A stretch of DNA of 64,000 bases from NCBI RefSeq assembly GCF_013745115.1, contig NZ_CP051151.1:186001-250000 (forward strand). Reading direction: 5' to 3'. This DNA comes from Hujiaoplasma nucleasis. GTDB lineage: Bacteria; Bacillota_I; Bacilli_A; Izemoplasmatales; Hujiaoplasmataceae. Numbering within the stretch: the first letter of the stretch is position 1; each line of letters opens with the position of its first letter. Shown here piece by piece: positions 1 through 64,000 of the stretch. The notes beneath the pieces were generated by a model that searched no databases, had not been told where the DNA came from, and saw only the letters and a program-made list of their open reading frames with translations. A program made the position numbers and the translations under genes.

Positions 1-1
1 T

Positions 2-94
2 GTTGATTTAGATAATTATAGGGCAAAAAAATTATATGAAAAAATGGGTTTTAAACACATTTACAATCGAATGATTTTTCAAAGAGAAGAATAA
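2..94 (+). CDS. GNAT-family acetyltransferase, C-terminal fragment
   Basis: Only the last 30 codons lie in the window; the start is upstream of base 1. The fragment contains an asparagine followed by an alanine and then YEKMGF, the usual end of a GNAT fold where the acetyl-CoA contacting helix leads into the last strand. The substrate cannot be told from this piece. A terminator follows directly. Confidence 0.6.
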   Translation, partial: VDLDNYRAKKLYEKMGFKHIYNRMIFQREE

Positions 95-114
95 AATTTA
101 ATATCTCGTTAAAG

Positions 115-150
115 ACATTTTCATGATATCCAAATGAAAATGTTTTTTTT
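115..150 (+). terminator. Rho-independent terminator after the GNAT gene
   Basis: A perfect 10-bp stem (115-124 with 134-143) is followed by a run of T. It separates the acetyltransferase from the next operon. Confidence 0.8.
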
Positions 151-170
151 CAATATTTTGTGTTAAAATA

Positions 171-179
171 TGGTAGAAT
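171..179 (+). promoter_or_regulatory. Extended -10 promoter for the envelope operon
   Basis: TGG followed by TAGAAT forms an extended -10 about 25 bases before the ATG at 204. No good -35 is visible, which is usual for extended -10 promoters. Confidence 0.45.
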
Positions 180-203
180 ATCTTATATAGAAAGAGATTT
201 TAT

Positions 204-1523
204 ATGCGAGCAGATAAGATTTTTAATAGTATATTTTACTTTTTATTTTTAAGTTCAATAACTTTATATATTTGGATTAATCATCTTGATTTTATTGGCA
301 TGGGTATTTTTGTTCTTGTCAGTTTTTTTGTTTTGGTTTTTGTCAAAAATACCATTCATGCATTTCCTTATTTCTTTAATATGTTATTTATGATTAGTCA
401 GACTGAATGGAGCCTTGAAAGTATACCTATATTTTTATATGCTTTACCTATTATTTTAGCTATTGGTTTTATCATTCATTATATTCGATTTAGGGATGAA
501 TGGTTTAAAGGCATTTTGACTAAACCTATGTTATTAATGTTTGTGGCTATGGCTTTATCCATTTTTAATTCACAAATTTTGGATCTCAATTTCGTTTTTT
601 ATTTAGTCATTGGATCATTTTATGTTTTGTTATATGTGTTCTTTATTCAAACCATCAAAGGCGATCAGGTTGAATATATCATTAAATTGTTTGTTGTTTT
701 AGGTTTGATGATTTCTTTACAAATTCTAATATATTACATGAATTCAGGAGATATTGCCGAAGCTTTAAGATCTGACAGGGTTAATTTAGGTTGGGGTATT
801 TCTAATTTTGCAGCAACATATTTAATAATGTTTATATCTGCCACAATCTATTATGTGAAAACCAAACCTCAATATATTTTCTTTTCAATAGTTTTAGCCT
901 TTGAAATCCTCATGTTAATCTTTACCTTGTCAAGAGGCGGTGTTTTATCTTTTATTGCTTTGATGCCGTTATTAATTTATTATTTATATCACGGACAAAA
1001 AAACAAATTGTATATTACTTTATATATTCTTATAACTTTAATTATATTAGTGACTGTCTTTATAGTGAGAACTGATTTCTTTTTACCTCTATTTGAGAGA
1101 TTTAAGGATTTGGATTTTAAAGAAGGTAATGGTAGAGTTGAACTTTGGATTCAAGCTTACCATAAATTTCTTGAATATCCTTTAGTGGGGGCAGGATTAT
1201 TTGCTAGGGTTGAAGGTGACTATTTTGGTTTTTATCATAATACATTTATGCACACTTTGGCATCTTTAGGTCTAGTGGGGATGATATCATTACTTTGGCA
1301 AATTATTGTGGTAAGCAAATTATTTTTAAGAAAAATCAATTTAAAAAAATCAATATTATTGATTATTTTGCTTGGAGCAAATATACATGGAATGGTTGAT
1401 AACGTATATTTTATGCCTCACTTTATGGTTATATTCTTTGCAATAGTTGCTGTTGTAGAAGTAGATGAACACGAACGTTTAAATCAACCCTATATATGGA
1501 GGTTGTCAAATGTCAAAAAATAG
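204..1523 (+). CDS. O-antigen ligase / polymerase-like membrane protein (Wzy_C type)
   Basis: This 439-residue protein is almost wholly membrane-spanning, with about 10-12 hydrophobic segments. A longer extracytoplasmic loop near residues 290-345 contains GRVELWIQAYHKFLEYPLVGAG and later FYHNTF, the R/E...P..G.G and H-N-x-F pattern of the O-antigen ligase/polymerase (Wzy_C) family. Such proteins join or polymerise lipid-linked glycans on the outer face of the membrane. The substrate cannot be read from sequence; in a monoderm a surface polysaccharide is more likely than LPS. It heads a five-gene operon and overlaps the next gene by 14 bases. Confidence 0.7.
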   Translation: MRADKIFNSIFYFLFLSSITLYIWINHLDFIGMGIFVLVSFFVLVFVKNTIHAFPYFFNMLFMISQTEWSLESIPIFLYALPIILAIGFIIHYIRFRDEWFKGILTKPMLLMFVAMALSIFNSQILDLNFVFYLVIGSFYVLLYVFFIQTIKGDQVEYIIKLFVVLGLMISLQILIYYMNSGDIAEALRSDRVNLGWGISNFAATYLIMFISATIYYVKTKPQYIFFSIVLAFEILMLIFTLSRGGVLSFIALMPLLIYYLYHGQKNKLYITLYILITLIILVTVFIVRTDFFLPLFERFKDLDFKEGNGRVELWIQAYHKFLEYPLVGAGLFARVEGDYFGFYHNTFMHTLASLGLVGMISLLWQIIVVSKLFLRKINLKKSILLIILLGANIHGMVDNVYFMPHFMVIFFAIVAVVEVDEHERLNQPYIWRLSNVKK

Positions 1524-2433
1524 GCCTATGAAATCTGAAAAAAGAATGTTTTTATCTTTTATTCTTAATTTCATTTTTACAGTTTTTGAATTTTTTGGTG
1601 GACTAATTACCGGTTCAATTGCTTTGTTAAGTGATGCGGTTCATGATTTGGGTGATTCTATTTCAATAGGTGTTGCTATAATTCTCGAAAAAAAATCAAA
1701 GCAAAAACCTGATTATAAATACACTTATGGTTATTATCGGTTTTCTTTGTTAGGAGGATTGATTTCATCTATTATATTGATAGTTGGATCAACCTTAATC
1801 ATTTATAGGGCCATAGAAAGGCTATTTAATCCTCAAGATCTTATGAATCCTGAGTTATTAATTGTATTTGCTGTCATTGGTGTTATAGTAAATGGTTTGG
1901 CTGCTTTTAATGCTTCAAAAGGACATAGTATCAATGAAAAAGTGATTTCATTACATTTGCTAGAAGATGTTTTTGGATGGGTTGCTTTATTAATAGCGGC
2001 CTTACTCATTAATATTTTTAATATACCTATTATTGATACTATTTTATCTTTATTATTTAGTATATATATTATCATTCACGTTGCTAGAAATTTAAAAAGT
2101 ATCTTAGAAGTGTTTTTAGAGAAAGCTCCAAAATCTCCAAAAATATCCCAAATTAAAAATTCGCTTGTGCAAATTGATGATGTGGTTGATATTCACCATG
2201 TTCATTATTGGACTTTAGAGGGGTCCATACCAATTATTACCTTACATGTTACACTTAAGTCAGGGCAAGAAGATCAAAGTATAATTAAAATTCAAAGAGA
2301 AATTCATTATAAGCTTCACGACTTAGGGATTGATCACGCTACGATTCAAATCGAATTTGAAGGACTAGAATGCGTTGGTGAAGACTGCTCAAATATTAAT
2401 GTAGAAAATAATCATCATCACCATCACCATTAA
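1510..2433 (+). CDS. Cation diffusion facilitator (Zn/Co/Cd-type) exporter with His tail
   Basis: This is a 307-residue CDF transporter with six membrane segments. It carries the TM2 metal site D42/H45/D49 and the TM5 site H149/D153, then a cytoplasmic ferredoxin-like domain from about residue 205 with the HHVHYWTLEG motif typical of the family. It exports divalent metal (usually zinc) in exchange for protons. The protein ends in six consecutive histidines encoded by alternating CAT and CAC, probably a natural metal-sensing or chelating tail. The start overlaps the preceding gene and has a GGAGG ribosome binding site. Confidence 0.88.
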   Translation: MSKNRPMKSEKRMFLSFILNFIFTVFEFFGGLITGSIALLSDAVHDLGDSISIGVAIILEKKSKQKPDYKYTYGYYRFSLLGGLISSIILIVGSTLIIYRAIERLFNPQDLMNPELLIVFAVIGVIVNGLAAFNASKGHSINEKVISLHLLEDVFGWVALLIAALLINIFNIPIIDTILSLLFSIYIIIHVARNLKSILEVFLEKAPKSPKISQIKNSLVQIDDVVDIHHVHYWTLEGSIPIITLHVTLKSGQEDQSIIKIQREIHYKLHDLGIDHATIQIEFEGLECVGEDCSNINVENNHHHHHH

Positions 2434-2442
2434 GGAGGTCAC

Positions 2443-3519
2443 ATGGATTTATTCTTAGAGCAACTAAAAGAGAGACTTTTAGATCATGATATTAGTGATA
2501 AACTTCTAAATCAAATTTTAAGTGATTATCAAAAGAAAATTGAAAAAAACCCTAATAGTGTTGATGATGTCGGAGTTGTGACAGAAAAACTGATTAAAAC
2601 CTATGATTTAAAACTTAAAGAAGATACAAATAGAGAGATATCGACTATCATTGCTTTTGCCCCTTTTATTAGTATAGTTCTATATTTATCTTTAGGATTC
2701 TTTTTTGATTTATGGCATCCTGGTTGGCTTGTTTTTATAGCTGTACCTATTATTTTATTGATTTTCTCGGTTTTTCATGATGATATTTCTTTAGGTTTCT
2801 TAGCTTTAATTCCTTTTATCATAATTACCAGTTATTTCTTTGTTGGCTTTTATTTTGGATTATGGCATCCGACTTGGTTGATTTTTATGTTATTACCAGT
2901 GATAGGCGTTTTTTCAAGATATAAGAAAAGATCATTAAAATTTTTGCTATACACCCTAAGTCCTTTTCTAACCATATCTATATATATTATTCTTGGAAGC
3001 CAATTCCATTTATGGTCCAGATTATGGGTTATCTTTCTAATAGTACCTATGTTGGCTTGCTTAGAAGAAGAAAATAGAAAACGATTATTTATATGTGAAG
3101 GATCTTTATCTGTAGCTTTAATCGTTGGTATTGTTACTCCATTTTTCACACCTTTATGGAGTTTATCTTTTATTGGTTTAGCAGTTCCCTTAATTGCAAT
3201 GGTAGCTATGGGAGAAGATAGTATCATTAAATTTAAAAAAGATAATATTATTGATTTGGCTTTATTCATTGCTTTAAGTGTCATCTATGTAGTCTTAGGA
3301 ATAGTTTTTAATGCTTGGGCATATGCATGGATGATTTTCCTAATTTTTCCTGCTTATGAGATTTTAGATCAGTCACCTAATCATTTTAAATTTTATTATA
3401 TAATGCCCTTTATTTCTATTGCGATATTCTTCTCATTAGGTTATTTTCTTAATGGATGGGCTTATTCTTGGACAGCTTTTTTAATAATACCTATACTTAT
3501 TTTTGTAGAAAGAGACTAA
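2443..3519 (+). CDS. Membrane protein with HAAS-like N-terminus and six two-helix repeats
   Basis: No named family is recognised with confidence. Residues 1-60 form a charged helical domain (LEQLKERL...LSDYQKKI) like the HAAS/DUF1700 signalling domains fused to membrane proteins. The rest is about six units of roughly 50 residues, each an LG-hydrophobic segment, a W-x3-W turn and a helix ending in Pro. The turns lie near residues 90, 140, 190, 238, 291 and 338, and the first two read LWHPGW and LWHPTW. Twelve membrane helices are likely. The gene lies 9 bases after the CDF gene and 4 before the next. A sensory or regulatory membrane role is only a guess. Confidence 0.6.
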   Translation: MDLFLEQLKERLLDHDISDKLLNQILSDYQKKIEKNPNSVDDVGVVTEKLIKTYDLKLKEDTNREISTIIAFAPFISIVLYLSLGFFFDLWHPGWLVFIAVPIILLIFSVFHDDISLGFLALIPFIIITSYFFVGFYFGLWHPTWLIFMLLPVIGVFSRYKKRSLKFLLYTLSPFLTISIYIILGSQFHLWSRLWVIFLIVPMLACLEEENRKRLFICEGSLSVALIVGIVTPFFTPLWSLSFIGLAVPLIAMVAMGEDSIIKFKKDNIIDLALFIALSVIYVVLGIVFNAWAYAWMIFLIFPAYEILDQSPNHFKFYYIMPFISIAIFFSLGYFLNGWAYSWTAFLIIPILIFVERD

Positions 3520-3523
3520 CTAT

Positions 3524-4315
3524 ATGACAAATAAAAAACGGATATGGGAATTAGATTTTTTAAGAGGATTAGCTATTATTATGATGGTCTTTGATCATAT
3601 CATGTATGATTTTGCTTATCTGCCTGGTTATTTTTCCAATTTTTATGATGTGAATCATCCATTGTTTAACTGGCTCAATGATTTTGCTAGATTATATTGG
3701 AATTCTACGTTAAGGTTCTTTGGTAGAGAATTCTTTGTGCTTTTATTTTTACTTATTTCTGGGATTAGTTTTACCTTTAGTAAAGATAATTTTAAGCGTG
3801 GTGGTAAAATGTTAGCTGTTGCATTGATAATCACTTTGGTGACATATTTGATTGATCAAGCTTTAGGCTTTGGAGTTCTCATTATTTTTGGTGTTATTCA
3901 TATGTTTGCAGTTAATACCTTAATCACTGCGTTGATAAGGAAATTCATAAAAAGTGAGATTATTATATTATTCATTGGTATGTTGATTATTACTTTGTCA
4001 ATTATTTATGACTTATTTAACGTTTATTCAATAAGCTTATCATTGCAAACACTTCCTAAAATCATCATTGGTATCAATTCTTTTGGTGCTGACCATTTTG
4101 GAATATTACCTTACTTAGGTATTATATTGATTGGTACAGTCATTGGAAAAATCTTTTACCAAAATAGGGTATCATTAATACCACAAGTTGAAATGAAGGA
4201 AAACAATATTTTTAGAATAGCAGGTCGCTATTCACTCTATATTTATGTTTTACATCAACCATTAGTCTTAGTTTTGGTTCTTGGATTTGCATACTTATTT
4301 GGATATAGATTCTAA
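3524..4315 (+). CDS. DUF1624 / HGSNAT-like membrane acyltransferase family protein
   Basis: A 263-residue polytopic protein that begins RIWELDFLRGLAIIMMVFDH, the signature of the heparan-alpha-glucosaminide N-acetyltransferase catalytic family (DUF1624), with its LRG motif and the conserved D-H in the first helix. Characterised relatives move acetyl groups from cytosolic acetyl-CoA across the membrane to amino sugars. Here it may acylate a surface glycan made with the polymerase at the head of the operon. It is shorter than eukaryotic relatives, like most bacterial DUF1624 proteins. The acceptor is unknown. Confidence 0.7.
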   Translation: MTNKKRIWELDFLRGLAIIMMVFDHIMYDFAYLPGYFSNFYDVNHPLFNWLNDFARLYWNSTLRFFGREFFVLLFLLISGISFTFSKDNFKRGGKMLAVALIITLVTYLIDQALGFGVLIIFGVIHMFAVNTLITALIRKFIKSEIIILFIGMLIITLSIIYDLFNVYSISLSLQTLPKIIIGINSFGADHFGILPYLGIILIGTVIGKIFYQNRVSLIPQVEMKENNIFRIAGRYSLYIYVLHQPLVLVLVLGFAYLFGYRF

Positions 4316-4327
4316 GGAGAGATAGAA

Positions 4328-5935
4328 ATGAAAGTAGATTTAACGTTATATCAAACATTATCAAAATCAGCTTCAAAGTATGGTCATAGAAACGCTTTGC
4401 TATTTAGAGGAAAGTATCTTTCATATGATGAACTTATGCGTAAGATTGATTATTTAGCTACTGGTTTATCTGAATATGGATTAAGTAAAGGAGATTCTAT
4501 AACCTTTGCCATGCCAAATGTTTTTGAGGCAGTTTTTGGTTTTTATGCAAGTTCTAAATTGGGTTTAAAATGTCATATGGTTCATCCAGTGACTCCTGTA
4601 ATTCAAATGAAGAAATATATGCTTGAAACAAAGAGTAAAACTTTGGTTATACTTGATACTTTTTTTGATCATTACAAGGATTTATTGGAAGACCAAGAAA
4701 TTAATATTTTCTTAGTGAATCCAATGACAGAATTCAATGTAGTCATGAAAACTATATATAAGCTAATTAATCGAAAAAAACTTAAAATCCCTCAAAATTT
4801 ACAAGTTAGAAAGTTTAGTGACTTGTATATTAAACAAGTTGTAAATGTCAGCAATATAAATCCTATGTCCACTGCAGTATATCTTCATAGTGGGGGTACT
4901 TCTGGACAACCAAAAACCATAGAGTTGTCTCATCAAGCCATAAATTATTTAGCTGACCAAACTTCTTATATTATGGATATTGATGATTTTGAAAATTTAC
5001 ATATGCTTGCTGTACTTCCTATGTTTCATGGTTTTGGGTTGTGTATGGGTATTCATGCTATGCTCATTAATGGTGGTGTGAATACATTGATGCCTAAATT
5101 TAATGCTAAGGAAGCAGTTAACTTAATAGCTAAGAATCAAATTAACTTTTTAATAGGTGTACCTTCCCTATTTGAAAGTTTGTTAAAACAAGCAGCTTTT
5201 AATTCTGAAAAAATGAAACATGTCAAACAGGCTTTTATTGGTGGAGATTACGTCAGTATGGACTTGAAGAAACGTTTTGATGAACAAATGATGAAGAATC
5301 AATCTCCTGCAAGATTATTGGAAGGCTATGGTTTAACAGAAGTTGTGACTGTTTGCTGTGTCAATACACTAAAAGAACATAATCCTTTATCGGTTGGAAA
5401 AGCACTTCCAGGTATCGAAATCGCTATAAAAGCTTTAGAATCAGAAGAAATATTAGATATAAATCAAGATGGCGAAATTATTGTGAGTGGTCCAACCAAT
5501 ATGAACGGTTATTTAAATGATACTAAAGCTAGTCAAGCAACTTTCTTTAAATACAATAATAAAATTTGGGTAAAGACTGGCGACTTGGGTTACATTGATG
5601 AGAATGGCTATATTCATTTTAAACAAAGGTTAAAACGTATCATCAAAGTATTGGGTATTCCAGTACTACCAGGTGAAATTGAAAACTTCTTGATGGATTA
5701 TGAGCAAATCAGTGAAGTATGTGCAGTATCAAAAACTGATGATGAAAAGGGTAATGTCGTTAAATTATTTATTGTTTGGAATGATGAAAATAGTATTCTT
5801 GAAGAAGCTGAAATTAAGCAAGCAATTAAAGATAATATATCCGTTTATGCTGTTCCTAAAGAAATCGTTATTCTCAAGGAACTACCAAAGACTGTGATTG
5901 GAAAAACTGATGTCATTGCTTTAGAAAAAATGTAA
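4328..5935 (+). CDS. AMP-forming acyl-CoA synthetase / ligase
   Basis: A complete 535-residue ANL-superfamily enzyme. It has the phosphate-binding loop HSGGTSGQPK from residue 187, the A5 motif GYGLTE, the A7 motif KTGDLGYIDENGY, a hinge-like KRIIKVLG and a C-terminal PKTVIGKTD stretch whose lysine is the usual adenylation residue. It activates a carboxylic acid as acyl-AMP and then transfers it, normally to CoA. The fatty-acid-type layout suggests a medium- or long-chain substrate, which is an inference. It closes the envelope operon. The convergent TetR gene could be its regulator, since many TetR proteins sense acyl-CoA. Confidence 0.8.
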   Translation: MKVDLTLYQTLSKSASKYGHRNALLFRGKYLSYDELMRKIDYLATGLSEYGLSKGDSITFAMPNVFEAVFGFYASSKLGLKCHMVHPVTPVIQMKKYMLETKSKTLVILDTFFDHYKDLLEDQEINIFLVNPMTEFNVVMKTIYKLINRKKLKIPQNLQVRKFSDLYIKQVVNVSNINPMSTAVYLHSGGTSGQPKTIELSHQAINYLADQTSYIMDIDDFENLHMLAVLPMFHGFGLCMGIHAMLINGGVNTLMPKFNAKEAVNLIAKNQINFLIGVPSLFESLLKQAAFNSEKMKHVKQAFIGGDYVSMDLKKRFDEQMMKNQSPARLLEGYGLTEVVTVCCVNTLKEHNPLSVGKALPGIEIAIKALESEEILDINQDGEIIVSGPTNMNGYLNDTKASQATFFKYNNKIWVKTGDLGYIDENGYIHFKQRLKRIIKVLGIPVLPGEIENFLMDYEQISEVCAVSKTDDEKGNVVKLFIVWNDENSILEEAEIKQAIKDNISVYAVPKEIVILKELPKTVIGKTDVIALEKM

Positions 5936-5940
5936 TAAAA

Positions 5941-5972
5941 AAAACTCTTAAATCGACGATTTAAGAGTTTTA
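5941..5972. terminator. Bidirectional terminator between ligase and TetR gene
   Basis: A near-perfect palindrome (5941-5955 with 5957-5971) with A-rich and T-rich flanks can stop transcription from both convergent genes. Confidence 0.85.
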
Positions 5973-5979
5973 TTTATGT

Positions 5980-6552
5980 CTAAAATAATCTTTGGTCTAA
6001 GTTTTTAAAATAGAACATTACAAGATCTGATAGTAGAATTTTAATTTTTTGTTGATTATCAATATTGGTCTTAAAAATATAAAATACAGCTTCAACGAAA
6101 CTCTTTGATATTACTTCTAAGAAAGACCGAGTGAATTGACCTGGATAATATTCACTTAAACTAGTAATTATTAAATTCTCAATTTGAGATTTCAGTTTAT
6201 GATGATGAGTACCAGAAGAATTAAAAATCATAATGAAAATTTCTTTGATGTAAGGGTTAGTCACGTGTATGACATATTGAATAATTTTATCTAACTCTTC
6301 CTTAGAGTGAATTTTCTTCAAGTTCGTATTCTTATCAAAGTCAGCCAACAGATCTATCGCTTGTTGGGCAGGAATAAGAATGGCGTTAAATAAGGACTGT
6401 TTATTTGGGTAGTACCTATAGATGTTTCCTACTGTAATATTCGCATTTTTAGCGATGTCTCTCATATTTGCTGATTGATAATCTTTATTATAAAATTCTA
6501 AGATAGCACTTTCTATGATGGCTTCTCTAACACTTTCTTTTAAAACTTGCAC
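5980..6552 (-). CDS. TetR-family transcriptional regulator
   Basis: A 190-residue repressor. Residues about 8-55 hold the TetR helix-turn-helix, MRDIAKNANITVGNIYRYYPNK, with the typical tyrosines and NK; the rest is a helical ligand-binding domain. It starts with GTG, chosen because AAAGGAGG lies at the right distance upstream on the minus strand. Its promoter has an inverted repeat just after the -10, so it probably represses itself. The half-site recurs before the next gene (6760). Likely targets are its own gene and the membrane protein at 6760; the ligand is unknown. Confidence 0.85.
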   Translation of the reverse strand: MQVLKESVREAIIESAILEFYNKDYQSANMRDIAKNANITVGNIYRYYPNKQSLFNAILIPAQQAIDLLADFDKNTNLKKIHSKEELDKIIQYVIHVTNPYIKEIFIMIFNSSGTHHHKLKSQIENLIITSLSEYYPGQFTRSFLEVISKSFVEAVFYIFKTNIDNQQKIKILLSDLVMFYFKNLDQRLF

Positions 6553-6578
6553 GATAAACCTCCTTTATCATGAAGATT

Positions 6579-6601
6579 AGATAAATTGAATTCATTTATC
6601 T
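6579..6601. promoter_or_regulatory. Probable TetR operator
   Basis: The inverted repeat AGATAAAT - 7 bases - ATTTATCT is centred on GAATTC. It lies just downstream of the minus-strand -10 of the regulator gene, the position expected for autorepression. Confidence 0.55.
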
Positions 6602-6607
6602 ACCCAT

Positions 6608-6636
6608 ATTATACAAAAATAATCATGCTTATGCAA
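6608..6636 (-). promoter_or_regulatory. Promoter of the TetR gene
   Basis: On the minus strand, TTGCAT (6631-6636) and TATAAT (6608-6613) are separated by exactly 17 bases. The inverted repeat begins about six bases beyond the -10. Confidence 0.7.
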
Positions 6637-6674
6637 TTATTTTGGTTTGACATAAGTCTAACAATCTTAAATAA

Positions 6675-6686
6675 AGATAAATTGAA
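6675..6686 (+). repeat. Second copy of the operator half-site
   Basis: AGATAAATTGAA repeats the 12 bases at 6579-6590. It lies 18 bases before the -35 of the promoter for the gene at 6760, and no matching inverted arm is evident here. Confidence 0.4.
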
Positions 6687-6704
6687 CAAAAACAGTGTCT
6701 ATTA

Positions 6705-6733
6705 TTGACAGGCCCTATTTTTAGTTATATAAT
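6705..6733 (+). promoter_or_regulatory. Perfect consensus sigma-A promoter
   Basis: TTGACA (6705-6710), a 17-base spacer and TATAAT (6728-6733): an exact match to consensus. It should drive the gene at 6760 strongly unless repressed. Confidence 0.85.
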
Positions 6734-6759
6734 TTTAATATATATTGAGAGGTGGGTTT

Positions 6760-7923
6760 ATGAAGAAATTTTTTGGAAACATCTATATTTTTGTAGCATT
6801 GTTACTATCTTCATTGGTGGCTGTTCCTTGGAACAATTTTTCTGTGTGGGGATTGGATATTGATTTCTTATTGACATTAAGAAACAATGAATTTAAAATC
6901 AAACTTGGTATTTTGATTTTTATATTCATTGTAAGTTTAATTTTCCTTTTTGTTACACGAAGTGAGTTTAAGAAAAATAAAAAAGTAACAAGAGTTCCTA
7001 GTTTCGCCGCAACTGTTCCATTGCTAACTTACGGCTTTGCCTTTTTAAGTCATGTAACCTACGTCATCTACTCAAATACTAATTTAGCATTAGGAATTGG
7101 CATGAGCAATTTAAATTCAATTTTATTAATTGCTGGCGGAGCATTGATTGTTTTATCAATTATATTTATACATCTATTCATTCGTTCATTTAAAAATGTT
7201 AAAAACCGAGGAAGATTAATCTACTTTATTTTATTCTCACTTTACGCTGGAATTTTTGCTGCAGCAGCGTACCTTTTTAGAGTTTATAGGACGAGTAATT
7301 ACACAGGAATGAGCGCCAAATATATGGCTTTAATGATACCAATTATGTTAGTCTTATATATCTTCCACTTAATTATTGTTATCAAAAAATCTCATGAAGA
7401 TTCTTTAGAAAGTAATATTAATGAAGAACCTTTAGATGAAATTATTATTTCAGAGAATCAAGAAATCGCATCTAAAACAAATAGAATTAACGATGACTTA
7501 TATCAAGAAGTCAAAGTAGATCCTGAATTCTCTAAACAAAACAAACAAAGAAGTAAACCAAATTCTATTGAGTATTATATAGAAAAACCAAAAATGTTCA
7601 AACCATTGAATCCTACTTTTGATAAACTTGTTGCGCATGTAAGGGAATTTCCAGATGTTATTAGTAAATTAGAAGAAGACAAGATTACTTTCTATGTGGC
7701 AAGAAGACCATTTTTGGTCTTAATGAATTATGGCGATTATTATCGAATGGCCTTTAGGTATGAATTAGAAGAAGGTATCAGGCTAATCATTAAGTATCCT
7801 ACAATTTCTAAGAATAAGTCTACTAGAGAAGAGCTTTGGTTTAAAGCAAATAATTATGGAGATCTTCCGAAAGAAGTCATTTATAAAATAGTTAAGAATG
7901 CTTATGATGTTGTTTCAAATTAA
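6760..7923 (+). CDS. Unknown membrane protein with cytoplasmic C-terminal domain
   Basis: No family is recognised. The ATG at 6760 is preferred over the upstream in-frame TTG because AGAGGTGG would be the ribosome binding site. The N-terminal half has six to seven hydrophobic helices. It is followed by a polar linker of about 60 residues and a compact C-terminal domain of about 110 residues (from about FDKLVAHVREFP) that alternates predicted strands and helices, with aromatic and charged residues at its end. It is transcribed alone between a consensus promoter and a strong terminator, next to a TetR gene. High expression and TetR control are inferred. Confidence 0.65.
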   Translation: MKKFFGNIYIFVALLLSSLVAVPWNNFSVWGLDIDFLLTLRNNEFKIKLGILIFIFIVSLIFLFVTRSEFKKNKKVTRVPSFAATVPLLTYGFAFLSHVTYVIYSNTNLALGIGMSNLNSILLIAGGALIVLSIIFIHLFIRSFKNVKNRGRLIYFILFSLYAGIFAAAAYLFRVYRTSNYTGMSAKYMALMIPIMLVLYIFHLIIVIKKSHEDSLESNINEEPLDEIIISENQEIASKTNRINDDLYQEVKVDPEFSKQNKQRSKPNSIEYYIEKPKMFKPLNPTFDKLVAHVREFPDVISKLEEDKITFYVARRPFLVLMNYGDYYRMAFRYELEEGIRLIIKYPTISKNKSTREELWFKANNYGDLPKEVIYKIVKNAYDVVSN

Positions 7924-7932
7924 ATAAATATG

Positions 7933-7966
7933 AGCCGATAAGACTTGTCTTATCGGCTTTTTCTTT
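7933..7966 (+). terminator. Rho-independent terminator
   Basis: An 11-bp perfect stem (7933-7943 with 7948-7958) with a CTTG tetraloop is followed by a T tract. It isolates the membrane-protein gene from the purine operon. Confidence 0.9.
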
Positions 7967-8017
7967 AATTAATTAATGAATTATTTTTAAATACATATAG
8001 TATGGATTTAATATATA

Positions 8018-8026
8018 TGTTATAAT
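8018..8026 (+). promoter_or_regulatory. Extended -10 promoter of the purine operon
   Basis: TGT followed by TATAAT lies 44 bases before the first gene, with no convincing -35. It is the only good promoter seen ahead of a run of 19 co-directional genes. The leader is too short to hold a purine riboswitch. Confidence 0.6.
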
Positions 8027-8069
8027 AACTGTTAAAGAATTTAGTAAAATCCATTTTTAGAAGGTTTTT

Positions 8070-8624
8070 ATGACGGACGGAATTATTCTTGCGGGTGGCT
8101 ATTCTAAGCGACTCGGACAAAACAAAATGAATATTATTTTTAAAAATAAACCAGTCATTATACATACCATTGAACATATGAAATCAGTATGTGAGAATAT
8201 TTATGTTGTGACAGGTTTTTACCATGACGAAATTAAGAAAGTTCTTAAAGATTTAGATGATATTCATCTAATCTATAACCCTGATTATGAACAAGGTATG
8301 TTTAGATCAATTCAAAAGGGTGTAGAATGCGTTGAAAATGACTTTTTTATCATTCCGGGAGATTATCCATTGGTTGATAAATCAATATATGAAAAAATGA
8401 AGCTAGGCCATGCGGGGATACGTGTGCCTAGCTTTTCTTTTAAATTAGGTCACCCTATATATTTTGACTACTCTTATAAAAAGATGATTTTAAATACTAA
8501 AAAACAGGATTTAAAATCTTTTAGAAACCAATACAATTTTGAAATAATCGAAGTGAATAATTCATCAATTTTATTTGATATAGATACTATGGATGATGTA
8601 AAAATATTGAAAGAAAAGGAGTGA
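8070..8624 (+). CDS. mocA: MocA-type molybdenum cofactor nucleotidyltransferase
   Basis: A 184-residue nucleotidyltransferase of the MobA/MocA fold. LAGGYSKRLGQNK (residues 7-19) is the NTP-binding loop, and PGDYPLVD is the metal/substrate motif of this family (MocA/YgfJ). It attaches CMP or a related nucleotide to molybdopterin to finish the cofactor of xanthine-dehydrogenase-type enzymes. As first gene of the operon it fits the two molybdenum hydroxylases that follow. Whether the nucleotide is CTP cannot be told by eye. Confidence 0.82.
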   Translation: MTDGIILAGGYSKRLGQNKMNIIFKNKPVIIHTIEHMKSVCENIYVVTGFYHDEIKKVLKDLDDIHLIYNPDYEQGMFRSIQKGVECVENDFFIIPGDYPLVDKSIYEKMKLGHAGIRVPSFSFKLGHPIYFDYSYKKMILNTKKQDLKSFRNQYNFEIIEVNNSSILFDIDTMDDVKILKEKE

Positions 8625-8628
8625 TATT

Positions 8629-9420
8629 TTGAATATAAACAACTATGTTATCGTTGATTCTTTAGAACAAGCCTATAGAATTTTGATTGATGACAAAAAA
8701 AACATGATTATTGGTGGAGGTGCTTGGATAAAATTATCCGTCAAAGATGTAAACCAACTTATTTCCTTGGACAAGTTGTCTTTAGAATATATTCGAGAAG
8801 ATGGCGACTATATTGAAATAGGTTCTATGACTTCTTTAAGAATGATTGAAAGACATCCATTGATTACAAATCTATGTGATGGCATTTTGGCAAAAGCTAT
8901 AGCTAAGATTATGGGAGTTGGTATTAGAAATTTAGCGACTATAGGTGGATCTATCATGGGTAAGTTTTCTTTTTCTGATATTTTACCCGTTCTATTGGTT
9001 CTTAATTGCGATTTAAAATTCTATAAAAGAGGTAGAATTACCATTGATGAATTCATGAATGATAAAAGTATTAAAGATGATATTTTAATATCAATAAGCA
9101 TAAAATCGATTCATGGTAAATCTTACTTTAAAAAAGTATCAAATACACCACTAGATTTTTCATGGGTAAATATAGCTATTATAAAGAATCAAAATTATTC
9201 TATAGCAGTTGGATCAAGACCTGGTATTGCAAAGTTATGTTATAAGGCTATGGCATATCTTAATCAAGAAAAAGATATCACAGATCAAGTCATTGATTTG
9301 GTCCTTGATAAAGCTATAGAAGAACTAGAATTATCAGGAAACTTAAGGGCAAGTCAAGAGTATAGAGAAGTTTTAGTTAGAACTTATCTAAAAAGAGGCT
9401 TAAAGCAGGTGATAAAATGA
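8629..9420 (+). CDS. Molybdenum hydroxylase 1, FAD-binding subunit
   Basis: A 263-residue flavoprotein of the XdhB/CoxM family. The FAD motif IIGGGAW lies near residue 29, a second contact region has GIRNLATIGGSIMGKFSFSD, and the C-terminal CO-dehydrogenase-flavoprotein domain follows. It passes electrons from the iron-sulfur subunit to an acceptor such as NAD. The start is a TTG with AAAGGAG at good spacing. In the second motif, KFSFSD replaces the usual N-A-S-P-A-D, so the pocket diverges from that of hydroxylase 2. It overlaps the next gene through ATGA. Confidence 0.85.
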   Translation: MNINNYVIVDSLEQAYRILIDDKKNMIIGGGAWIKLSVKDVNQLISLDKLSLEYIREDGDYIEIGSMTSLRMIERHPLITNLCDGILAKAIAKIMGVGIRNLATIGGSIMGKFSFSDILPVLLVLNCDLKFYKRGRITIDEFMNDKSIKDDILISISIKSIHGKSYFKKVSNTPLDFSWVNIAIIKNQNYSIAVGSRPGIAKLCYKAMAYLNQEKDITDQVIDLVLDKAIEELELSGNLRASQEYREVLVRTYLKRGLKQVIK

Positions 9421-9869
9421 AAATTAAAGTTAAAGTCAATCAAGTTGATAAAGTATTTGATGTTCAAGCCCATGAGTATCTATTGGATGTTTTAAGAAAA
9501 AATGACTATGTAAGTGTAAGAAGAGCTTGTGATAATACTTCTTGTGGTGTTTGCACTATTTTATTAGATGATAAGCCAGTTCCTTCTTGTTCATTACTTG
9601 CAATTAAGGCTGATGGACATCATGTGACTACCGTCGAAGGAATTCAAGCTGAAGCTGAAAAAATAGGGCATTACTTTGGTCAAGAAGGTGCTGACCAATG
9701 TGGATATTGTAATCCGTCAATGGCTCTAACGGTTTATGCATTGAAATTAGAAAATCCAAAAGCCACAGATCAAGAAATTAAAGAATATTTGGTTGGGAAT
9801 TTATGTCGTTGTACTGGTTATGTGGCTCAACATGAAGCTATAAGAAAATATTTGGGTGATCAATCATGA
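9417..9869 (+). CDS. Molybdenum hydroxylase 1, [2Fe-2S] subunit
   Basis: A 150-residue protein with two [2Fe-2S] domains. The plant-type ferredoxin part has CDNTSCGVC plus a distal Cys; the helical part has CGYCNPSM and LCRCTGY. These are the standard XdhC/CoxS-type small subunits that carry electrons from molybdenum to FAD. The CNPSM segment departs from the common CTPGM. It overlaps both neighbours by four bases, so strict co-translation is expected. Confidence 0.9.
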   Translation: MKIKVKVNQVDKVFDVQAHEYLLDVLRKNDYVSVRRACDNTSCGVCTILLDDKPVPSCSLLAIKADGHHVTTVEGIQAEAEKIGHYFGQEGADQCGYCNPSMALTVYALKLENPKATDQEIKEYLVGNLCRCTGYVAQHEAIRKYLGDQS

Positions 9870-12178
9870 AAGTTGTAAATCATAAAACTCCATCTATAGA
9901 TGGTTTAGGAATTATTAAAGGTAGGAAAGCTTATACAGATGACTATGCTGAAAAAGACTCTTTAATAGTAAAGGTATTAAGATCACCACATGCATTTGCT
10001 AAAATAATTTCTATAGATGACTCAAAAGCGAAGAAGTTAGATGGTATTGAAATGGTATTAACTCATAAGGATTTTAAGAGAATTCCTTTTACTAGAGCAG
10101 GACAGGGTTATCCAGAGCCATCACCACACGATAAATTTGTTCTTGATGAGTTTGTTAGATATATCGGCGATGAAGTTTTAGCAGTTGTTGGAGTATCAAA
10201 TGAAGTTTGTGAAAAAGCTTTAAATTTAATTGATGTTAAGTATGAAGTTTTTGAACCGATTTTAGATTATGAAAAAGCTAAAAATCATCATACCATAATA
10301 CATCCTGAAGAAGAAATACATCAGATGTTTGATATAGGTTTTAATCCAAAGGCAAATATTGCTGCAAGTTATCATATGGAAATTGGTGATGTTGAAAAAT
10401 CTTTATCTGAATGTACATATACCATTCATGAAACTTTTTATACCCAGGCTCAAGCACATGTTATGCTAGAACCCCATACAGTCAATGCGAGAATGGATTA
10501 TCAAAACAGGTTAGTCATTTATAGTTCAACTCAAACACCTTTTCATGTCCGTAGAATTATTGGTCATGCCTTAGAAATACCTATGTCAAAGATTAGAGTT
10601 ATAAAACCAAGAGTTGGCGGTGGTTTCGGAGGAAAACAAGCCATTCATGGTGAAATGCTTGTGGCATATGTTACTTTTAAAACTGGTAAAGCTTGCAAAA
10701 TGACTTATACCAGAAAAGAAGTTTTTGAATCTTCTTACACTAGACATCCTATGCGTTTAGAAATGAGATTAGGCGCTGATAAGAATAAAAAGTTAAAAGT
10801 TATTGATTGCCATGTATTATCAGATACGGGTGCTTATGGTGAACATGCCCTTACTGTTTATATGGTTGCAGGTTCTAAAGTATTGCCTTTATACAATAAA
10901 GTTGATTCTGTTAGATTTTATGGTGATGTTGTTTATACAAATCATACACCAGCTGGAGCATATCGAGGATACGGTGCAATTCAAGGGAACTTTGCTTTAG
11001 AGTCAGCTATTGATATTTTATGTAAAAAGATGGAGATAGACCCAATTGAATTTAGACAAAAGAATATGATGAAAGAAAATGAAACATCTCCTATATTTGC
11101 CATCATGGGAGAAGGTACTGAAGGTACAGCCATGATGATGGATACATGTAAACTTGAGGAGTGTGTGATTAAAGGAAAAGAATTAATTGGTTGGGATAAT
11201 ATTTATCCATATCACGATAATGGTGAATATATTGAATCAGTCGGTATGGCAATTGCTATGCAGGGTAGTGGAATTCCTTTAATTGATATGGGGAGTGCTA
11301 GCATCAAACTAAATGATGATGGCTTCTATAATCTGATGGTTGGCGCTACCGAGATTGGACAAGGATCTGATACTGTTCTATCACAAATAGCAGCTGAAGT
11401 CTTAATGACTGATGTTGAGAAAGTGATTATTTATTCATCTGATACAGATTTAACACCTTTTGATGTAGGTGCTTATGCATCAAGTACAACCTTTGTATCT
11501 GGAAACGCTGTTTACAAAGCAGCTAAGGAACTAAAAAATGAAATGCTGAAAGAGGCTGCTAGAATTTTTAATACTGACATAAGTAATATTGACTTTGATG
11601 GTCAAATCTTCACTTATAATGAAAAAGAAATGTCTTTAAAGGATTTTTCTAATCAAATTACCTACTCACATGAACAAAAGCAATTACAGGTTACGTCTTC
11701 GTATGTTGGACCGAAATCACCACCTCCATTTATGGCTGGTTTTGTGAAAATTGCAGTTGATAAGGATACATTTGAAATAAGAGTTCTTGATTATGTATCA
11801 GTTGTCGATTGTGGAACAACAATTAATCCAATGTTAGCAAAAAGGCAAGTTGATGGAGCTATTGTACAAGGTTTGGGTATGGCAATGTTTGAAGAAGTTA
11901 AGTATTCAAAGAATGGTCGTTTAATTTCAAATGATTTATTAAATTATAAGATTCCTACTAGGTTAGATATTGAGAATTTAAATACTGTTTTTGTGGATAG
12001 TTATGAAGAAAGTGGCCCTTTTGGAGCCAAATCTGTAGGAGAAATAGGTATTGATACACCTCCTGCGGCATTAGCTAATGCTGTAGAAAATGCTCTAGGT
12101 GTTAGGGTGAAAAGTTTACCTATTACACCAGAAAAAATTATGAAATTGATGAAGGAGAAATCAAATGAAAAAAAATAA
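9866..12178 (+). CDS. Molybdenum hydroxylase 1, catalytic molybdopterin subunit
   Basis: A complete 770-residue catalytic subunit of the xanthine dehydrogenase family. The pterin-binding loop GGGFGGKQ spans 251-258, an active-site Arg lies at 367 in YRGYGAIQ, and the catalytic Glu is E726 in KSVGEIG. In bovine xanthine oxidase the position after GGK is Glu802; here it is Gln258. The substrate may therefore be another heterocycle or purine (nicotinate-type and other hydroxylases vary here). A role in the purine pathway is inferred from its neighbours. Cofactor selenium, if any, cannot be seen from sequence. Confidence 0.88.
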   Translation: MKVVNHKTPSIDGLGIIKGRKAYTDDYAEKDSLIVKVLRSPHAFAKIISIDDSKAKKLDGIEMVLTHKDFKRIPFTRAGQGYPEPSPHDKFVLDEFVRYIGDEVLAVVGVSNEVCEKALNLIDVKYEVFEPILDYEKAKNHHTIIHPEEEIHQMFDIGFNPKANIAASYHMEIGDVEKSLSECTYTIHETFYTQAQAHVMLEPHTVNARMDYQNRLVIYSSTQTPFHVRRIIGHALEIPMSKIRVIKPRVGGGFGGKQAIHGEMLVAYVTFKTGKACKMTYTRKEVFESSYTRHPMRLEMRLGADKNKKLKVIDCHVLSDTGAYGEHALTVYMVAGSKVLPLYNKVDSVRFYGDVVYTNHTPAGAYRGYGAIQGNFALESAIDILCKKMEIDPIEFRQKNMMKENETSPIFAIMGEGTEGTAMMMDTCKLEECVIKGKELIGWDNIYPYHDNGEYIESVGMAIAMQGSGIPLIDMGSASIKLNDDGFYNLMVGATEIGQGSDTVLSQIAAEVLMTDVEKVIIYSSDTDLTPFDVGAYASSTTFVSGNAVYKAAKELKNEMLKEAARIFNTDISNIDFDGQIFTYNEKEMSLKDFSNQITYSHEQKQLQVTSSYVGPKSPPPFMAGFVKIAVDKDTFEIRVLDYVSVVDCGTTINPMLAKRQVDGAIVQGLGMAMFEEVKYSKNGRLISNDLLNYKIPTRLDIENLNTVFVDSYEESGPFGAKSVGEIGIDTPPAALANAVENALGVRVKSLPITPEKIMKLMKEKSNEKK

Positions 12179-12803
12179 AATTCAATTATTAGCAAAAGTT
12201 GTATTATTTGGTGGTTTCTGGGGGCTTTTAGAAGCTACTTTAGGTTATGTCTTACACTTTTTGCCTATGTTAATATCTGGAACTTTAATGTTTCCTCTCG
12301 TTGTTTTTGTATTGTATAGAGCTTACAAAAGTACAGGTTCAAGAAAAGCATTACTTTTTGTAGGTTTAGTTGCAATCTTAATAAAATCAAGTAATTTATT
12401 ATTACCTTTCTTGCCTGCAGCTAAAACGATTAATCCTATGATCGCGATGTTTTTACAAAGCTTAATAGTCTTTGCGGTTATTCCTTTACTAGAATCTAAA
12501 AAACCACTTCAGTTAACATCAGGAATCTTAATTGCTAGTTTGGGTTGGCGCATTGGTGTTATAGCCTATTATGGTGTGAATTATTTGATTACTGGATTTT
12601 TATCATTCTATTTACAATCCTTGACATCAGTCTTTACATTTATTGTGACAGATGGATTGGTTTCAGCATTATTAGCGATCTTTATCTTTGTTGCTATTAG
12701 AGATATAAAAATAATGAAAAAGTTAGATTCAATGAGGATTAATCCACTTATATCAGCCGCTATTTTCGCTATAGCAATTATTCTTACTTTAGTAAAATTT
12801 TAG
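12165..12803 (+). CDS. Unknown membrane protein in the molybdenum hydroxylase operon
   Basis: A 212-residue protein with about six hydrophobic helices and basic ends; no family is recognised with certainty. The first segment has GFWGLLEATLGYVLHFLP with conserved-looking E, G and H positions. It starts inside the end of the catalytic subunit gene (14-base overlap) behind GAAGGAG. Its size and hydrophobicity resemble ECF-transporter S components, so uptake of a purine, a vitamin-like precursor or an oxyanion is possible. It could equally be a membrane anchor. No energy-coupling genes are present in the window. Confidence 0.6.
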   Translation: MKKNKIQLLAKVVLFGGFWGLLEATLGYVLHFLPMLISGTLMFPLVVFVLYRAYKSTGSRKALLFVGLVAILIKSSNLLLPFLPAAKTINPMIAMFLQSLIVFAVIPLLESKKPLQLTSGILIASLGWRIGVIAYYGVNYLITGFLSFYLQSLTSVFTFIVTDGLVSALLAIFIFVAIRDIKIMKKLDSMRINPLISAAIFAIAIILTLVKF

Positions 12804-12810
12804 GTGAAAA

Positions 12811-13644
12811 ATGGATATATTCAATTTGATTACAGAGTATAAAGAGAAAAATGTTCCTTTAATAGCTGTGACCGCTGTAAAAAAAGAAGGTGCCGGACCT
12901 GTTGAAGTTGGGAAAAAAATGATTTGTCTAGAAAATGGTCAAAATATTGGTACTGTCGGTGGCGGAGCCATTGAATACTATGCACAAAAGAAAGCTAAGG
13001 AATTGTTAAAGTCAAAAACATCCTTGTTAGAAACTTACCTTTTGGATGAAGGTAAGATTATTAGTGAGGGAAAAACGTTGCCTATGGTATGTGGTGGCAA
13101 GGTTACCCTGTTTTATGAATATATTGGTCCAAAAGCTACCATTTACATTTTTGGAGGTGGCCATGTAGGTCAAGCTTTGGTTAATGTATTAAAAACCATG
13201 AATTATCATGTCACTGTCATTGATGAAAGAAAAGAAATTATAGATCAGTTCAAAAAGGCAGATGTTTTAGTTAATGAGCCATTCGTTCAATTTATTGAAA
13301 AAGGCACAATTAGAGATGGTGATTACATTATTGTATGTACTCCAAGTCATAAGTATGATTATCATGTGATAAATAAAATTTTAGAACTTAAAATAAAACC
13401 TAAATATCTTGGTATGCTATGTTCACCTGATAAAATTAAAGCTTACTTAAAATCTACTTATCAATTTTTTGGTAAAGACATAGATTTAAGTTTCTTTTAT
13501 TCACCTATAGGCTTAGATATAGGAGGAATGACTCCTGAAGAAATAGCTATATCTATAAGTGCTGAAATTTTAGCTTTAACTTATGGGAAAGAAGGTCATA
13601 AACATATGAGAGAGATATTAAATGGTCAAGATTGTTACTGGTAA
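12811..13644 (+). CDS. xdhC: XdhC/CoxI-family molybdenum cofactor insertion protein
   Basis: A 277-residue protein. The N-terminal XdhC_CoxI domain shows GTVGGGAIEYYA and the cysteine-bearing MVCGGKV; a C-terminal Rossmann domain begins IYIFGGGHVGQAL near residue 112. Characterised members bind, sulfurate or protect the molybdenum cofactor and insert it into xanthine-dehydrogenase-type enzymes in the cytosol. It lies between the two hydroxylase sets and probably serves both. It overlaps the next gene by 23 bases. Confidence 0.85.
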   Translation: MDIFNLITEYKEKNVPLIAVTAVKKEGAGPVEVGKKMICLENGQNIGTVGGGAIEYYAQKKAKELLKSKTSLLETYLLDEGKIISEGKTLPMVCGGKVTLFYEYIGPKATIYIFGGGHVGQALVNVLKTMNYHVTVIDERKEIIDQFKKADVLVNEPFVQFIEKGTIRDGDYIIVCTPSHKYDYHVINKILELKIKPKYLGMLCSPDKIKAYLKSTYQFFGKDIDLSFFYSPIGLDIGGMTPEEIAISISAEILALTYGKEGHKHMREILNGQDCYW

Positions 13645-14095
13645 AATCAATTCATGTAAGTCGACAAAACTTAAAAAGTATTATGATGATTCTTTAAAAG
13701 GTGATGGTTTTATCGCTGAAAAACATATGCAAGGAAATTTCGTTCATTATTATGACTTGATACATTTGTCAACTGGTCAAAGAATTCCTTATATAGTAAG
13801 AAATGATTTTTATGATGGAAAAGAAGAGATTATATATCAAAAAGGACCGTATTTATTTTACAAATCAGCTTTTGATACAGTTGAAAAAATGGTTGATGAA
13901 TTTATTTGTAAAAATATAAGCCCAATTTACCTTGATGAAATTAGTTTGCTTGAATTAGAGGATAAGGGTTTTCATAAAGTTTTAAAGAAGTGTTTAGCTA
14001 GTAACATGAACTTATGTTTGGTTGTTCGAGAAGACTTAATAGACAAAGTGTTAAATAAGTATCAGATAAGAAAATTTGAATTTATAGGTGATTAA
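13622..14095 (+). CDS. Small THEP1-like NTPase with altered Walker A
   Basis: A 157-residue P-loop protein resembling the THEP1/NTPase_1 family often found with molybdenum hydroxylases. Residues 7-14 read GKINSCKS, so the glycine before the Walker A lysine is Cys12. A Walker B-like hydrophobic stretch ending in DE (IYLDE) lies near residue 108. A role in cofactor delivery or maturation is inferred from context. The Cys substitution may reduce catalysis or serve as a ligand. It ends one base before the next start. Confidence 0.6.
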   Translation: MVKIVTGKINSCKSTKLKKYYDDSLKGDGFIAEKHMQGNFVHYYDLIHLSTGQRIPYIVRNDFYDGKEEIIYQKGPYLFYKSAFDTVEKMVDEFICKNISPIYLDEISLLELEDKGFHKVLKKCLASNMNLCLVVREDLIDKVLNKYQIRKFEFIGD

Positions 14096-15385
14096 ATGTT
14101 TGATAAAGCCATTATTCATGGGAAAATATGGATAGAAGATCAATTTACCATAAGCAATATTTATATAAACAATGATAAGATTGTCGATATTAGTCATGAA
14201 GTCAAAGATGCCAAAGAGATAGTGAATGCCAAAAATCAGTTAGTGATTCCAGGATTAATCGATCCCCATGTTCATTTTAATTTAGATTTGGGTCGTATCC
14301 ATTCCAAGGATGGATTTACTTCTGGTAGTCGGCAAGCTGCTTATGGGGGGATGGTTGTATATATAGATTTTCTTGACCCTGTAGATAATCCTGAAGATTT
14401 AGAAAAGGCATATTTAAAAAGAAAATCTCAAGTAGATAAAAGCTATTGTGATTATTTTTTCCATGCGACAATTAAAAATCCTCAATGTGACTTAGAAGAT
14501 TTTGTAAAAAAAATGTTGTCTTTAAATATTCATTCACTAAAATTATTCACCACCTATTCAGATTCAAATCGAAGAACTTATGATCATCAAATTATTGAAT
14601 TGCTTAAGTTGTCTAAAAAATACGGTTTTTTATTATTGGCTCATATTGAAGATGATTCTATAATAAATATGGAAGAAGATTATCAATATAGTGATTTACT
14701 TAAATCAAGACCTAGTATAAGTGAAGAAAATGAAGCCATTAAATTAGCATCATATGTGGAAAAATATGGTGGCTATCTATATATGGTTCATTTGAGTTCT
14801 GGTCGAACCCTAGAAAAACTAGTGAGTAAATATTCTCATATATTAAATCAGAATTTTTTTATAGAGTCATGTCCTCATTATTTTTCTTTTTCTCATGATG
14901 ATTTACTAGGTGAAGATGGTTATTTGTATACACTCGCTCCACCCTTAAGGACTAAAGAAGAACAAAAATTACTTAAAAAACTTATCAATAATGTTTATAC
15001 AATTGGTACAGACCATTGTGCTTTTAATATTGAAGATAAAAAGAAAAATCATCTTAAAGAAATTCCATTGGGTATTGGTGGCATTGAGCATTCTTTTGAT
15101 ATAATGTATCATTTATTCAATGAAGATTCTATCAATAAGATGTCAAAAAATATATCTATACTATATGATAAGTTAAAGTTCTATGGACAAATAAAAGTTG
15201 GAAACTTCGCTAATCTTTTTATATATCAAATAGGGGATGCCTCGATTCAAAATCATCACGGAGAAACCAATTATGATTTATATTTGGGTAAAAAATCAAA
15301 TGGTTTTTTAACTCATTTACTGTTGAGAGGCCAATGGGTGATTAAAAATAAAGTATTATTAGATGCCATAGGGAAGGAGTTATAG
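14096..15385 (+). CDS. hyuA: Dihydropyrimidinase/hydantoinase-family cyclic amidohydrolase
   Basis: A 429-residue metal-dependent amidohydrolase. All binuclear-site ligands are visible: H58 and H60 in DPHVHF, the carbamylated lysine K149 in LKLF, H183 in AHIED, H232 in VHLSSG and D306 in GTDH. Family members hydrolyse the cyclic amide of hydantoins, dihydropyrimidines or allantoin. In urate-type gene clusters this enzyme (HyuA/HydA) would open a reduced or oxidised ring from purine breakdown. The exact substrate is unknown. The neighbouring PreA-like gene suggests a ring-reduction-then-hydrolysis step. Confidence 0.82.
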   Translation: MFDKAIIHGKIWIEDQFTISNIYINNDKIVDISHEVKDAKEIVNAKNQLVIPGLIDPHVHFNLDLGRIHSKDGFTSGSRQAAYGGMVVYIDFLDPVDNPEDLEKAYLKRKSQVDKSYCDYFFHATIKNPQCDLEDFVKKMLSLNIHSLKLFTTYSDSNRRTYDHQIIELLKLSKKYGFLLLAHIEDDSIINMEEDYQYSDLLKSRPSISEENEAIKLASYVEKYGGYLYMVHLSSGRTLEKLVSKYSHILNQNFFIESCPHYFSFSHDDLLGEDGYLYTLAPPLRTKEEQKLLKKLINNVYTIGTDHCAFNIEDKKKNHLKEIPLGIGGIEHSFDIMYHLFNEDSINKMSKNISILYDKLKFYGQIKVGNFANLFIYQIGDASIQNHHGETNYDLYLGKKSNGFLTHLLLRGQWVIKNKVLLDAIGKEL

Positions 15386-15386
15386 T

Positions 15387-16712
15387 ATGTTTGCTATTAC
15401 CAATGTTAGAATCTATGATTACCAAAAGTACATAGATAATGGTTTTATTATTTTTGATGAACATATAGTGGAAGTTGGCCTTATGGAGTCTTTTTTGAAC
15501 AAAGATCATTATCAAGTGATCGATGGTCAAGGAAAAATTATTATTCCAGGATTCATAAGTGGACATACACATTTATACTCTACTTTTGCTAGAGGTTTAT
15601 CTTTAGATTTTAATCCAAAAAACTTTCTAGATATATTAAAACAAATGTGGTGGAAAGTAGATCATTTTTTAGATTTAAATATGATTTTTTATTCTGCTTT
15701 AATGGGTGGTATTGATCAATTACAATCAGGAACAACTGCTCTTATAGACCATCATGCAAGTTATAAGGTAAATGGTTCATTAAATCAAATAAAACAAGCT
15801 TTAAATGATGTACTTGGTATGAGGTCTGTTTTAGCTTTTGAAACAAGTGATCGATTTGATTTAATGGCTGCTATTAAAGAAAATATTGATTTTATAAGCG
15901 AAAATCAAAGTCCTTATATTAGTGGATTGTTTGGAATGCATGCTTCTTTATCTTTAAGTGATGATTCTTTGAAAAAGATTGGGGAAAATCTTCGGGGACA
16001 AGGTATTCATATTCATGTTGGTGAATCCTTATTAGATGAAGAAAGGTGTATTGAACAATATGGAAAAAGAGTTGTTGAAAGGTTAGATGATTTTCAGTTA
16101 ATCAATGAAAAATCATTATTGGTTCACTGTACTCATATCAATGATGCTGAAATTGAAATTATCAAAAAAAGAAAAGCAACGATAGCTATTAATCCGACAT
16201 CAAATTTAAATAACGCAGTTGGAATTTCTCATGTAAAGAAATTTTTAGATGCTGGCATTAGAGTAATTCTAGGGAATGATGGTTTAATTCAATCACAAGC
16301 CATGGAGTATCTAAATACTTACTATTTAGGACATTTGAAGAATGAATCACCTATTGGTTTCACTTTAGGAGATCTCCATAAAATCATGAGAAATACATAT
16401 GATTATATTAATGAGAGATTGATGACAAAATTAGGGGTTATTGAAAAAGATTGTCAAGCTGATCTGCTGGTCATTCCTTATGAACCCTATACTGAGATTA
16501 ATAGTGATAATGTTTTTGGCCACTTATTTTTTGGGGTTTTTCCTGGATTAAAACCACAAGATGTTTTTATAGGTGGTAAGCATCTTATTAAAGATTATCA
16601 TTTAAATTTTGAACATACAGAATATTACGAAAAAGCTAGACAAGAGTCAAATAAATTATGGAATATTTTAAAGAAAGAAGGTAAAGATTTTGAATTTAAA
16701 AACAAGTTTTGA
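15387..16712 (+). CDS. ssnA: SsnA-family aminohydrolase
   Basis: A 441-residue amidohydrolase of the chlorohydrolase/deaminase branch. It has SGHTHLYS (H60, H62), the MWWKVD segment and TTALIDHHAS, which together mark the SsnA group rather than adenosine or guanine deaminases; later ligands lie in HVGES, VHCTH and LGNDG. SsnA occurs with YgeW, YgeX, YgeY and XdhD in anaerobic purine/urate clusters. Its reaction is thought to be a deamination or ring hydrolysis. It overlaps the next gene by 23 bases. Confidence 0.82.
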   Translation: MFAITNVRIYDYQKYIDNGFIIFDEHIVEVGLMESFLNKDHYQVIDGQGKIIIPGFISGHTHLYSTFARGLSLDFNPKNFLDILKQMWWKVDHFLDLNMIFYSALMGGIDQLQSGTTALIDHHASYKVNGSLNQIKQALNDVLGMRSVLAFETSDRFDLMAAIKENIDFISENQSPYISGLFGMHASLSLSDDSLKKIGENLRGQGIHIHVGESLLDEERCIEQYGKRVVERLDDFQLINEKSLLVHCTHINDAEIEIIKKRKATIAINPTSNLNNAVGISHVKKFLDAGIRVILGNDGLIQSQAMEYLNTYYLGHLKNESPIGFTLGDLHKIMRNTYDYINERLMTKLGVIEKDCQADLLVIPYEPYTEINSDNVFGHLFFGVFPGLKPQDVFIGGKHLIKDYHLNFEHTEYYEKARQESNKLWNILKKEGKDFEFKNKF

Positions 16713-17778
16713 TGGTATGTCATTTAATAATCCATTAATGCCTGCTGCTGGGCCATTAAATGGTGATTTAGAAAAATTAAATTTTTTGCTAGAACAAAAC
16801 TGTGGTGGTATTGTTACTAAAACTATATCTAAAGAATTACCACACATACCTAAACCATGTATTTATGGTGACAAACAGTTTATTATGAATTCTGAACTTT
16901 GGAGTGAACATCATTATGAAACTTGGATGAATGAATTTTTACCTACCTTTATGAAAAATAAAGATAGGCCATTGATTGTTTCTTTAGGTTACTCTAAAGA
17001 AGATATGGCTTTTTTGGTCCCTAAGTTTGATGAGTTTGCGGATGCATTTGAAATTTCTACTCATTATGTTGGGACTGATTTATCGGTGATTCAAGAGACT
17101 GTAAGAACAATTCGTTCTCATACAAAAAAACCTATTTATATGAAAATAAGTCCTCATATACCGAACCCAGAAGCCTTTGCTAAAGCAATCAAAGAAGCTG
17201 GTGCTAATGGCGTTGTGGCTATAAATTCTTTAGGTCCTACCATGAAAATTGATATTTCAAAAAGAGCTATTATTTATGGTAATGAAAAGGGATTTGTATG
17301 GACCAGTGGACCTGCTATAAAACCAATTGCTTTAGCAACAGTTTATAAGATAAAACAAGCAGAACCTTCTTTAACTGTGATTGGTGTCGGAGGCATAAAG
17401 AACGCTGATGATGTCATTGAGTTTTTACTTGCTGGAGCTTCGGCTGTGCAAATGTTATCTTCAGCCCTATTGTATGGTAAAACTTTATTTTCAAAAATCA
17501 TTAATGATTTACCAAAAGCATTAGAAAAATACGGCTTCTCTTCTATTGAAGAAGTGATTGAGACTTCATTAAGCAAACATGTTGTTTATAAGCAATCACT
17601 ACCTGTCCTTAATAAAGAAAAGTGTATTGATTGCATGTTGTGTCAAAAAATATGTCCATATTTCGCTATTGATTATCCAGGTGTGATTACTTTTAATCCA
17701 GAAAAATGTTTTGAGTGTGGTTTATGTATAGCTAAATGTCCAACAGGAGCTATAAGTTATGGTAAAGCAGGTGAGTAA
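16690..17778 (+). CDS. PreA-like dihydroorotate/dihydropyrimidine dehydrogenase with two [4Fe-4S] sites
   Basis: A 362-residue flavoprotein. Residues about 5-300 form the FMN-binding barrel of the DHOD/PreA family (AAGP near the start, KISPH, VVAINS, GVGGI and GA.AVQ later). Residues about 312-351 carry two CxxCxxCxxxC clusters. PreA reduces uracil or thymine together with PreT, which is absent here. The family's N-x-S-C-P catalytic loop is not recognisable; the aligned stretch reads EISTHYVG. The protein may therefore reduce a different ring or mainly transfer electrons. It starts with TTG, overlapping ssnA, and may stand in for YgfK of related clusters. Confidence 0.72.
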   Translation: MNLKTSFDGMSFNNPLMPAAGPLNGDLEKLNFLLEQNCGGIVTKTISKELPHIPKPCIYGDKQFIMNSELWSEHHYETWMNEFLPTFMKNKDRPLIVSLGYSKEDMAFLVPKFDEFADAFEISTHYVGTDLSVIQETVRTIRSHTKKPIYMKISPHIPNPEAFAKAIKEAGANGVVAINSLGPTMKIDISKRAIIYGNEKGFVWTSGPAIKPIALATVYKIKQAEPSLTVIGVGGIKNADDVIEFLLAGASAVQMLSSALLYGKTLFSKIINDLPKALEKYGFSSIEEVIETSLSKHVVYKQSLPVLNKEKCIDCMLCQKICPYFAIDYPGVITFNPEKCFECGLCIAKCPTGAISYGKAGE

Positions 17779-19869
17779 ATGAAAGATATTTCTATATCCA
17801 TCAATAAAGTAGATAATGATGAAAAGATATCTGGTAAAGCTAAGTATGTCGCAGATATAAAAATGGATGGGACCTTATACGCTATGACCTTTAGAAGTCA
17901 GATTTGTAAAGGTTATATCAAGTCCATAGAATATCCTCGTTTACCTGATGGTTACTATATTATTGATCATAAAGATGTACCAGGTAAGAATATAGTCAAA
18001 GTGATTTTTGAAGACTGGCCAGTTTTTACTGACAAAAAAATTTCATACTTATATGAGCCTATAATGTTGGTTATAGGGCCGGATAAAAATGTAATTATTG
18101 ATATTATTAATCACATTAAGATTGATTATGTTGAAGAAGAAGCCTTGTTTGATTGGACTGATTCAGTGATTCATTATCATTTTGACAAGGGCTTAGGTCA
18201 AAGTGTTTTTGAAGATGCTGATCAAGTTATTGAATATGATTATGAAACAGGCTACCAAGAACAAGCTTATATTGAACCTCAAGGATTTATCGGATACACA
18301 GAGGATGAAAAAGTAACATTAATTGGTTCTATTCAATGTCCTTATTATGTAAAAAACGCTGTGAAGCAAGCTTTAAATCTGGAAGATCATCTAGTGAGAG
18401 TCATTCAAGCCAATGTTGGTGGGGCTTTTGGAGGTAAGGAAGAATATCCTTCTTTAATTGCTTGTCAATTGGCTGTAGCTGTTCAAAAGATAAAGAAACC
18501 TATCAAACTTATCTTTGAAAGAGAAGAAGATATGTCTGTCACTACAAAGAGACATCCTTCTAAAACTCATTTTCAAGCAGCTGTTAAAAATAATGAACTT
18601 ATCGGCTTAAAAGCTCATGTATCCATTGATGCTGGAGCGACTATAGGCTTAAGTGGTGTTGTTTTATCTAGGGCACTTCTTGCAGTATCAGGAGCTTATA
18701 CTATTGATCACTTGGATGTTAGTGGTGATGTCTATCGGACTAATACTGTTCCTAATGGTGCTTTTAGAGGGTTTGGAGCCCCACAGATGTTTTTCGCTAT
18801 CGATATGTTTATGGAACATATCGCCAAAAAACTTAAATTAGATACGCTAATTTTTAGAAAAAAATACTTAGCAAGACAAAATGATAGAACGTCAACCAAT
18901 GGCATATTCAGAGACCCTATTTTAATGCCCGAAATGATTGAAAAAGTAATGAGTGTTTCGAATTTTCAAGAAAAATATGAAGAATATAGTAAAGAAAACT
19001 CATATAAAGGTATAGGTATGAGTATGTTTTTCCATGGATGTGGATTTACTGGGTCAGGTGAAAAGAATATTATTAAGGCCAAGGTTAGATTAAGAAAGGA
19101 TCAAGATGCTAATGTTCATATATTAGTAGCTGCTGTTGATATGGGTCAAGGAGTTAAAACCACATTTAGAAAACTGATTGCTCATATTTTAGAGATTGAT
19201 ATTGATAAAGTAATTTTTAATAATCCTGATACTGATTTTGTCCCTGATTCCGGACCTACAGTTGCTTCTAGAACCATGATGATTGTTGGTGGACTTCTTG
19301 GGAGAGCTGCTAAAGAAATGAAAAGTCGATGGGAAGAAAAATCTTTTATTGTAGAAAAACAATATGAACAACCAGATTACATTGAATATGATGAAGAAAA
19401 ATTTATAGGAGATGCTTATCCAGCTTATTCATGGGGTGTCAATGTGGTTGAAGTAGAAGTAGATCCATTGACTTATCAAGTGAATGTAAAAAAATCTTGG
19501 TCTGTATATGATATTGGAAAAGCGATTGATCAAAGAATTGTATTGGGTCAAGCAGATGGGGGGTTAGCTCAAGGGTTGGCTTATGGATATCTTGAAGTAA
19601 TGAACCATAAAAATGGAAAAATCATGCAAAAAAATATGACAGACTATATTATCCCTACAGCCATGGATATGTGTGAAATGGAAACTTATTTATTTGAAAA
19701 TCCTTATGCGTTTGGTCCTTATGGAGCTAAAGGTGTTGGAGAATTAACGCTTATCGGCGGAGCAGCGGCTGTTGCAAAAGCTATTGAGGTCGCCATCAAG
19801 AAGAATATTTATAAAATTCCTGTAACACCTGAATATATTATGGAGTTGATGAATGAACATGAAGATTAA
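17779..19869 (+). CDS. Molybdenum hydroxylase 2 (xanthine-dehydrogenase-like), catalytic subunit
   Basis: A 696-residue catalytic subunit. GGAFGGKE (214-221) keeps Glu221 at the position of bovine Glu802, AFRGFGAPQ keeps Arg330 (bovine Arg880), and GVGEL supplies the catalytic Glu655 (bovine Glu1261). All three residues that bind and hydroxylate xanthine or hypoxanthine are thus present, making this the best candidate for the purine hydroxylase of the operon. The protein is shorter than many homologues, mainly at the N-terminus. It overlaps its [2Fe-2S] partner by 17 bases. Confidence 0.88.
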   Translation: MKDISISINKVDNDEKISGKAKYVADIKMDGTLYAMTFRSQICKGYIKSIEYPRLPDGYYIIDHKDVPGKNIVKVIFEDWPVFTDKKISYLYEPIMLVIGPDKNVIIDIINHIKIDYVEEEALFDWTDSVIHYHFDKGLGQSVFEDADQVIEYDYETGYQEQAYIEPQGFIGYTEDEKVTLIGSIQCPYYVKNAVKQALNLEDHLVRVIQANVGGAFGGKEEYPSLIACQLAVAVQKIKKPIKLIFEREEDMSVTTKRHPSKTHFQAAVKNNELIGLKAHVSIDAGATIGLSGVVLSRALLAVSGAYTIDHLDVSGDVYRTNTVPNGAFRGFGAPQMFFAIDMFMEHIAKKLKLDTLIFRKKYLARQNDRTSTNGIFRDPILMPEMIEKVMSVSNFQEKYEEYSKENSYKGIGMSMFFHGCGFTGSGEKNIIKAKVRLRKDQDANVHILVAAVDMGQGVKTTFRKLIAHILEIDIDKVIFNNPDTDFVPDSGPTVASRTMMIVGGLLGRAAKEMKSRWEEKSFIVEKQYEQPDYIEYDEEKFIGDAYPAYSWGVNVVEVEVDPLTYQVNVKKSWSVYDIGKAIDQRIVLGQADGGLAQGLAYGYLEVMNHKNGKIMQKNMTDYIIPTAMDMCEMETYLFENPYAFGPYGAKGVGELTLIGGAAAVAKAIEVAIKKNIYKIPVTPEYIMELMNEHED

Positions 19870-20329
19870 TTTTAATTTAAACGGTAAAAATATAACACTT
19901 GATACAAACCCTAATAGACGTCTATTAGATGTTTTAAGAGAGGATTTTGACTTAACTGGTCCTAAAGAAGGCTGTGGAGAAGGCGAATGTGGAGCTTGCG
20001 CAGTTTTATTAAATGGTCAAATAGTCAATTCATGTTCAGTCCCTTTAGCAAATGTAGATGGCCAAGATATCATGACTATTGAAGCTTTTTCTCTAAGTAA
20101 GCAATATCAAATCATCAAAGATGCTTTTGCTGAAATGGGTGGAGTTCAATGTGGGTTTTGTACACCTGGAATGATTATTGCTACCCAAAGTTTATTAAGT
20201 GAAAATCCTCATCCTAGTGATTATGAAATTAAGATTGGTTTGTCAGGGAATTTGTGTCGATGCACTGGATATAATTTAATCATTAAGGCTGTAAAAAAGG
20301 CTGCAGAAGATGGTGATGGTTTATGGTAA
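19853..20329 (+). CDS. Molybdenum hydroxylase 2, [2Fe-2S] subunit
   Basis: A 158-residue small subunit with the canonical GCGEGECGAC plus distal Cys, and CGFCTPGM with LCRCTGY. It holds the two [2Fe-2S] clusters between molybdenum and FAD. The motifs are closer to textbook xanthine dehydrogenase than those of the paralogue at 9417. It overlaps both neighbours (17 and 7 bases). Confidence 0.92.
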   Translation: MNMKINFNLNGKNITLDTNPNRRLLDVLREDFDLTGPKEGCGEGECGACAVLLNGQIVNSCSVPLANVDGQDIMTIEAFSLSKQYQIIKDAFAEMGGVQCGFCTPGMIIATQSLLSENPHPSDYEIKIGLSGNLCRCTGYNLIIKAVKKAAEDGDGLW

Positions 20330-21162
20330 ATACTGTCATTGCTAAAACTTTAGTTCAAGCCCTAGATACATTAAAGCAAGGAGACTATAAAATTGTTGCT
20401 GGTGGTACAGATATGTTGATTCAAAATAGATCACATACTGGCATGCCTATAGCCTATAAGTCAAATATTCTATATGTTAACTTAGTAAAAGAATTAGACT
20501 TTATTAGTGATGATGAAAACAATGTTTACATTGGTGCTACTTGTCGTTTAGAAAGTATCTTAAAAGACCAAAGGATCCCTCAAATATTAAGAGATGTTAT
20601 CCATGAAATGGCTTCTCCTGCCATAAGACATACTGGGACATTGGCCGGTAATATAGCAAATGCATCTCCAGCAGGGGATTCATTAGTTGCTTTATATGCT
20701 TTAGATGCACAAGTTAGAATACAATCTGCTATGCACGAAAGAATAGTTAAAGTATCTGATTTTATTAAAGGTGTTAGAAAAATTGATTTATCACCTATTG
20801 AAATGATTACTGAAATTATCATTCCAAAACTAGATTTTGATAATATTTATTTTAAAAAAGTTGCGCCTAGACTAAGTGATGCTATTTCAAAGTTGTCATT
20901 TGTTGGAGCTTACTCCTTTAGAAACAATACTTTAATAGATATGAGAATATCTCTTGGCGCTGTTTATATGACTGTAGTTAGAAATAGAAGCATCGAAAAA
21001 AAATATATTGGTATGAGCAAGGAAGAATTCAAGAATCATATAAAAGAAATTTTAATAGACTACAGCCACATAATCAAACCTATTGATGATCAAAGGTCAA
21101 ACAAAGAGTATCGAAAACAAGTAGCGTTAAACTTAATTAAAGCATTTGTTTTAAATTGTTAG
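20323..21162 (+). CDS. Molybdenum hydroxylase 2, FAD-binding subunit
   Basis: A 279-residue flavoprotein. VAGGTDMLIQ near residue 24 and the full GTLAGNIANASPAGDS motif near residue 106 are diagnostic of xanthine-dehydrogenase FAD subunits. The subunit order (catalytic, iron-sulfur, FAD) is the reverse of hydroxylase 1 (FAD, iron-sulfur, catalytic). This argues for two independently acquired modules rather than a simple tandem duplication. Confidence 0.9.
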   Translation: MVNTVIAKTLVQALDTLKQGDYKIVAGGTDMLIQNRSHTGMPIAYKSNILYVNLVKELDFISDDENNVYIGATCRLESILKDQRIPQILRDVIHEMASPAIRHTGTLAGNIANASPAGDSLVALYALDAQVRIQSAMHERIVKVSDFIKGVRKIDLSPIEMITEIIIPKLDFDNIYFKKVAPRLSDAISKLSFVGAYSFRNNTLIDMRISLGAVYMTVVRNRSIEKKYIGMSKEEFKNHIKEILIDYSHIIKPIDDQRSNKEYRKQVALNLIKAFVLNC

Positions 21163-21172
21163 GAGGCTCGTT

Positions 21173-22894
21173 TTGAATAAGAAAAAACTCATTCAAATAT
21201 CAAGAGGTTTAGTACTTGCTGAACTTGTATTGAAAAACGCCAAAATTGTCAATGTGTTTACAAAATCAATCGAAGCCAACGATATTGCTATCTCTGATGG
21301 TATTATCGTTGGGATTGGATCATATGAAGGAGAAAATGAAATTGATTTAAAGGGGCAATATGTTGCACCTGGTTTTATTGATGGTCATGTCCATATTGAA
21401 TCTAGTATGCTTACACCAAATAATTATGCTTTAGCAACCATTCCTCGTGGTACCACATCAATCATTGCTGATTGTCATGAAATAGCGAATGTGGCGGGTA
21501 AAGAGGGAATTGATTTTATGATTGAATCTGCTAAATCAACTGTTCAAGATGTTTTTATGATGATTCCTTCGTGTGTGCCATCAACTTCATTTGAAACAAG
21601 TGGAGCAATCTTAAAAGCAAGGGATATAAAAAAATACACTGAAAATCCTTCTGTCTATGGCCTAGGTGAAATGATGGATTATCAAGGGGTACTTGAAGGG
21701 GATAAAGATGTGCTTAATAAATTGGAGGATTATTCTCAATTAACTATTGATGGTCATGCTCCGGGTTTAAGTGGTAAAGATTTAAATGCTTATATCTTAT
21801 CAGGTGTAGAAACAGATCATGAATGTGTTGAAGCGAGCGAACTTATTGAAAAGGTTCAAAGGGGTATGTATGTTCATCTAAGGGAAGGTTCACAGACAAA
21901 GAATTTAGTTGACTTATTATCAGGTGTATCTAGTGCATATTATGATCGAATATTATTATGTTCAGACGATTTACACCCAAGTGATATATTAAATGTTGGT
22001 CATATTGATCAAAATGTACGATTGGCAATAAAACATGGATTAGATCCTATCGTTGCTATATCAATGGCGAGTATAAATATAGCTAGATGTTATCATTTAA
22101 ATCATTATGGAGCCATAGCACCAGGATATTACGCAGATTTAGTTGTTTTTAAAAACATTAAGAAAATTGATATTAATATGGTCTATAAAAAGGGAAAACT
22201 AGTCGCTAAAGATAAGCAAGCACTATTTGAAAGCAGAAAAATTGATCCATCTAAACTTCTAGAATCAGTCAATATAAATTTAAATAAAATCAATTTAGAT
22301 TTAACTTTAAAAAACCAATTAGTTTATATTATAGGACTCGTAAAAAATAATATTACAACAAAGAAAATAAAAGCTAGTATTATCTTAGAAAAAGGTTTGT
22401 TTCTTTCAAAAAATAATCCAGGTTTATTAAAATTAGCAGTCATAGAAAGACATCATTCAAGTAACAATATTGGCTTTGGAATAGTCAAGGATTATGGGTT
22501 AAGTAATGGTGCATTAGCATTAACGATTGCTCATGATTCACATAACTTAATTTGTATTGGAGATAATGATATAGATATGTATAAAGCCATTGAAAAAATT
22601 AAAAGTATTGGTGGCGGAATTGTATTGGCATCTGAAGGACATATTATTGATTTTCTGCCTTTAGAAGTTGGTGGTTTAATGTCATTGAATGATGGGCAAT
22701 ATGTCCAAAAGAAGTTATTGAATTTAGAAAATGAGATTAGAAAATTAGGGGTAACTAATGATATTGAAGATCCTTTCTTACAATTAGCTTTTCTATCTTT
22801 AGCTGTTGTCCCTGAAATTAAAGTAACAGACAAAGGTTTGTTTGATGTCGAAAAGTTTCAATTAATTAAATTAGAAGTTGGTGAAGATTCATGA
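21173..22894 (+). CDS. ade: Adenine deaminase
   Basis: A full-length 573-residue adenine deaminase of the Ade amidohydrolase type. It has APGFIDGHVHIESSM (H72, H74), ADCHEIANV, DGHAPG and LCSDDLHP in order, and the C-terminal domain with IAHDSHN and GGGIV. It converts adenine to hypoxanthine and ammonia, feeding hypoxanthine to the hydroxylases. TTG is chosen as start because AGGAGG lies ten bases upstream. It overlaps the next gene by four bases. Confidence 0.93.
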   Translation: MNKKKLIQISRGLVLAELVLKNAKIVNVFTKSIEANDIAISDGIIVGIGSYEGENEIDLKGQYVAPGFIDGHVHIESSMLTPNNYALATIPRGTTSIIADCHEIANVAGKEGIDFMIESAKSTVQDVFMMIPSCVPSTSFETSGAILKARDIKKYTENPSVYGLGEMMDYQGVLEGDKDVLNKLEDYSQLTIDGHAPGLSGKDLNAYILSGVETDHECVEASELIEKVQRGMYVHLREGSQTKNLVDLLSGVSSAYYDRILLCSDDLHPSDILNVGHIDQNVRLAIKHGLDPIVAISMASINIARCYHLNHYGAIAPGYYADLVVFKNIKKIDINMVYKKGKLVAKDKQALFESRKIDPSKLLESVNINLNKINLDLTLKNQLVYIIGLVKNNITTKKIKASIILEKGLFLSKNNPGLLKLAVIERHHSSNNIGFGIVKDYGLSNGALALTIAHDSHNLICIGDNDIDMYKAIEKIKSIGGGIVLASEGHIIDFLPLEVGGLMSLNDGQYVQKKLLNLENEIRKLGVTNDIEDPFLQLAFLSLAVVPEIKVTDKGLFDVEKFQLIKLEVGEDS

Positions 22895-24138
22895 CGTATG
22901 TTAAAGGCTTGAGGTGTACCCATTGTAATCATTTTTATCCTTTTGAAAAGGATTTAATGATATGCCCAAATTGTCAAGAAAAAGGAATACTTGACATTGA
23001 GTATAAGTATAAGGAAATTAAGGAAGTCATGAATAGAGATTATTTTAAGAATAACTTAGATTTGTCTATTTGGCGGTATTTACCTTTGTTGCCTGTTGAA
23101 GAAAAATATACGAAGAATTCCTTAAGAGTTGGCTGGACACCATTATATAAGAGTTTTAATTTACAAACAATGATTGATATTAAATCATTATATATTAAAG
23201 ATGAGGGTTTAAATCCAACACAGTCTTTAAAAGATAGGGCTTCAGTCATTGCCTGTGTGAAGGCCTTGGAAAATAATTATGAAATTATATCTTGCTCATC
23301 AACTGGAAACGCTGCTTCATCATTGGCTGGCAACGCTGCAAAACTAGGACTCAAAACAGTTATTTTTGTTCCAAAAAGAGCACCCGTTGGAAAATTAACT
23401 CAACTATTAGTCTTTGGAGCCGATTTAATTAAAGTTAACGGTGATTATAAGTCTACTTATCAATTATCAAAAGCGGCCATAAGTCATTATGGTTGGTACA
23501 ATAGAAATGCTGCAGTCAATCCATATCTGGTTGAAGGTAAAAAAACAGTGGCTTTGGAAATAGCTGAGCAACTTGAATTTAATTTAACAGATTGGGTTAT
23601 AGTTTCTGTGGGAGACGGATGTACGATTGGTGGAGTTTATAAAGGTTTTTATGATCTTATTGAACTAGGTTTAATTGATCGTATGCCTAAGTTATTAGGC
23701 GTTCAAAGTGAAGGCTGTTCACCATTCTATAAAGCTTTTCATGAAGAAAAGGAGATGGAAGAAAGTGAAGAAAATACACTTGCAGATAGTATAGCAGTAG
23801 GCATACCTAGAAATCCTATCAAGGGATTAAAGGCTGTAAAAAATAGTCATGGTAGTTTTGAGATTGTATCTGATGACGAAATCATGGATGCTATGCTTTT
23901 ACTGGCAAAGTATGAAGGCGTATTTGCTGAACCTGCAGCCGCAGCCGGTTTAGCAGGATTAATGAAGTCTAGAAAGAAAAATTTAATTAAACCATCTGAT
24001 ACAGCCACCGTAATTATCACTGGCAATGGATTAAAAGATACAAAAAATGCATTAAATGTAATTAATGAACCAGTTCTTTTAAATAATGATTTAAAAGATT
24101 TAATAGACTACATAGAAAGAGGCGAAAGTAATGAGTAA
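22891..24138 (+). CDS. Threonine-synthase-like fold-type-II PLP enzyme
   Basis: A 415-residue PLP enzyme. An N-terminal zinc ribbon (C9, C12, C25, C28) is followed by the threonine synthase core: SLKDRAS with the Schiff-base Lys114, SSTGNAASS for phosphate binding, and VSVGDGCTIGG. Its place in the operon suggests a lyase acting on an amino-acid-like purine fragment rather than threonine synthesis. In related clusters this place is held by YgeX, diaminopropionate ammonia-lyase. True threonine synthase cannot be excluded. Confidence 0.72.
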   Translation: MTYVKGLRCTHCNHFYPFEKDLMICPNCQEKGILDIEYKYKEIKEVMNRDYFKNNLDLSIWRYLPLLPVEEKYTKNSLRVGWTPLYKSFNLQTMIDIKSLYIKDEGLNPTQSLKDRASVIACVKALENNYEIISCSSTGNAASSLAGNAAKLGLKTVIFVPKRAPVGKLTQLLVFGADLIKVNGDYKSTYQLSKAAISHYGWYNRNAAVNPYLVEGKKTVALEIAEQLEFNLTDWVIVSVGDGCTIGGVYKGFYDLIELGLIDRMPKLLGVQSEGCSPFYKAFHEEKEMEESEENTLADSIAVGIPRNPIKGLKAVKNSHGSFEIVSDDEIMDAMLLLAKYEGVFAEPAAAAGLAGLMKSRKKNLIKPSDTATVIITGNGLKDTKNALNVINEPVLLNNDLKDLIDYIERGESNE

Positions 24139-25483
24139 AATTCCATTTGGACCAACTTATGATGAAATGTGCAACCCATCTCATATTGATCCGAACATAA
24201 GAAAAAAAGCGTTAGAAAGTAAAGAAAATGAACTAAATCCAATAAACTTATTTAACATTAATTGGAAAGATGATAACAATCAAGTTCATAAAATTGTTTT
24301 ACCTAAAGAAATGACAGGTGTCGAAGCCAATATAGTCGTTCTATTAGGAAAGTATTTCCCTTCAGGGTCTCATAAAGTTGGACCTGCTTATTCTACACTC
24401 ATTGAAGGATGTGTTGATGAGAATATTATTCCTGGCAAGCACACAATATTAGGACCTTCAACAGGTAATTTTGGTATCGGAGTATCTTATATCTGTAACT
24501 TAATGAAATATGATTCTATTGTCATCATGCCAGATAATATGAGTAAAGAACGTTATGAACGCATTCAAAAATATGGGGCAAAATTAGATTTGACGCCTGG
24601 GACTGAATCAGATGTTATTTTAACATTAGAGAAAACCTACGAATTGGCTAAAAATACTAAGAATAGATCTTTAGCTCAATTTGAATTATTGCCTAATTAT
24701 CGTTTTCATCGTCATGTGACGGGAAATGCTTGTATTGAAGCTGTAAAAAATGTTGGAAATGGAAGGATAGCTTGTTTTACTTCAGCGCCTGGTTCGGCTG
24801 GGACTTTAGGTGCGGGCGACCAAATTAAAAAAGAGTTTCCTGAGGCTAAAGTGGCTGCTTTAGAACCTTATGAATGTTCAACATTGATGAATGGTGGACG
24901 TGGACAACACCGTATTGAGGGTATTGGCGATAAGATGTGTACACTCATTCATAATGTATTAACCACAGATTTTGTTGTGATGATAAAAGATGAAGAAACG
25001 GTTCAAGGTTTAAAAGTGATTCATAACGGAATTAGTGTATTGGAATCTTTTGGTATTGATAAAAAAATCGCTGAATCAATGACTGATTTATTTGGCCCTT
25101 CAGGTATATGTAATATTATTGGCGCAATTAAAATGGCTAAATATTTACATTTGGGACCTGGAGAAAATGTAGTAACCATTGCGACTGATGGTTATGACAG
25201 ATATGATACCGTAATTCAAAATCTTGAACAAAGATATTTAGAGACAGAAGATTTCGTACTAAAAAGATGGTTTAAAGATGTGTTCTTAAATGCGGATACT
25301 AATTATATTGCAGATTATAGACCTATAAGCCAAAAAGAAAAGTTGTTCATACAAAAAGAAAAAGATTGGTTAAAATTTGGATATACAAAAGCTTATTTAG
25401 ATTCTATGAAAGATATGTCTTTTTGGGATAATGAATACAACAAGGTTTTTGAATATGACAAACTAATCAAGGAAAAGAGGTAA
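24131..25483 (+). CDS. PLP-dependent lyase-like enzyme (TrpB/cysteine synthase fold)
   Basis: A 450-residue fold-type-II PLP enzyme. GSHKVG contains the predicted Schiff-base Lys82 in a TrpB-like SHK context, GPSTGNFG binds phosphate, and [13 protein letters not shown] is a second conserved loop. Similar proteins, annotated only as PLP-dependent lyase or thiolase, sit beside YgeY and YgeW in purine-degrading anaerobes. A beta-elimination or ammonia-lyase reaction on a diamino or ureido acid is plausible. It starts within the end of the previous gene, so the two PLP enzymes are translationally coupled. Confidence 0.7.
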
Positions 25484-25488
25484 GATGT

Positions 25489-26700
25489 ATGGATTTTAAA
25501 AAAGTATTAGAATTATCTAAATCATATGAAAAAGATATGACAAGATTTTTAAGAGACATGATCGCTATCCCAAGTGAAAGTTGTCATGAAGAAAAAGTCA
25601 TTCAAAGAATTAAAAGAGAAATGGAAAAAGTTTCTTTTGATGAAGTGAAAATTGATCCAATGGGTAACATTATTGGACGTATTGGCCATGGACCTATTGT
25701 TATTGCTATGGATGCCCATATAGATACAGTAGGTGTTGGTGAAATAAAGAATTGGAAATTTGATCCATATAATGGCTTTGAAGATGAAACTAGTATTGGT
25801 GGACGCGGAGCATCAGATCAAGAAGGTGGGATGGCGTCTATGATATATGCTGGGAAAATCATCAAAGAGTTAGGTTTAGAAAAAGATTATACCTTATATA
25901 TTACTGGTACTGTTCAAGAGGAAGATTGTGATGGGCTATGTTGGCAATACATTATTGAACAAGACAAATTAAAACCAGAGTTTGTAGTCATTACAGAGCC
26001 TACTAATTTAAACATTTATAGGGGTCATCGTGGTCGCATGGAAATTAAAGTTTCAACAAGTGGCGTATCTTGTCATGGTAGCGCTCCAGAAAGAGGAGAC
26101 AATGCTATTTATAAAATGGGACCGATCTTAAAAGACCTAGAAGAGTTAAACCATCATTTATTAGACAATGATTTCCTAGGAAAAGGAACATTGACGGTTA
26201 GTGAGATTGGTCATTCATCACCTTCTAGATGCGCAGTTGCTGATGGATGTTGGATTTCAATAGATAGAAGACTCACTGATGGCGAAACCTTTGAGTCAGC
26301 TTTAAAAGAAATAGAAGACTTAGATTCTGTAAAAAAAGCAAATGCAGTGGTTGAAATGTATGATTATTCAAGACCTTCATATACTGGTTTGGTTTATCCA
26401 ACAAAATCATATTTCCCGACTTGGGTTTTGCCAGAGGACCATATCGTATGTCAAAGTACAGTTCAAGCATATGAATCTTTGTTTAATCAAAAACCACTCG
26501 TTGATAAATGGACTTTTTCAACCAATGCTGTTTCAATCATGGGTAGACATCAAATTCCATGTATTGGATTTGGACCTGGAAAGGAAGAACAAGCACATGC
26601 ACCAAATGAAATAACCTATAAAGAACATCTCATAAAGGCTTGTGCAATGTATGCGGTTATACCGACAATGTATGTAAAACATAAAAAGGAAGGAAAATAA
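25489..26700 (+). CDS. ygeY: YgeY-family M20 metallohydrolase
   Basis: A 403-residue M20 amidohydrolase/peptidase with all metal-site residues visible: H77 and D79 in AHIDT, bridging D110 in GASDQEGG, the catalytic Glu pair E144/E145 and E170 in ITEP, plus a C-terminal HAPNE histidine. The overall pattern matches the YgeY group, which was first linked to selenium-dependent molybdenum hydroxylases. It should hydrolyse an N-carbamoyl or N-acyl bond of a purine-derived intermediate in the cytosol. Confidence 0.85.
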
Positions 26701-26701
26701 T

Positions 26702-27685
26702 ATGAAACCAGAATTTAAAGGAAAACATTTTATCACGCTTGAAGATTGGTCAAAAGAAGAAATAGAAAGATTACTTGAAGTATCAAAATTAATGAAAGAT
26801 AAATTTTTACATAATGAAGATACGAGCTATTTAAAAAACAAAACAGCATTTTTAATGTTCTTTGAACAATCAACAAGAACTAGAAATTCTATGGAAGCAG
26901 GTATTGCTCAATTAGGGGGACATGGTAATTATTTAGATACATCAGGGATGCAAATATCTCATGGAGAATCAGCAAAGGATACAGCTGTTATATTATCTAG
27001 TTATGGACATGGAATCGCTTGTAGAAATTGCTTTTGGGGTATAGGTAATAAATATTTGAGAGAAATGGCACAACATTCTACAGTGCCTGTAATGAATTTG
27101 CAATGTGATTTATACCATCCAATGCAAGGATTGGCAGATTTAATGACTATTCAAGAGGTGTTTCCAAAACAAAATAATATTAAAGTTTCTATTATATGGG
27201 CTTATGCAAGAAGCCATAAAAAACCTATATCGGTGCCTTTAACACAAATTTTATTGTTTCCAAGATTTGGTATGGATGTGACTTTAGCTTACCCTGAAGG
27301 CTATGATTTGCCAGATTGGGCTATTGAAAAGGCTAGAGCAAATGCTAAGGAAAACAATGGGTCTTTTAGAATCACTCATAATATGGAAGAAGCATTTAAA
27401 GATGCAGATGTTGTGATCCCGAAAAACTGGGGATCTTGGGTAAACAATCAGTCAACTGAAGTCGTAGATGATTTATTAGAATCATATAAATCATGGAAAT
27501 GTACTGAAGAAATGATGGCTTTGGCTAATAATAACGTTAAATACATGCATGCATTACCTGCTGATAGAGGCAATGAAGTAGAAAATTCTGTGATAGATGG
27601 TCCACATTCAATAGTCTACCAAGAAGCAGAAAACAGACTTCATACCGCCAAAGCAGTTATGGCAATGACTATGGGCGACAAATAA
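26702..27685 (+). CDS. ygeW: YgeW-family knotted carbamoyltransferase
   Basis: A 327-residue transcarbamoylase. QSTRTRNS (S57-T58-R59-T60-R61) binds carbamoyl phosphate, and CDLYHPMQGLAD and MHALPADRG complete the active site. The long loops between domains are those of the knotted YgeW group rather than of OTCase or ATCase. It would run phosphorolysis of a ureido compound, giving carbamoyl phosphate for ATP synthesis. The carbamate kinase that usually completes this step (YqeA) is not in the window. It lies two bases after ygeY. Confidence 0.87.
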   Translation: MKPEFKGKHFITLEDWSKEEIERLLEVSKLMKDKFLHNEDTSYLKNKTAFLMFFEQSTRTRNSMEAGIAQLGGHGNYLDTSGMQISHGESAKDTAVILSSYGHGIACRNCFWGIGNKYLREMAQHSTVPVMNLQCDLYHPMQGLADLMTIQEVFPKQNNIKVSIIWAYARSHKKPISVPLTQILLFPRFGMDVTLAYPEGYDLPDWAIEKARANAKENNGSFRITHNMEEAFKDADVVIPKNWGSWVNNQSTEVVDDLLESYKSWKCTEEMMALANNNVKYMHALPADRGNEVENSVIDGPHSIVYQEAENRLHTAKAVMAMTMGDK

Positions 27686-27690
27686 GATAA

Positions 27691-28221
27691 ATGAGAATTT
27701 TTATTGCCTTATTATTTCCAGATAGGATTATTCATGAACTATCAAAAATGAGAACAGTCTTAGAAGAATTAAATATTCAAGGTAATTTTCAAAGGAATGA
27801 TTTGCTTCATTTGACTATTCACTATATAGGTGAAACAAGTGATGATTTCTTAAAAAAAATCATAAGTAAAATCAAAGAAATTGATTTTGATAGTTTTCTT
27901 GTAAAAACAGGAATAATAAATTTTTTTGGAAGTGATAAAGTAAAGAAAGTTTTATATTTAGAAGTTGAAAAGAACCCAAGACTATTAAAGTGTTATCACT
28001 TAGTTATTGAAAAACTAAATGAACTAAATCTTAATATTAAGCAAATCGATTATATACCGCACATTACCATGGTAAGAAATGCTTATCCAGTGGATAAAGA
28101 AATAAAAGAACTTCACGTAAAAGCTCTTGATATTGCAATTGATAAGATTCATGTTATGGTATCAAAAAGAGAAAATGGGAATTTGATTTATCAATCTTTA
28201 GATTATGTTGATTTGAATTAA
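27691..28221 (+). CDS. thpR: 2',5' RNA ligase / RNA 2',3'-cyclic phosphodiesterase
   Basis: A 176-residue 2H phosphoesterase with both signature motifs, HLTI (H40, T42) and PHIT (H125, T127), and the MRIFIALLFP start typical of ThpR/LigT. It acts on RNA 2',3'-cyclic phosphates. Its place five bases after ygeW at the end of the purine operon is probably incidental, though salvage of RNA-derived nucleotides is conceivable. Confidence 0.85.
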   Translation: MRIFIALLFPDRIIHELSKMRTVLEELNIQGNFQRNDLLHLTIHYIGETSDDFLKKIISKIKEIDFDSFLVKTGIINFFGSDKVKKVLYLEVEKNPRLLKCYHLVIEKLNELNLNIKQIDYIPHITMVRNAYPVDKEIKELHVKALDIAIDKIHVMVSKRENGNLIYQSLDYVDLN

Positions 28222-28225
28222 AAAG

Positions 28226-28260
28226 AACGGTGTAAGAATTTCTCTTACACCGTTACTGTT
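28226..28260. terminator. Terminator closing the purine operon
   Basis: A perfect 12-bp stem (28226-28237 with 28243-28254), a 5-base loop and a short T tract lie between two convergent genes. This is the first strong terminator after 7966. Confidence 0.9.
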
Positions 28261-28261
28261 T

Positions 28262-28744
28262 TTAATAAAGTTCCTTATCTTTTTCTTGATATTCTTTAAA
28301 AAGTTTTAAACATGTTTGTCTTTCTGTTTCTTCTAAATCAAGAATTTCGAAATTTTCTCTGCCATTTTCAATGAATTTATAGATAAAATCATCTCTGAAG
28401 CCAATAGCATCTGCATCACTTTCAATACAACCAAAGTATACTTTCTTGATATTTGACCAAATGATAGCACCCAAACACATTGGACATGGATATGCCGTAG
28501 TATAAAGAGTACAATTTGATAAATCATGGGATCCAATTTCTTTGCAGGCTTTTCTTATTGCGTTTATTTCAGCGTGTGCTGTTGGATCATGATCTCCTAA
28601 GACAGTGTTTGATGCTATTGAAAGAATTTGACCATCTTGATCAATAATTAAAGCGCCAAAGGGTCCACCTATATTTTGATTCATGGTTTTTCTAGCTTCT
28701 TCAATAGCTAATTCCATAAGTTTTTTGTGGTTTTTGTCTTTCAT
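28262..28744 (-). CDS. guaD: Guanine deaminase (cytidine-deaminase fold)
   Basis: A 160-residue zinc deaminase. It has TAHAEINAIRKAC (H57, catalytic E59) and YPCPMCLGAI (C87, C90), plus GGPFGALI and the FIYKFI region that distinguish small bacterial guanine deaminases from tRNA adenosine or cytidine deaminases. It makes xanthine from guanine. It is convergent with the purine operon and has its own strong promoter, so it completes entry of both purine bases into the pathway. Confidence 0.85.
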   Translation of the reverse strand: MKDKNHKKLMELAIEEARKTMNQNIGGPFGALIIDQDGQILSIASNTVLGDHDPTAHAEINAIRKACKEIGSHDLSNCTLYTTAYPCPMCLGAIIWSNIKKVYFGCIESDADAIGFRDDFIYKFIENGRENFEILDLEETERQTCLKLFKEYQEKDKELY

Positions 28745-28773
28745 ATGAGCTCCTTTTAGAACATTGTAGGTAT

Positions 28774-28802
28774 ATTATAAAGAATATATTCATTAATGTA
28801 AA
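28774..28802 (-). promoter_or_regulatory. Promoter of guaD
   Basis: On the minus strand, TTTACA (28797-28802) and TATAAT (28774-28779) are separated by 17 bases, with AAGGAG just before the ATG. Confidence 0.75.
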
Positions 28803-28877
28803 TAAGATATGATAAAATACAGCGAAAAAGTGTTTTTTATTTTTCAAATAAAGTTCTATATTTTTTAGATAAATCAA

Positions 28878-28906
28878 TTGAATGAAAGGGTTTTCTATGG
28901 TATTAT
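28878..28906 (+). promoter_or_regulatory. Promoter of the Fic - glycine cleavage operon
   Basis: TTGAAT (28878-28883), a 17-base spacer and TATTAT (28901-28906). The start of transcription would lie almost at the ribosome binding site, giving a leader of only about 12 bases. That leaves no room for a glycine riboswitch. Confidence 0.7.
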
Positions 28907-28924
28907 TTTAGTGAGGTGATAAAT

Positions 28925-29650
28925 ATGAAGTTAGAAGAGGTAGAAGCTCTTAAACAGGAGTTGTTGAACAAGAAAAAATCAATGTCTAAAGAAGAAATCT
29001 TAAAGAAACAAGAAGATTTTGATACATTGTATATTTACGAGTCAACGAATTTTAATAACGATGACTTCACTTATGAAGATGTTGAGTTCTTGTTGGAAGA
29101 TCATTCACGCGAATTTCCTGATAAAAAAAGGAATAGACGCAAAGCTATTATAAACAATTATCACGCTTTACAAATGATTCATAGGCTATCATCAAAGAAA
29201 ATCGCATATGATGAAGAAATAGTTAAGGATTTACATCAAACCCTTGTAGATGGAATTATTGGCGGAGGCGTTTATAGAAGCCGAGATTTATTTATTTTAG
29301 GGGCTAAGCATGTTCCACCTAGTTACTTAAAAATTTATAAAAAGATGGATGACTATTTTGAAAAACTTAGAAATCCACAATTAAAAGGATTTGAAAGAGC
29401 AGCATATGCTCACTTACAATTCTTGAAAATTTATCCCTTTGTTGATGCTAATGGGAGATTAGCAAGATTGTTGCTTAATTATGAATTAGAATTGCAAGAT
29501 TATTTACCTGTATCAATCACTAAAAAACTTCAGGATGAATACTTTGATGCAATTGACGAGTATAAAATCAATAAAAAAACTGAACCATTCATCGATTTCT
29601 TAATGAAACTAGAAGCAGAAAGAATCAAAGATTATATAAAGGGAGAATAA
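28925..29650 (+). CDS. Fic-domain protein with substituted catalytic and inhibitory residues
   Basis: A 241-residue Fic/DOC-fold protein. The ATG at 28925 is preferred because the upstream in-frame GTG lies inside the ribosome binding site. The Fic core reads IYPFVDANGRLAR, so Tyr170 replaces the catalytic His while D, N, G, R and the second Arg remain. The inhibitory motif S-x-x-x-E-G appears as S40-T-N-F-N44-N, so the inhibitory Glu is also lost. Canonical AMP transfer is therefore unlikely. A nucleotide-binding or other phosphotransfer role is possible. It leads an operon with lipoate ligase and glycine cleavage genes. Confidence 0.82.
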   Translation: MKLEEVEALKQELLNKKKSMSKEEILKKQEDFDTLYIYESTNFNNDDFTYEDVEFLLEDHSREFPDKKRNRRKAIINNYHALQMIHRLSSKKIAYDEEIVKDLHQTLVDGIIGGGVYRSRDLFILGAKHVPPSYLKIYKKMDDYFEKLRNPQLKGFERAAYAHLQFLKIYPFVDANGRLARLLLNYELELQDYLPVSITKKLQDEYFDAIDEYKINKKTEPFIDFLMKLEAERIKDYIKGE

Positions 29651-29682
29651 TTTTCTCTCTTTTTATCGGAAAAGGAGATAAG

Positions 29683-30654
29683 ATGAAATACGTTAATTAT
29701 CCGTTTAATGAGACAAAAAGATTAAGTTTTTATTTGGCGACTGAAGAGTTTTTAGCCAAACATTATCCTAAAGATGAATATTTCTTTATGTGGCAAGTAA
29801 AACCTACAGTTATTTTTGGTAGAAATCAGTTAATTGAAAATGAAGTGAATATGGATTATGTTAAAGAAAATAACATAGAATTTTATAGGAGAAAATCTGG
29901 TGGCGGATGTGTATACGCTGATTATTCTAACATAATGTTTTCTTTCATAACTCCTAATTTTAATAAGGACTTTGTCTTTACAACTTATTTATCAAGAATT
30001 ATTAATATTTTAAGAGATTTAGGTTTGGATGCTAATTTTTCAGGAAGAAATGATATATTAGTAGGTGACTTAAAAGTATCTGGTAATGCTTTTTATCAAG
30101 TCAATTCTAGGTCAGTTGTCCATGGAACAATGCTATATAATACTGATTTAGCAGAAATGGTTAAAGCTATTACACCTGATAATGAAAAATTAGTTTCTAG
30201 AGGTATTGACTCCGTTAGAAAAAGAGTTACCAATGTAAAGGACCATATTGATATATCTATTGAGGATTTTAAAGCTTTCATCAAAAAAAATATATCTGAT
30301 GAAGATATTACATTAAGTGAATCTGACATTAAAATAATTGAAGATATAGAGAAAACATATTTAGCTGATGCATTTATCTATGGAAAAAATCCTAATTATA
30401 CTTTAATAAAAAAAGGTAAGGTTAAGGCTGGTTTGTTTGAAATATCCTTAGAAATTAAAAATAAACTAATAAAAAAGATGAATATATTAGGTGATTATTT
30501 TATTGTTCAAGATGAGGAAGAGTTAATTAATCTTCTAATTAACAAAGAGTATGATTTAGATAAGATAAAAAATGTATTAGATAGTATTGATGTGTCCAAC
30601 TATATATATGATTTATCAAATGAAGATTTTTTATCTTTATTATTTAAAGAATAA
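29683..30654 (+). CDS. lplA: Lipoate-protein ligase A
   Basis: A 323-residue ligase with the LplA hallmarks: the RKSGGGCVYAD loop, GRNDI, DLKVSGNAF with the lipoyl-AMP lysine, HGTML, and the C-terminal accessory domain from about residue 235. It activates lipoate with ATP and attaches it to carrier proteins. The operon partner is GcvH, whose Lys65 is the obvious target. AAAGGAG precedes the ATG. Confidence 0.92.
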   Translation: MKYVNYPFNETKRLSFYLATEEFLAKHYPKDEYFFMWQVKPTVIFGRNQLIENEVNMDYVKENNIEFYRRKSGGGCVYADYSNIMFSFITPNFNKDFVFTTYLSRIINILRDLGLDANFSGRNDILVGDLKVSGNAFYQVNSRSVVHGTMLYNTDLAEMVKAITPDNEKLVSRGIDSVRKRVTNVKDHIDISIEDFKAFIKKNISDEDITLSESDIKIIEDIEKTYLADAFIYGKNPNYTLIKKGKVKAGLFEISLEIKNKLIKKMNILGDYFIVQDEEELINLLINKEYDLDKIKNVLDSIDVSNYIYDLSNEDFLSLLFKE

Positions 30655-30680
30655 TGCTATAATTATTTCGAGGTGAAAAA

Positions 30681-31760
30681 ATGAGTGAAGTTAAAAAAAC
30701 ACCTTTGCATCAAGCCCATCTCAATCTGAAGGCAAAAATGGTTGAATTTGCTGGATTTGATATGCCTATATCATATACCTCCATCAAAGAAGAACATGAA
30801 GCTGTTAGGAATAATGTTGGGATGTTTGATGTATCGCATATGGGTGAAATTCTTTGCGAAGGCAAAGATGCAGAAAAATTTGTAGAATATATGTTTACAA
30901 ATGATGTTCAATCTTTAATGGTTGGACAAATAGCTTATGGGATGCTCTTGTATCCACAAGGGACTGTTGTCGATGATTTACTGGTATATAAAATCTCTAA
31001 AGAGCGCTTCTTTTTAGTAGTCAACGCAAGTAACATTGATAAGGATTATCAACACTTAATCCAATATAGTAAAGATTTTGATGTTTTAATAACTAATTTG
31101 AGTGAAGTTTATGCTGAAATAGCTGTTCAAGGTCCAAAAACAGAAAATACAATAAAAACACTATTAGATATTGATTTAAGTGGATTGGAATTTTTCCATT
31201 TTATTCAAGTGAAATATCATGATCATAATTTGCTTATTTCTAGAACTGGTTACACTGGTGAAGATGGTTTTGAAATTTATGGTGATTCCGTAATTATTCA
31301 AAAGTTATGGGACACATTTATTGAAGGTGGAATAATGCCTTGTGGCCTTGGTTGTAGAGATACACTTAGATTTGAAGCAAATCTTCCGCTTTATGGTCAT
31401 GAAATCTCTCAAGATATTACGCCACTAGAAGCAGGGTTAAAATATTTTGTTAAGATTGATTCACATTTAGATTTTTTAGGTAAAGAATATTTAATGAATC
31501 ATGATGTTAAGCGAAGAGTTGTTGGATTAGAATTAGATCAAAAATCTATTCCTAGAGAAGGATACAAGGTTTATAAAGATGATGAAGAAATAGGTTATAT
31601 TACGACAGGTTATTTATCTATTTCAACTGGAAAGCCTATTGCACTAGCCATGGTTAATCGTCCTCATACTAAACAAGGAACTAAAGTGTCTGTTCAAATT
31701 AGGAATAAAATGTTTACTGGTTTTATTAGAGATAAAAAATTTTTAAAAGATAGAAAATAA
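30681..31760 (+). CDS. gcvT: Glycine cleavage system T protein (aminomethyltransferase)
   Basis: A full-length 359-residue T protein. HxxLxAKMVEFAGFDMPISY opens it, FDVSHMGE and NDV follow, and the RDTLRFEA segment and C-terminal barrel complete it. It transfers the aminomethyl carbon from lipoyl-GcvH to tetrahydrofolate, releasing ammonia and 5,10-methylene-THF. It is the first of four contiguous glycine-cleavage genes. Confidence 0.94.
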   Translation: MSEVKKTPLHQAHLNLKAKMVEFAGFDMPISYTSIKEEHEAVRNNVGMFDVSHMGEILCEGKDAEKFVEYMFTNDVQSLMVGQIAYGMLLYPQGTVVDDLLVYKISKERFFLVVNASNIDKDYQHLIQYSKDFDVLITNLSEVYAEIAVQGPKTENTIKTLLDIDLSGLEFFHFIQVKYHDHNLLISRTGYTGEDGFEIYGDSVIIQKLWDTFIEGGIMPCGLGCRDTLRFEANLPLYGHEISQDITPLEAGLKYFVKIDSHLDFLGKEYLMNHDVKRRVVGLELDQKSIPREGYKVYKDDEEIGYITTGYLSISTGKPIALAMVNRPHTKQGTKVSVQIRNKMFTGFIRDKKFLKDRK

Positions 31761-31776
31761 TGAAGGGAGAATTATA

Positions 31777-32160
31777 ATGAGTAAAGTAGTGAAAGGTCTT
31801 TATTATTCTGAAGATCATGAATGGGTAAAAGTTTTAGAAGATGGTATTTGTTTAATTGGTATTACAGATTTTGCTCAAGCTGAATTAGGTGATGTTGTTT
31901 TTGTTGATTTACCTGAAGCTGGAGATGAAATCGTTCAAAATGAGGAATTTGGAGCTGTAGAATCAGTAAAAGCTGCTTCAGATTTAATTGCACCTGTATC
32001 AGGTGAGATTCTAGAAGTTAATGATGAACTTATAGGAGAACCTGAAAAAGTAAATCAAGAACCATATGAATCATGGTTTATTAAAGTGAAAATGAGTGAT
32101 CCAGAAGAGATTAACAATCTTCTAGATCATGAAGCATATCAAAAAGCAACCGCTGAGTAG
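31777..32160 (+). CDS. gcvH: Glycine cleavage system H protein
   Basis: A 127-residue lipoyl carrier with DHEWV near the start and the lipoylation hairpin ESVKAASD, with Lys65 as attachment site. It shuttles the aminomethyl group between the P, T and L proteins. The L protein (dihydrolipoyl dehydrogenase) is not in this operon and must be encoded elsewhere. Confidence 0.95.
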   Translation: MSKVVKGLYYSEDHEWVKVLEDGICLIGITDFAQAELGDVVFVDLPEAGDEIVQNEEFGAVESVKAASDLIAPVSGEILEVNDELIGEPEKVNQEPYESWFIKVKMSDPEEINNLLDHEAYQKATAE

Positions 32161-32170
32161 GTGAAAAACA

Positions 32171-33505
32171 TTGTTTAAGTATTTCCCGCATACTAAAGCT
32201 GATATCGAGAAAATGCTTAAGAGTTTAAACATAAATTCAATTGATGAATTGTTTAGTGAATTACCTAAAGAGGTAATCTATAACTCTGACTACGATATTC
32301 CAAGCTTTATGTCAGAATTTGAGTTGAGAAATTATTTTGATAAGTTAAGTGATCAAAATAAAGAATTAACTCTATTTTCTGGTTTAGGGGCTTATGATCA
32401 TTACCAACCTGCTGTTATTGATGCCTTAACATCTCGACAAGAGTTTATGACATCTTATACCCCATATCAACCTGAAATTTCTCAAGGTACCTTACAATAT
32501 ATTTTTGAATATCAGTCAATGATTCAAACATTAACAGGTATGGATATTTCTAATGCTTCTATGTATGATGGAGCAACAGCGACTGCAGAAGCATGTTTTA
32601 TGGCTGCAAGCATCCGTAGAAGAAGTAAAATTTTAGTTTCTAGAAGCTTAAATCCTAATACGATGAAGGTCATAGAAACTTACTTGAAATTTAAGGGTAT
32701 AGAATGGGATTATATTGAAACATCTAATGGTGTCACAGATTTTGAAAGTTTAAAAACTAAACTTGATAAAGATGTGGCTGGCGTAGTTGTTCAAAATCCT
32801 AACTTTTTTGGTTATATAGAATCATACGAAGGTTTTAGTGATTTGTTAAAAGAAAATAAATCACTTTTCATCATGAATTCTGATATATCTACACTTGCAG
32901 TATTAAAATCACCCTATGAACAAGGGGCAGATATTGCTTGTGGAGAATGTCAATCATTAGGTTTGCCAGTAGCATTTGGCGGTCCATATTTAGGTTATTT
33001 AGCAACAAATAAAGAATTTGTCAGAAAAATGCCTGGTAGAATTTGTGGTTATACACATGATTTAGATGGACAAAGAGCTTTTGTCTTAACCTTACAAGCT
33101 AGGGAACAACATATTAGGCGTTCCAAAGCGAATTCTAATATTTGTTCTAATCAGTCTTTATTAGCATTATTTGTGACTGTATATTTATCTGTTATGGGAA
33201 AAAAAGGTTTGAAAAAAGTTAATGATTTATCATATCAAGGAGCACATTACTTATATGATCGTTTACTAAAAACCAAGAAATTCTCAGATCCATTTAAACA
33301 ACCATTTTTAAAAGAATTTGTATTAGAAACAAGTTTGTCTCATGATTTAATTAAAGAAGCTTTGTTAAAACATCAAATTTTTGGTGGTTTTTCTCTGTCT
33401 CATTTTGGTGAAGAATATGATAATTTAATTAACTTCGCTGTAACTGAAAAGAGAACAAAAGCAGAAATTGACAAGCTTATTGAAGTCTTGGAGGGATTAT
33501 CATGA
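32171..33505 (+). CDS. gcvPA: Glycine dehydrogenase (decarboxylating) subunit 1
   Basis: A 444-residue N-terminal half of the split P protein, with FxGLGAYDHYQPA, PYQPEISQGTLQ and GEAQS-like CGECQSLG. It pairs with GcvPB; only the other half carries the PLP lysine. It starts with TTG behind GTAGGTG and overlaps gcvPB by four bases. The split P protein is usual in Firmicutes and other anaerobes. Confidence 0.93.
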   Translation: MFKYFPHTKADIEKMLKSLNINSIDELFSELPKEVIYNSDYDIPSFMSEFELRNYFDKLSDQNKELTLFSGLGAYDHYQPAVIDALTSRQEFMTSYTPYQPEISQGTLQYIFEYQSMIQTLTGMDISNASMYDGATATAEACFMAASIRRRSKILVSRSLNPNTMKVIETYLKFKGIEWDYIETSNGVTDFESLKTKLDKDVAGVVVQNPNFFGYIESYEGFSDLLKENKSLFIMNSDISTLAVLKSPYEQGADIACGECQSLGLPVAFGGPYLGYLATNKEFVRKMPGRICGYTHDLDGQRAFVLTLQAREQHIRRSKANSNICSNQSLLALFVTVYLSVMGKKGLKKVNDLSYQGAHYLYDRLLKTKKFSDPFKQPFLKEFVLETSLSHDLIKEALLKHQIFGGFSLSHFGEEYDNLINFAVTEKRTKAEIDKLIEVLEGLS

Positions 33506-34986
33506 TCGCTTACAAAAAATTGATTTTTGAACTATCCAAAGAAGATAGAGTTGGTTATTCATTACCACCTTCAAGATTTACAGATTATTCAATTGAAGAT
33601 CTAAGTAATTCTTTTAAAAGAGAAAGTGATTTATTACTTCCTGAGGTTTCAGAATTAGATGTATTAAGACATTTTACAAATATTTCAAATAAGAACTTTG
33701 GTGTTGAAAATGGGTTTTATCCTTTAGGGTCTTGTACGATGAAGTATAACCCTAAAATAAACGAAGAAATTGCTTCTTTAAGAGCTTTTAGAAGATTACA
33801 TCCTTTACAGCCTATATCTACAGTTCAAGGGGCTTTAAAAGTATATTATGAACTACAAAAGATTTTATCTGAAGTCTCTGGCCTACATGAGTTTACTTTA
33901 AATTCATATGCCGGCGCTCACGGCGAATTGGTTGGCTTAATGGTCATTAAGAAATATCATGAAGCAAATCAAGACTTTAAACGCAATAAAATTATTATTC
34001 CCGATTCAGCTCATGGAACTAATCCGGCTTCAGTTGTGGTTTGTGGCATGGAAGTAATCGAAATTAAATCCAATGAACGTGGTAGAGTTTCAATTGATGC
34101 TTTAAAAGAAGCTGTTAAAGATAGAGATGACATTGCTGGAATGATGTTAACTAATCCAAATACATTAGGTATTTTTGAAGATGATATTTGTGAAATTACA
34201 AAAATTATTCATCAAGCCGGTGGTTTAATGTACTATGATGGGGCGAACTTAAATGCTTTATTAGGAAAAGTAAGACCGGGGGATATGGGCTTTGATGTTA
34301 TGCATATTAACTTACATAAAACATTCTCAACACCTCATGGTGGCGGTGGACCTGGTTCTGGTCCTGTTGGAGTCACAAAAGAATTAGCGGAATACTTACC
34401 AAATCCTCGTATCAAAAAAATTGAAGATCATTATTATATAGAAAATAATGGGGATGCTATTGGACAAATATCTGGTTTCTATGGTAATTACATGATTGCC
34501 TTAAGAGCCTATGTATATTTATTAACTTTAGGTAAAGAAAATATTAAATTAATAGGTCCTTATGCTACATTGAATGCCAATTACATCAAAGAACAACTTA
34601 AATCTTTATATCAATTACCTATAGATGGTAACTGTATGCATGAAGTTGTTTTTAATGGATTGGTGGATAAAGATACTGAAGTAAAGACTTTAGACATTGC
34701 AAAAAGACTTTTAGACTATGGTATGCATGCTCCAACTATTTATTTCCCTTTATTATTCCCTCAAGCAATTATGATAGAACCAACTGAAACCGAATCACTT
34801 CAAACCATGGATGAATTCATTTCGGTAATGAAGGATATTGCTATTGAAGCCAAAGAACACCCTGAAAGGCTTAAAGAAGCACCAACCAAAACTCCGATTA
34901 GAAGAACTGATGAAGTTTTCGCTGCTAAAGAAATGATATTCTCCTACAAAGACTATCTCGAATATAGAGAGAAAAGAGAAGAGTAA
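33502..34986 (+). CDS. gcvPB: Glycine dehydrogenase (decarboxylating) subunit 2
   Basis: A 494-residue PLP half of the split P protein. NLHKTFSTPHGGGGPGSGP contains the PLP lysine (Lys273) and the flexible glycine loop, and FYPLGSCTMKYNP near residue 72 is strongly conserved. With GcvPA it decarboxylates glycine and loads the lipoyl arm of GcvH. CvpA starts two bases after its stop. Confidence 0.95.
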   Translation: MIAYKKLIFELSKEDRVGYSLPPSRFTDYSIEDLSNSFKRESDLLLPEVSELDVLRHFTNISNKNFGVENGFYPLGSCTMKYNPKINEEIASLRAFRRLHPLQPISTVQGALKVYYELQKILSEVSGLHEFTLNSYAGAHGELVGLMVIKKYHEANQDFKRNKIIIPDSAHGTNPASVVVCGMEVIEIKSNERGRVSIDALKEAVKDRDDIAGMMLTNPNTLGIFEDDICEITKIIHQAGGLMYYDGANLNALLGKVRPGDMGFDVMHINLHKTFSTPHGGGGPGSGPVGVTKELAEYLPNPRIKKIEDHYYIENNGDAIGQISGFYGNYMIALRAYVYLLTLGKENIKLIGPYATLNANYIKEQLKSLYQLPIDGNCMHEVVFNGLVDKDTEVKTLDIAKRLLDYGMHAPTIYFPLLFPQAIMIEPTETESLQTMDEFISVMKDIAIEAKEHPERLKEAPTKTPIRRTDEVFAAKEMIFSYKDYLEYREKREE

Positions 34987-34988
34987 CA

Positions 34989-35720
34989 ATGAATATTTTT
35001 AATCTATTTGGTATTTTTGATGTCCTAATAGTGATTGCGGTTATCGCCATGATCATTATGGGCTGGAAAAAAGGGTTTTTATTAAAAATTGTTGAATTAG
35101 CTTCTGGCTTATTTGGCCTAATAGCTTCTTTATTGCTGACTAGACCTTTCTCTAATTTACTGGATAAATGGTTTGGTTCTGATATTGAAACACGAATTCG
35201 TGATCATTTAATCTCTAAAAACCCTGAACTTTCAGACAACTTGACAGAACCTCGCTTAAAAGAAGCATTAGAAGGCTTAAGTATGCCTGATTTTATTACT
35301 AAATGGATTAGTGATTCAATTGATTACGAAGAAGCAACACGATCTATTATTGAAGCGATCACTCCTTTATTTAAAACGATGATATTGATTGTGATTGCCT
35401 TCCTTACACTATTCTTTGGATCAATGATTATATTTTTCTTTTTGAAACTACTATCTAAAGCCATTACAAGAGTACCAATTATTAGACAAATTGATAAAGT
35501 ATTAGGTGCTTTTTTCGGGCTATTTAAAGTAAGTATGATTATCTTTGTATTGTTGTTATTATTAAGTTTTGTATTAGCCATACCAGCTATCAATAACGCT
35601 ATTGGTGATTTTGTATATGTTGATATGCAACTAAGCACAGATAGTTTTAGGTTATCTAAGTGGCTCTACAATAATAATATTTTTAGGTTTATAATTAATA
35701 TATTCTTATCGATAATTTAA
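34989..35720 (+). CDS. CvpA-family membrane protein
   Basis: A 243-residue protein with four hydrophobic helices. The opening IFDVLIVIAVIAMIIMGWKKGF and the helix pair around residues 140-195 fit the CvpA/colicin-V-production family. Its function is undefined in most bacteria. Position at the end of the glycine cleavage operon may be fortuitous. Confidence 0.75.
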   Translation: MNIFNLFGIFDVLIVIAVIAMIIMGWKKGFLLKIVELASGLFGLIASLLLTRPFSNLLDKWFGSDIETRIRDHLISKNPELSDNLTEPRLKEALEGLSMPDFITKWISDSIDYEEATRSIIEAITPLFKTMILIVIAFLTLFFGSMIIFFFLKLLSKAITRVPIIRQIDKVLGAFFGLFKVSMIIFVLLLLLSFVLAIPAINNAIGDFVYVDMQLSTDSFRLSKWLYNNNIFRFIINIFLSII

Positions 35721-35726
35721 AAAAAT

Positions 35727-35765
35727 AGCACAAGTTAATTTTTAACTTGTGCTTTATTTTTGTTT
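35727..35765. terminator. Bidirectional terminator
   Basis: A perfect 12-bp stem (35727-35738 with 35742-35753) with A and T tracts on either side. The stop codon of the convergent GGDEF gene lies inside the stem. Confidence 0.9.
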
Positions 35766-37381
35766 TTGTCAATATACATGTGCTGGTCAGCTCTTTGTAG
35801 TAAATCAGATGGTTTTTGATCTTCCCCATGTATTTGCTCAGTATAGCCAGCAGATATCCTAATTTGATAGTTTGAATTTTTATTTATTTCTTTTAACTTA
35901 TAGTGGAGTTCTGTTTTAAGCGACTTAAACAAATCTAAATTAATCATTTCACTTAAGCAAGCAAATTCATCTCCTCCGATTCTGTAACAGTTTCCATAAT
36001 CGTGAAAAACAGAATGAATTGTATTGAACCCATCAATAAGCGTCTTATCACCTTCATTATGACCAAAATGATCATTAATAAATTTTAAGTCATCAAAATC
36101 AAAGTAAATTAATGCAAGATGATTAGTGGAGTTATAAAAGAGTTTTTCTATATCTTTTTCAAAAGCAAATCGACTTTTGGCTTTGGTAAGTTGATCGGTA
36201 TTGGCAATCACTTCGTAAATTTCTTTTTCATATACTTCCTTAATCTTATTAGATAAGGTTAATATTGTCGAAATAAAAGCGATAATGAGCATCAATAGGA
36301 TACCCGAAGTAGCATAGTTAGCTGTGCCTGTAAAATTCTTGTTAGCAAAGCCAATCACTTCTAATAATAAGAAAACTGTAAAAAATGAGAATAAAAGTAA
36401 ATAGTTTCTAGAGAGTATATCTTTTCTATGAGAATATTCTCTAATAAGCGAATATAGGGTAAGCAAGAAGCCGATAGAAATTAATACAATGGTTATTGTT
36501 ACTGTTTCAAAAAAGGCAAATAATCCACTGATGTGAGAAGTGATGATGAATACTAAATTGATTACATAAATAACACATAGGCTACTAAATAATTTTTTAT
36601 CTGCTTTGAAAATATAGGTTTTTAAAAATGCGGTTGCGGCGATGGGTGAAGCTGCTAAAGAGACATAAGCTAAAGAGCCTATTAAGAAGTCATTATTTAT
36701 ATACAATTGTAAGATTCTACTTTCAGCTAATAACCATAAAGAGATGAAAATACCAAAAATACCTAGATATGCGTTATGTTGAGATTGTTTGTTAAAAAAT
36801 ATTAAATTGATGAGTGCGAAAATAAATGATATGAGAATCATCAGTAAAGATACGTTTAATTTATATGCATGCTGACTTATTAAATGTTGATAAATAGTTG
36901 ATGGTGGACCGTAATGAATTTCGTTGAGGGTTCCTGACATATTTTTATAAGGAGAAACTAGGATAATTTCAATGGTTGAACCTGATGAAGCTTCAGGAAT
37001 ATCTACAAAATGATAGATACTTGCATAAGTATTAAAAATGTTGTCTTCAAAGCTTTTTTCATATATTATTGAATCATTGAGTTTGACTATGACATTTTGT
37101 AAAGAGCCTCTTATTAAAATGGTTTGAGGTTGATTAAAGTCAGCAGTAAGTAGTCTAGAAGCACTCACTATAGAATTCTTTTCTGCTTCAACAACTCTAG
37201 GTAAGTTAACCGTTCCAACAAAATCAGAATCAACTCTAATATCCCATCCTTCATTGAGTTTGCTTGCAGAAAAAGAAGTTAATTTATCGGTTTGAGTAGA
37301 AAAAAAAGACATTATAAAAAGAAATGCTATGATTACAGCAAATAGAGTATATCTTAATTTTTTTTGAAGTTGTGGATTCAC
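35735..37381 (-). CDS. 7TM-sensor diguanylate cyclase
   Basis: A 548-residue protein. A signal-anchor helix is followed by an extracytoplasmic jelly-roll-like region to about residue 175, seven membrane helices (7TMR-DISM type) and a C-terminal GGDEF domain. The active-site motif RIGGDEF is intact, so it can make cyclic di-GMP. The upstream RxxD inhibitory site is not seen. The sensor half suggests binding of an extracellular ligand, perhaps sugar. The GTG start has AGGAG upstream. It lies 10 bases after ispG and is probably co-transcribed with it. Confidence 0.82.
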   Translation of the reverse strand: MNPQLQKKLRYTLFAVIIAFLFIMSFFSTQTDKLTSFSASKLNEGWDIRVDSDFVGTVNLPRVVEAEKNSIVSASRLLTADFNQPQTILIRGSLQNVIVKLNDSIIYEKSFEDNIFNTYASIYHFVDIPEASSGSTIEIILVSPYKNMSGTLNEIHYGPPSTIYQHLISQHAYKLNVSLLMILISFIFALINLIFFNKQSQHNAYLGIFGIFISLWLLAESRILQLYINNDFLIGSLAYVSLAASPIAATAFLKTYIFKADKKLFSSLCVIYVINLVFIITSHISGLFAFFETVTITIVLISIGFLLTLYSLIREYSHRKDILSRNYLLLFSFFTVFLLLEVIGFANKNFTGTANYATSGILLMLIIAFISTILTLSNKIKEVYEKEIYEVIANTDQLTKAKSRFAFEKDIEKLFYNSTNHLALIYFDFDDLKFINDHFGHNEGDKTLIDGFNTIHSVFHDYGNCYRIGGDEFACLSEMINLDLFKSLKTELHYKLKEINKNSNYQIRISAGYTEQIHGEDQKPSDLLQRADQHMYIDKNKNKAQVKN

Positions 37382-37391
37382 TATGTTACTC

Positions 37392-38441
37392 CTAATAATC
37401 TAGTATGACTTGTTTTAAAACTTGAACTAAATTCTCTTGTTTAATTTTTTTTTGCTTTACACCGTCAATGAATAACAATGCTTCATCTTTTCCGCCTGCA
37501 ACTGCAATATTTGCTTCTTTAGCTTCGCCCGGCCCATTGACAACACAACCCATGATAGCTACAGTGATATCTTTTTGAATGGTCTGTAAGAACAATTCGA
37601 TTTCTTGAACAATTGGAATCATATTGTACTGAATTCGGCCACAAGTAGGACATGATACTAATTTAGGCTTTTTATATAAATTTAAATTAGCAAGAATTTC
37701 TTTGGCAACATGAATCTCTTTTTCAGGTTCAGCAGTTAAGGATACTCTAATGGTTGATCCGATACCTTGACTTAAAAGAATACCTAATCCTATAGAAGAA
37801 GAGATGGTTCCTGAAAAATCAGTTCCTGCTTCTGTAATCCCTAAGTGAAGAGGGTAAGGGAAAGTTTGAGCAGCTAATCTATTAGCTTCAATGGTAGTTA
37901 AAACATTTGAAGCTTTTAAAGAAATAATAATATCATAAAAATTATACTTTTCTAATAATTCAACATGATACTTAGCTGAAGCAACCATGGCTTCAGGAGT
38001 AGGTTTTTTGTAGTGTTCTAAGATGTGTTTTTCAATAGAGCCAGAATTAATCCCAATACGTATAGGTATTTTCTTTTCTTTACATGCATCTACCACTGCC
38101 TTTACATTTTCATCAGAACCGATATTTCCAGGATTAATTCTTATTTTATCAGCACCAGAAGCAATCGATTTTAAGGCTAATTTATAATCAAAATGAATGT
38201 CAGCTACAATAGGGATATTGATGTGTTTCTTAATTTCCCTGATTGCCTCTGCGTCAGCAAAAGTTAAAACTGCAACTCTAACTATTTGACAACCAGCATT
38301 TTCTAATTTATGTATCTGATTAACAGTAGCTTCAATATCTCTTGTTTTAGTGTTGGTCATAGATTGAATAATTACATTTGAACTGCCACCAATACAAATA
38401 TTGCCAACTTGTACTGCTTTTGTTATATCTCTAGTATACAT
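37392..38441 (-). CDS. ispG: 4-hydroxy-3-methylbut-2-enyl diphosphate synthase
   Basis: A 349-residue GcpE protein. VIIQSMTNT opens the TIM barrel, and [12 protein letters not shown] and INPGNIG follow. The [4Fe-4S] cysteines lie in CPTCGR and [11 protein letters not shown]. It performs the penultimate step of MEP-pathway isoprenoid synthesis using reduced flavodoxin or ferredoxin. It shows the organism makes its isoprenoids by the MEP route. It is the first gene of a two-gene minus-strand operon. Confidence 0.95.
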
Positions 38442-38552
38442 TTAAATACCTCTTTACTATAATGATATTTAATTATATCAAATATCATCATTAAATAAAA
38501 GATAGTTGATTTTTAATAATTAGAAAACTTCTTTAAAATTCGTTTTTATCAC

Positions 38553-38581
38553 TTGAAGTAAGGGCTTACATAGACTATAAT
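38553..38581 (+). promoter_or_regulatory. Promoter of ilvE
   Basis: TTGAAG (38553-38558), a 17-base spacer and TATAAT (38576-38581), about 37 bases before the chosen start. Confidence 0.75.
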
Positions 38582-38617
38582 AGATATGTACAAAAAATCA
38601 TATTGGAGGTTTTGCGA

Positions 38618-39625
38618 TTGGAAGATTACAAAAATTTAGGGTTTAATGTTAGAGATACTTTTGGAAATTATATTTCTTACTACAAAGATGGAAAATGGGA
38701 TGAAGGCAAGATTCAAAAAGAAGATACAATTACAATTTCTGCATTTTCTACAGCATTACATTATGGACAACAAGCTTTTGAAGGATTGAAAGCTTATAGA
38801 ACAAAAGATGGTAAAATTAATTTATTCAGAGTTGATGAAAATGCAAAAAGACTTCAAAACTCATGTGATCAAATATTGATGCCAAAAGTGCCTACAGAGA
38901 AATTTATTGATGCAATTAAACAAGTTGTAAAAGTAAATGAAGAATTAGTGCCACCTTATGGATATGGAGCGTCACTATATATAAGACCCTATGTCATTGG
39001 CGTAGGTAGAAATTTAGGAGTTAAAGCAGCTCCTGAGTATATTTTTGGTGTCTTATGCTCTCCAGTAGGTTCTTATTTTAAAGGTGGTTTATCACCTGTT
39101 AATTTTGTTGTTACTGATAGAGACAGAGCAGCGCCTAATGGAACTGGACAAGTTAAAGTTGGTGGAAATTACGCTGCTAGTTTATATTCTCACAGACAAG
39201 CTAAAGAAGCTGGTTATGCAGACTGTATTTATTTAGATCCATTAACACATACTAAGATCGATGAAGTTGGAGCAGCAAACTTTTTCGCTGTTACAAAAGA
39301 TATGACTTTTGTAACACCAAGTTCTTCAAGTATCCTTCCTAGTATTACCAAGAAAAGTTTAATGCATATAGCAAAAGAGTATTTAAATATGAATGTAGAA
39401 GTTAGAGATGTATATATCAATAATCTTGATGAATTTTCTGAAGCGGGTGCTTGTGGAACTGCAGCTGCTATTACTCCTATAGGCAGGATAGATTACCATA
39501 ATCAACAACATGTTTTTTATAGTGAAACTGAAGTTGGACCTGTGACAAGAAAGTTATATGATACTTTAACTGGTATATATTTTGGAGATATTAAAGCTCC
39601 AGAAGGTTGGATTACTCAATTATAA
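38618..39625 (+). CDS. ilvE: Branched-chain amino acid aminotransferase
   Basis: A 335-residue fold-type-IV PLP aminotransferase. HYGQQAFEGLKAYR is the family hallmark, and GQVKVGGNYAASL contains the PLP Lys180. EVGAANFF and GTAAAITPIG follow. It interconverts Val, Leu and Ile with their keto acids using glutamate. The TTG at 38618 is preferred, nine bases after GGAGG; upstream TTGs overlap or crowd that site. It is a single-gene unit with its own promoter and terminator. Confidence 0.92.
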   Translation: MEDYKNLGFNVRDTFGNYISYYKDGKWDEGKIQKEDTITISAFSTALHYGQQAFEGLKAYRTKDGKINLFRVDENAKRLQNSCDQILMPKVPTEKFIDAIKQVVKVNEELVPPYGYGASLYIRPYVIGVGRNLGVKAAPEYIFGVLCSPVGSYFKGGLSPVNFVVTDRDRAAPNGTGQVKVGGNYAASLYSHRQAKEAGYADCIYLDPLTHTKIDEVGAANFFAVTKDMTFVTPSSSSILPSITKKSLMHIAKEYLNMNVEVRDVYINNLDEFSEAGACGTAAAITPIGRIDYHNQQHVFYSETEVGPVTRKLYDTLTGIYFGDIKAPEGWITQL

Positions 39626-39632
39626 TCAAAAT

Positions 39633-39657
39633 AGCCGGTTTTAGCCGGCTTTTTCTT
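39633..39657 (+). terminator. Terminator after ilvE
   Basis: A GC-rich 6-bp stem (39633-39638 with 39645-39650) is followed by TTTTTCTTT. Confidence 0.8.
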
Positions 39658-39737
39658 TAGAGAATATCGCTATAAATAAGATATTTCTAGAATATTTTGT
39701 GAATAGAAAATAAAATGCAAATATTACAAAAAATGAC

Positions 39738-39766
39738 TTGTTTTAAAAGCGCTTTCATTGTATAAT
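39738..39766 (+). promoter_or_regulatory. Promoter of the gdhA-serA operon
   Basis: TTGTTT (39738-39743), a 17-base spacer and TATAAT (39761-39766), with a leader of about 130 bases before gdhA. That leader contains a palindrome but no recognised riboswitch. Confidence 0.7.
39744..39757. promoter_or_regulatory. Catabolite-responsive element (cre)-like site
   Basis: TAAAAGCGCTTTCA matches the idealised cre TGAAAGCGCTTTCA at 13 of 14 bases and sits exactly in the spacer between -35 and -10. CcpA bound here would block RNA polymerase. Confidence 0.6.
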
Positions 39767-39855
39767 CTATAATGGTCGTGATAAAGAAAATAAATATGGT
39801 TATAATACCCTTGAAATATTTATTGTTTTTTTCATGTCTTCATAAATTTAACGCA

Positions 39856-39874
39856 TAAACAACTAAGTTGTTTA
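39856..39874. repeat. Perfect 19-base palindrome in the gdhA leader
   Basis: TAAACAACT - A - AGTTGTTTA. It lies about 20 bases before the gdhA ribosome binding site and could be an operator or a leader hairpin. No T tract follows, so it is not a terminator. Confidence 0.5.
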
Positions 39875-39903
39875 AATAAAATAATATAAGTGAGGCGAAG
39901 AAA

Positions 39904-41250
39904 TTGTTTAAAAGTAATTATTTATCAAACTTATTTCAAGAAGTGAAAGAAAGATATGTTACACAACCGGAATTTTTACAAGCGGTTGAAGAATTTTTTG
40001 ATGCTATGGATCCAATTGTAAATGAAGATCCTAACATTGAAAAGCATGCTATTATGGAAAGATTAATTGAACCAGAAAGAATTGTTAAATTCAGAGTTAC
40101 TTGGTTTGATGATAATGGCAAGATTAATGTTAATAGAGGTTATAGAGTACAGTTTAATTCTGCAATAGGTCCATATAAAGGCGGAATTAGATTTCATCCT
40201 TCTGTGAATGAATCTATTTTAAAATTTTTAGGTTTCGAACAAACTTTCAAAAACTCTTTAACAGGATTACCAATGGGCGGCGGAAAAGGTGGCGCTGATT
40301 TTGATCCTAGAGGAAAGAGTGATAATGAAATAATGAGATTCTGTCAAAACTTTATGCAAGAGTTATATCGCCATATTGGTCCTGATACAGATGTTCCTGC
40401 TGGAGATATTGGTGTAGGTTTTAGAGAAATCGGATATATGTATGGAATGTATAGAAAAATCAGAAATGAAAATACTGGGGTTTTAACTGGTAAAGGTTTA
40501 ACTTATGGTGGCTCTTTAGTTCGTAAAGAAGCTACTGGTTATGGTTTATTATATTTTGTTGAAGAAATGTTAGCTAAATATCGTGAAGAAACCATTGAAG
40601 GTAAAAAAGTTATTATTTCTGGTGCTGGAAAAGTTGCTATGCACGCAGCATTAAAAGCAAGAGAATTAGGCGCGACTGTCGTAGCTATGTCTGATATTAA
40701 TGGATATGTTTACCATAAAAATGGTTTAGATATTTCATTAATTGCAAAATTAACTGAAAATAACCCTGAATTTACAACACAATACAAAGACTATCATTCA
40801 GGTGCAGAATACGGAAAAAGTCCTAAAGATGTTTGGACAAAACCTTGTGATATAGCTCTACCTTGTGCTACACAAAATGAGTTACCGATTGAATCTGCAA
40901 AAGCTTTAGTAAAAAATGGCTGCTACTTAGTATGTGAAGGTGCCAATATGCCTACTACTTTAGAAGCTACACATTATTTACAAGAAAAAGATATTCTATT
41001 TGGACCTGGTAAAGCAGCTAATGCTGGAGGCGTTGCAGTTTCTGGATTAGAAATGACACAAAATGCTATGCATACTCCATGGACTTATGAAGAATTAGAT
41101 AAAAAACTTAAAGATACAATGAAATCAATTTTCGAAAAGTCATATGAAGCTGCTGAAAAATATGCAGACCCTCGTAATTTAGTAGTTGGGGCAAATGTTG
41201 CTGGATTTATGAGAGTTTATGACGCAATGGTCGCACAAGGAGTCATCTAA
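39904..41250 (+). CDS. gdhA: Glutamate dehydrogenase (NADP-type)
   Basis: A 448-residue hexameric-type GDH. GGIRFHP, LPMGGGKGGADFDPRGKS (catalytic Lys region), PAGDIGVG and the Rossmann ISGAGKVAMHA are all present. It fixes ammonia on 2-oxoglutarate or runs in reverse. It starts with TTG behind GTGAGG, and its stop overlaps the next start by one base. It heads an operon with serine synthesis genes, giving glutamate for SerC. Confidence 0.94.
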   Translation: MFKSNYLSNLFQEVKERYVTQPEFLQAVEEFFDAMDPIVNEDPNIEKHAIMERLIEPERIVKFRVTWFDDNGKINVNRGYRVQFNSAIGPYKGGIRFHPSVNESILKFLGFEQTFKNSLTGLPMGGGKGGADFDPRGKSDNEIMRFCQNFMQELYRHIGPDTDVPAGDIGVGFREIGYMYGMYRKIRNENTGVLTGKGLTYGGSLVRKEATGYGLLYFVEEMLAKYREETIEGKKVIISGAGKVAMHAALKARELGATVVAMSDINGYVYHKNGLDISLIAKLTENNPEFTTQYKDYHSGAEYGKSPKDVWTKPCDIALPCATQNELPIESAKALVKNGCYLVCEGANMPTTLEATHYLQEKDILFGPGKAANAGGVAVSGLEMTQNAMHTPWTYEELDKKLKDTMKSIFEKSYEAAEKYADPRNLVVGANVAGFMRVYDAMVAQGVI

Positions 41251-42443
41251 TGTCTTTTATTGTCACCCCAAAAATATTATTGCCGGTTTCTTCAATCAAT
41301 AAGGAAAAATGGGCAGTCATAGCTTGTGATCAGTTTACGTCTGAACCGGAATATTGGGATGAATTAAAAACATTGGTGGATAATGTGCCTTCTACATATC
41401 ATCTAATCCTTCCTGAGGCTTATTTAGATGATGAACCAGTTCATCGGGTTGAAAAAATCAATTACAATATGGATTTATACTTAAAAAATAATTTGTTTGA
41501 AGAACATGAAGCTTTTATACTTGTTGAGAGACAAACACCTCATGTCAAGAAACGTTTGGGATTAGTTATTGCGATTGATTTAGAAGAATACCAATATGAA
41601 GAAGGAAAAATTGGAAAAATTAAAGCTACAGAAAAAACTGTGCCTGAAAGAATTCCACCAAGAGTAAAAATTAGAGAAAAAGCCCCAATTGAGTTGCCTC
41701 ATGTACTTGTACTTATGGATGACTTAAATGAGTCAATTATCACTAATCTTTATAAAAATAAAAACAAATTAGAAAAATTATATGATTTTAAATTAAATAT
41801 GGATGGTGGCCATCTTAGAGGCTACAAAGTAACAAACACAAGTGAGATTATTCAACAAATAGAAAATTTATCTGACGATTTAAATTTAATTGTTGGTGAT
41901 GGTAATCATTCACTTGCTTCTGCTAAAGTATGCTGGGAGAATATAAAAAAAGAATTACCTGAATCAGAATGGTCAAATCATCCAGCGAGATATGCTTTGG
42001 TTGAACTAATTAGCTTGTATGATGATGGTTTAACTTTTGAACCTATCCATAGGGTTTTGTTTAATGCAGATATTAATGTTATTAAAACTTTAGAGAACAA
42101 TTTAAGCGGGAATGCTTTATTAGATATTTATTATCAAAATAATGTTTACAAAATCAATGTTCCTGAAAATCCTTTTAACGCCATTAAAGAAATTCAAGTG
42201 ATTTTAGATGAATATATTTCACGAAACAAGTACATTGAAATTGATTTTGTGCATGGAATGGATAGTTTGAAGAAAATTGTAAAGAATAATAAAGATAGTG
42301 TAGGGATTACGATGCCTGCCTTAAAAAGAGAAATGTTACTTCCGTATATTAGAGAAAATGGTGTTTTGCCAAGAAAATCTTTTTCTTTAGGTGAAGCTGT
42401 TGAAAAAAGATATTATATGGAAAGTAAAAAAATATTGAAATAA
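41250..42443 (+). CDS. DUF1015-family protein in the serine operon
   Basis: A 397-residue DUF1015 protein. Conserved stretches include VIACDQFTSEPEYW near the start, ERIPPRVKIREKAPIELPH, GDGNHSLASAKVCWE and EPIHRVL. Its reaction is not known to me. It sits between gdhA and serC, with a one-base overlap upstream, and DUF1015 genes are often seen beside serC and serA. No phosphoserine phosphatase is present in the window, so a role in the last step of serine synthesis or in serine/phosphoserine metabolism is a reasonable guess. Confidence 0.78.
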   Translation: MSFIVTPKILLPVSSINKEKWAVIACDQFTSEPEYWDELKTLVDNVPSTYHLILPEAYLDDEPVHRVEKINYNMDLYLKNNLFEEHEAFILVERQTPHVKKRLGLVIAIDLEEYQYEEGKIGKIKATEKTVPERIPPRVKIREKAPIELPHVLVLMDDLNESIITNLYKNKNKLEKLYDFKLNMDGGHLRGYKVTNTSEIIQQIENLSDDLNLIVGDGNHSLASAKVCWENIKKELPESEWSNHPARYALVELISLYDDGLTFEPIHRVLFNADINVIKTLENNLSGNALLDIYYQNNVYKINVPENPFNAIKEIQVILDEYISRNKYIEIDFVHGMDSLKKIVKNNKDSVGITMPALKREMLLPYIRENGVLPRKSFSLGEAVEKRYYMESKKILK

Positions 42444-42457
42444 AAGGAGTGAATGAT

Positions 42458-43543
42458 ATGAAAAGAGTTTATAACTTTTCAGCAGGACCAGCAGTTTTAC
42501 CTGAAGCGGTATTAAAAAAAGCTGCAGAAGAATTGTATATTTATCAAGATACTGGAATGTCTGTGATGGAAATGTCACACCGTTCTAAAGCCTATTTACA
42601 AATCATTACTGATGCTGAGGCTAATCTAAGAAAGTTAATGAATGTTCCAGATAATTATAAAATACTGTTTTTACAAGGTGGAGCACACACTCAATTTTCA
42701 ATGGTCCCTTTAAATTTAATGAAAAATAAAAAGGCTGATTTTATTACCACAGGTTCATGGGCTAAAAAAGCTTTGAAAGAGGCAAAAAAATACTTAAAAG
42801 CAAATGAAGTTGCATCTTCTGAAGATAAAATGTTTTCTTATATTCCAGACCTTAAAAACTTAAATTTTGATCCAGAAGCGGATTATGTACATATTTGTGA
42901 AAACAATACGATCTATGGAACTAAATATCATGAATTGCCAGATACAAAAGGTGTGGATTTAGTATCAGATATGTCTTCTTGTATTTTGTCTGAACCAATT
43001 GATGTTAGTAAGTATGCCCTAATTTATGCAGGTGCGCAAAAAAATATTGGACCTGCAGGAACAACAATAGTTATTATTAGAGAAGATTTAGTAACTAAGA
43101 ATTATCCTGAATATACTCCTTTAATGTTACAATATGATATTCATGTTGAAAAAGAATCTATGTACAATACACCACCAACTTATGGGATATATATGTGTGG
43201 ACTAGTTTTCAAACATTTACTTGAAAATGGTGGTATCGAAGCTATGTATGAGCACAATAAGAAAAAAGCTGCCATACTTTATGATTACTTAGATCAATCA
43301 AAAATGTTTAAACCAACAGTAGTTAAAAAAGATCGTTCATTAATGAATGTTACTTTTAACACAGGAAATGATGAATTGAATAAAAAATTCGTAGTAGAAG
43401 CTGAGAAAAATGATTTGGTAAATTTAAAAGGACACCGTTCAGTAGGTGGAATGAGAGCATCAATATACAATGCAATGTCAATTGAAGGTGTTGAAGCTTT
43501 AGTCAACTTCATGAGAAAATTTGAAAGTGAGAATTTATCATGA
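42458..43543 (+). CDS. serC: Phosphoserine aminotransferase
   Basis: A 361-residue PLP enzyme. NFSAGPAVLPEAVL opens it, DTGMSVMEMSHRS and YAGAQKNIGPAG (Lys195) follow, and HRSVGGMRASIYN near the end binds phosphate. It makes 3-phosphoserine from 3-phosphohydroxypyruvate and glutamate. ATG 42458 is chosen over the upstream GTG, which overlaps the AAGGAG. It overlaps serA by four bases. Confidence 0.94.
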   Translation: MKRVYNFSAGPAVLPEAVLKKAAEELYIYQDTGMSVMEMSHRSKAYLQIITDAEANLRKLMNVPDNYKILFLQGGAHTQFSMVPLNLMKNKKADFITTGSWAKKALKEAKKYLKANEVASSEDKMFSYIPDLKNLNFDPEADYVHICENNTIYGTKYHELPDTKGVDLVSDMSSCILSEPIDVSKYALIYAGAQKNIGPAGTTIVIIREDLVTKNYPEYTPLMLQYDIHVEKESMYNTPPTYGIYMCGLVFKHLLENGGIEAMYEHNKKKAAILYDYLDQSKMFKPTVVKKDRSLMNVTFNTGNDELNKKFVVEAEKNDLVNLKGHRSVGGMRASIYNAMSIEGVEALVNFMRKFESENLS

Positions 43544-44697
43544 GAGTTTCATGCTTAAACAATATTTCCTCAGTAGGTTTAAATCATTTCACTTCTAATT
43601 ATCAAATTGTTGAAGACCAAAATCAAAGCGAATTAATCCTTGTAAGATCAGCTAAAATGCATGAATATCCTATCAATGATAATTTGCTAGCAGTTGCTAG
43701 AGCTGGAGCAGGAGTCAATAATATTCCTTTGGATAAAATGGCTCAAGCTGGTGTTGTTGTTTTTAATACGCCTGGAGCAAACTCTAATGCAGTTAAAGAG
43801 TTGGTGGTTGCAGGTATGTTAATAGCATCAAGAGATTTAATCGGTGGATTTAATTGGGTTAAGGAAAACAAGAATGATCCAGACTTACAAAAAAATGTTG
43901 AAAAAGCTAAAAAAGCTTACGGTGGTAATGAAATTTTAGGAAAAACATTACTTGTCGTTGGCTTAGGAGCAATAGGCGGGAAAGTCGCCAATACTGGTGT
44001 TTCTCTAGGAATGAAAGTTTTAGGTTTTGATCCTTATTTATCAGAAAATGCTCGCCGTATGTTAGATCATAATGTTGAGATTATTGAGGACCTATATAAG
44101 GTTTATGGCGACGCTGATTTCATTTCTTTGCATTTACCATTGCTAGACTCAACTAAAAATTTTATGAATAAAGAAGTATTCGATAGATGTAAAGATAATG
44201 TCATAGTATTAAATTTTGCTAGAGATTTGTTGGTTGATAATCAAGCACTTAAAGATGCTTTATCGAGCGGAAAAGTTAAAAAATATGTTACTGATTTTCC
44301 AGATTCATTTGTTGCAAATTTAGAAAATGTGATTTACTTACCTCATCTAGGTGCATCGACTGAGGAATCCGAAGAAAATTGTGCAACAATGGCTGTTCAT
44401 CAATTAATGAGTTATGTAGAAAAAGGTGAAATCAATAATTCTGTTAATTTCCCTAACATATCATTAGACAAGCTTGAAACGGAGACAAGATTGACTATAC
44501 TTGCAAAAAATGATCCTGATATTGCTAGACATATTGATTCTTTAATGCATAAATTAAGCCATGCTATCAAATCAAAAGTCTCAAAAGTTAGAGGCGATTA
44601 TGCTTATTATGTATTCGATATTGACAAAAAAATGCCAGAAGATATTTTAAGTAAACTTTCTCAATATGAGGGTGTATTTAAAGTAAGGATTGTATAA
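43540..44697 (+). CDS. serA: D-3-phosphoglycerate dehydrogenase
   Basis: A 385-residue D-2-hydroxyacid dehydrogenase. RAGAGVNNIPLD and GANSNAVKELV precede the NAD motif VVGLGAIGGKVAN. NFARDLLVD carries the catalytic Arg region, and HLGASTEESEENCA holds the active-site His. The end after residue 320 is ACT-like. It commits 3-phosphoglycerate to serine. The catalytic region reads FARDLLVD rather than the common ARGxxVD, as in the Firmicute serCA group. Confidence 0.9.
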   Translation: MRVSCLNNISSVGLNHFTSNYQIVEDQNQSELILVRSAKMHEYPINDNLLAVARAGAGVNNIPLDKMAQAGVVVFNTPGANSNAVKELVVAGMLIASRDLIGGFNWVKENKNDPDLQKNVEKAKKAYGGNEILGKTLLVVGLGAIGGKVANTGVSLGMKVLGFDPYLSENARRMLDHNVEIIEDLYKVYGDADFISLHLPLLDSTKNFMNKEVFDRCKDNVIVLNFARDLLVDNQALKDALSSGKVKKYVTDFPDSFVANLENVIYLPHLGASTEESEENCATMAVHQLMSYVEKGEINNSVNFPNISLDKLETETRLTILAKNDPDIARHIDSLMHKLSHAIKSKVSKVRGDYAYYVFDIDKKMPEDILSKLSQYEGVFKVRIV

Positions 44698-44703
44698 GAC
44701 TAA

Positions 44704-44738
44704 TGCATCAAGTTCATTGAACTTGATGCAATTTTTTT
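44704..44738 (+). terminator. Terminator after serA
   Basis: A 13-bp perfect stem (44704-44716 with 44718-44730) is followed by ATTTTTTT. Confidence 0.9.
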
Positions 44739-44842
44739 AATTTAAATTATAAATTAATTTATTAATACTAGTTTTGTTATGGTTGTGTTACATTTTTATA
44801 TTTATAATTATATAAGATGTCCCTTAATAGAGTGAAAAATAC

Positions 44843-44871
44843 TTGATTTTTTTAAGAATAAATTATACAAT
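44843..44871 (+). promoter_or_regulatory. Promoter of rpmG
   Basis: TTGATT (44843-44848), a 17-base spacer and TACAAT (44866-44871), 27 bases before the ATG. Confidence 0.65.
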
Positions 44872-44898
44872 AGTTTATGTTGATTGGAGGAATAAATT

Positions 44899-45048
44899 AT
44901 GGAACAAGTATTCACTTTGAGATGTGAAGAATGCAAATCAGAAAATTATCGTCATAGAAAAAACAAAAAGACACACCCTGACAAGATGGAAGTAAAAAAA
45001 TATTGCCCAACTTGTAACAAACACACTGTTCACAAAGAAAGAAAATAG
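44899..45048 (+). CDS. rpmG: 50S ribosomal protein L33
   Basis: A 49-residue small basic protein with four cysteines in two pairs (C9, C12, C37, C40), the zinc-binding form of L33. [11 protein letters not shown] and [16 protein letters not shown] match bacterial L33. GGAGG precedes the ATG. It is a single-gene unit with its own promoter and terminator. Bacteria often carry zinc and zinc-free L33 copies; this is the zinc type. Confidence 0.93.
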
Positions 45049-45058
45049 TTTTTAAGAG

Positions 45059-45087
45059 AGTATCCAATAAGGATACTTTTTCTTTCT
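45059..45087 (+). terminator. Terminator after rpmG
   Basis: AGTATCC - AATAA - GGATACT followed by TTTTCTTTCT. The next gene starts 15 bases later, so read-through probably expresses it. Confidence 0.75.
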
Positions 45088-45101
45088 AAGAGAGGAGATA
45101 T

Positions 45102-45725
45102 ATGTTTAAAATTAAAAAAATGACCAATCTTGATATGGATATGAACTCATATTTGTTAATCAAGCAAGATTCAGTTCTTGTCATTGATCCAGGATTCAAT
45201 GGTCAGGAAATATTGAATTTTCTAAATGTAAATCAATTGAATTTATTAGCTATATGTTTGACTCACGCCCATTATGACCATATTAGAGATAGTCAAATGA
45301 TTCTTGACTCTCATCATATCCCTATTTATATTCACGAAAGAGACTATGAAGCTTTGTTTAATTCGACTGCCAATTATTCTAAGACCTTTGGATTTGATTT
45401 CAAGTTAGATTTTAAGTTGAATATTGTTAAAATTCAAGATCAAGAAGAAATTCTTATTCAAGATGAACTAATTCGAGTGATTCATACACCAGGACATACC
45501 TTTGGGTCTGTTATGTATGAATATATGAATCACATTTTTTCTGGAGATACTATTTTTTATGATAGTATAGGGAGAACTGATTTATTTAGCGGAAACTTCA
45601 ATGCCATTAGACGTTCTCTAAATATGATTAAGAAGAATATTTCTAACAAAAAAATGATTTGGCCAGGACATGGGAAAAATGCTTATTTAAAAGATATTAA
45701 AAGAATTAACAGGTATTTACAATAA
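45102..45725 (+). CDS. MBL-fold metallo-hydrolase (glyoxalase II-like)
   Basis: A 207-residue metallo-beta-lactamase-fold hydrolase. THAHYDH (H55, H57, D59, H60), TPGHT, SGDTIF and WPGHG give the complete binuclear metal site. Its size and the short C-terminus fit the YcbL/hydroxyacylglutathione-hydrolase-like group. The substrate is uncertain; thioester hydrolysis in methylglyoxal detoxification is the usual guess. AGAGGAG precedes the ATG. Confidence 0.82.
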   Translation: MFKIKKMTNLDMDMNSYLLIKQDSVLVIDPGFNGQEILNFLNVNQLNLLAICLTHAHYDHIRDSQMILDSHHIPIYIHERDYEALFNSTANYSKTFGFDFKLDFKLNIVKIQDQEEILIQDELIRVIHTPGHTFGSVMYEYMNHIFSGDTIFYDSIGRTDLFSGNFNAIRRSLNMIKKNISNKKMIWPGHGKNAYLKDIKRINRYLQ

Positions 45726-45741
45726 TACCTGTTATTTTTCT
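45708..45741 (+). terminator. Terminator after the MBL hydrolase
   Basis: The stem 45708-45717 with 45724-45733 includes the stop codon region and is followed by ATTTTTCTT. Confidence 0.75.
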
Positions 45742-45769
45742 TGATAATACAAGTATATTTCTATATAAT
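45741..45769 (+). promoter_or_regulatory. Promoter of the GGDEF/HD-GYP gene
   Basis: TTGATA (45741-45746), a 17-base spacer and TATAAT (45764-45769). Its presence rules out the in-frame TTG at 45741 as a start codon. Confidence 0.75.
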
Positions 45770-45794
45770 GAGTTTGTATATCATGGAGGAATCA

Positions 45795-47807
45795 ATGTTA
45801 CTCAATATTTTATTGCTTGGAGCAAGCAATGTTGATTTTGAAACAATAGCCTTAAATATTATGTTTTTAGTCTGGATTGCAGTTTTATATGCAGTCTTTG
45901 TTGGTAATTATTTTAAGAACAGTATTCTTAAAAAGATTGGTTTAGGTTTATTGGTTAGTAGTGTTTCCATTTTAATATTATCAGTATCATTTGAAATGAT
46001 TGAAGGATATTTATTTGATACTAGAACCGTTTTATTTAGTCTATCAGGATTATTTCTAGGTTTAATTCCGACTTTGGTGATAGCGTTAGTGACTCTTGCC
46101 TATCGTTTTTATTTAGGGCACGAAGGCGTATATCTGGGTATGGTATTGATATTAATGTCTTCTAGTTATGGTTTACTATGGAAGTATTTTGTTTGGAAAA
46201 AACTGAAGGTTAATTATTTGGTTGAGTTAATAGTTTTCTCGCTTATATCAGGTTTACTACCCTTTTTACTCTTGATGGCTTGGGATTATTCCTTATTTCA
46301 ACCTCATCTTAACTTTATCTATATCTTTTATTTAATCACAATACCAATTATTACTTTTCTTCTTTCATTAATTTTGCATAGACAAAAGCATTTAGCAAAC
46401 TTATCAAATATGATTAATGAGCAAAGAGATTTATTAAATATAGCCATCAACAGTCCCAAAGTGATGGAAATATATGTTTTGGATAAAGATTTCAATTATT
46501 TATTATTTAATTCTTACCATGAGTATTGTATGAAAATGTATTATGGTTCGAATATTAAAGTAGGAGATTCTTTTTTAGAGTATATAAAAAATTCTGAAAT
46601 GTATTCTCGATATCGATCACAAATATTTAAAGCTTTACAAGGGGTAGAGTATTCAACCATCGATGAAGTTGAAACCACTCAGGGCAAATATTATGAAAGT
46701 ATGTTTACCCCAATTCGTAATGGTTCGAATGATGTGATTGGTGTTGCCATATTTTCTTATGATGTTACTAAAAGAAAAAGTTACGAAATTCACTTAGAAT
46801 ATTTAAATTATCATGATGCATTGACCAATGTGTATAATCGCCGTTATTATAATGAAAACATGATTACATATGATTCAATAGAAAACTATCCTCTGTGTTT
46901 AATACTCGGGGATGTAAATTCATTAAAAACTGTAAATGATGCTTTTGGACATCAAGCTGGGGATGAAATGTTAAAACAAACAGCTGATGTTCTTAAGAAT
47001 ATTGTTGGTGAAACTGGCTTTGTTTCACGCATTGGTGGAGATGAATTTATTGTCTTACTAAAGAATACACCTAAACACAAAGCTGAAAAAGTCATTAAAG
47101 ATATCAATAGCGCTTTGGATCAAAGATCTATAGAAGGTGTTCGTTTATCTATGTCTATAGGTTATGAGATTTTAGAGCAAGGCGGAAGTGTTGAGAATAC
47201 TTTTAAGCAAGCTGAAGATAAAATGTATATTAATAAGTTATATGAGCAATCGACAGATAAAAATGAAACTATTAACACTATCATGAAAGGTTTATATGAA
47301 AAAAATTCAAGAGAGGAAATGCATTCTCAAAGGGTTTCTAAATATTGTGGCATGATTGGTCAAGCTCTAAAATTACCTAAAGATAAGGTTAATTCTTTAA
47401 AAATTGCTGGAATACTCCACGATATTGGAAAAATAGCCATAGAAGACAGTATTTTAGATAAACCTGGAAAATTAACTGATTTTGAGTATGAAAGAATCAA
47501 AAAACATTCAGAGATAGGTTATCGAATTTTATCAGCTTCAAGTCAATATTTAGAAATATCTAAAGATATACTTCACCACCACGAGCATTATAATGGCAAA
47601 GGTTATCCTCGTGGTCTTAAAGGCGAAAACATTCCTTTTAATTCTCGAATTATTGCGGTGGCTGATGCTTATGATGCTATGACCTTGTCAAGACCATATC
47701 GTTCATCATTTACCAAAGAAGAAGCTATTAAGGAATTAAAGAAGTGTTCTGGCACTCAATTTGACCCTTTAATTGTTGATGCTTTCATTAAGGTTATAAA
47801 TAAATAA
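45795..47807 (+). CDS. LytS-type sensor with PAS, GGDEF and HD-GYP domains
   Basis: A 670-residue cyclic di-GMP enzyme starting at the ATG after GGAGG. Residues 1 to about 215 form a 5TMR-LYT membrane sensor (DTRTVLFSLSGLFLGLIP, then AYRFYLG). A PAS region spans about 220-340. A GGDEF domain with intact RIGGDEF lies near 411-417. An HD-GYP domain has HDIGK near 542 and HHEHYNGKGYP near 595. Both synthesis and hydrolysis of c-di-GMP look possible. With the cyclase at 35735 this shows an active c-di-GMP network. Confidence 0.87.
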   Translation: MLLNILLLGASNVDFETIALNIMFLVWIAVLYAVFVGNYFKNSILKKIGLGLLVSSVSILILSVSFEMIEGYLFDTRTVLFSLSGLFLGLIPTLVIALVTLAYRFYLGHEGVYLGMVLILMSSSYGLLWKYFVWKKLKVNYLVELIVFSLISGLLPFLLLMAWDYSLFQPHLNFIYIFYLITIPIITFLLSLILHRQKHLANLSNMINEQRDLLNIAINSPKVMEIYVLDKDFNYLLFNSYHEYCMKMYYGSNIKVGDSFLEYIKNSEMYSRYRSQIFKALQGVEYSTIDEVETTQGKYYESMFTPIRNGSNDVIGVAIFSYDVTKRKSYEIHLEYLNYHDALTNVYNRRYYNENMITYDSIENYPLCLILGDVNSLKTVNDAFGHQAGDEMLKQTADVLKNIVGETGFVSRIGGDEFIVLLKNTPKHKAEKVIKDINSALDQRSIEGVRLSMSIGYEILEQGGSVENTFKQAEDKMYINKLYEQSTDKNETINTIMKGLYEKNSREEMHSQRVSKYCGMIGQALKLPKDKVNSLKIAGILHDIGKIAIEDSILDKPGKLTDFEYERIKKHSEIGYRILSASSQYLEISKDILHHHEHYNGKGYPRGLKGENIPFNSRIIAVADAYDAMTLSRPYRSSFTKEEAIKELKKCSGTQFDPLIVDAFIKVINK

Positions 47808-47838
47808 AAATGCTGAGAAAATTCTCAGCATTTTTTTT
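47807..47838. terminator. Bidirectional terminator
   Basis: A 13-bp stem (47807-47819 with 47822-47834) is followed by a long T tract, between convergent genes. Confidence 0.88.
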
Positions 47839-48655
47839 AGTTTGTTTTTAAGTTTTCTAATACTTTTAAATCTTCTTGAGATATCTTGAAATTTACTTGT
47901 GAATTTTGAATAATTCGATCTTCATGGGTTGATTTTGGTAATGGGATAGTATCTTTTTCTAGACAGTATCTAATGCACAACTGAGCAGGTGTAACTTTGT
48001 ATTTTTTACTTATTTCAACAATTGTTGGGTTTTTAAGAATTTTACCTGTAGCCAAAGGACTATAGGCTTCTACAAGGATATTGTGTTTTTTACAATAATC
48101 TAAAGTATCTTCCTGATCTCTTCCAATCCAAAATCCAATTTGGTTAACTAATGGAACAATTTCACAATGATCAATAATGTTTTGGATATCACTTGGTGAA
48201 AAGTTAGAGACACCAATGGCCCTGATTTTGCCCGCCTTATAATACTCTTCCATTGCTTTCCAAGCTTCTACATTACCTTGGTCATGTTTACTACCTATAT
48301 TACTCCAAGGCCATGGGGCATGTATTAAGTATAAATCTACGTAATCAAAACCAAAATTATTTAGAGTTTCTTCAAAACTTTTTTTTGCTTCTTCATAATT
48401 CTTAATATGAGAAGGTAATTTAGAAGTGACAAAAATTTGATCTCTTGGTATCTTTGAATCTTTTATGGCTTGGCCAACTGAAGCTTCATTTCCGTATCCA
48501 TTGGCTGAATCGATATGAATATAGCCGTTTTTGAGAGCATTTGTTACTGATTGATAAGCCTCGTCACCGTTTTCAATTTGCCAGGTTCCAAAACCAATTT
48601 TTGGTATTTTTACTCCATTTGCTAGTTCTATGAATTCATTTAATATTTTTGACAT
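47837..48655 (-). CDS. Aldo/keto reductase
   Basis: A 272-residue AKR of the 2,5-diketogluconate-reductase-like group. The catalytic tetrad is visible: D49, Y54, K79 and H112. GFGTWQ opens the barrel, and IPLPKSTHEDRI near the end binds NADP. It reduces aldehydes, ketones or sugars; the substrate is unknown. GAGG precedes the ATG on the minus strand. It is a single-gene unit, divergent from the glycan operon. Confidence 0.88.
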   Translation of the reverse strand: MSKILNEFIELANGVKIPKIGFGTWQIENGDEAYQSVTNALKNGYIHIDSANGYGNEASVGQAIKDSKIPRDQIFVTSKLPSHIKNYEEAKKSFEETLNNFGFDYVDLYLIHAPWPWSNIGSKHDQGNVEAWKAMEEYYKAGKIRAIGVSNFSPSDIQNIIDHCEIVPLVNQIGFWIGRDQEDTLDYCKKHNILVEAYSPLATGKILKNPTIVEISKKYKVTPAQLCIRYCLEKDTIPLPKSTHEDRIIQNSQVNFKISQEDLKVLENLKTN

Positions 48656-48673
48656 ATAAGCCTCCTGTTGTAT

Positions 48674-48702
48674 ATTTTACATAAAATATTTACTTTGTGC
48701 AA
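48674..48702 (-). promoter_or_regulatory. Promoter of the aldo/keto reductase
   Basis: On the minus strand, TTGCAC (48697-48702) and TAAAAT (48674-48679) are separated by 17 bases. Confidence 0.6.
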
Positions 48703-48770
48703 ATAAATAAGTTGAAATTTACAAAAAATAAGTGAATTTTTAAGTCAAAAAATTTTTATTATAAATTTTA

Positions 48771-48829
48771 CGAAAACGTTATAGTAAAACGCTAACATAT
48801 ATGTTATAATATTTCCGAAAACGTTTTAG
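48771..48829. promoter_or_regulatory. LacI/CcpA-type operator pair flanking the glycan promoter
   Basis: CGAAAACGTT occurs at 48771-48780 and again at 48816-48825, with centres 45 bases apart. A weaker related TAAAACGCTA lies at 48785-48794. The copies flank the -10, as expected for a looping LacI-family repressor or CcpA. No regulator gene is adjacent within the window. Confidence 0.5.
48802..48810 (+). promoter_or_regulatory. Extended -10 promoter of the glycan operon
   Basis: TGT followed by TATAAT lies between the two operator copies, 34 bases before the GTG start. Confidence 0.6.
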
Positions 48830-48843
48830 TGTTGGAGGTAATC

Positions 48844-50160
48844 GTGATAAAACATATACAATCATCTAAATATAAGAATGGGTTTCAGCGCTTAATGACG
48901 AAAACGGATCAGAAACCTAATGTAGAAATTAGTTTTAATAAAGATGTTAAATATCAGAGTATTATTGGTTTTGGTGGTGCTTTTACTGAAGCAGCTGCTT
49001 ATACTTTTTATCAAATGCCAGTAGATAAGCAAAAAATTCTATTAGAGGCATATTTTAATCAAAATACTGGATTAAGTTATAACTTAGGGCGAGTATCAAT
49101 ACATTCTTGTGATTTTTCATTAAACAATTACACTTATGTTGATGATTTCGATGAAGGCTTAAAGAGTTTTAATATTAAAAGAGATTTATCGTATGTTATA
49201 CCTATGATTCATCAAGCTGAGATGGTAAGAAATGATAGAATTAACATTCTTGCTTCTCCTTGGAGTCCTCCCGCTTGGATGAAAACCAACAATGATATGA
49301 ATCACGGGGGATCATTATTAGATGAGTATAAAGATGCTTGGGCAAACTACTATCTTAAATTTTTAGAAGCGTATACTCAGCATGATGTCTCTATTTTTGC
49401 TTTAACTGTTCAAAATGAACCTGCAGCTAAGCAAATTTGGGATTCGTGTTTGTATACCAAAGAAGAAGAACGAGATTTTGTTAAAGATTACTTAGGTCCT
49501 AAATTGGCTCAAAGTAATTTTTCTGATGTCAAATTATTAATATGGGACCATAATAGAGACATCATGGTTGAGAGAGCTAAAGCAGTCTATGAAGATAAGA
49601 AAGCTAGCCAATATGTTTGGGGACTGGGTTTTCATTGGTATGTATCTGAGGCTTTTGAAAATTTAAAGAAGGTTCATGATATGTTTCCAAATAAGCATTT
49701 ATTATTTACAGAAGGTACTATTGAAGGTGGCGTTCATTTACATCAGTTCGAAACTGGCGAGAGATATGCTAGAAATATGATAGGAGATTTTAGTCATTAT
49801 TGTGAGGGTTATATTGACTGGAACTTATTACTTAATGAGGAGGGCGGTCCTAATCATGTTGGTAACTATTGTGATGCTCCAATTATATATGACAGGAACA
49901 ATGATGAATTAATTTTTAATAGTTCTTTCTATGCTATAGGTCATTTTAGTAAATACCTTATGGTCGGTGCAAAAAGAATTGAATCTAAAACTAATCACAA
50001 TGATTTAAAACAGGTTGCTTTCTTAAATCCTAATGGAGATATAGTATTTATCATTCAAAATGAAACTGAAGAAATCCATGTTGTTCATTTTGAAGATAAT
50101 GAAAATAATTTCCTGATAGAAGCTAGAAGTATTTCAACTATTATATTAGAAAGTGAGTGA
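48844..50160 (+). CDS. Glycoside hydrolase family 30 enzyme, cytosolic
   Basis: A 438-residue GH30 (glucosylceramidase-like) barrel with C-terminal beta domain. GFGGAFTEAAA opens it, LASPWSPPAWMKTN follows, and the catalytic pair is E192 (VQNEP, acid/base) and E290 (FTEG, nucleophile). The GTG start follows GGAGG at good distance; the upstream GTG/TTG codons lie in or before that site. No signal peptide is present, so it acts on imported oligosaccharides. Subfamily (beta-glucosidase, beta-1,6-glucanase or other) cannot be settled by eye. Confidence 0.87.
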   Translation: MIKHIQSSKYKNGFQRLMTKTDQKPNVEISFNKDVKYQSIIGFGGAFTEAAAYTFYQMPVDKQKILLEAYFNQNTGLSYNLGRVSIHSCDFSLNNYTYVDDFDEGLKSFNIKRDLSYVIPMIHQAEMVRNDRINILASPWSPPAWMKTNNDMNHGGSLLDEYKDAWANYYLKFLEAYTQHDVSIFALTVQNEPAAKQIWDSCLYTKEEERDFVKDYLGPKLAQSNFSDVKLLIWDHNRDIMVERAKAVYEDKKASQYVWGLGFHWYVSEAFENLKKVHDMFPNKHLLFTEGTIEGGVHLHQFETGERYARNMIGDFSHYCEGYIDWNLLLNEEGGPNHVGNYCDAPIIYDRNNDELIFNSSFYAIGHFSKYLMVGAKRIESKTNHNDLKQVAFLNPNGDIVFIIQNETEEIHVVHFEDNENNFLIEARSISTIILESE

Positions 50161-50164
50161 TTAT

Positions 50165-53100
50165 ATGAAAAACTATGATTATATCGACAAACAGTTCACT
50201 GTTTATGACTACAATCATCAAAGTCCATTTGCTAATTTTTTACCTGGTGTAGCTGGCAAAATGGGGATTCCTTTATGGGTTTTTTATTCCAATAGAGGAC
50301 AAGGAATTTCTGGATATGGTTTACAGGATAAAAACCATCCAATTATGGCTTTTACACCTGCCAACAAAGCTTATGAAACAGCACCTATTACAGGTTTTAG
50401 AACCTTTATTAAAGTGAATGGTCAAGTCTATGAGGCTTTTCATGTAGATTCAAAATACAAGCATAAGATGACTATTGGATTTACCTCTTTTTCTATAGAA
50501 GAAGATTTAAGTGACATTGGAATAAAAATAAAGGTTACTTATTATGGCCTTGTGAATGAACCTCTAGGTGGTTTAGTTAGAAAAGTTGAAGTCCAAAATA
50601 TGAATTCTAATATTTTAGATTTGGAAATTCTAGACGGTATAGCTGAAATACTGCCGTCGGGAATTCAAAATGATGCCTTTAAATCTACATCAAATTTATT
50701 AGCCTCATGGGCTGATGTTAAACATTTAAATGACTCATTGCCTTTCTTTACTTTAAGGGCATCTACAGGAGATTCTTCACAAGTGAAAAAACATGAGTCA
50801 GGTAATTTTTATCTATCACTTTTTGATGGAAAACTCTTGAAACCGATAGTGGATCCTAATATTGTATTTGGATTTAATACTGCAAAAACAAAAGCTGATA
50901 GATTTTTAAATCATTCTTTGAAAGCGTTATCTAAAGAACCTCAAATTACAACCAATAAATTTGCTTGTGCTTTTACACCAATTGACACTAAAGTTATAGC
51001 TAATGAGTCATTGGTTTGGTATTCAGTGAGTGGATATTCATCAACATATGATGTTTTGGAGGAATATGCTCAATCAATGACAAGCAAAAATTATTTTGAA
51101 GAAAAATTAATCGAGGCAGAAAAAGAAGTTGATGTCATGATTTCTGACGTGCATACATCATCTGCTTATCCTATTTTTGATGAATATGTTAAACAAAACT
51201 ACTTAGACAATATTCTTAGAGGTGGATACCCTGAACAAATTGGGAACACTATTTATCATTTGTATTCTCGTAGACACGGAGACTTAGAAAGAGATTATAA
51301 TTTCTTTAGTTTAGCGCCTGAATATTATTCGCAAGGTAACGGTAATTTTAGGGATGTTTGTCAAAATAGAAGATTAGATTCTTTTTTCAATACTAAAGTA
51401 AAAGATTTTAATATAGAACATTTTGCTAGTTTAATCCAAATGGATGGATATAATCCTTTGTCTATTAATGGTATCTTGTATCAATTAGATGATTCTGTTG
51501 ATAAGGATGAATTGATCGATCAATTGTTTGAAAACTCAAAAGATCTTTTAAATCAGCTTTTTGATCATCCTTTTACACCGGGTACTATTGTTAATTTCGT
51601 TGAAAGAAATAACATCAAGAGCAAACTATCTACAAAAGAATATCTAGATGTAATAATTTCTCATTCAATCCCTGCAATTCAAGCTGTCTTTGGAGAAGGA
51701 TTTTGGATAGATCATTTTACCTATTTAATTGATTTGATTGAATCATTTGTGAGTATTTATCCCGAGAAGATTGAAACATTATTATATAATGAAGTTAAAT
51801 ATAAGTATTACGATTCACCTGTAACCATAAGAAATAAAAATGAGAAAATTATTGTTAAAGCAGATGGTGGGGTTAGACAATATGGAAGTTTAATTCATTT
51901 TGATGAGGAAAAGCTTAACAAACTAAAAATGAACCCTTATACTTCTAACTGGATTAAAGTAAAAGGGTGTGATTATAAATCCAATTTATTTACCAAGCTT
52001 TTTATACTAATTCTCAATAAGCACGCCATATTAGATCCTGAAAATTTAGGGGTTGAGATGGAAGCTGAAAAACCAGGTTGGAATGATGCGATGAATGGAT
52101 TGCCAGGTTTATTAGGTTCAGGACTTGGTGAAAGTATTGAGCTCCTAAGAATTATTGATTTCTTATTAGCAAATATCATAGATGGAAAGATCGAACTTCC
52201 TCAAGAAGTGATGACTTTCTTCAACAAGTTAGTTAAAACAGATGATTATAGTGTAAGAATCAAAGCCGTTGAGGAGTATCGTCAGGCTATAAGGTTTGGT
52301 TTGAATGGTCAAATTGATTCAATGGCTTACGCTAATATAAAATCTTATCTACTTCATTTGAAAGAATTAATCCAAGATAGTATAGATAAACTTTATAAAG
52401 AAACTAATGGTTTGTTACCAACATTCTTAAGATATGAAGTAGATCAATATGAATATATAAAAGATGAAAATCTAAACAACAAGATTCATGAAGGATTTTC
52501 TTTGGTCCAACCATTGTCATATAAGAGAAAAATGTTGCCTATATTTTTAGAAGCACCTGCTAGATTATTGAAGACAAATATAGGCAAAGATAAATTACTA
52601 TATATGCATGAGCAAATAAAAAAATCTGATTTGTATGATTCTAATTTAAACGTTTATAAGACTAGTGTTTGTTTAAATGAAGAATCTCATGAGATTGGAA
52701 GAATTCACGCTTTTACAAAAGGTTGGTTAGAAAGAGAAAGTAATTTCTTGCATATGACATATAAATACTTGTTGGGATTATTAAAAGCTGGATTATATGA
52801 TGAGTTTTATGAGGAGATTAAAGATAATTTAGTTTGTTTTATGAAACCTGAAATATATAAACGTTCTACATTAGAAAATTCAAGTTTTATAGCTACATCT
52901 AATAATCCGGATCCTAGTATCCATGGTAAAGGCTTTTTTGCAAGATTAAGTGGGTCTACTGTAGAAGCTTTAAATATGTGGACTTTAATGATGACAGGAG
53001 ATAAGCCTTTCAAATATATAGATGGAAATTTGGTATTGGATCTACAACCAAAATTACATAAGTCTTTCTTTAAAGAAGATAAGACTGTAAGTTTTACATT

Positions 53101-53290
53101 TTTAAAAGATATAAAAGTGACTTACATTTGCAACAATGTTGAGAATACCTATGATCGTTATGATGTAAGGAAAATAGAAGTTAAGAATGATGATGAAACA
53201 GTTATCGTTCATGAACCTCTTATAAGAGGTGATTTAGCTTCAAAAATTAGAGATGGGCATTACAAAAATTTAAATATATATATAAATTAA
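50165..53290 (+). CDS. GH94-like glycoside phosphorylase (cellobiose phosphorylase superfamily)
   Basis: A 1041-residue cytosolic protein. An N-terminal beta-sandwich with GFRTFIKV is followed by an alpha-helical barrel with SRRHGDLERDYNFFSLAPEY, GNGNFRDVCQNRR and KPGWNDAMNGLPG; the Asp641 of WNDA matches the catalytic acid of GH94-type phosphorylases. The length fits the large oligoglucan phosphorylases (clan GH-Q). It would split a beta-glucoside with phosphate, saving ATP. The family is diverged: GWNDAMNG replaces the common DWNDG. ATG 50165 is preferred to the GTG at 50153, which overlaps the GH30 gene more deeply. Confidence 0.68.
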   Translation: MKNYDYIDKQFTVYDYNHQSPFANFLPGVAGKMGIPLWVFYSNRGQGISGYGLQDKNHPIMAFTPANKAYETAPITGFRTFIKVNGQVYEAFHVDSKYKHKMTIGFTSFSIEEDLSDIGIKIKVTYYGLVNEPLGGLVRKVEVQNMNSNILDLEILDGIAEILPSGIQNDAFKSTSNLLASWADVKHLNDSLPFFTLRASTGDSSQVKKHESGNFYLSLFDGKLLKPIVDPNIVFGFNTAKTKADRFLNHSLKALSKEPQITTNKFACAFTPIDTKVIANESLVWYSVSGYSSTYDVLEEYAQSMTSKNYFEEKLIEAEKEVDVMISDVHTSSAYPIFDEYVKQNYLDNILRGGYPEQIGNTIYHLYSRRHGDLERDYNFFSLAPEYYSQGNGNFRDVCQNRRLDSFFNTKVKDFNIEHFASLIQMDGYNPLSINGILYQLDDSVDKDELIDQLFENSKDLLNQLFDHPFTPGTIVNFVERNNIKSKLSTKEYLDVIISHSIPAIQAVFGEGFWIDHFTYLIDLIESFVSIYPEKIETLLYNEVKYKYYDSPVTIRNKNEKIIVKADGGVRQYGSLIHFDEEKLNKLKMNPYTSNWIKVKGCDYKSNLFTKLFILILNKHAILDPENLGVEMEAEKPGWNDAMNGLPGLLGSGLGESIELLRIIDFLLANIIDGKIELPQEVMTFFNKLVKTDDYSVRIKAVEEYRQAIRFGLNGQIDSMAYANIKSYLLHLKELIQDSIDKLYKETNGLLPTFLRYEVDQYEYIKDENLNNKIHEGFSLVQPLSYKRKMLPIFLEAPARLLKTNIGKDKLLYMHEQIKKSDLYDSNLNVYKTSVCLNEESHEIGRIHAFTKGWLERESNFLHMTYKYLLGLLKAGLYDEFYEEIKDNLVCFMKPEIYKRSTLENSSFIATSNNPDPSIHGKGFFARLSGSTVEALNMWTLMMTGDKPFKYIDGNLVLDLQPKLHKSFFKEDKTVSFTFLKDIKVTYICNNVENTYDRYDVRKIEVKNDDETVIVHEPLIRGDLASKIRDGHYKNLNIYIN

Positions 53291-53302
53291 GAGGAGGAAA
53301 AA

Positions 53303-56300
53303 ATGAAAAAGATTTTAAGTTTACTTTTAATGATGATGTTTGTAGTTGCTTTAGCTGCATGTGATGGCACAACTACTGAACTTACATCAACAGAAGTTCC
53401 AACAACAACGGAACAAGAAACTGATGAGCCTACACAAGCTCCAACAGAAGAACCAACAACTGTTGAGCCTACGGAAGCTCCAACAGAGGAACCTACAGAA
53501 GCTCCAACAGAGGAACCAACCACTATTGAACCTACTGAAGCTCCTACAGAAGAACCAACAACTGTTCAACCTACAGAAGAACCTACTGAAGAACCAACAG
53601 AGGTTCCAACAACAGTTGAACCAACAACAGAAGAACCAACAACAGAAGAACCAACAACTCCTGCTGATACAACACCACCTGTTATTTCTGGGGTTTCTAA
53701 TGTTGAAATTTTCTTAAATACTGAATTTGATCCATTAGAAGGTGTCACAGCTATTGATAATGTAGATGGCGATATCACTGACCAAATTCAAGTTTTAAGT
53801 ACTGGTTTATTAGAAAATGGTATGATTGATACTAGTAAAACTGGAACTATCTTTGTTAAATATAGAGTTGAAGATAGTGCTGGTCTAATAACCGAAAAAA
53901 CTATTTATATTACAATTGTTATTGATCCATCAACAATTGGCGATGACTTTATTCAAAACGGTGACTTTAGCTTAGGCGCTGGAATTTGGTCTGTTGCTTT
54001 AAATGAAGGTGGAGATGGAGAATTTACAGTTGTAGAAGAGGGCGATAACTTAGTAGGAGCTGTTATCATTAGAGCTGCTGGTTGGAGTCCACCATTCCCA
54101 CGTTTAGATTCAAATGTGGCAGAGTTTGAAAATGGCGTAACTTATGAAGTTGTTTTCAAAGCTAAAGCAGATTTACCACGTCCTATCAAAGTTCAAGTTG
54201 GACAGTTGTTGCCAAGTGCACCTTGGTTTGTTGATTACAAACCATTACAAACTGAAATTTTCGACTTAACAACTGAGTGGCAAACTTTCTCATTTAAATT
54301 TACAATGGGTCAAGATGCTGAAATTGGTGCTTTATTAGAAGGTCAATTATTATTTGAACATGGTGGTACTATTGAAGGCGAAGTTGCTGTTCCTGCAGCA
54401 AATTATGCTACAACAGTATATTATGATGATGTAACTATTGAAGTTACAACAGCAGATCCAGATGAAACTGCACCTGTATTAACTGGTGTAAAAGATTCTA
54501 CTATTGAAAAAGGTTCAACTTTCGATCCATTAGCTGGTGTAAGTGCATTAGACGTAGTGGATGGCGTTATTACTTTAACTGAAGCTAATTATATTAGTGA
54601 TGTAGACACTTCAGTGGCTGGAACATATACTGTAACTTATACAGTAAGTGATGCTGCTGGAAATGAAGTTACCGCAACTAGAACTATTACAGTTGTAGAA
54701 TTGATTTTCAACCCTTCAACTGAAGTTGTTGATGGTACATTTACAACAACAACAGAAATAATTGCTGAAGTTCAAGATGAAAATAATAATTATGCAGATA
54801 TTACTGATCCTGAAATTTGGTATCATTATGTTGCCGATTGGGATGGTGCTGCTGCAAGCGCAAGTATCGTAGATGGTGCCGCTCAATTTAATATTACAGC
54901 CTCTGGAAACAATACTTGGGGTGTTATGTTAAAACAAAGAGGTATTGCCTTAGTACAAGGTGAAACATATAAAGTTTCATTTACTGCAAGCTCAAATGTT
55001 GATAGAGATATCATGGTTACTCTAGGGGCAATTTATACAGAAACATTTAACTTAACGTCTACACCAACAACATTTAGTTTTATGTTTACTTATGAAGGTG
55101 CAAATACTATAGATGCTAAACTTGAATTCTTATTAGGAAAAACTACTAACTTTGCTGCTAGCCTTGTTACAATTGATGATGTTGAATTATCTGTATTACA
55201 ACAAAATGATTTAGTTGTTAATGATAATTTTAATAATATTGGTTGGTCAACATGGGCTCAAGATTGGGGTGCAGTTGGCGGTATTGATATTCAAGTTATA
55301 AATGGTGAATTGGTTGCTGACGTGACTTCAGTTAGTGAAGCATTCTGGTCAGTTCAATTGTTCCAAGAAGGTATTGTTTTAGTACCTGGAACAGAATATA
55401 CAATTACATTTGATGCAAAAGCTTCAGTTGCTAGAGATATGAATTTAGTTCTAATTGATGCAAATGCTGTAGAATTTAGACAAGTCTTTAATCTAACAAC
55501 TGATATGGAAACATATACATTTACATTTACCTATGATGGAACAGCCACTTCAGGTAAGATTGATTTTGAATTAGGTAATATTTCAGAAGCATCAGTACCA
55601 GCTGTTGTAACCTTTGATAATATCACTATGTCAGATGGTACAGATCCAGTGACTGTCGTCAATGGTGATTTTGAACAAGTTATTGGTTGGTCTACATGGG
55701 CTCAAGATTGGGGCGCAGTAGGTACAGTTGATATAAGTGTTGTCAATGGTCAATTACTTGTTGATGTGGCTGCAATTAGTGAAGCATTCTGGTCTATTCA
55801 ATTATTCCAAGAAGGTATTGAATTGGTTGAAGGCGCATCATACACAATCATCTTTAATGCATCTGCTTCAGTTGCAAGAGATATGAATGCAGTATTAATA
55901 GACGCTAATAATGTTGAGTTTAGACAAGTATTTAATTTAACAACTGAAATGGCAACATATGCTTATACATTTACTTATAATGGTGCAGCTACTTTAGGAA
56001 AATTAGATTTTGAACTTGGAAACATTAGTGAAGCATCAGTTCCTGCAGTTATAACATTTGAAAACATTAATATGTTTAGAAATTATAACGTCGTTGCAGA
56101 AGATCCTGAAGATCCAGAAGAACCAGTTGAAGATGTATTAGAAAGCTGGACAGCTTATGGTGATTATTCACTTGTAAATGTTTTGACTTATGGCGCTGTT
56201 CCTGAAGCTTGGTGGAATAGTAATTTACAAGGTGCATTTGCTGGATTTGATCCAACAAACACTACTTTTGATATTACTTTCATTGGTGAAGCTGGCCAAA

Positions 56301-57904
56301 CTTATTTATTCAAAGTAGAAGGTGGCGGACAAGATGCTGAACAACTTATCACTGCTGATGGAAATCAACAAACAGTAAGTATTGATTTATCAGCAATGAC
56401 AGAAGAACAAAGAGCTGGTCTTAACCTAATGGTTATTTTCGCTCAAACTTTAAATGCAACAGGAACTTTAAAAATTATGCCTATCACTGATTTAGAAGTT
56501 GAATGGATTGCTTATGGTGATATGTCACTTGCTTATGAAGTGACTTATGGTGCAGTTGCTACAGAGTGGTGGAATAGTAATTTCCAAGGTGTTATTTCTA
56601 ACTTTGATGAAGCTGCTACTTCAATTGAATTCACATTCATTGGAGAACTTGACCAAGTATATTTAATTAAAATTGAAAATACAACGACTAAAGCGTTCTA
56701 TGAAATTCCGGTTACAGCTACTGGAGTTGAACAAGTAGTCACTTTAGACTTATCAGGATTAGCAGAAGCTGATAGAGCAGGCTTAGATTTATTTATCATT
56801 TTCGCTCAAACAGTAGGAGAAACAGGTACTTTTAGTGTCTTAGGATGGGAAGCTATTGGTGCAGTAACTCCTGAGTGGGTAGCTTACAATGCTATTTCTG
56901 TTGAAGAAACTGAAGCTGGGGCATTAATTACTTATGATGCTGTTCCAGCAACAGTTTGGGACAATAACGTACAAAGTACTATTGCTGATTTTGATGGAAC
57001 AAAAACATCTTTAGTTTTCACTGTAACAGGTGTTGCTGGCCATGAATATTTAATTAAAGTAGAAGGCGGAGGAAAATTCGCTGAAACAAGATTTTTTGCT
57101 AGCGGAGCATCAGAAGAAGTTGTTATTTCTGTAGCGGCATTATCTGAAGCTGAAAGAGCTGGTTTAAATCTTATTGTTGTATTTGTAACTGCTAGTGATG
57201 CAGCTGGGACTTTGTTGATCGAAGGTTGGGCTTATGGAGAAGAAGTTATTGTAGTACCTGCTTGGGCAGGATATGGTAATTTCACTGTAACAGAAAATGA
57301 AACTAATGTTGAAATCGTTTATGGGACTACAGCCACTAATTGGTGGGAAAATAACGCTCAAGCTTTACTTGAAAACTTTGATGGAACTAAATCATCTATT
57401 ATATTTACTTTTACTGGTGTTTTAGACCATGAATATGTATTTAAAGTTGAAGGCGATCTTGCTCTAGAAGTATCTGCTATTGGTACAGGTGCAGAACAAA
57501 GTGTTGAATTATCATTAAGTACAATGACAGAAGCTCAAAGAAATACAATTGATTTATTGATTATTTTCTCAAAAACAGTTGGAGCAGAAGGTACCATGAT
57601 TTTCAATGGTTGGACTTATGGAGAAGCTTCATCTGTTCAACAATTAATCACTCCTTTTGGAATGGTGATTAATGAAAGCGGAATCTTACAATGGGGAGCA
57701 CTTCCTGAAGCATCAAGTTTTGAAGTATACATTAATGGTGCTACTGATCCTGCATATACTACACTTGCTGGAGATTATGATTTTGATTTAGCAGCTTTAG
57801 GATTAAGCGCTGGAACATATGATATTCAATTAAAAGCAATTGGAAATGGAACAACTTACACTGATTCAGAACTTTCAGCTGCTATAACTTACACAGTTGA
57901 ATAA
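53303..57904 (+). CDS. Giant multi-domain surface lipoprotein, probable glycan-binding
   Basis: A 1533-residue lipoprotein with no catalytic domain recognised. A signal peptide ends at lipobox LAAC (Cys20). A Thr/Pro/Glu-rich linker spans about 26-121. Ig-like DUF5011 domains lie at about 122-210 and 386-467. Jelly-roll CBM4/9-like modules lie at about 213-382, 470-633, 635-777 and 783-925; the last two are close copies. Four repeats of about 120 residues (946-1063, 1065-1182, 1190-1313, 1319-1442) share a W-x-N-N-x-Q motif. A fibronectin-III-like end follows. It probably captures polysaccharide at the surface for the ABC importer downstream. GGAGG precedes the ATG, 12 bases after the phosphorylase. 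Confidence 0.78.
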   Translation: MKKILSLLLMMMFVVALAACDGTTTELTSTEVPTTTEQETDEPTQAPTEEPTTVEPTEAPTEEPTEAPTEEPTTIEPTEAPTEEPTTVQPTEEPTEEPTEVPTTVEPTTEEPTTEEPTTPADTTPPVISGVSNVEIFLNTEFDPLEGVTAIDNVDGDITDQIQVLSTGLLENGMIDTSKTGTIFVKYRVEDSAGLITEKTIYITIVIDPSTIGDDFIQNGDFSLGAGIWSVALNEGGDGEFTVVEEGDNLVGAVIIRAAGWSPPFPRLDSNVAEFENGVTYEVVFKAKADLPRPIKVQVGQLLPSAPWFVDYKPLQTEIFDLTTEWQTFSFKFTMGQDAEIGALLEGQLLFEHGGTIEGEVAVPAANYATTVYYDDVTIEVTTADPDETAPVLTGVKDSTIEKGSTFDPLAGVSALDVVDGVITLTEANYISDVDTSVAGTYTVTYTVSDAAGNEVTATRTITVVELIFNPSTEVVDGTFTTTTEIIAEVQDENNNYADITDPEIWYHYVADWDGAAASASIVDGAAQFNITASGNNTWGVMLKQRGIALVQGETYKVSFTASSNVDRDIMVTLGAIYTETFNLTSTPTTFSFMFTYEGANTIDAKLEFLLGKTTNFAASLVTIDDVELSVLQQNDLVVNDNFNNIGWSTWAQDWGAVGGIDIQVINGELVADVTSVSEAFWSVQLFQEGIVLVPGTEYTITFDAKASVARDMNLVLIDANAVEFRQVFNLTTDMETYTFTFTYDGTATSGKIDFELGNISEASVPAVVTFDNITMSDGTDPVTVVNGDFEQVIGWSTWAQDWGAVGTVDISVVNGQLLVDVAAISEAFWSIQLFQEGIELVEGASYTIIFNASASVARDMNAVLIDANNVEFRQVFNLTTEMATYAYTFTYNGAATLGKLDFELGNISEASVPAVITFENINMFRNYNVVAEDPEDPEEPVEDVLESWTAYGDYSLVNVLTYGAVPEAWWNSNLQGAFAGFDPTNTTFDITFIGEAGQTYLFKVEGGGQDAEQLITADGNQQTVSIDLSAMTEEQRAGLNLMVIFAQTLNATGTLKIMPITDLEVEWIAYGDMSLAYEVTYGAVATEWWNSNFQGVISNFDEAATSIEFTFIGELDQVYLIKIENTTTKAFYEIPVTATGVEQVVTLDLSGLAEADRAGLDLFIIFAQTVGETGTFSVLGWEAIGAVTPEWVAYNAISVEETEAGALITYDAVPATVWDNNVQSTIADFDGTKTSLVFTVTGVAGHEYLIKVEGGGKFAETRFFASGASEEVVISVAALSEAERAGLNLIVVFVTASDAAGTLLIEGWAYGEEVIVVPAWAGYGNFTVTENETNVEIVYGTTATNWWENNAQALLENFDGTKSSIIFTFTGVLDHEYVFKVEGDLALEVSAIGTGAEQSVELSLSTMTEAQRNTIDLLIIFSKTVGAEGTMIFNGWTYGEASSVQQLITPFGMVINESGILQWGALPEASSFEVYINGATDPAYTTLAGDYDFDLAALGLSAGTYDIQLKAIGNGTTYTDSELSAAITYTVE
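53385..53668 (+). repeat. Thr-Pro-Glu-rich linker repeat DNA
   Basis: Imperfect 6-codon and shorter units encoding variants of EPTEAPTE are repeated over about 280 bases. The codons vary between copies, so the array is old or selected at protein level. A second array lies at 58090-58380. Confidence 0.75.
55226..56076 (+). repeat. Tandem duplication of a CBM4/9-like module
   Basis: Two adjacent segments (about 55226-55633 and 55679-56076) encode near-identical modules sharing GWSTWAQDWGAVG, VSEAFWS or ISEAFWS, and GNISEASVPAV. Synonymous and a few amino-acid changes separate the copies. Confidence 0.75.
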
Positions 57905-57932
57905 TTATTGAATTATAGATTTTATAATTAAT

Positions 57933-57982
57933 ACTTAGTATAATTAGAGGCGGGAGACTTTGTCTCCTCCTCTAAACTAAGT
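57933..57982 (+). other. Intercistronic RNA hairpin
   Basis: A two-layer hairpin: outer arms 57933-57938 with 57977-57982, inner arms 57944-57950 with 57969-57975 and 57953-57958 with 57962-57967. No T tract follows, so it more likely protects or processes the mRNA than ends it. Confidence 0.55.
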
Positions 57983-57997
57983 TAGAAAGGATTTTAT

Positions 57998-59683
57998 ATG
58001 AAAAAAATATTAAGTTTAATATTGGTTTTCATGATTGGAATTGTACTTGTTGCTTGTACTGAAGACTTAACATTACCGATTGATACTACTCAAGAAGTGA
58101 CGGAAGCACCAACTGAAAATCCAACCGAAACACCTACACAAGTGTCTACTGAACAACCTACTGAAGCACCGACAGAAGGTCCAACAGAGGAGCCTACTGA
58201 AGCACCAACAGGAGAACCAACAGAAGGTCCAACAGAAGTCCCTACTGAAGAACCAACAGAAGGTCCAACAGAGGAACCTACTGAAACTCCTACGGAAGTT
58301 CCAACAGAAGAACCTACTGATGTTCCTACAACTGTTGAAACTACAACAAATAATACAACAACTGAAGAAAATACAACTTCAGTAACAACTCAAGAAATTA
58401 CCTTAACTTATGCTGATTGGGGAAATCCTGAAATTAATAGAGCTTTGGCTGATGCTTTCATGGAATTATATCCTAATATCACAGTTATTTTAAGAACAGA
58501 TATTACAGGTACTGGTGGAGCATTTACACAATCTTTATTAAATGCTCAAGCAGCCGGTGTTTTACCTGATGTTTTTGTTATTGACAATGTGCCAACTGGT
58601 TATTCAAACGGTATGTTGTATGATGTTACTAATTTTTGGAACACCGATCCTGATACTCAATTAGTATATCCTAATATCAGGGATACAGCTGTTTATAATG
58701 GTACTAGATATGCTTTACCATCATTCCAATTTGTTAAAGGTATTTTCCTTAATTTAACATTGTTTGATCAATACAATATCCCAATTCCTGATAAAGATTG
58801 GACTTATGATGAGTTTGTTGATATTGCTATAGAATTTAGACAAGCTGGTATATCTGAATATATCTATGGTATAGAACCAGTGCATTATACTGGAGATTTG
58901 GATTTTGAAATTATTTGGCCGACTCAAGATTTTGCAAATATTGGTTACAATACTTGGGATGGACAAAGCTTTAATTTTAATTCACAAGCATGGATAGATG
59001 CGTATCAAGCTAAATTAGACCTATGGGCTCAAGATGTTGTTATCGATTATGGTAATTTATCTGAGGAAGAGTTGGGTGTCTATGGTGAAGGTTCTGCCTT
59101 CTTACAAGGTTATGTAGCTATGAGTATCCAAGGTTCATGGGAATTATGGTATGTAGATCATATGTATGATAATTTTGGTTATGAAGTTGGATTCTGGCCT
59201 TACCCTGGTGGAGACGCTGGACAATTCCCTCCAACAATTTTAGATTACACAGTTGTATCTTCACAAACTTCTTATCCATATGAAGCTTACTTACTTGCTA
59301 AGTATATGTCTTTTGGTAGAGAAGGCTGGATGACTAGACTAGATGCAATGGAAGCTCAAGGTATTACTTATCTTGATAGATTCCCTGTAGCTGATTACTC
59401 TGAGGTTTGGGATAGGATTATGTATGATGATTTAGGTGGTCCTAGTGATTTATTGTTCTATATTGAAGGTGTTCAAGAAAGTATTGATTTATTTGAATAC
59501 TCAAAACCAGATGTTGATAAATGGTTACCAGGCTATTCTGCTTTCTGGGAGTGGGTTGGAAATGATGACAATGATTATTGGACAAAAATCAATGATGGAA
59601 CCATAACTCCTGATGTTTTTGCAGCCCAATGGGAAGAAAAAATTAACGAATTTGTTCAAACTGCTCTAGAGCAATACGAGTAA
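57998..59683 (+). CDS. ABC transporter sugar-binding lipoprotein with Thr/Pro linker
   Basis: A 561-residue family-1 solute-binding protein. The signal peptide has lipobox LVAC (Cys20). A Thr/Pro/Glu linker spans about 30-130, and the SBP fold starts near residue 133 (ITLTYADWGNPEINRAL). Ligand-pocket features include DVFVIDN and aromatic residues around 300-400. Such proteins deliver oligosaccharide to MalF/MalG-type permeases. The long linker is unusual for an SBP and matches that of the neighbouring giant lipoprotein; both may span the same surface layer. Confidence 0.88.
   Translation: MKKILSLILVFMIGIVLVACTEDLTLPIDTTQEVTEAPTENPTETPTQVSTEQPTEAPTEGPTEEPTEAPTGEPTEGPTEVPTEEPTEGPTEEPTETPTEVPTEEPTDVPTTVETTTNNTTTEENTTSVTTQEITLTYADWGNPEINRALADAFMELYPNITVILRTDITGTGGAFTQSLLNAQAAGVLPDVFVIDNVPTGYSNGMLYDVTNFWNTDPDTQLVYPNIRDTAVYNGTRYALPSFQFVKGIFLNLTLFDQYNIPIPDKDWTYDEFVDIAIEFRQAGISEYIYGIEPVHYTGDLDFEIIWPTQDFANIGYNTWDGQSFNFNSQAWIDAYQAKLDLWAQDVVIDYGNLSEEELGVYGEGSAFLQGYVAMSIQGSWELWYVDHMYDNFGYEVGFWPYPGGDAGQFPPTILDYTVVSSQTSYPYEAYLLAKYMSFGREGWMTRLDAMEAQGITYLDRFPVADYSEVWDRIMYDDLGGPSDLLFYIEGVQESIDLFEYSKPDVDKWLPGYSAFWEWVGNDDNDYWTKINDGTITPDVFAAQWEEKINEFVQTALEQYE
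58090..58380 (+). repeat. Second Thr-Pro-Glu linker array
   Basis: Units encoding variants of EEPTEGPTE repeat about a dozen times, closely similar in protein sequence to the array at 53385-53668 but with different wobble bases. Confidence 0.7.
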
Positions 59684-59690
59684 AAAATAG

Positions 59691-59726
59691 AATAAAGCTT
59701 GTGTAAAATCAAGCTTTATTGCTTTT
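59691..59726 (+). terminator. Probable partial terminator between binding protein and permease genes
   Basis: A perfect 11-bp stem (59691-59701 with 59710-59720) with an 8-base loop is followed by a weak GCTTTTC tract. Leaky termination would make more binding protein than downstream membrane proteins. Confidence 0.55.
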
Positions 59727-59737
59727 CGAGGTGAGGT

Positions 59738-62722
59738 ATGAAAATTATAAAGAAACTAAACAAACCTATATATTATGTGCTTTTTACTGTGATTATCATC
59801 ATTTTAATTTTCGCCATATCTAATGCCAATCGATTTAAAGACGCCACATTTAACATGTCTTATATCTCTTCATCATCTGCCTTTGATGGCCATTATTCTC
59901 ATGTTAAAGAAACATGGTCTGATAACGATGTAGTAGATTTCTATCAGGAAGTTGGAGTCTTTGATATGAATGGTAATGTGGTTGATGGAAGTGGTTTTGG
60001 TGATGATGTTGACTTAATATATATGAATGAAGTTGATAATCTTACAACAATTAATCTTGATATAACATCTTCAGGGATTTATCAATTTGCTATTAATCAA
60101 AAAGATATTTCATCAAGTATTCTAGCCAATGCTATTGGTATTAAAATTAATGGTGAATATCCATATGAAGAAGCAAGAATTATTGAGTTAACTACTATTT
60201 GGTCTTTATCATCTAGTGATTTTACTAGAGATAGATATGGTAATGAAATTTTACCAAACTCATTTAAGTATGATGATTTTCATGTGCATAACCTTTATGA
60301 CTCAACAGCTTTGAATTCTAGGCCTTTACAATTCTATTTAGAGGCTGGAAATAATACTATAGAAATTATTCACGAAAGTGGTGAGTTTTTATTAAAATCA
60401 TTTGTAATTGAAAGCATTGAACAGATACCTTCTTATGAAGATTATCTTTTACTACATGAAGATAAAGAGATGGGATCTGATGGTGTTGTTACAATTGGAG
60501 CTGAGTCATTCACTTCGAAAACCAATCCTTCTACAAGATTAACAAGCATAAATGATCCTTCAGCAACTTCTTACGATAGTCAGTATCGTATGTTAAATGC
60601 TATTGAGGGGTATAGTTTTAGAAGTGGTAACGATACACTGACTTATCATTTTGAAGTTGAAGAAGCGGGTTTTTATTATATTAATATTAAGTATAGACAG
60701 AATTTTTTAATGCAAATGCCTGTTTTTAGAGAAATTTCAGTCAATGGTTCTGTTCCTTTTCAAGAATTAACAATGGTTGATTTCCAATACACTAATGATT
60801 ATGAAAATAAGGTATTGGGTGATGATGAACCTTATAAGATTTACCTCAAGAAGGGGGATAATAAACTTTCTTTAAGAGTCGTTTTAGATCCATACAGAAA
60901 TGCTTATGAGCATATTGTTACTATTATGGATGAAATAACTGCATTGAGTTTAGAGATTAAGAAACTAACAGGTAACACTGTTGATAACTATAGAAATTGG
61001 GATTTAGAAACTTATATTCCTGATATTACAGATAAGTTAGATCGTTGGATTGATACATTAGATATGATTTATACAGGTTTAAATACTTATAGTATCTATG
61101 ATGAACCAGGTGAGTTAACGAATATTTCTTTAGCAAAAAATCAGTTACTTAAATTAAGAGAAGATGTAAATGATATTCCAAATAAGATGTTAATGTTGGC
61201 TGATGGAGATGCTTCTACAAGTCAATTGTTGGGAACTGTTGCTCAAATTCTTTTAGAAAACGGCTTAGACTTAGAGCAATTTAATGTTACTAATGACATA
61301 GAAGACATTCCTAGACCTAATGCCAATTTCTTTGTAAGATTCTTTGAATCAGTTAAAAGATTTTTCTTATCATTTAAGTCTAGTGATTATGCTGTTGAAG
61401 AAGTTGGAGATGATACCATTGAAATTTGGGTTAATTATCCAAGACAATATATAGAAATTATGCAACAAATGATTGATAGTGGATTTACTGATACTTATGG
61501 TATTAATGTCAAACTTTCATTAATGCCAGATGAGAATAAATTGATTTTGGCAAATGCAGCAAACAGACCACCTGATATTGCCTTAGGTGTTAATCACTGG
61601 ATTCCTTATGAATTCGCTATTCGAAATGCAAGTCTTGATTTAAGACAATTTGATGGTTATGAAGAAGTGGTTAGTAAATTTTCACCGGGTGTTATGATCC
61701 CTTATGTTTTTGAAGATGGTGTATTTGGTTTACCTCAAACACAAAATTTTTGGGTAACGTTTTATCGTGAAGATATATTATCAGAATTAGGTTCATTTAG
61801 CGATGGTGATGATATAGTTATTCCAGAAACATGGGATGAAGTGATTGAAGTTTTACCAGAATTGCAAAGGTATGGAATGAATTTCTTTGAACCAATTGCT
61901 CAATATGGTGGCTTTAAACCATTTGTGGCAACCATTCCATTTATTTATCAATTTGGTGGCTCTTTATATTCAGAAGATGGTATGTCTACTTTAATTAATA
62001 GTGAAGAAAATTTACGTGGTATGAGAATGATGACCGATTTATTTACTATTTATGACTTACCTATTCAAGTGCCAAATTTTTATAATCATTTTAGGGCTGG
62101 CACATTACCAATCGGTATTGGTGACCTAGCAACTTATTTACAATTAACCATTGCAGCACCTGAAATTGCTGGTAAATGGAACATTGCACCTCATCCTGGT
62201 GTCTATAATGAAGAAGCAGGAGAAATAGAACGATGGGCTGCAAGTGGTGCCCAATCAATAATGATCTTAGCAGATACTGAGTTGCCTCAAGAGTCTTGGT
62301 CATTTATAGAATGGTGGATGAGCACAGATGTCCAAGTTTTATTTGCTCAAAGATTACAAACAACTTATGGAACTGAATTTTTATGGAATACAGCAAATTT
62401 AGAAGCATTTGCACAAACTTCACTACCAAGTGAACATTTAGAAGTTATTTTAGAACAATGGGAATACGCTATGGAAGCTTCAAGAATACCTGGAACATAT
62501 ATGGTTGAACGTGAAATTTCTAATGCTTGGAATACCATTATTTTTGATGATACTAATCCTAGAATTGCTATGGATGAAGCTGTGAAAACTGCTAACAGAG
62601 AAATTCTTTATCGTATGGAAGAATTTGATTATGTTGTTAATGGTCAAGTGGTGAAACCTTATATAGTGCCAACAATCTATAATATAGAACTATGGTTAAA
62701 GGAGGGTAATTATGACGAATAA
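59738..62722 (+). CDS. Membrane-anchored jelly-roll / solute-binding fusion protein
   Basis: A 994-residue protein. One N-terminal membrane helix (about 12-29) anchors it outside. Two beta-sandwich regions (about 35-235 and 245-405, the second with an LTYHFEV...YYINIKYR pattern seen in CBM6/35-like modules) are followed by a helical stretch (about 405-545) and a family-1 solute-binding domain from about 555 ([15 protein letters not shown], then PPDIALGVN). It lies immediately before the permeases (11-base overlap). It probably serves as a second, membrane-fixed binding protein or a substrate-presenting subunit. Confidence 0.75.
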
Positions 62723-63599
62723 AATGAATTCTCCTTTATGGTTTATAACACCTTATGTCATGTTGTTTTTTACCTTTATTATTATTCCAGTTGTTATTGC
62801 TATATTGTTATCATTTACTTATTTTAATACCATTGAAACTCCTGAGATTATTGGATTAAGAAATTATATAGAATTGATTACTAGAGATGAAGTATTCATG
62901 CAATATGTATTACCTAATACTATTAAATTTGCCTTTATTGTGGGACCAGTTGGCTATATATTAAGTTTCTTACTTGCATGGATGTTAGCTCAAATCCCTC
63001 ATAAAGCAAGAACTGTATTTGCAATTATCCTTTATAGTCCTTCAATGACAGCTGGGATTGCTATGGCTGTTGTATGGACTGTTATCTTTTCAGGTAACTC
63101 GACAGGTTATTTGAATGCATTATTAATGAATTGGGGTCTAGTTCAAGAACCTATTCAGTTCCTTCAATCTCCAGACTATTTAATGACAATTATGATGATT
63201 GTATCTTTATGGGGATCAATGGGGGTAGGTTTTTTGGCTATGTTGGCTGGGATATTAAATATAGATCAAAGTTTATACGAAGCTGCTTATGTTGATGGTA
63301 TGAAAAACCGTTGGCAAGAAATATTTTATATTACCATACCATCAATGAAACCACAGATGCTCTTTGGTGCGGTTATGTCTGTTGTAGGGACATTCACCGT
63401 GGGGGCTATTGGCGTTCAGTTATCCGGTGCCAATCCAACACCTCAATATGCAGGCCAATTAATGGTTAACCATATTGAAGATTTTGGTTTCATTCGATAT
63501 TTAATGGGTTATGCATCGGCAGTTTCTGTAGTCTTGCTTGTAATGATTTATAGTATATCTAAGGTAACATTTAATTTACTAGGCGAAAAGAATAGGTGA
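62712..63599 (+). CDS. ABC sugar transporter permease (MalF/UgpA type)
   Basis: A 295-residue permease with six membrane helices and the EAA loop [25 protein letters not shown], which contacts the ATPase. The N-terminus is short, as in UgpA- and LplB-type permeases. GGAGGG precedes the ATG. It works with the permease that follows; no ATPase gene is seen before the window ends, so a shared MsmX-like ATPase elsewhere is possible. Confidence 0.92.
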
Positions 63600-63603
63600 T
63601 TAT

Positions 63604-64000
63604 ATGTCTAAATTTAGCGGAACTAAAATCAATCCTAAAAAATTTCATAGAAGTCAAACTAAATTTTTTGTCATACTTATTCCATTAGCAATTTTTGTTG
63701 GCTTACCCATTGTTTTTATTATCAATCATGCTTTTAAGCCAACCAATGAGTTATATGCCTGGCCACCTAGATTCTTTGTTAGAAGGCCAACCATTGATAA
63801 TTTTAGAAATTTAGTAGATTTGGCCAGTGAATCTGGTATACCTTTTAGTAGATATTTATTTAATAGTATACTAGTGACTGTTGTTGGAGTATTTTTAAGC
63901 ATTTTAATTACATCTTTGGCAGCTTATGGCTTATCTAAACTTAAGTTTAAAGGGAAAAAATTGTTATTTGAAATCAATACTTTGGCCTTAATGTTTGTAC
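63604..64000 (+). CDS. ABC sugar transporter permease (MalG/UgpE type), N-terminal part
   Basis: The first 132 residues are in the window and the gene runs off the end. An opening basic segment, a first membrane helix, FKPTNELYAWPPRFFVRRPTIDNF and RYLFNSILVT are typical of the second permease of sugar importers. The EAA loop lies beyond the window. It starts five bases after the previous stop. Confidence 0.9.
   Translation, partial: MSKFSGTKINPKKFHRSQTKFFVILIPLAIFVGLPIVFIINHAFKPTNELYAWPPRFFVRRPTIDNFRNLVDLASESGIPFSRYLFNSILVTVVGVFLSILITSLAAYGLSKLKFKGKKLLFEINTLALMFV

Follow-up and report, generated by a model that had tools for sequence, protein, structure and literature searches.

What a Fic fold does without its catalytic base is the question raised by a gene of Hujiaoplasma nucleasis that we call ficY. 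Fic proteins are usually classed as AMPylating toxins, effectors or chaperone regulators, and they are mostly patchy in distribution. The gene lies in a stretch of 64,000 nucleotides of contig NZ_CP051151.1 (positions 186,001 to 250,000; the window). Its product lacks the defining His of the Fic motif; throughout one family of the Izemoplasmatales it is firmly established, under tight constraint, in the operon of a core metabolic pathway. Collectively, the data presented below indicate that FicY is probably a repurposed regulator and not a decayed enzyme.

A tyrosine in the Fic motif and its conservation

The open reading frame spans 28916-29650 on the forward strand, with the ATG at 28925 as the most plausible start (Table 1). 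The product matches the Pfam Fic domain PF02661 with an E value of 6e-17 and 62.8 bits at a cut-off of 24, which places it in the Fic/DOC family. An AlphaFold2 model built from 36 sequences (pLDDT 93.5, pTM 0.91) has the Fic fold, with human FICD structures as the best PDB matches (TM ~0.88, rmsd ~2.0 Å), and FICD also ranked first in the PDB sequence-profile comparison (E 4e-25). This model replaced one from a narrower alignment, in which the flap reached a pLDDT of only 70. In the alignment with canonical Fic proteins Tyr170 falls on the catalytic His and Asn44 on the Glu of S-N-A-I-E-G. The canonical AMP-transferase motif HPFx[D/E]GNGRxxR is absent from FicY; all orthologues read IYPF[M/V]DANGRLAR, i.e. 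His is replaced by Tyr and the first Gly by Ala (DANGR for DGNGR), while the Mg ligand Asp174, the second Gly and both Arg are kept. The initial annotation of this gene, made from the sequence alone, had placed the reading frame, the motif and the residue numbers correctly, and both the Tyr at the catalytic position and the intact nucleotide-binding residues are real; the Ala, as second invariant departure from the motif, was absent from it.

Table 1. Positions of ficY, its motifs and the downstream cluster genes in the window.
Feature	Position	Strand	Remarks
ficY	28925..29650	+	241 aa, single Fic domain, N-terminal inhibitory-helix region, class II-like layout
S40-T-N-F-N44-N45, inhibitory-motif site	29042..29059	+	Asn44 codon AAT at 29054-29056
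R120-D-L-F-I-L-G-A-K-H-V-P-P132, target-docking flap region	29282..29320	+	identical in 30/30 orthologues
Fic motif K168-I-Y170-P-F-V-D174-A175-N176-G177-R178-L-A-R181	29426..29467	+	
Tyr170 codon TAT	29432-29434	+	context ...HLQFLKIYPFVDANGRLARLLLN; column of catalytic His
lplA, lipoate-protein ligase	29683..30654	+	TIGR00545, 336 bits; second cluster gene
gcvT, aminomethyltransferase	30681..31760	+	name by homology and cluster position
gcvH, glycine cleavage H protein, lipoyl-Lys motif ESVKA	31777..32160	+	PF01597, E 2e-45; alignment
gcvPA	32171..33505	+	name by homology and conserved position; homologues in related gcv operons
gcvPB	33502..34986	+	name by homology and conserved position; homologues in related gcv operons
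cvpA, CvpA/colicin V production family membrane protein	34989..35720	+	PF02674, E 5e-15; last cluster gene
Bidirectional terminator-like hairpin closing the cluster	35727..35753	.	consensus match only

Orthologues with 60-88% identity were found in 33 of the 34 family genomes, including that of the window, and in all 11 genera, when 61 related genomes were searched; the sole family genome without ficY is 63% complete. Among the 30 orthologues read at full length, Tyr170, Asp174, Ala175, Asn176, Gly177, Arg178 and Arg181 do not vary, and neither does the flap equivalent, the stretch R120-DLFILGAKHVPP. The Tyr is also present in the remaining three family members (G005, G007 and, via locus L044, G030), hence in 33 of 33, and because of this invariance a chance origin is excluded. 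A degenerate DNA pattern for YPFxD[G/A]NGR matched 20 of 20 family genomes and none of 375 other genomes of the class. In a second draw from the same class, which overlaps the first, four of 392 genomes matched, all of them family genomes; none of about 500 non-family genomes of the class has the motif. Fic paralogues from the other two families of the order are about 30% identical or more distant, and those read carry HPF[x]DGNGR together with SNAIEG or a similar sequence. Public records with an orthologue are labelled Mycoplasmatota bacterium zrk2, Candidatus Izimaplasma and Candidatus Izemoplasmatales.

Purifying selection on ficY is strong: the within-genus mean dN/dS of 0.065 is the lowest in the operon (0.075-0.165 for the six other cluster genes), values that are rough because synonymous sites are near saturation. 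In a tree of 46 Fic proteins the FicY clade forms one group with a support of 100/100. Its stem is very long, at a probably imprecise 3.8 changes per column, and its internal branches are short; such a long stem below a slowly evolving crown is as expected for a change of function that was then held under tight constraint. The family-wide Tyr and the low dN/dS rule out a sequencing error or a recent inactivation.

The same observations bear on the view that FicY is the remnant or pseudogene of a Fic toxin from a toxin-antitoxin system, inactivated by the exchange of His for Tyr and now drifting. Bacterial Fic proteins typically belong to toxin-antitoxin modules (PMC8401265), one transition is enough to turn His (CAY) into Tyr (TAY), and sporadic cases exist. 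For example, a distant Fic protein on a viral, prophage-type contig (L100:5542-6288) has IYPFADGNGRVGR, with the motif IYPFADGNGR, and an intact SGKIEN, while a Lactococcus relative (L183) that is 52% identical to it has His; hence, the replacement of His by Tyr also arises sporadically elsewhere. Nevertheless, such an origin as a decaying toxin is extremely improbable, since reading frame and Tyr are intact in 33 genomes, the flap is invariant, the gene is distributed like a core gene and not patchily, no antitoxin gene is present and the inhibitory segment resides in the same chain. Drift is refuted by the invariant Tyr and the dN/dS value. A toxin-antitoxin module was likewise rejected, because the neighbours are lplA and gcv genes and the position is fixed in 33 of the 34 family genomes; PADLOC matches to PDC-S04 and SoFic reflect the shared Fic domain only. 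Relatives of FicY were looked for in viral contigs and none were found. The 80 viral Fic loci were retrieved with HPF-based patterns, so that the frequency of His among them is not a neutral survey. One viral-contig protein (L120:464-1204) has QPFIDGNKR, in which Gln replaces His, and resembles the published Doc D2 clade.

Residue 44 and a possible catalytic role

It had also been noted initially that the inhibitory Glu is missing, and the loss of base and inhibitor together was taken as coordinated change rather than random decay. Asn44 indeed sits at the Glu site in the window, but among the 30 orthologues this position is Asp in 22, Glu in seven and Asn in the window species only, so that the class II motif site reads S-T-x-F-[D/E]-N; the Glu-bearing versions (STSFEN) fit the published [S/T]xxxE[G/N] exactly. 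A single transition turns Asp (GAY) into Asn (AAY), and Asn44 is a single-species change. Because the acid is mostly kept and Asn44 is confined to the window species, the argument of a coordinated loss fails, and Asn44 was rejected as co-conserved partner of Tyr170 (Tyr in 33 of 33 homologues, Asn in one of 30). An evolved change in place of decay is, however, borne out by the fixed Tyr and the dN/dS value. Close homologues that all retain His and Glu would, according to the initial annotation, have pointed to a single recent inactivation or a sequencing error; none of them has the His, while for the acid this pattern is largely seen, each close homologue having Asp or Glu at the site.

AMPylation by Fic enzymes depends on the His as base, and in deAMPylation by FICD, where the Glu positions the attacking water, the His serves as acid (PMC8373988). 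The exchange H111A abolished deAMPylation by EfFIC (PMC6408439), and H363A eradicated it in FICD, the mutant staying trapped in a long-lived complex with AMPylated BiP (PMC8373988). Within the motif, nucleotide phosphates are bound by the second Gly and the two Arg, and the first Gly is required sterically; the flap docks the target (PMC8401265). From these roles and the loss of His, FicY would be expected to still bind nucleotide and not to AMPylate efficiently.

It might be possible that FicY is active nonetheless, with Tyr170 as general acid/base or covalent nucleophile of a transferase or hydrolase that acts on LplA, GcvH or lipoyl-AMP, though we regard this as somewhat unlikely. A transferase would move AMP or another phospho-moiety; a hydrolase, given the acidic residue 44, would be a deAMPylase or adenylate hydrolase. 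All catalytic residues other than His are kept, the purifying selection is extreme, and Asp/Glu44 (29 of 30 orthologues) and Tyr170 could fill the roles of Glu and His in deAMPylation by FICD (PMC8373988). Moreover, variants of the Fic motif catalyse other chemistry such as phosphocholination and phosphorylation (PMC8401265). On the other hand, His-to-Ala exchanges kill deAMPylation in EfFIC and FICD, and Ala in place of the first Gly may alter the anion nest. It also counts against an active FicY that at neutral pH free Tyr makes a poor base and that, to our knowledge, no known Fic enzyme uses Tyr at the catalytic His site. The kept acid at residue 44 favours a hydrolytic reaction if FicY is active, whereas Asn44 would remove the water-positioning acid, which argues against hydrolysis in the window species. 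The more specific proposal, in which FicY modifies or hydrolyses LplA, GcvH or lipoyl-AMP in a step not seen before, with Tyr170 serving as acid/base or as a nucleophile that becomes nucleotidylated, is quite improbable; such a step would place lipoate and glycine metabolism under nucleotide control by a second route, one built on a Fic protein.

The lipoate ligase and glycine cleavage cluster

The gene setting of ficY, a lipoate/glycine-cleavage cluster, had been missed in the initial annotation. The order ficY-lplA-gcvT-gcvH-gcvPA-gcvPB-cvpA is kept in the family loci examined wherever the contig is long enough, the gap between ficY and lplA measures 33-46 nt in all loci measured, and the downstream gaps are similarly short in most. 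Genes upstream of ficY vary between genera. Both ficY and gcvT are present in 32 of the 34 family genomes; of the two exceptions, one is a genome whose ficY lies close to the end of a contig, and the second is the 63% complete genome, which is without both. A search for a glycine riboswitch upstream of the operon, in this region of the window and at seven related loci, gave no match to Rfam.

In the sister family the gcv operons are without ficY, and several of them (L083 to L088 and L092) begin with an LplA-LipA fusion of 612-615 aa. LipA scored above the cut-off in eight genomes of the sister family and in none of the 34 genomes of the window's family, which therefore probably obtains its lipoate by scavenging, as judged from a search for LipA, to which LipS1/LipS2 is an alternative route. 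At the operon position where the window's family has ficY and a separate lplA, lipoate synthesis seems to have been lost or replaced. Since a 2-oxoacid dehydrogenase E2 is also encoded in the genome, LplA likely serves one further client or more and is probably not dedicated to GcvH. Family-specific hydroxyl residues (Ser, Thr or Tyr) that could mark a target were looked for in GcvH and GcvT and none were found; differences in LplA are uninformative because the LplA proteins of the two families are only ~37% identical.

Gene order is the sole tie of FicY to the glycine cleavage proteins, LplA probably also serves the PDH-type E2, and the last gene, cvpA, is likewise no obvious glycine cleavage gene. 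Hence, FicY could be a nucleotide sensor or structural subunit for a process outside lipoate and glycine metabolism, with the operon providing constitutive or co-regulated expression. We consider this unlikely, because the seven-gene order is held across many genera while the upstream genes change, and ficY and gcvT co-occur in nearly all family genomes.

Some features upstream of ficY were also recorded. A deaminase gene (28262-28744, reverse strand), TadA-like but far under the TadA cut-off, lies between a LigT gene and ficY; this neighbour is found in the window's genus, and other genes take its place in the rest of the genera examined. A bidirectional terminator-like hairpin (28226-28254) separates the convergent genes for the LigT-type phosphodiesterase and the deaminase. 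Further upstream, the stretch 22891-27685 holds a row of genes for two PALP enzymes, an M20 peptidase and a carbamoyltransferase with a partial match to YgeW; this row may resemble the ygeW-ygeX-ygeY cluster.

A putative docking regulator among known Fic systems

The explanation that we prefer, tentatively and at slightly less than an even chance, is that FicY is a neofunctionalised FICD-like Fic protein without ordinary AMP transfer, which in its nucleotide-liganded form docks a protein of lipoylation or glycine cleavage. In the ancestor of the family it would have become established as the first member of the lipoate-ligase/glycine-cleavage operon and given up the canonical AMP transfer that depends on His; the nucleotide pocket (Asp174 for Mg, Asn176, Gly177, Arg178 and Arg181) and the invariant flap are kept. 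FicY may then bind ATP/ADP or an AMP-modified partner and hold, without turnover, a target region of one of the proteins encoded alongside it, LplA or GcvH being the most plausible, whereby lipoylation or glycine cleavage flux might be tuned. The partner is proposed from gene order only, and conserved order suggests co-regulation, not physical interaction. We count the effects of the His mutants, EfFIC H111A and the trapped complex of FICD H363A, in favour of docking. The acid at position 44 in 29 of 30 orthologues counts against it, being what an active deAMPylating Fic protein would keep, and so do the missing family-specific target mark in GcvH and an LplA that is probably not dedicated to GcvH.

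A functional precedent is the SirTM/macrodomain/GcvH-L/LplA2 operon, in which an operon-encoded GcvH-like protein undergoes nucleotide-based modification (PMC4518038). Like the ficY cluster, it encodes a nucleotide-dependent protein modifier together with a lipoate ligase and an H-protein, which by analogy may support the docking of FicY. In contrast, its modifier is a sirtuin ADP-ribosyltransferase with a macrodomain, its H-protein is GcvH-like and not part of a true glycine cleavage operon, and the two systems share no homology. FicY raises the question of whether nucleotide-dependent protein control of lipoate attachment or glycine cleavage exists outside sirtuin/macrodomain systems. Within open-licence papers, no link between Fic proteins and lipoate or glycine cleavage was found.

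The top match in sequence and fold is the class II AMPylase/deAMPylase FICD/HYPE with C. elegans FIC-1. FicY shares with them the N-terminal inhibitory segment, the motif residues Asp, Asn, Gly, Arg and Arg, and the H[V/I]PP end of the flap. It differs in having Tyr for His, Ala for the first Gly and Asp, Glu or Asn at the Glu234 position, in lacking a TPR domain or membrane anchor, and in heading a metabolic operon. Fic clades without the His are already known, and FicY adds the Tyr version. In Doc clade D2 (45 sequences, motif Qx[F/Y]x[D/E][G/V]NKR) the His is replaced by Gln, and the authors argue that the clade is not dead (PMC4454073). It is, like FicY, a conserved clade with a replaced catalytic His, but has Gln instead of Tyr and a Lys (NKR), belongs to another subfamily, and no connection with lipoate or glycine cleavage has been reported for it; its motif does not fit the YPFxDANGR of FicY. 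About a quarter of the Bartonella BepFIC sequences are without the His, and BepC, for which no enzymatic activity was detected, binds a nucleotide analogue and its partner GEF-H1 (PMC8401265). These are also Fic folds with altered motifs; unlike FicY they are secreted host effectors with BID domains and not metabolic-operon proteins, and BepC retains His146. A DANGR motif in AnkX could not be confirmed and was set aside. Finally, the same genomes also carry canonical Fic paralogues (e.g. at L069 and L074, with SNAIEG and IHPFIDGNGRTAR), which are about 28-30% identical to FicY and fall in the same region of the tree, but have His and Glu intact, an N-terminal extension and a patchy distribution. 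The window's genome encodes two more Fic proteins (G000:C1:954627-955199 and 962792-963067), the first with canonical SNHIEG and HPFQDGNGR.
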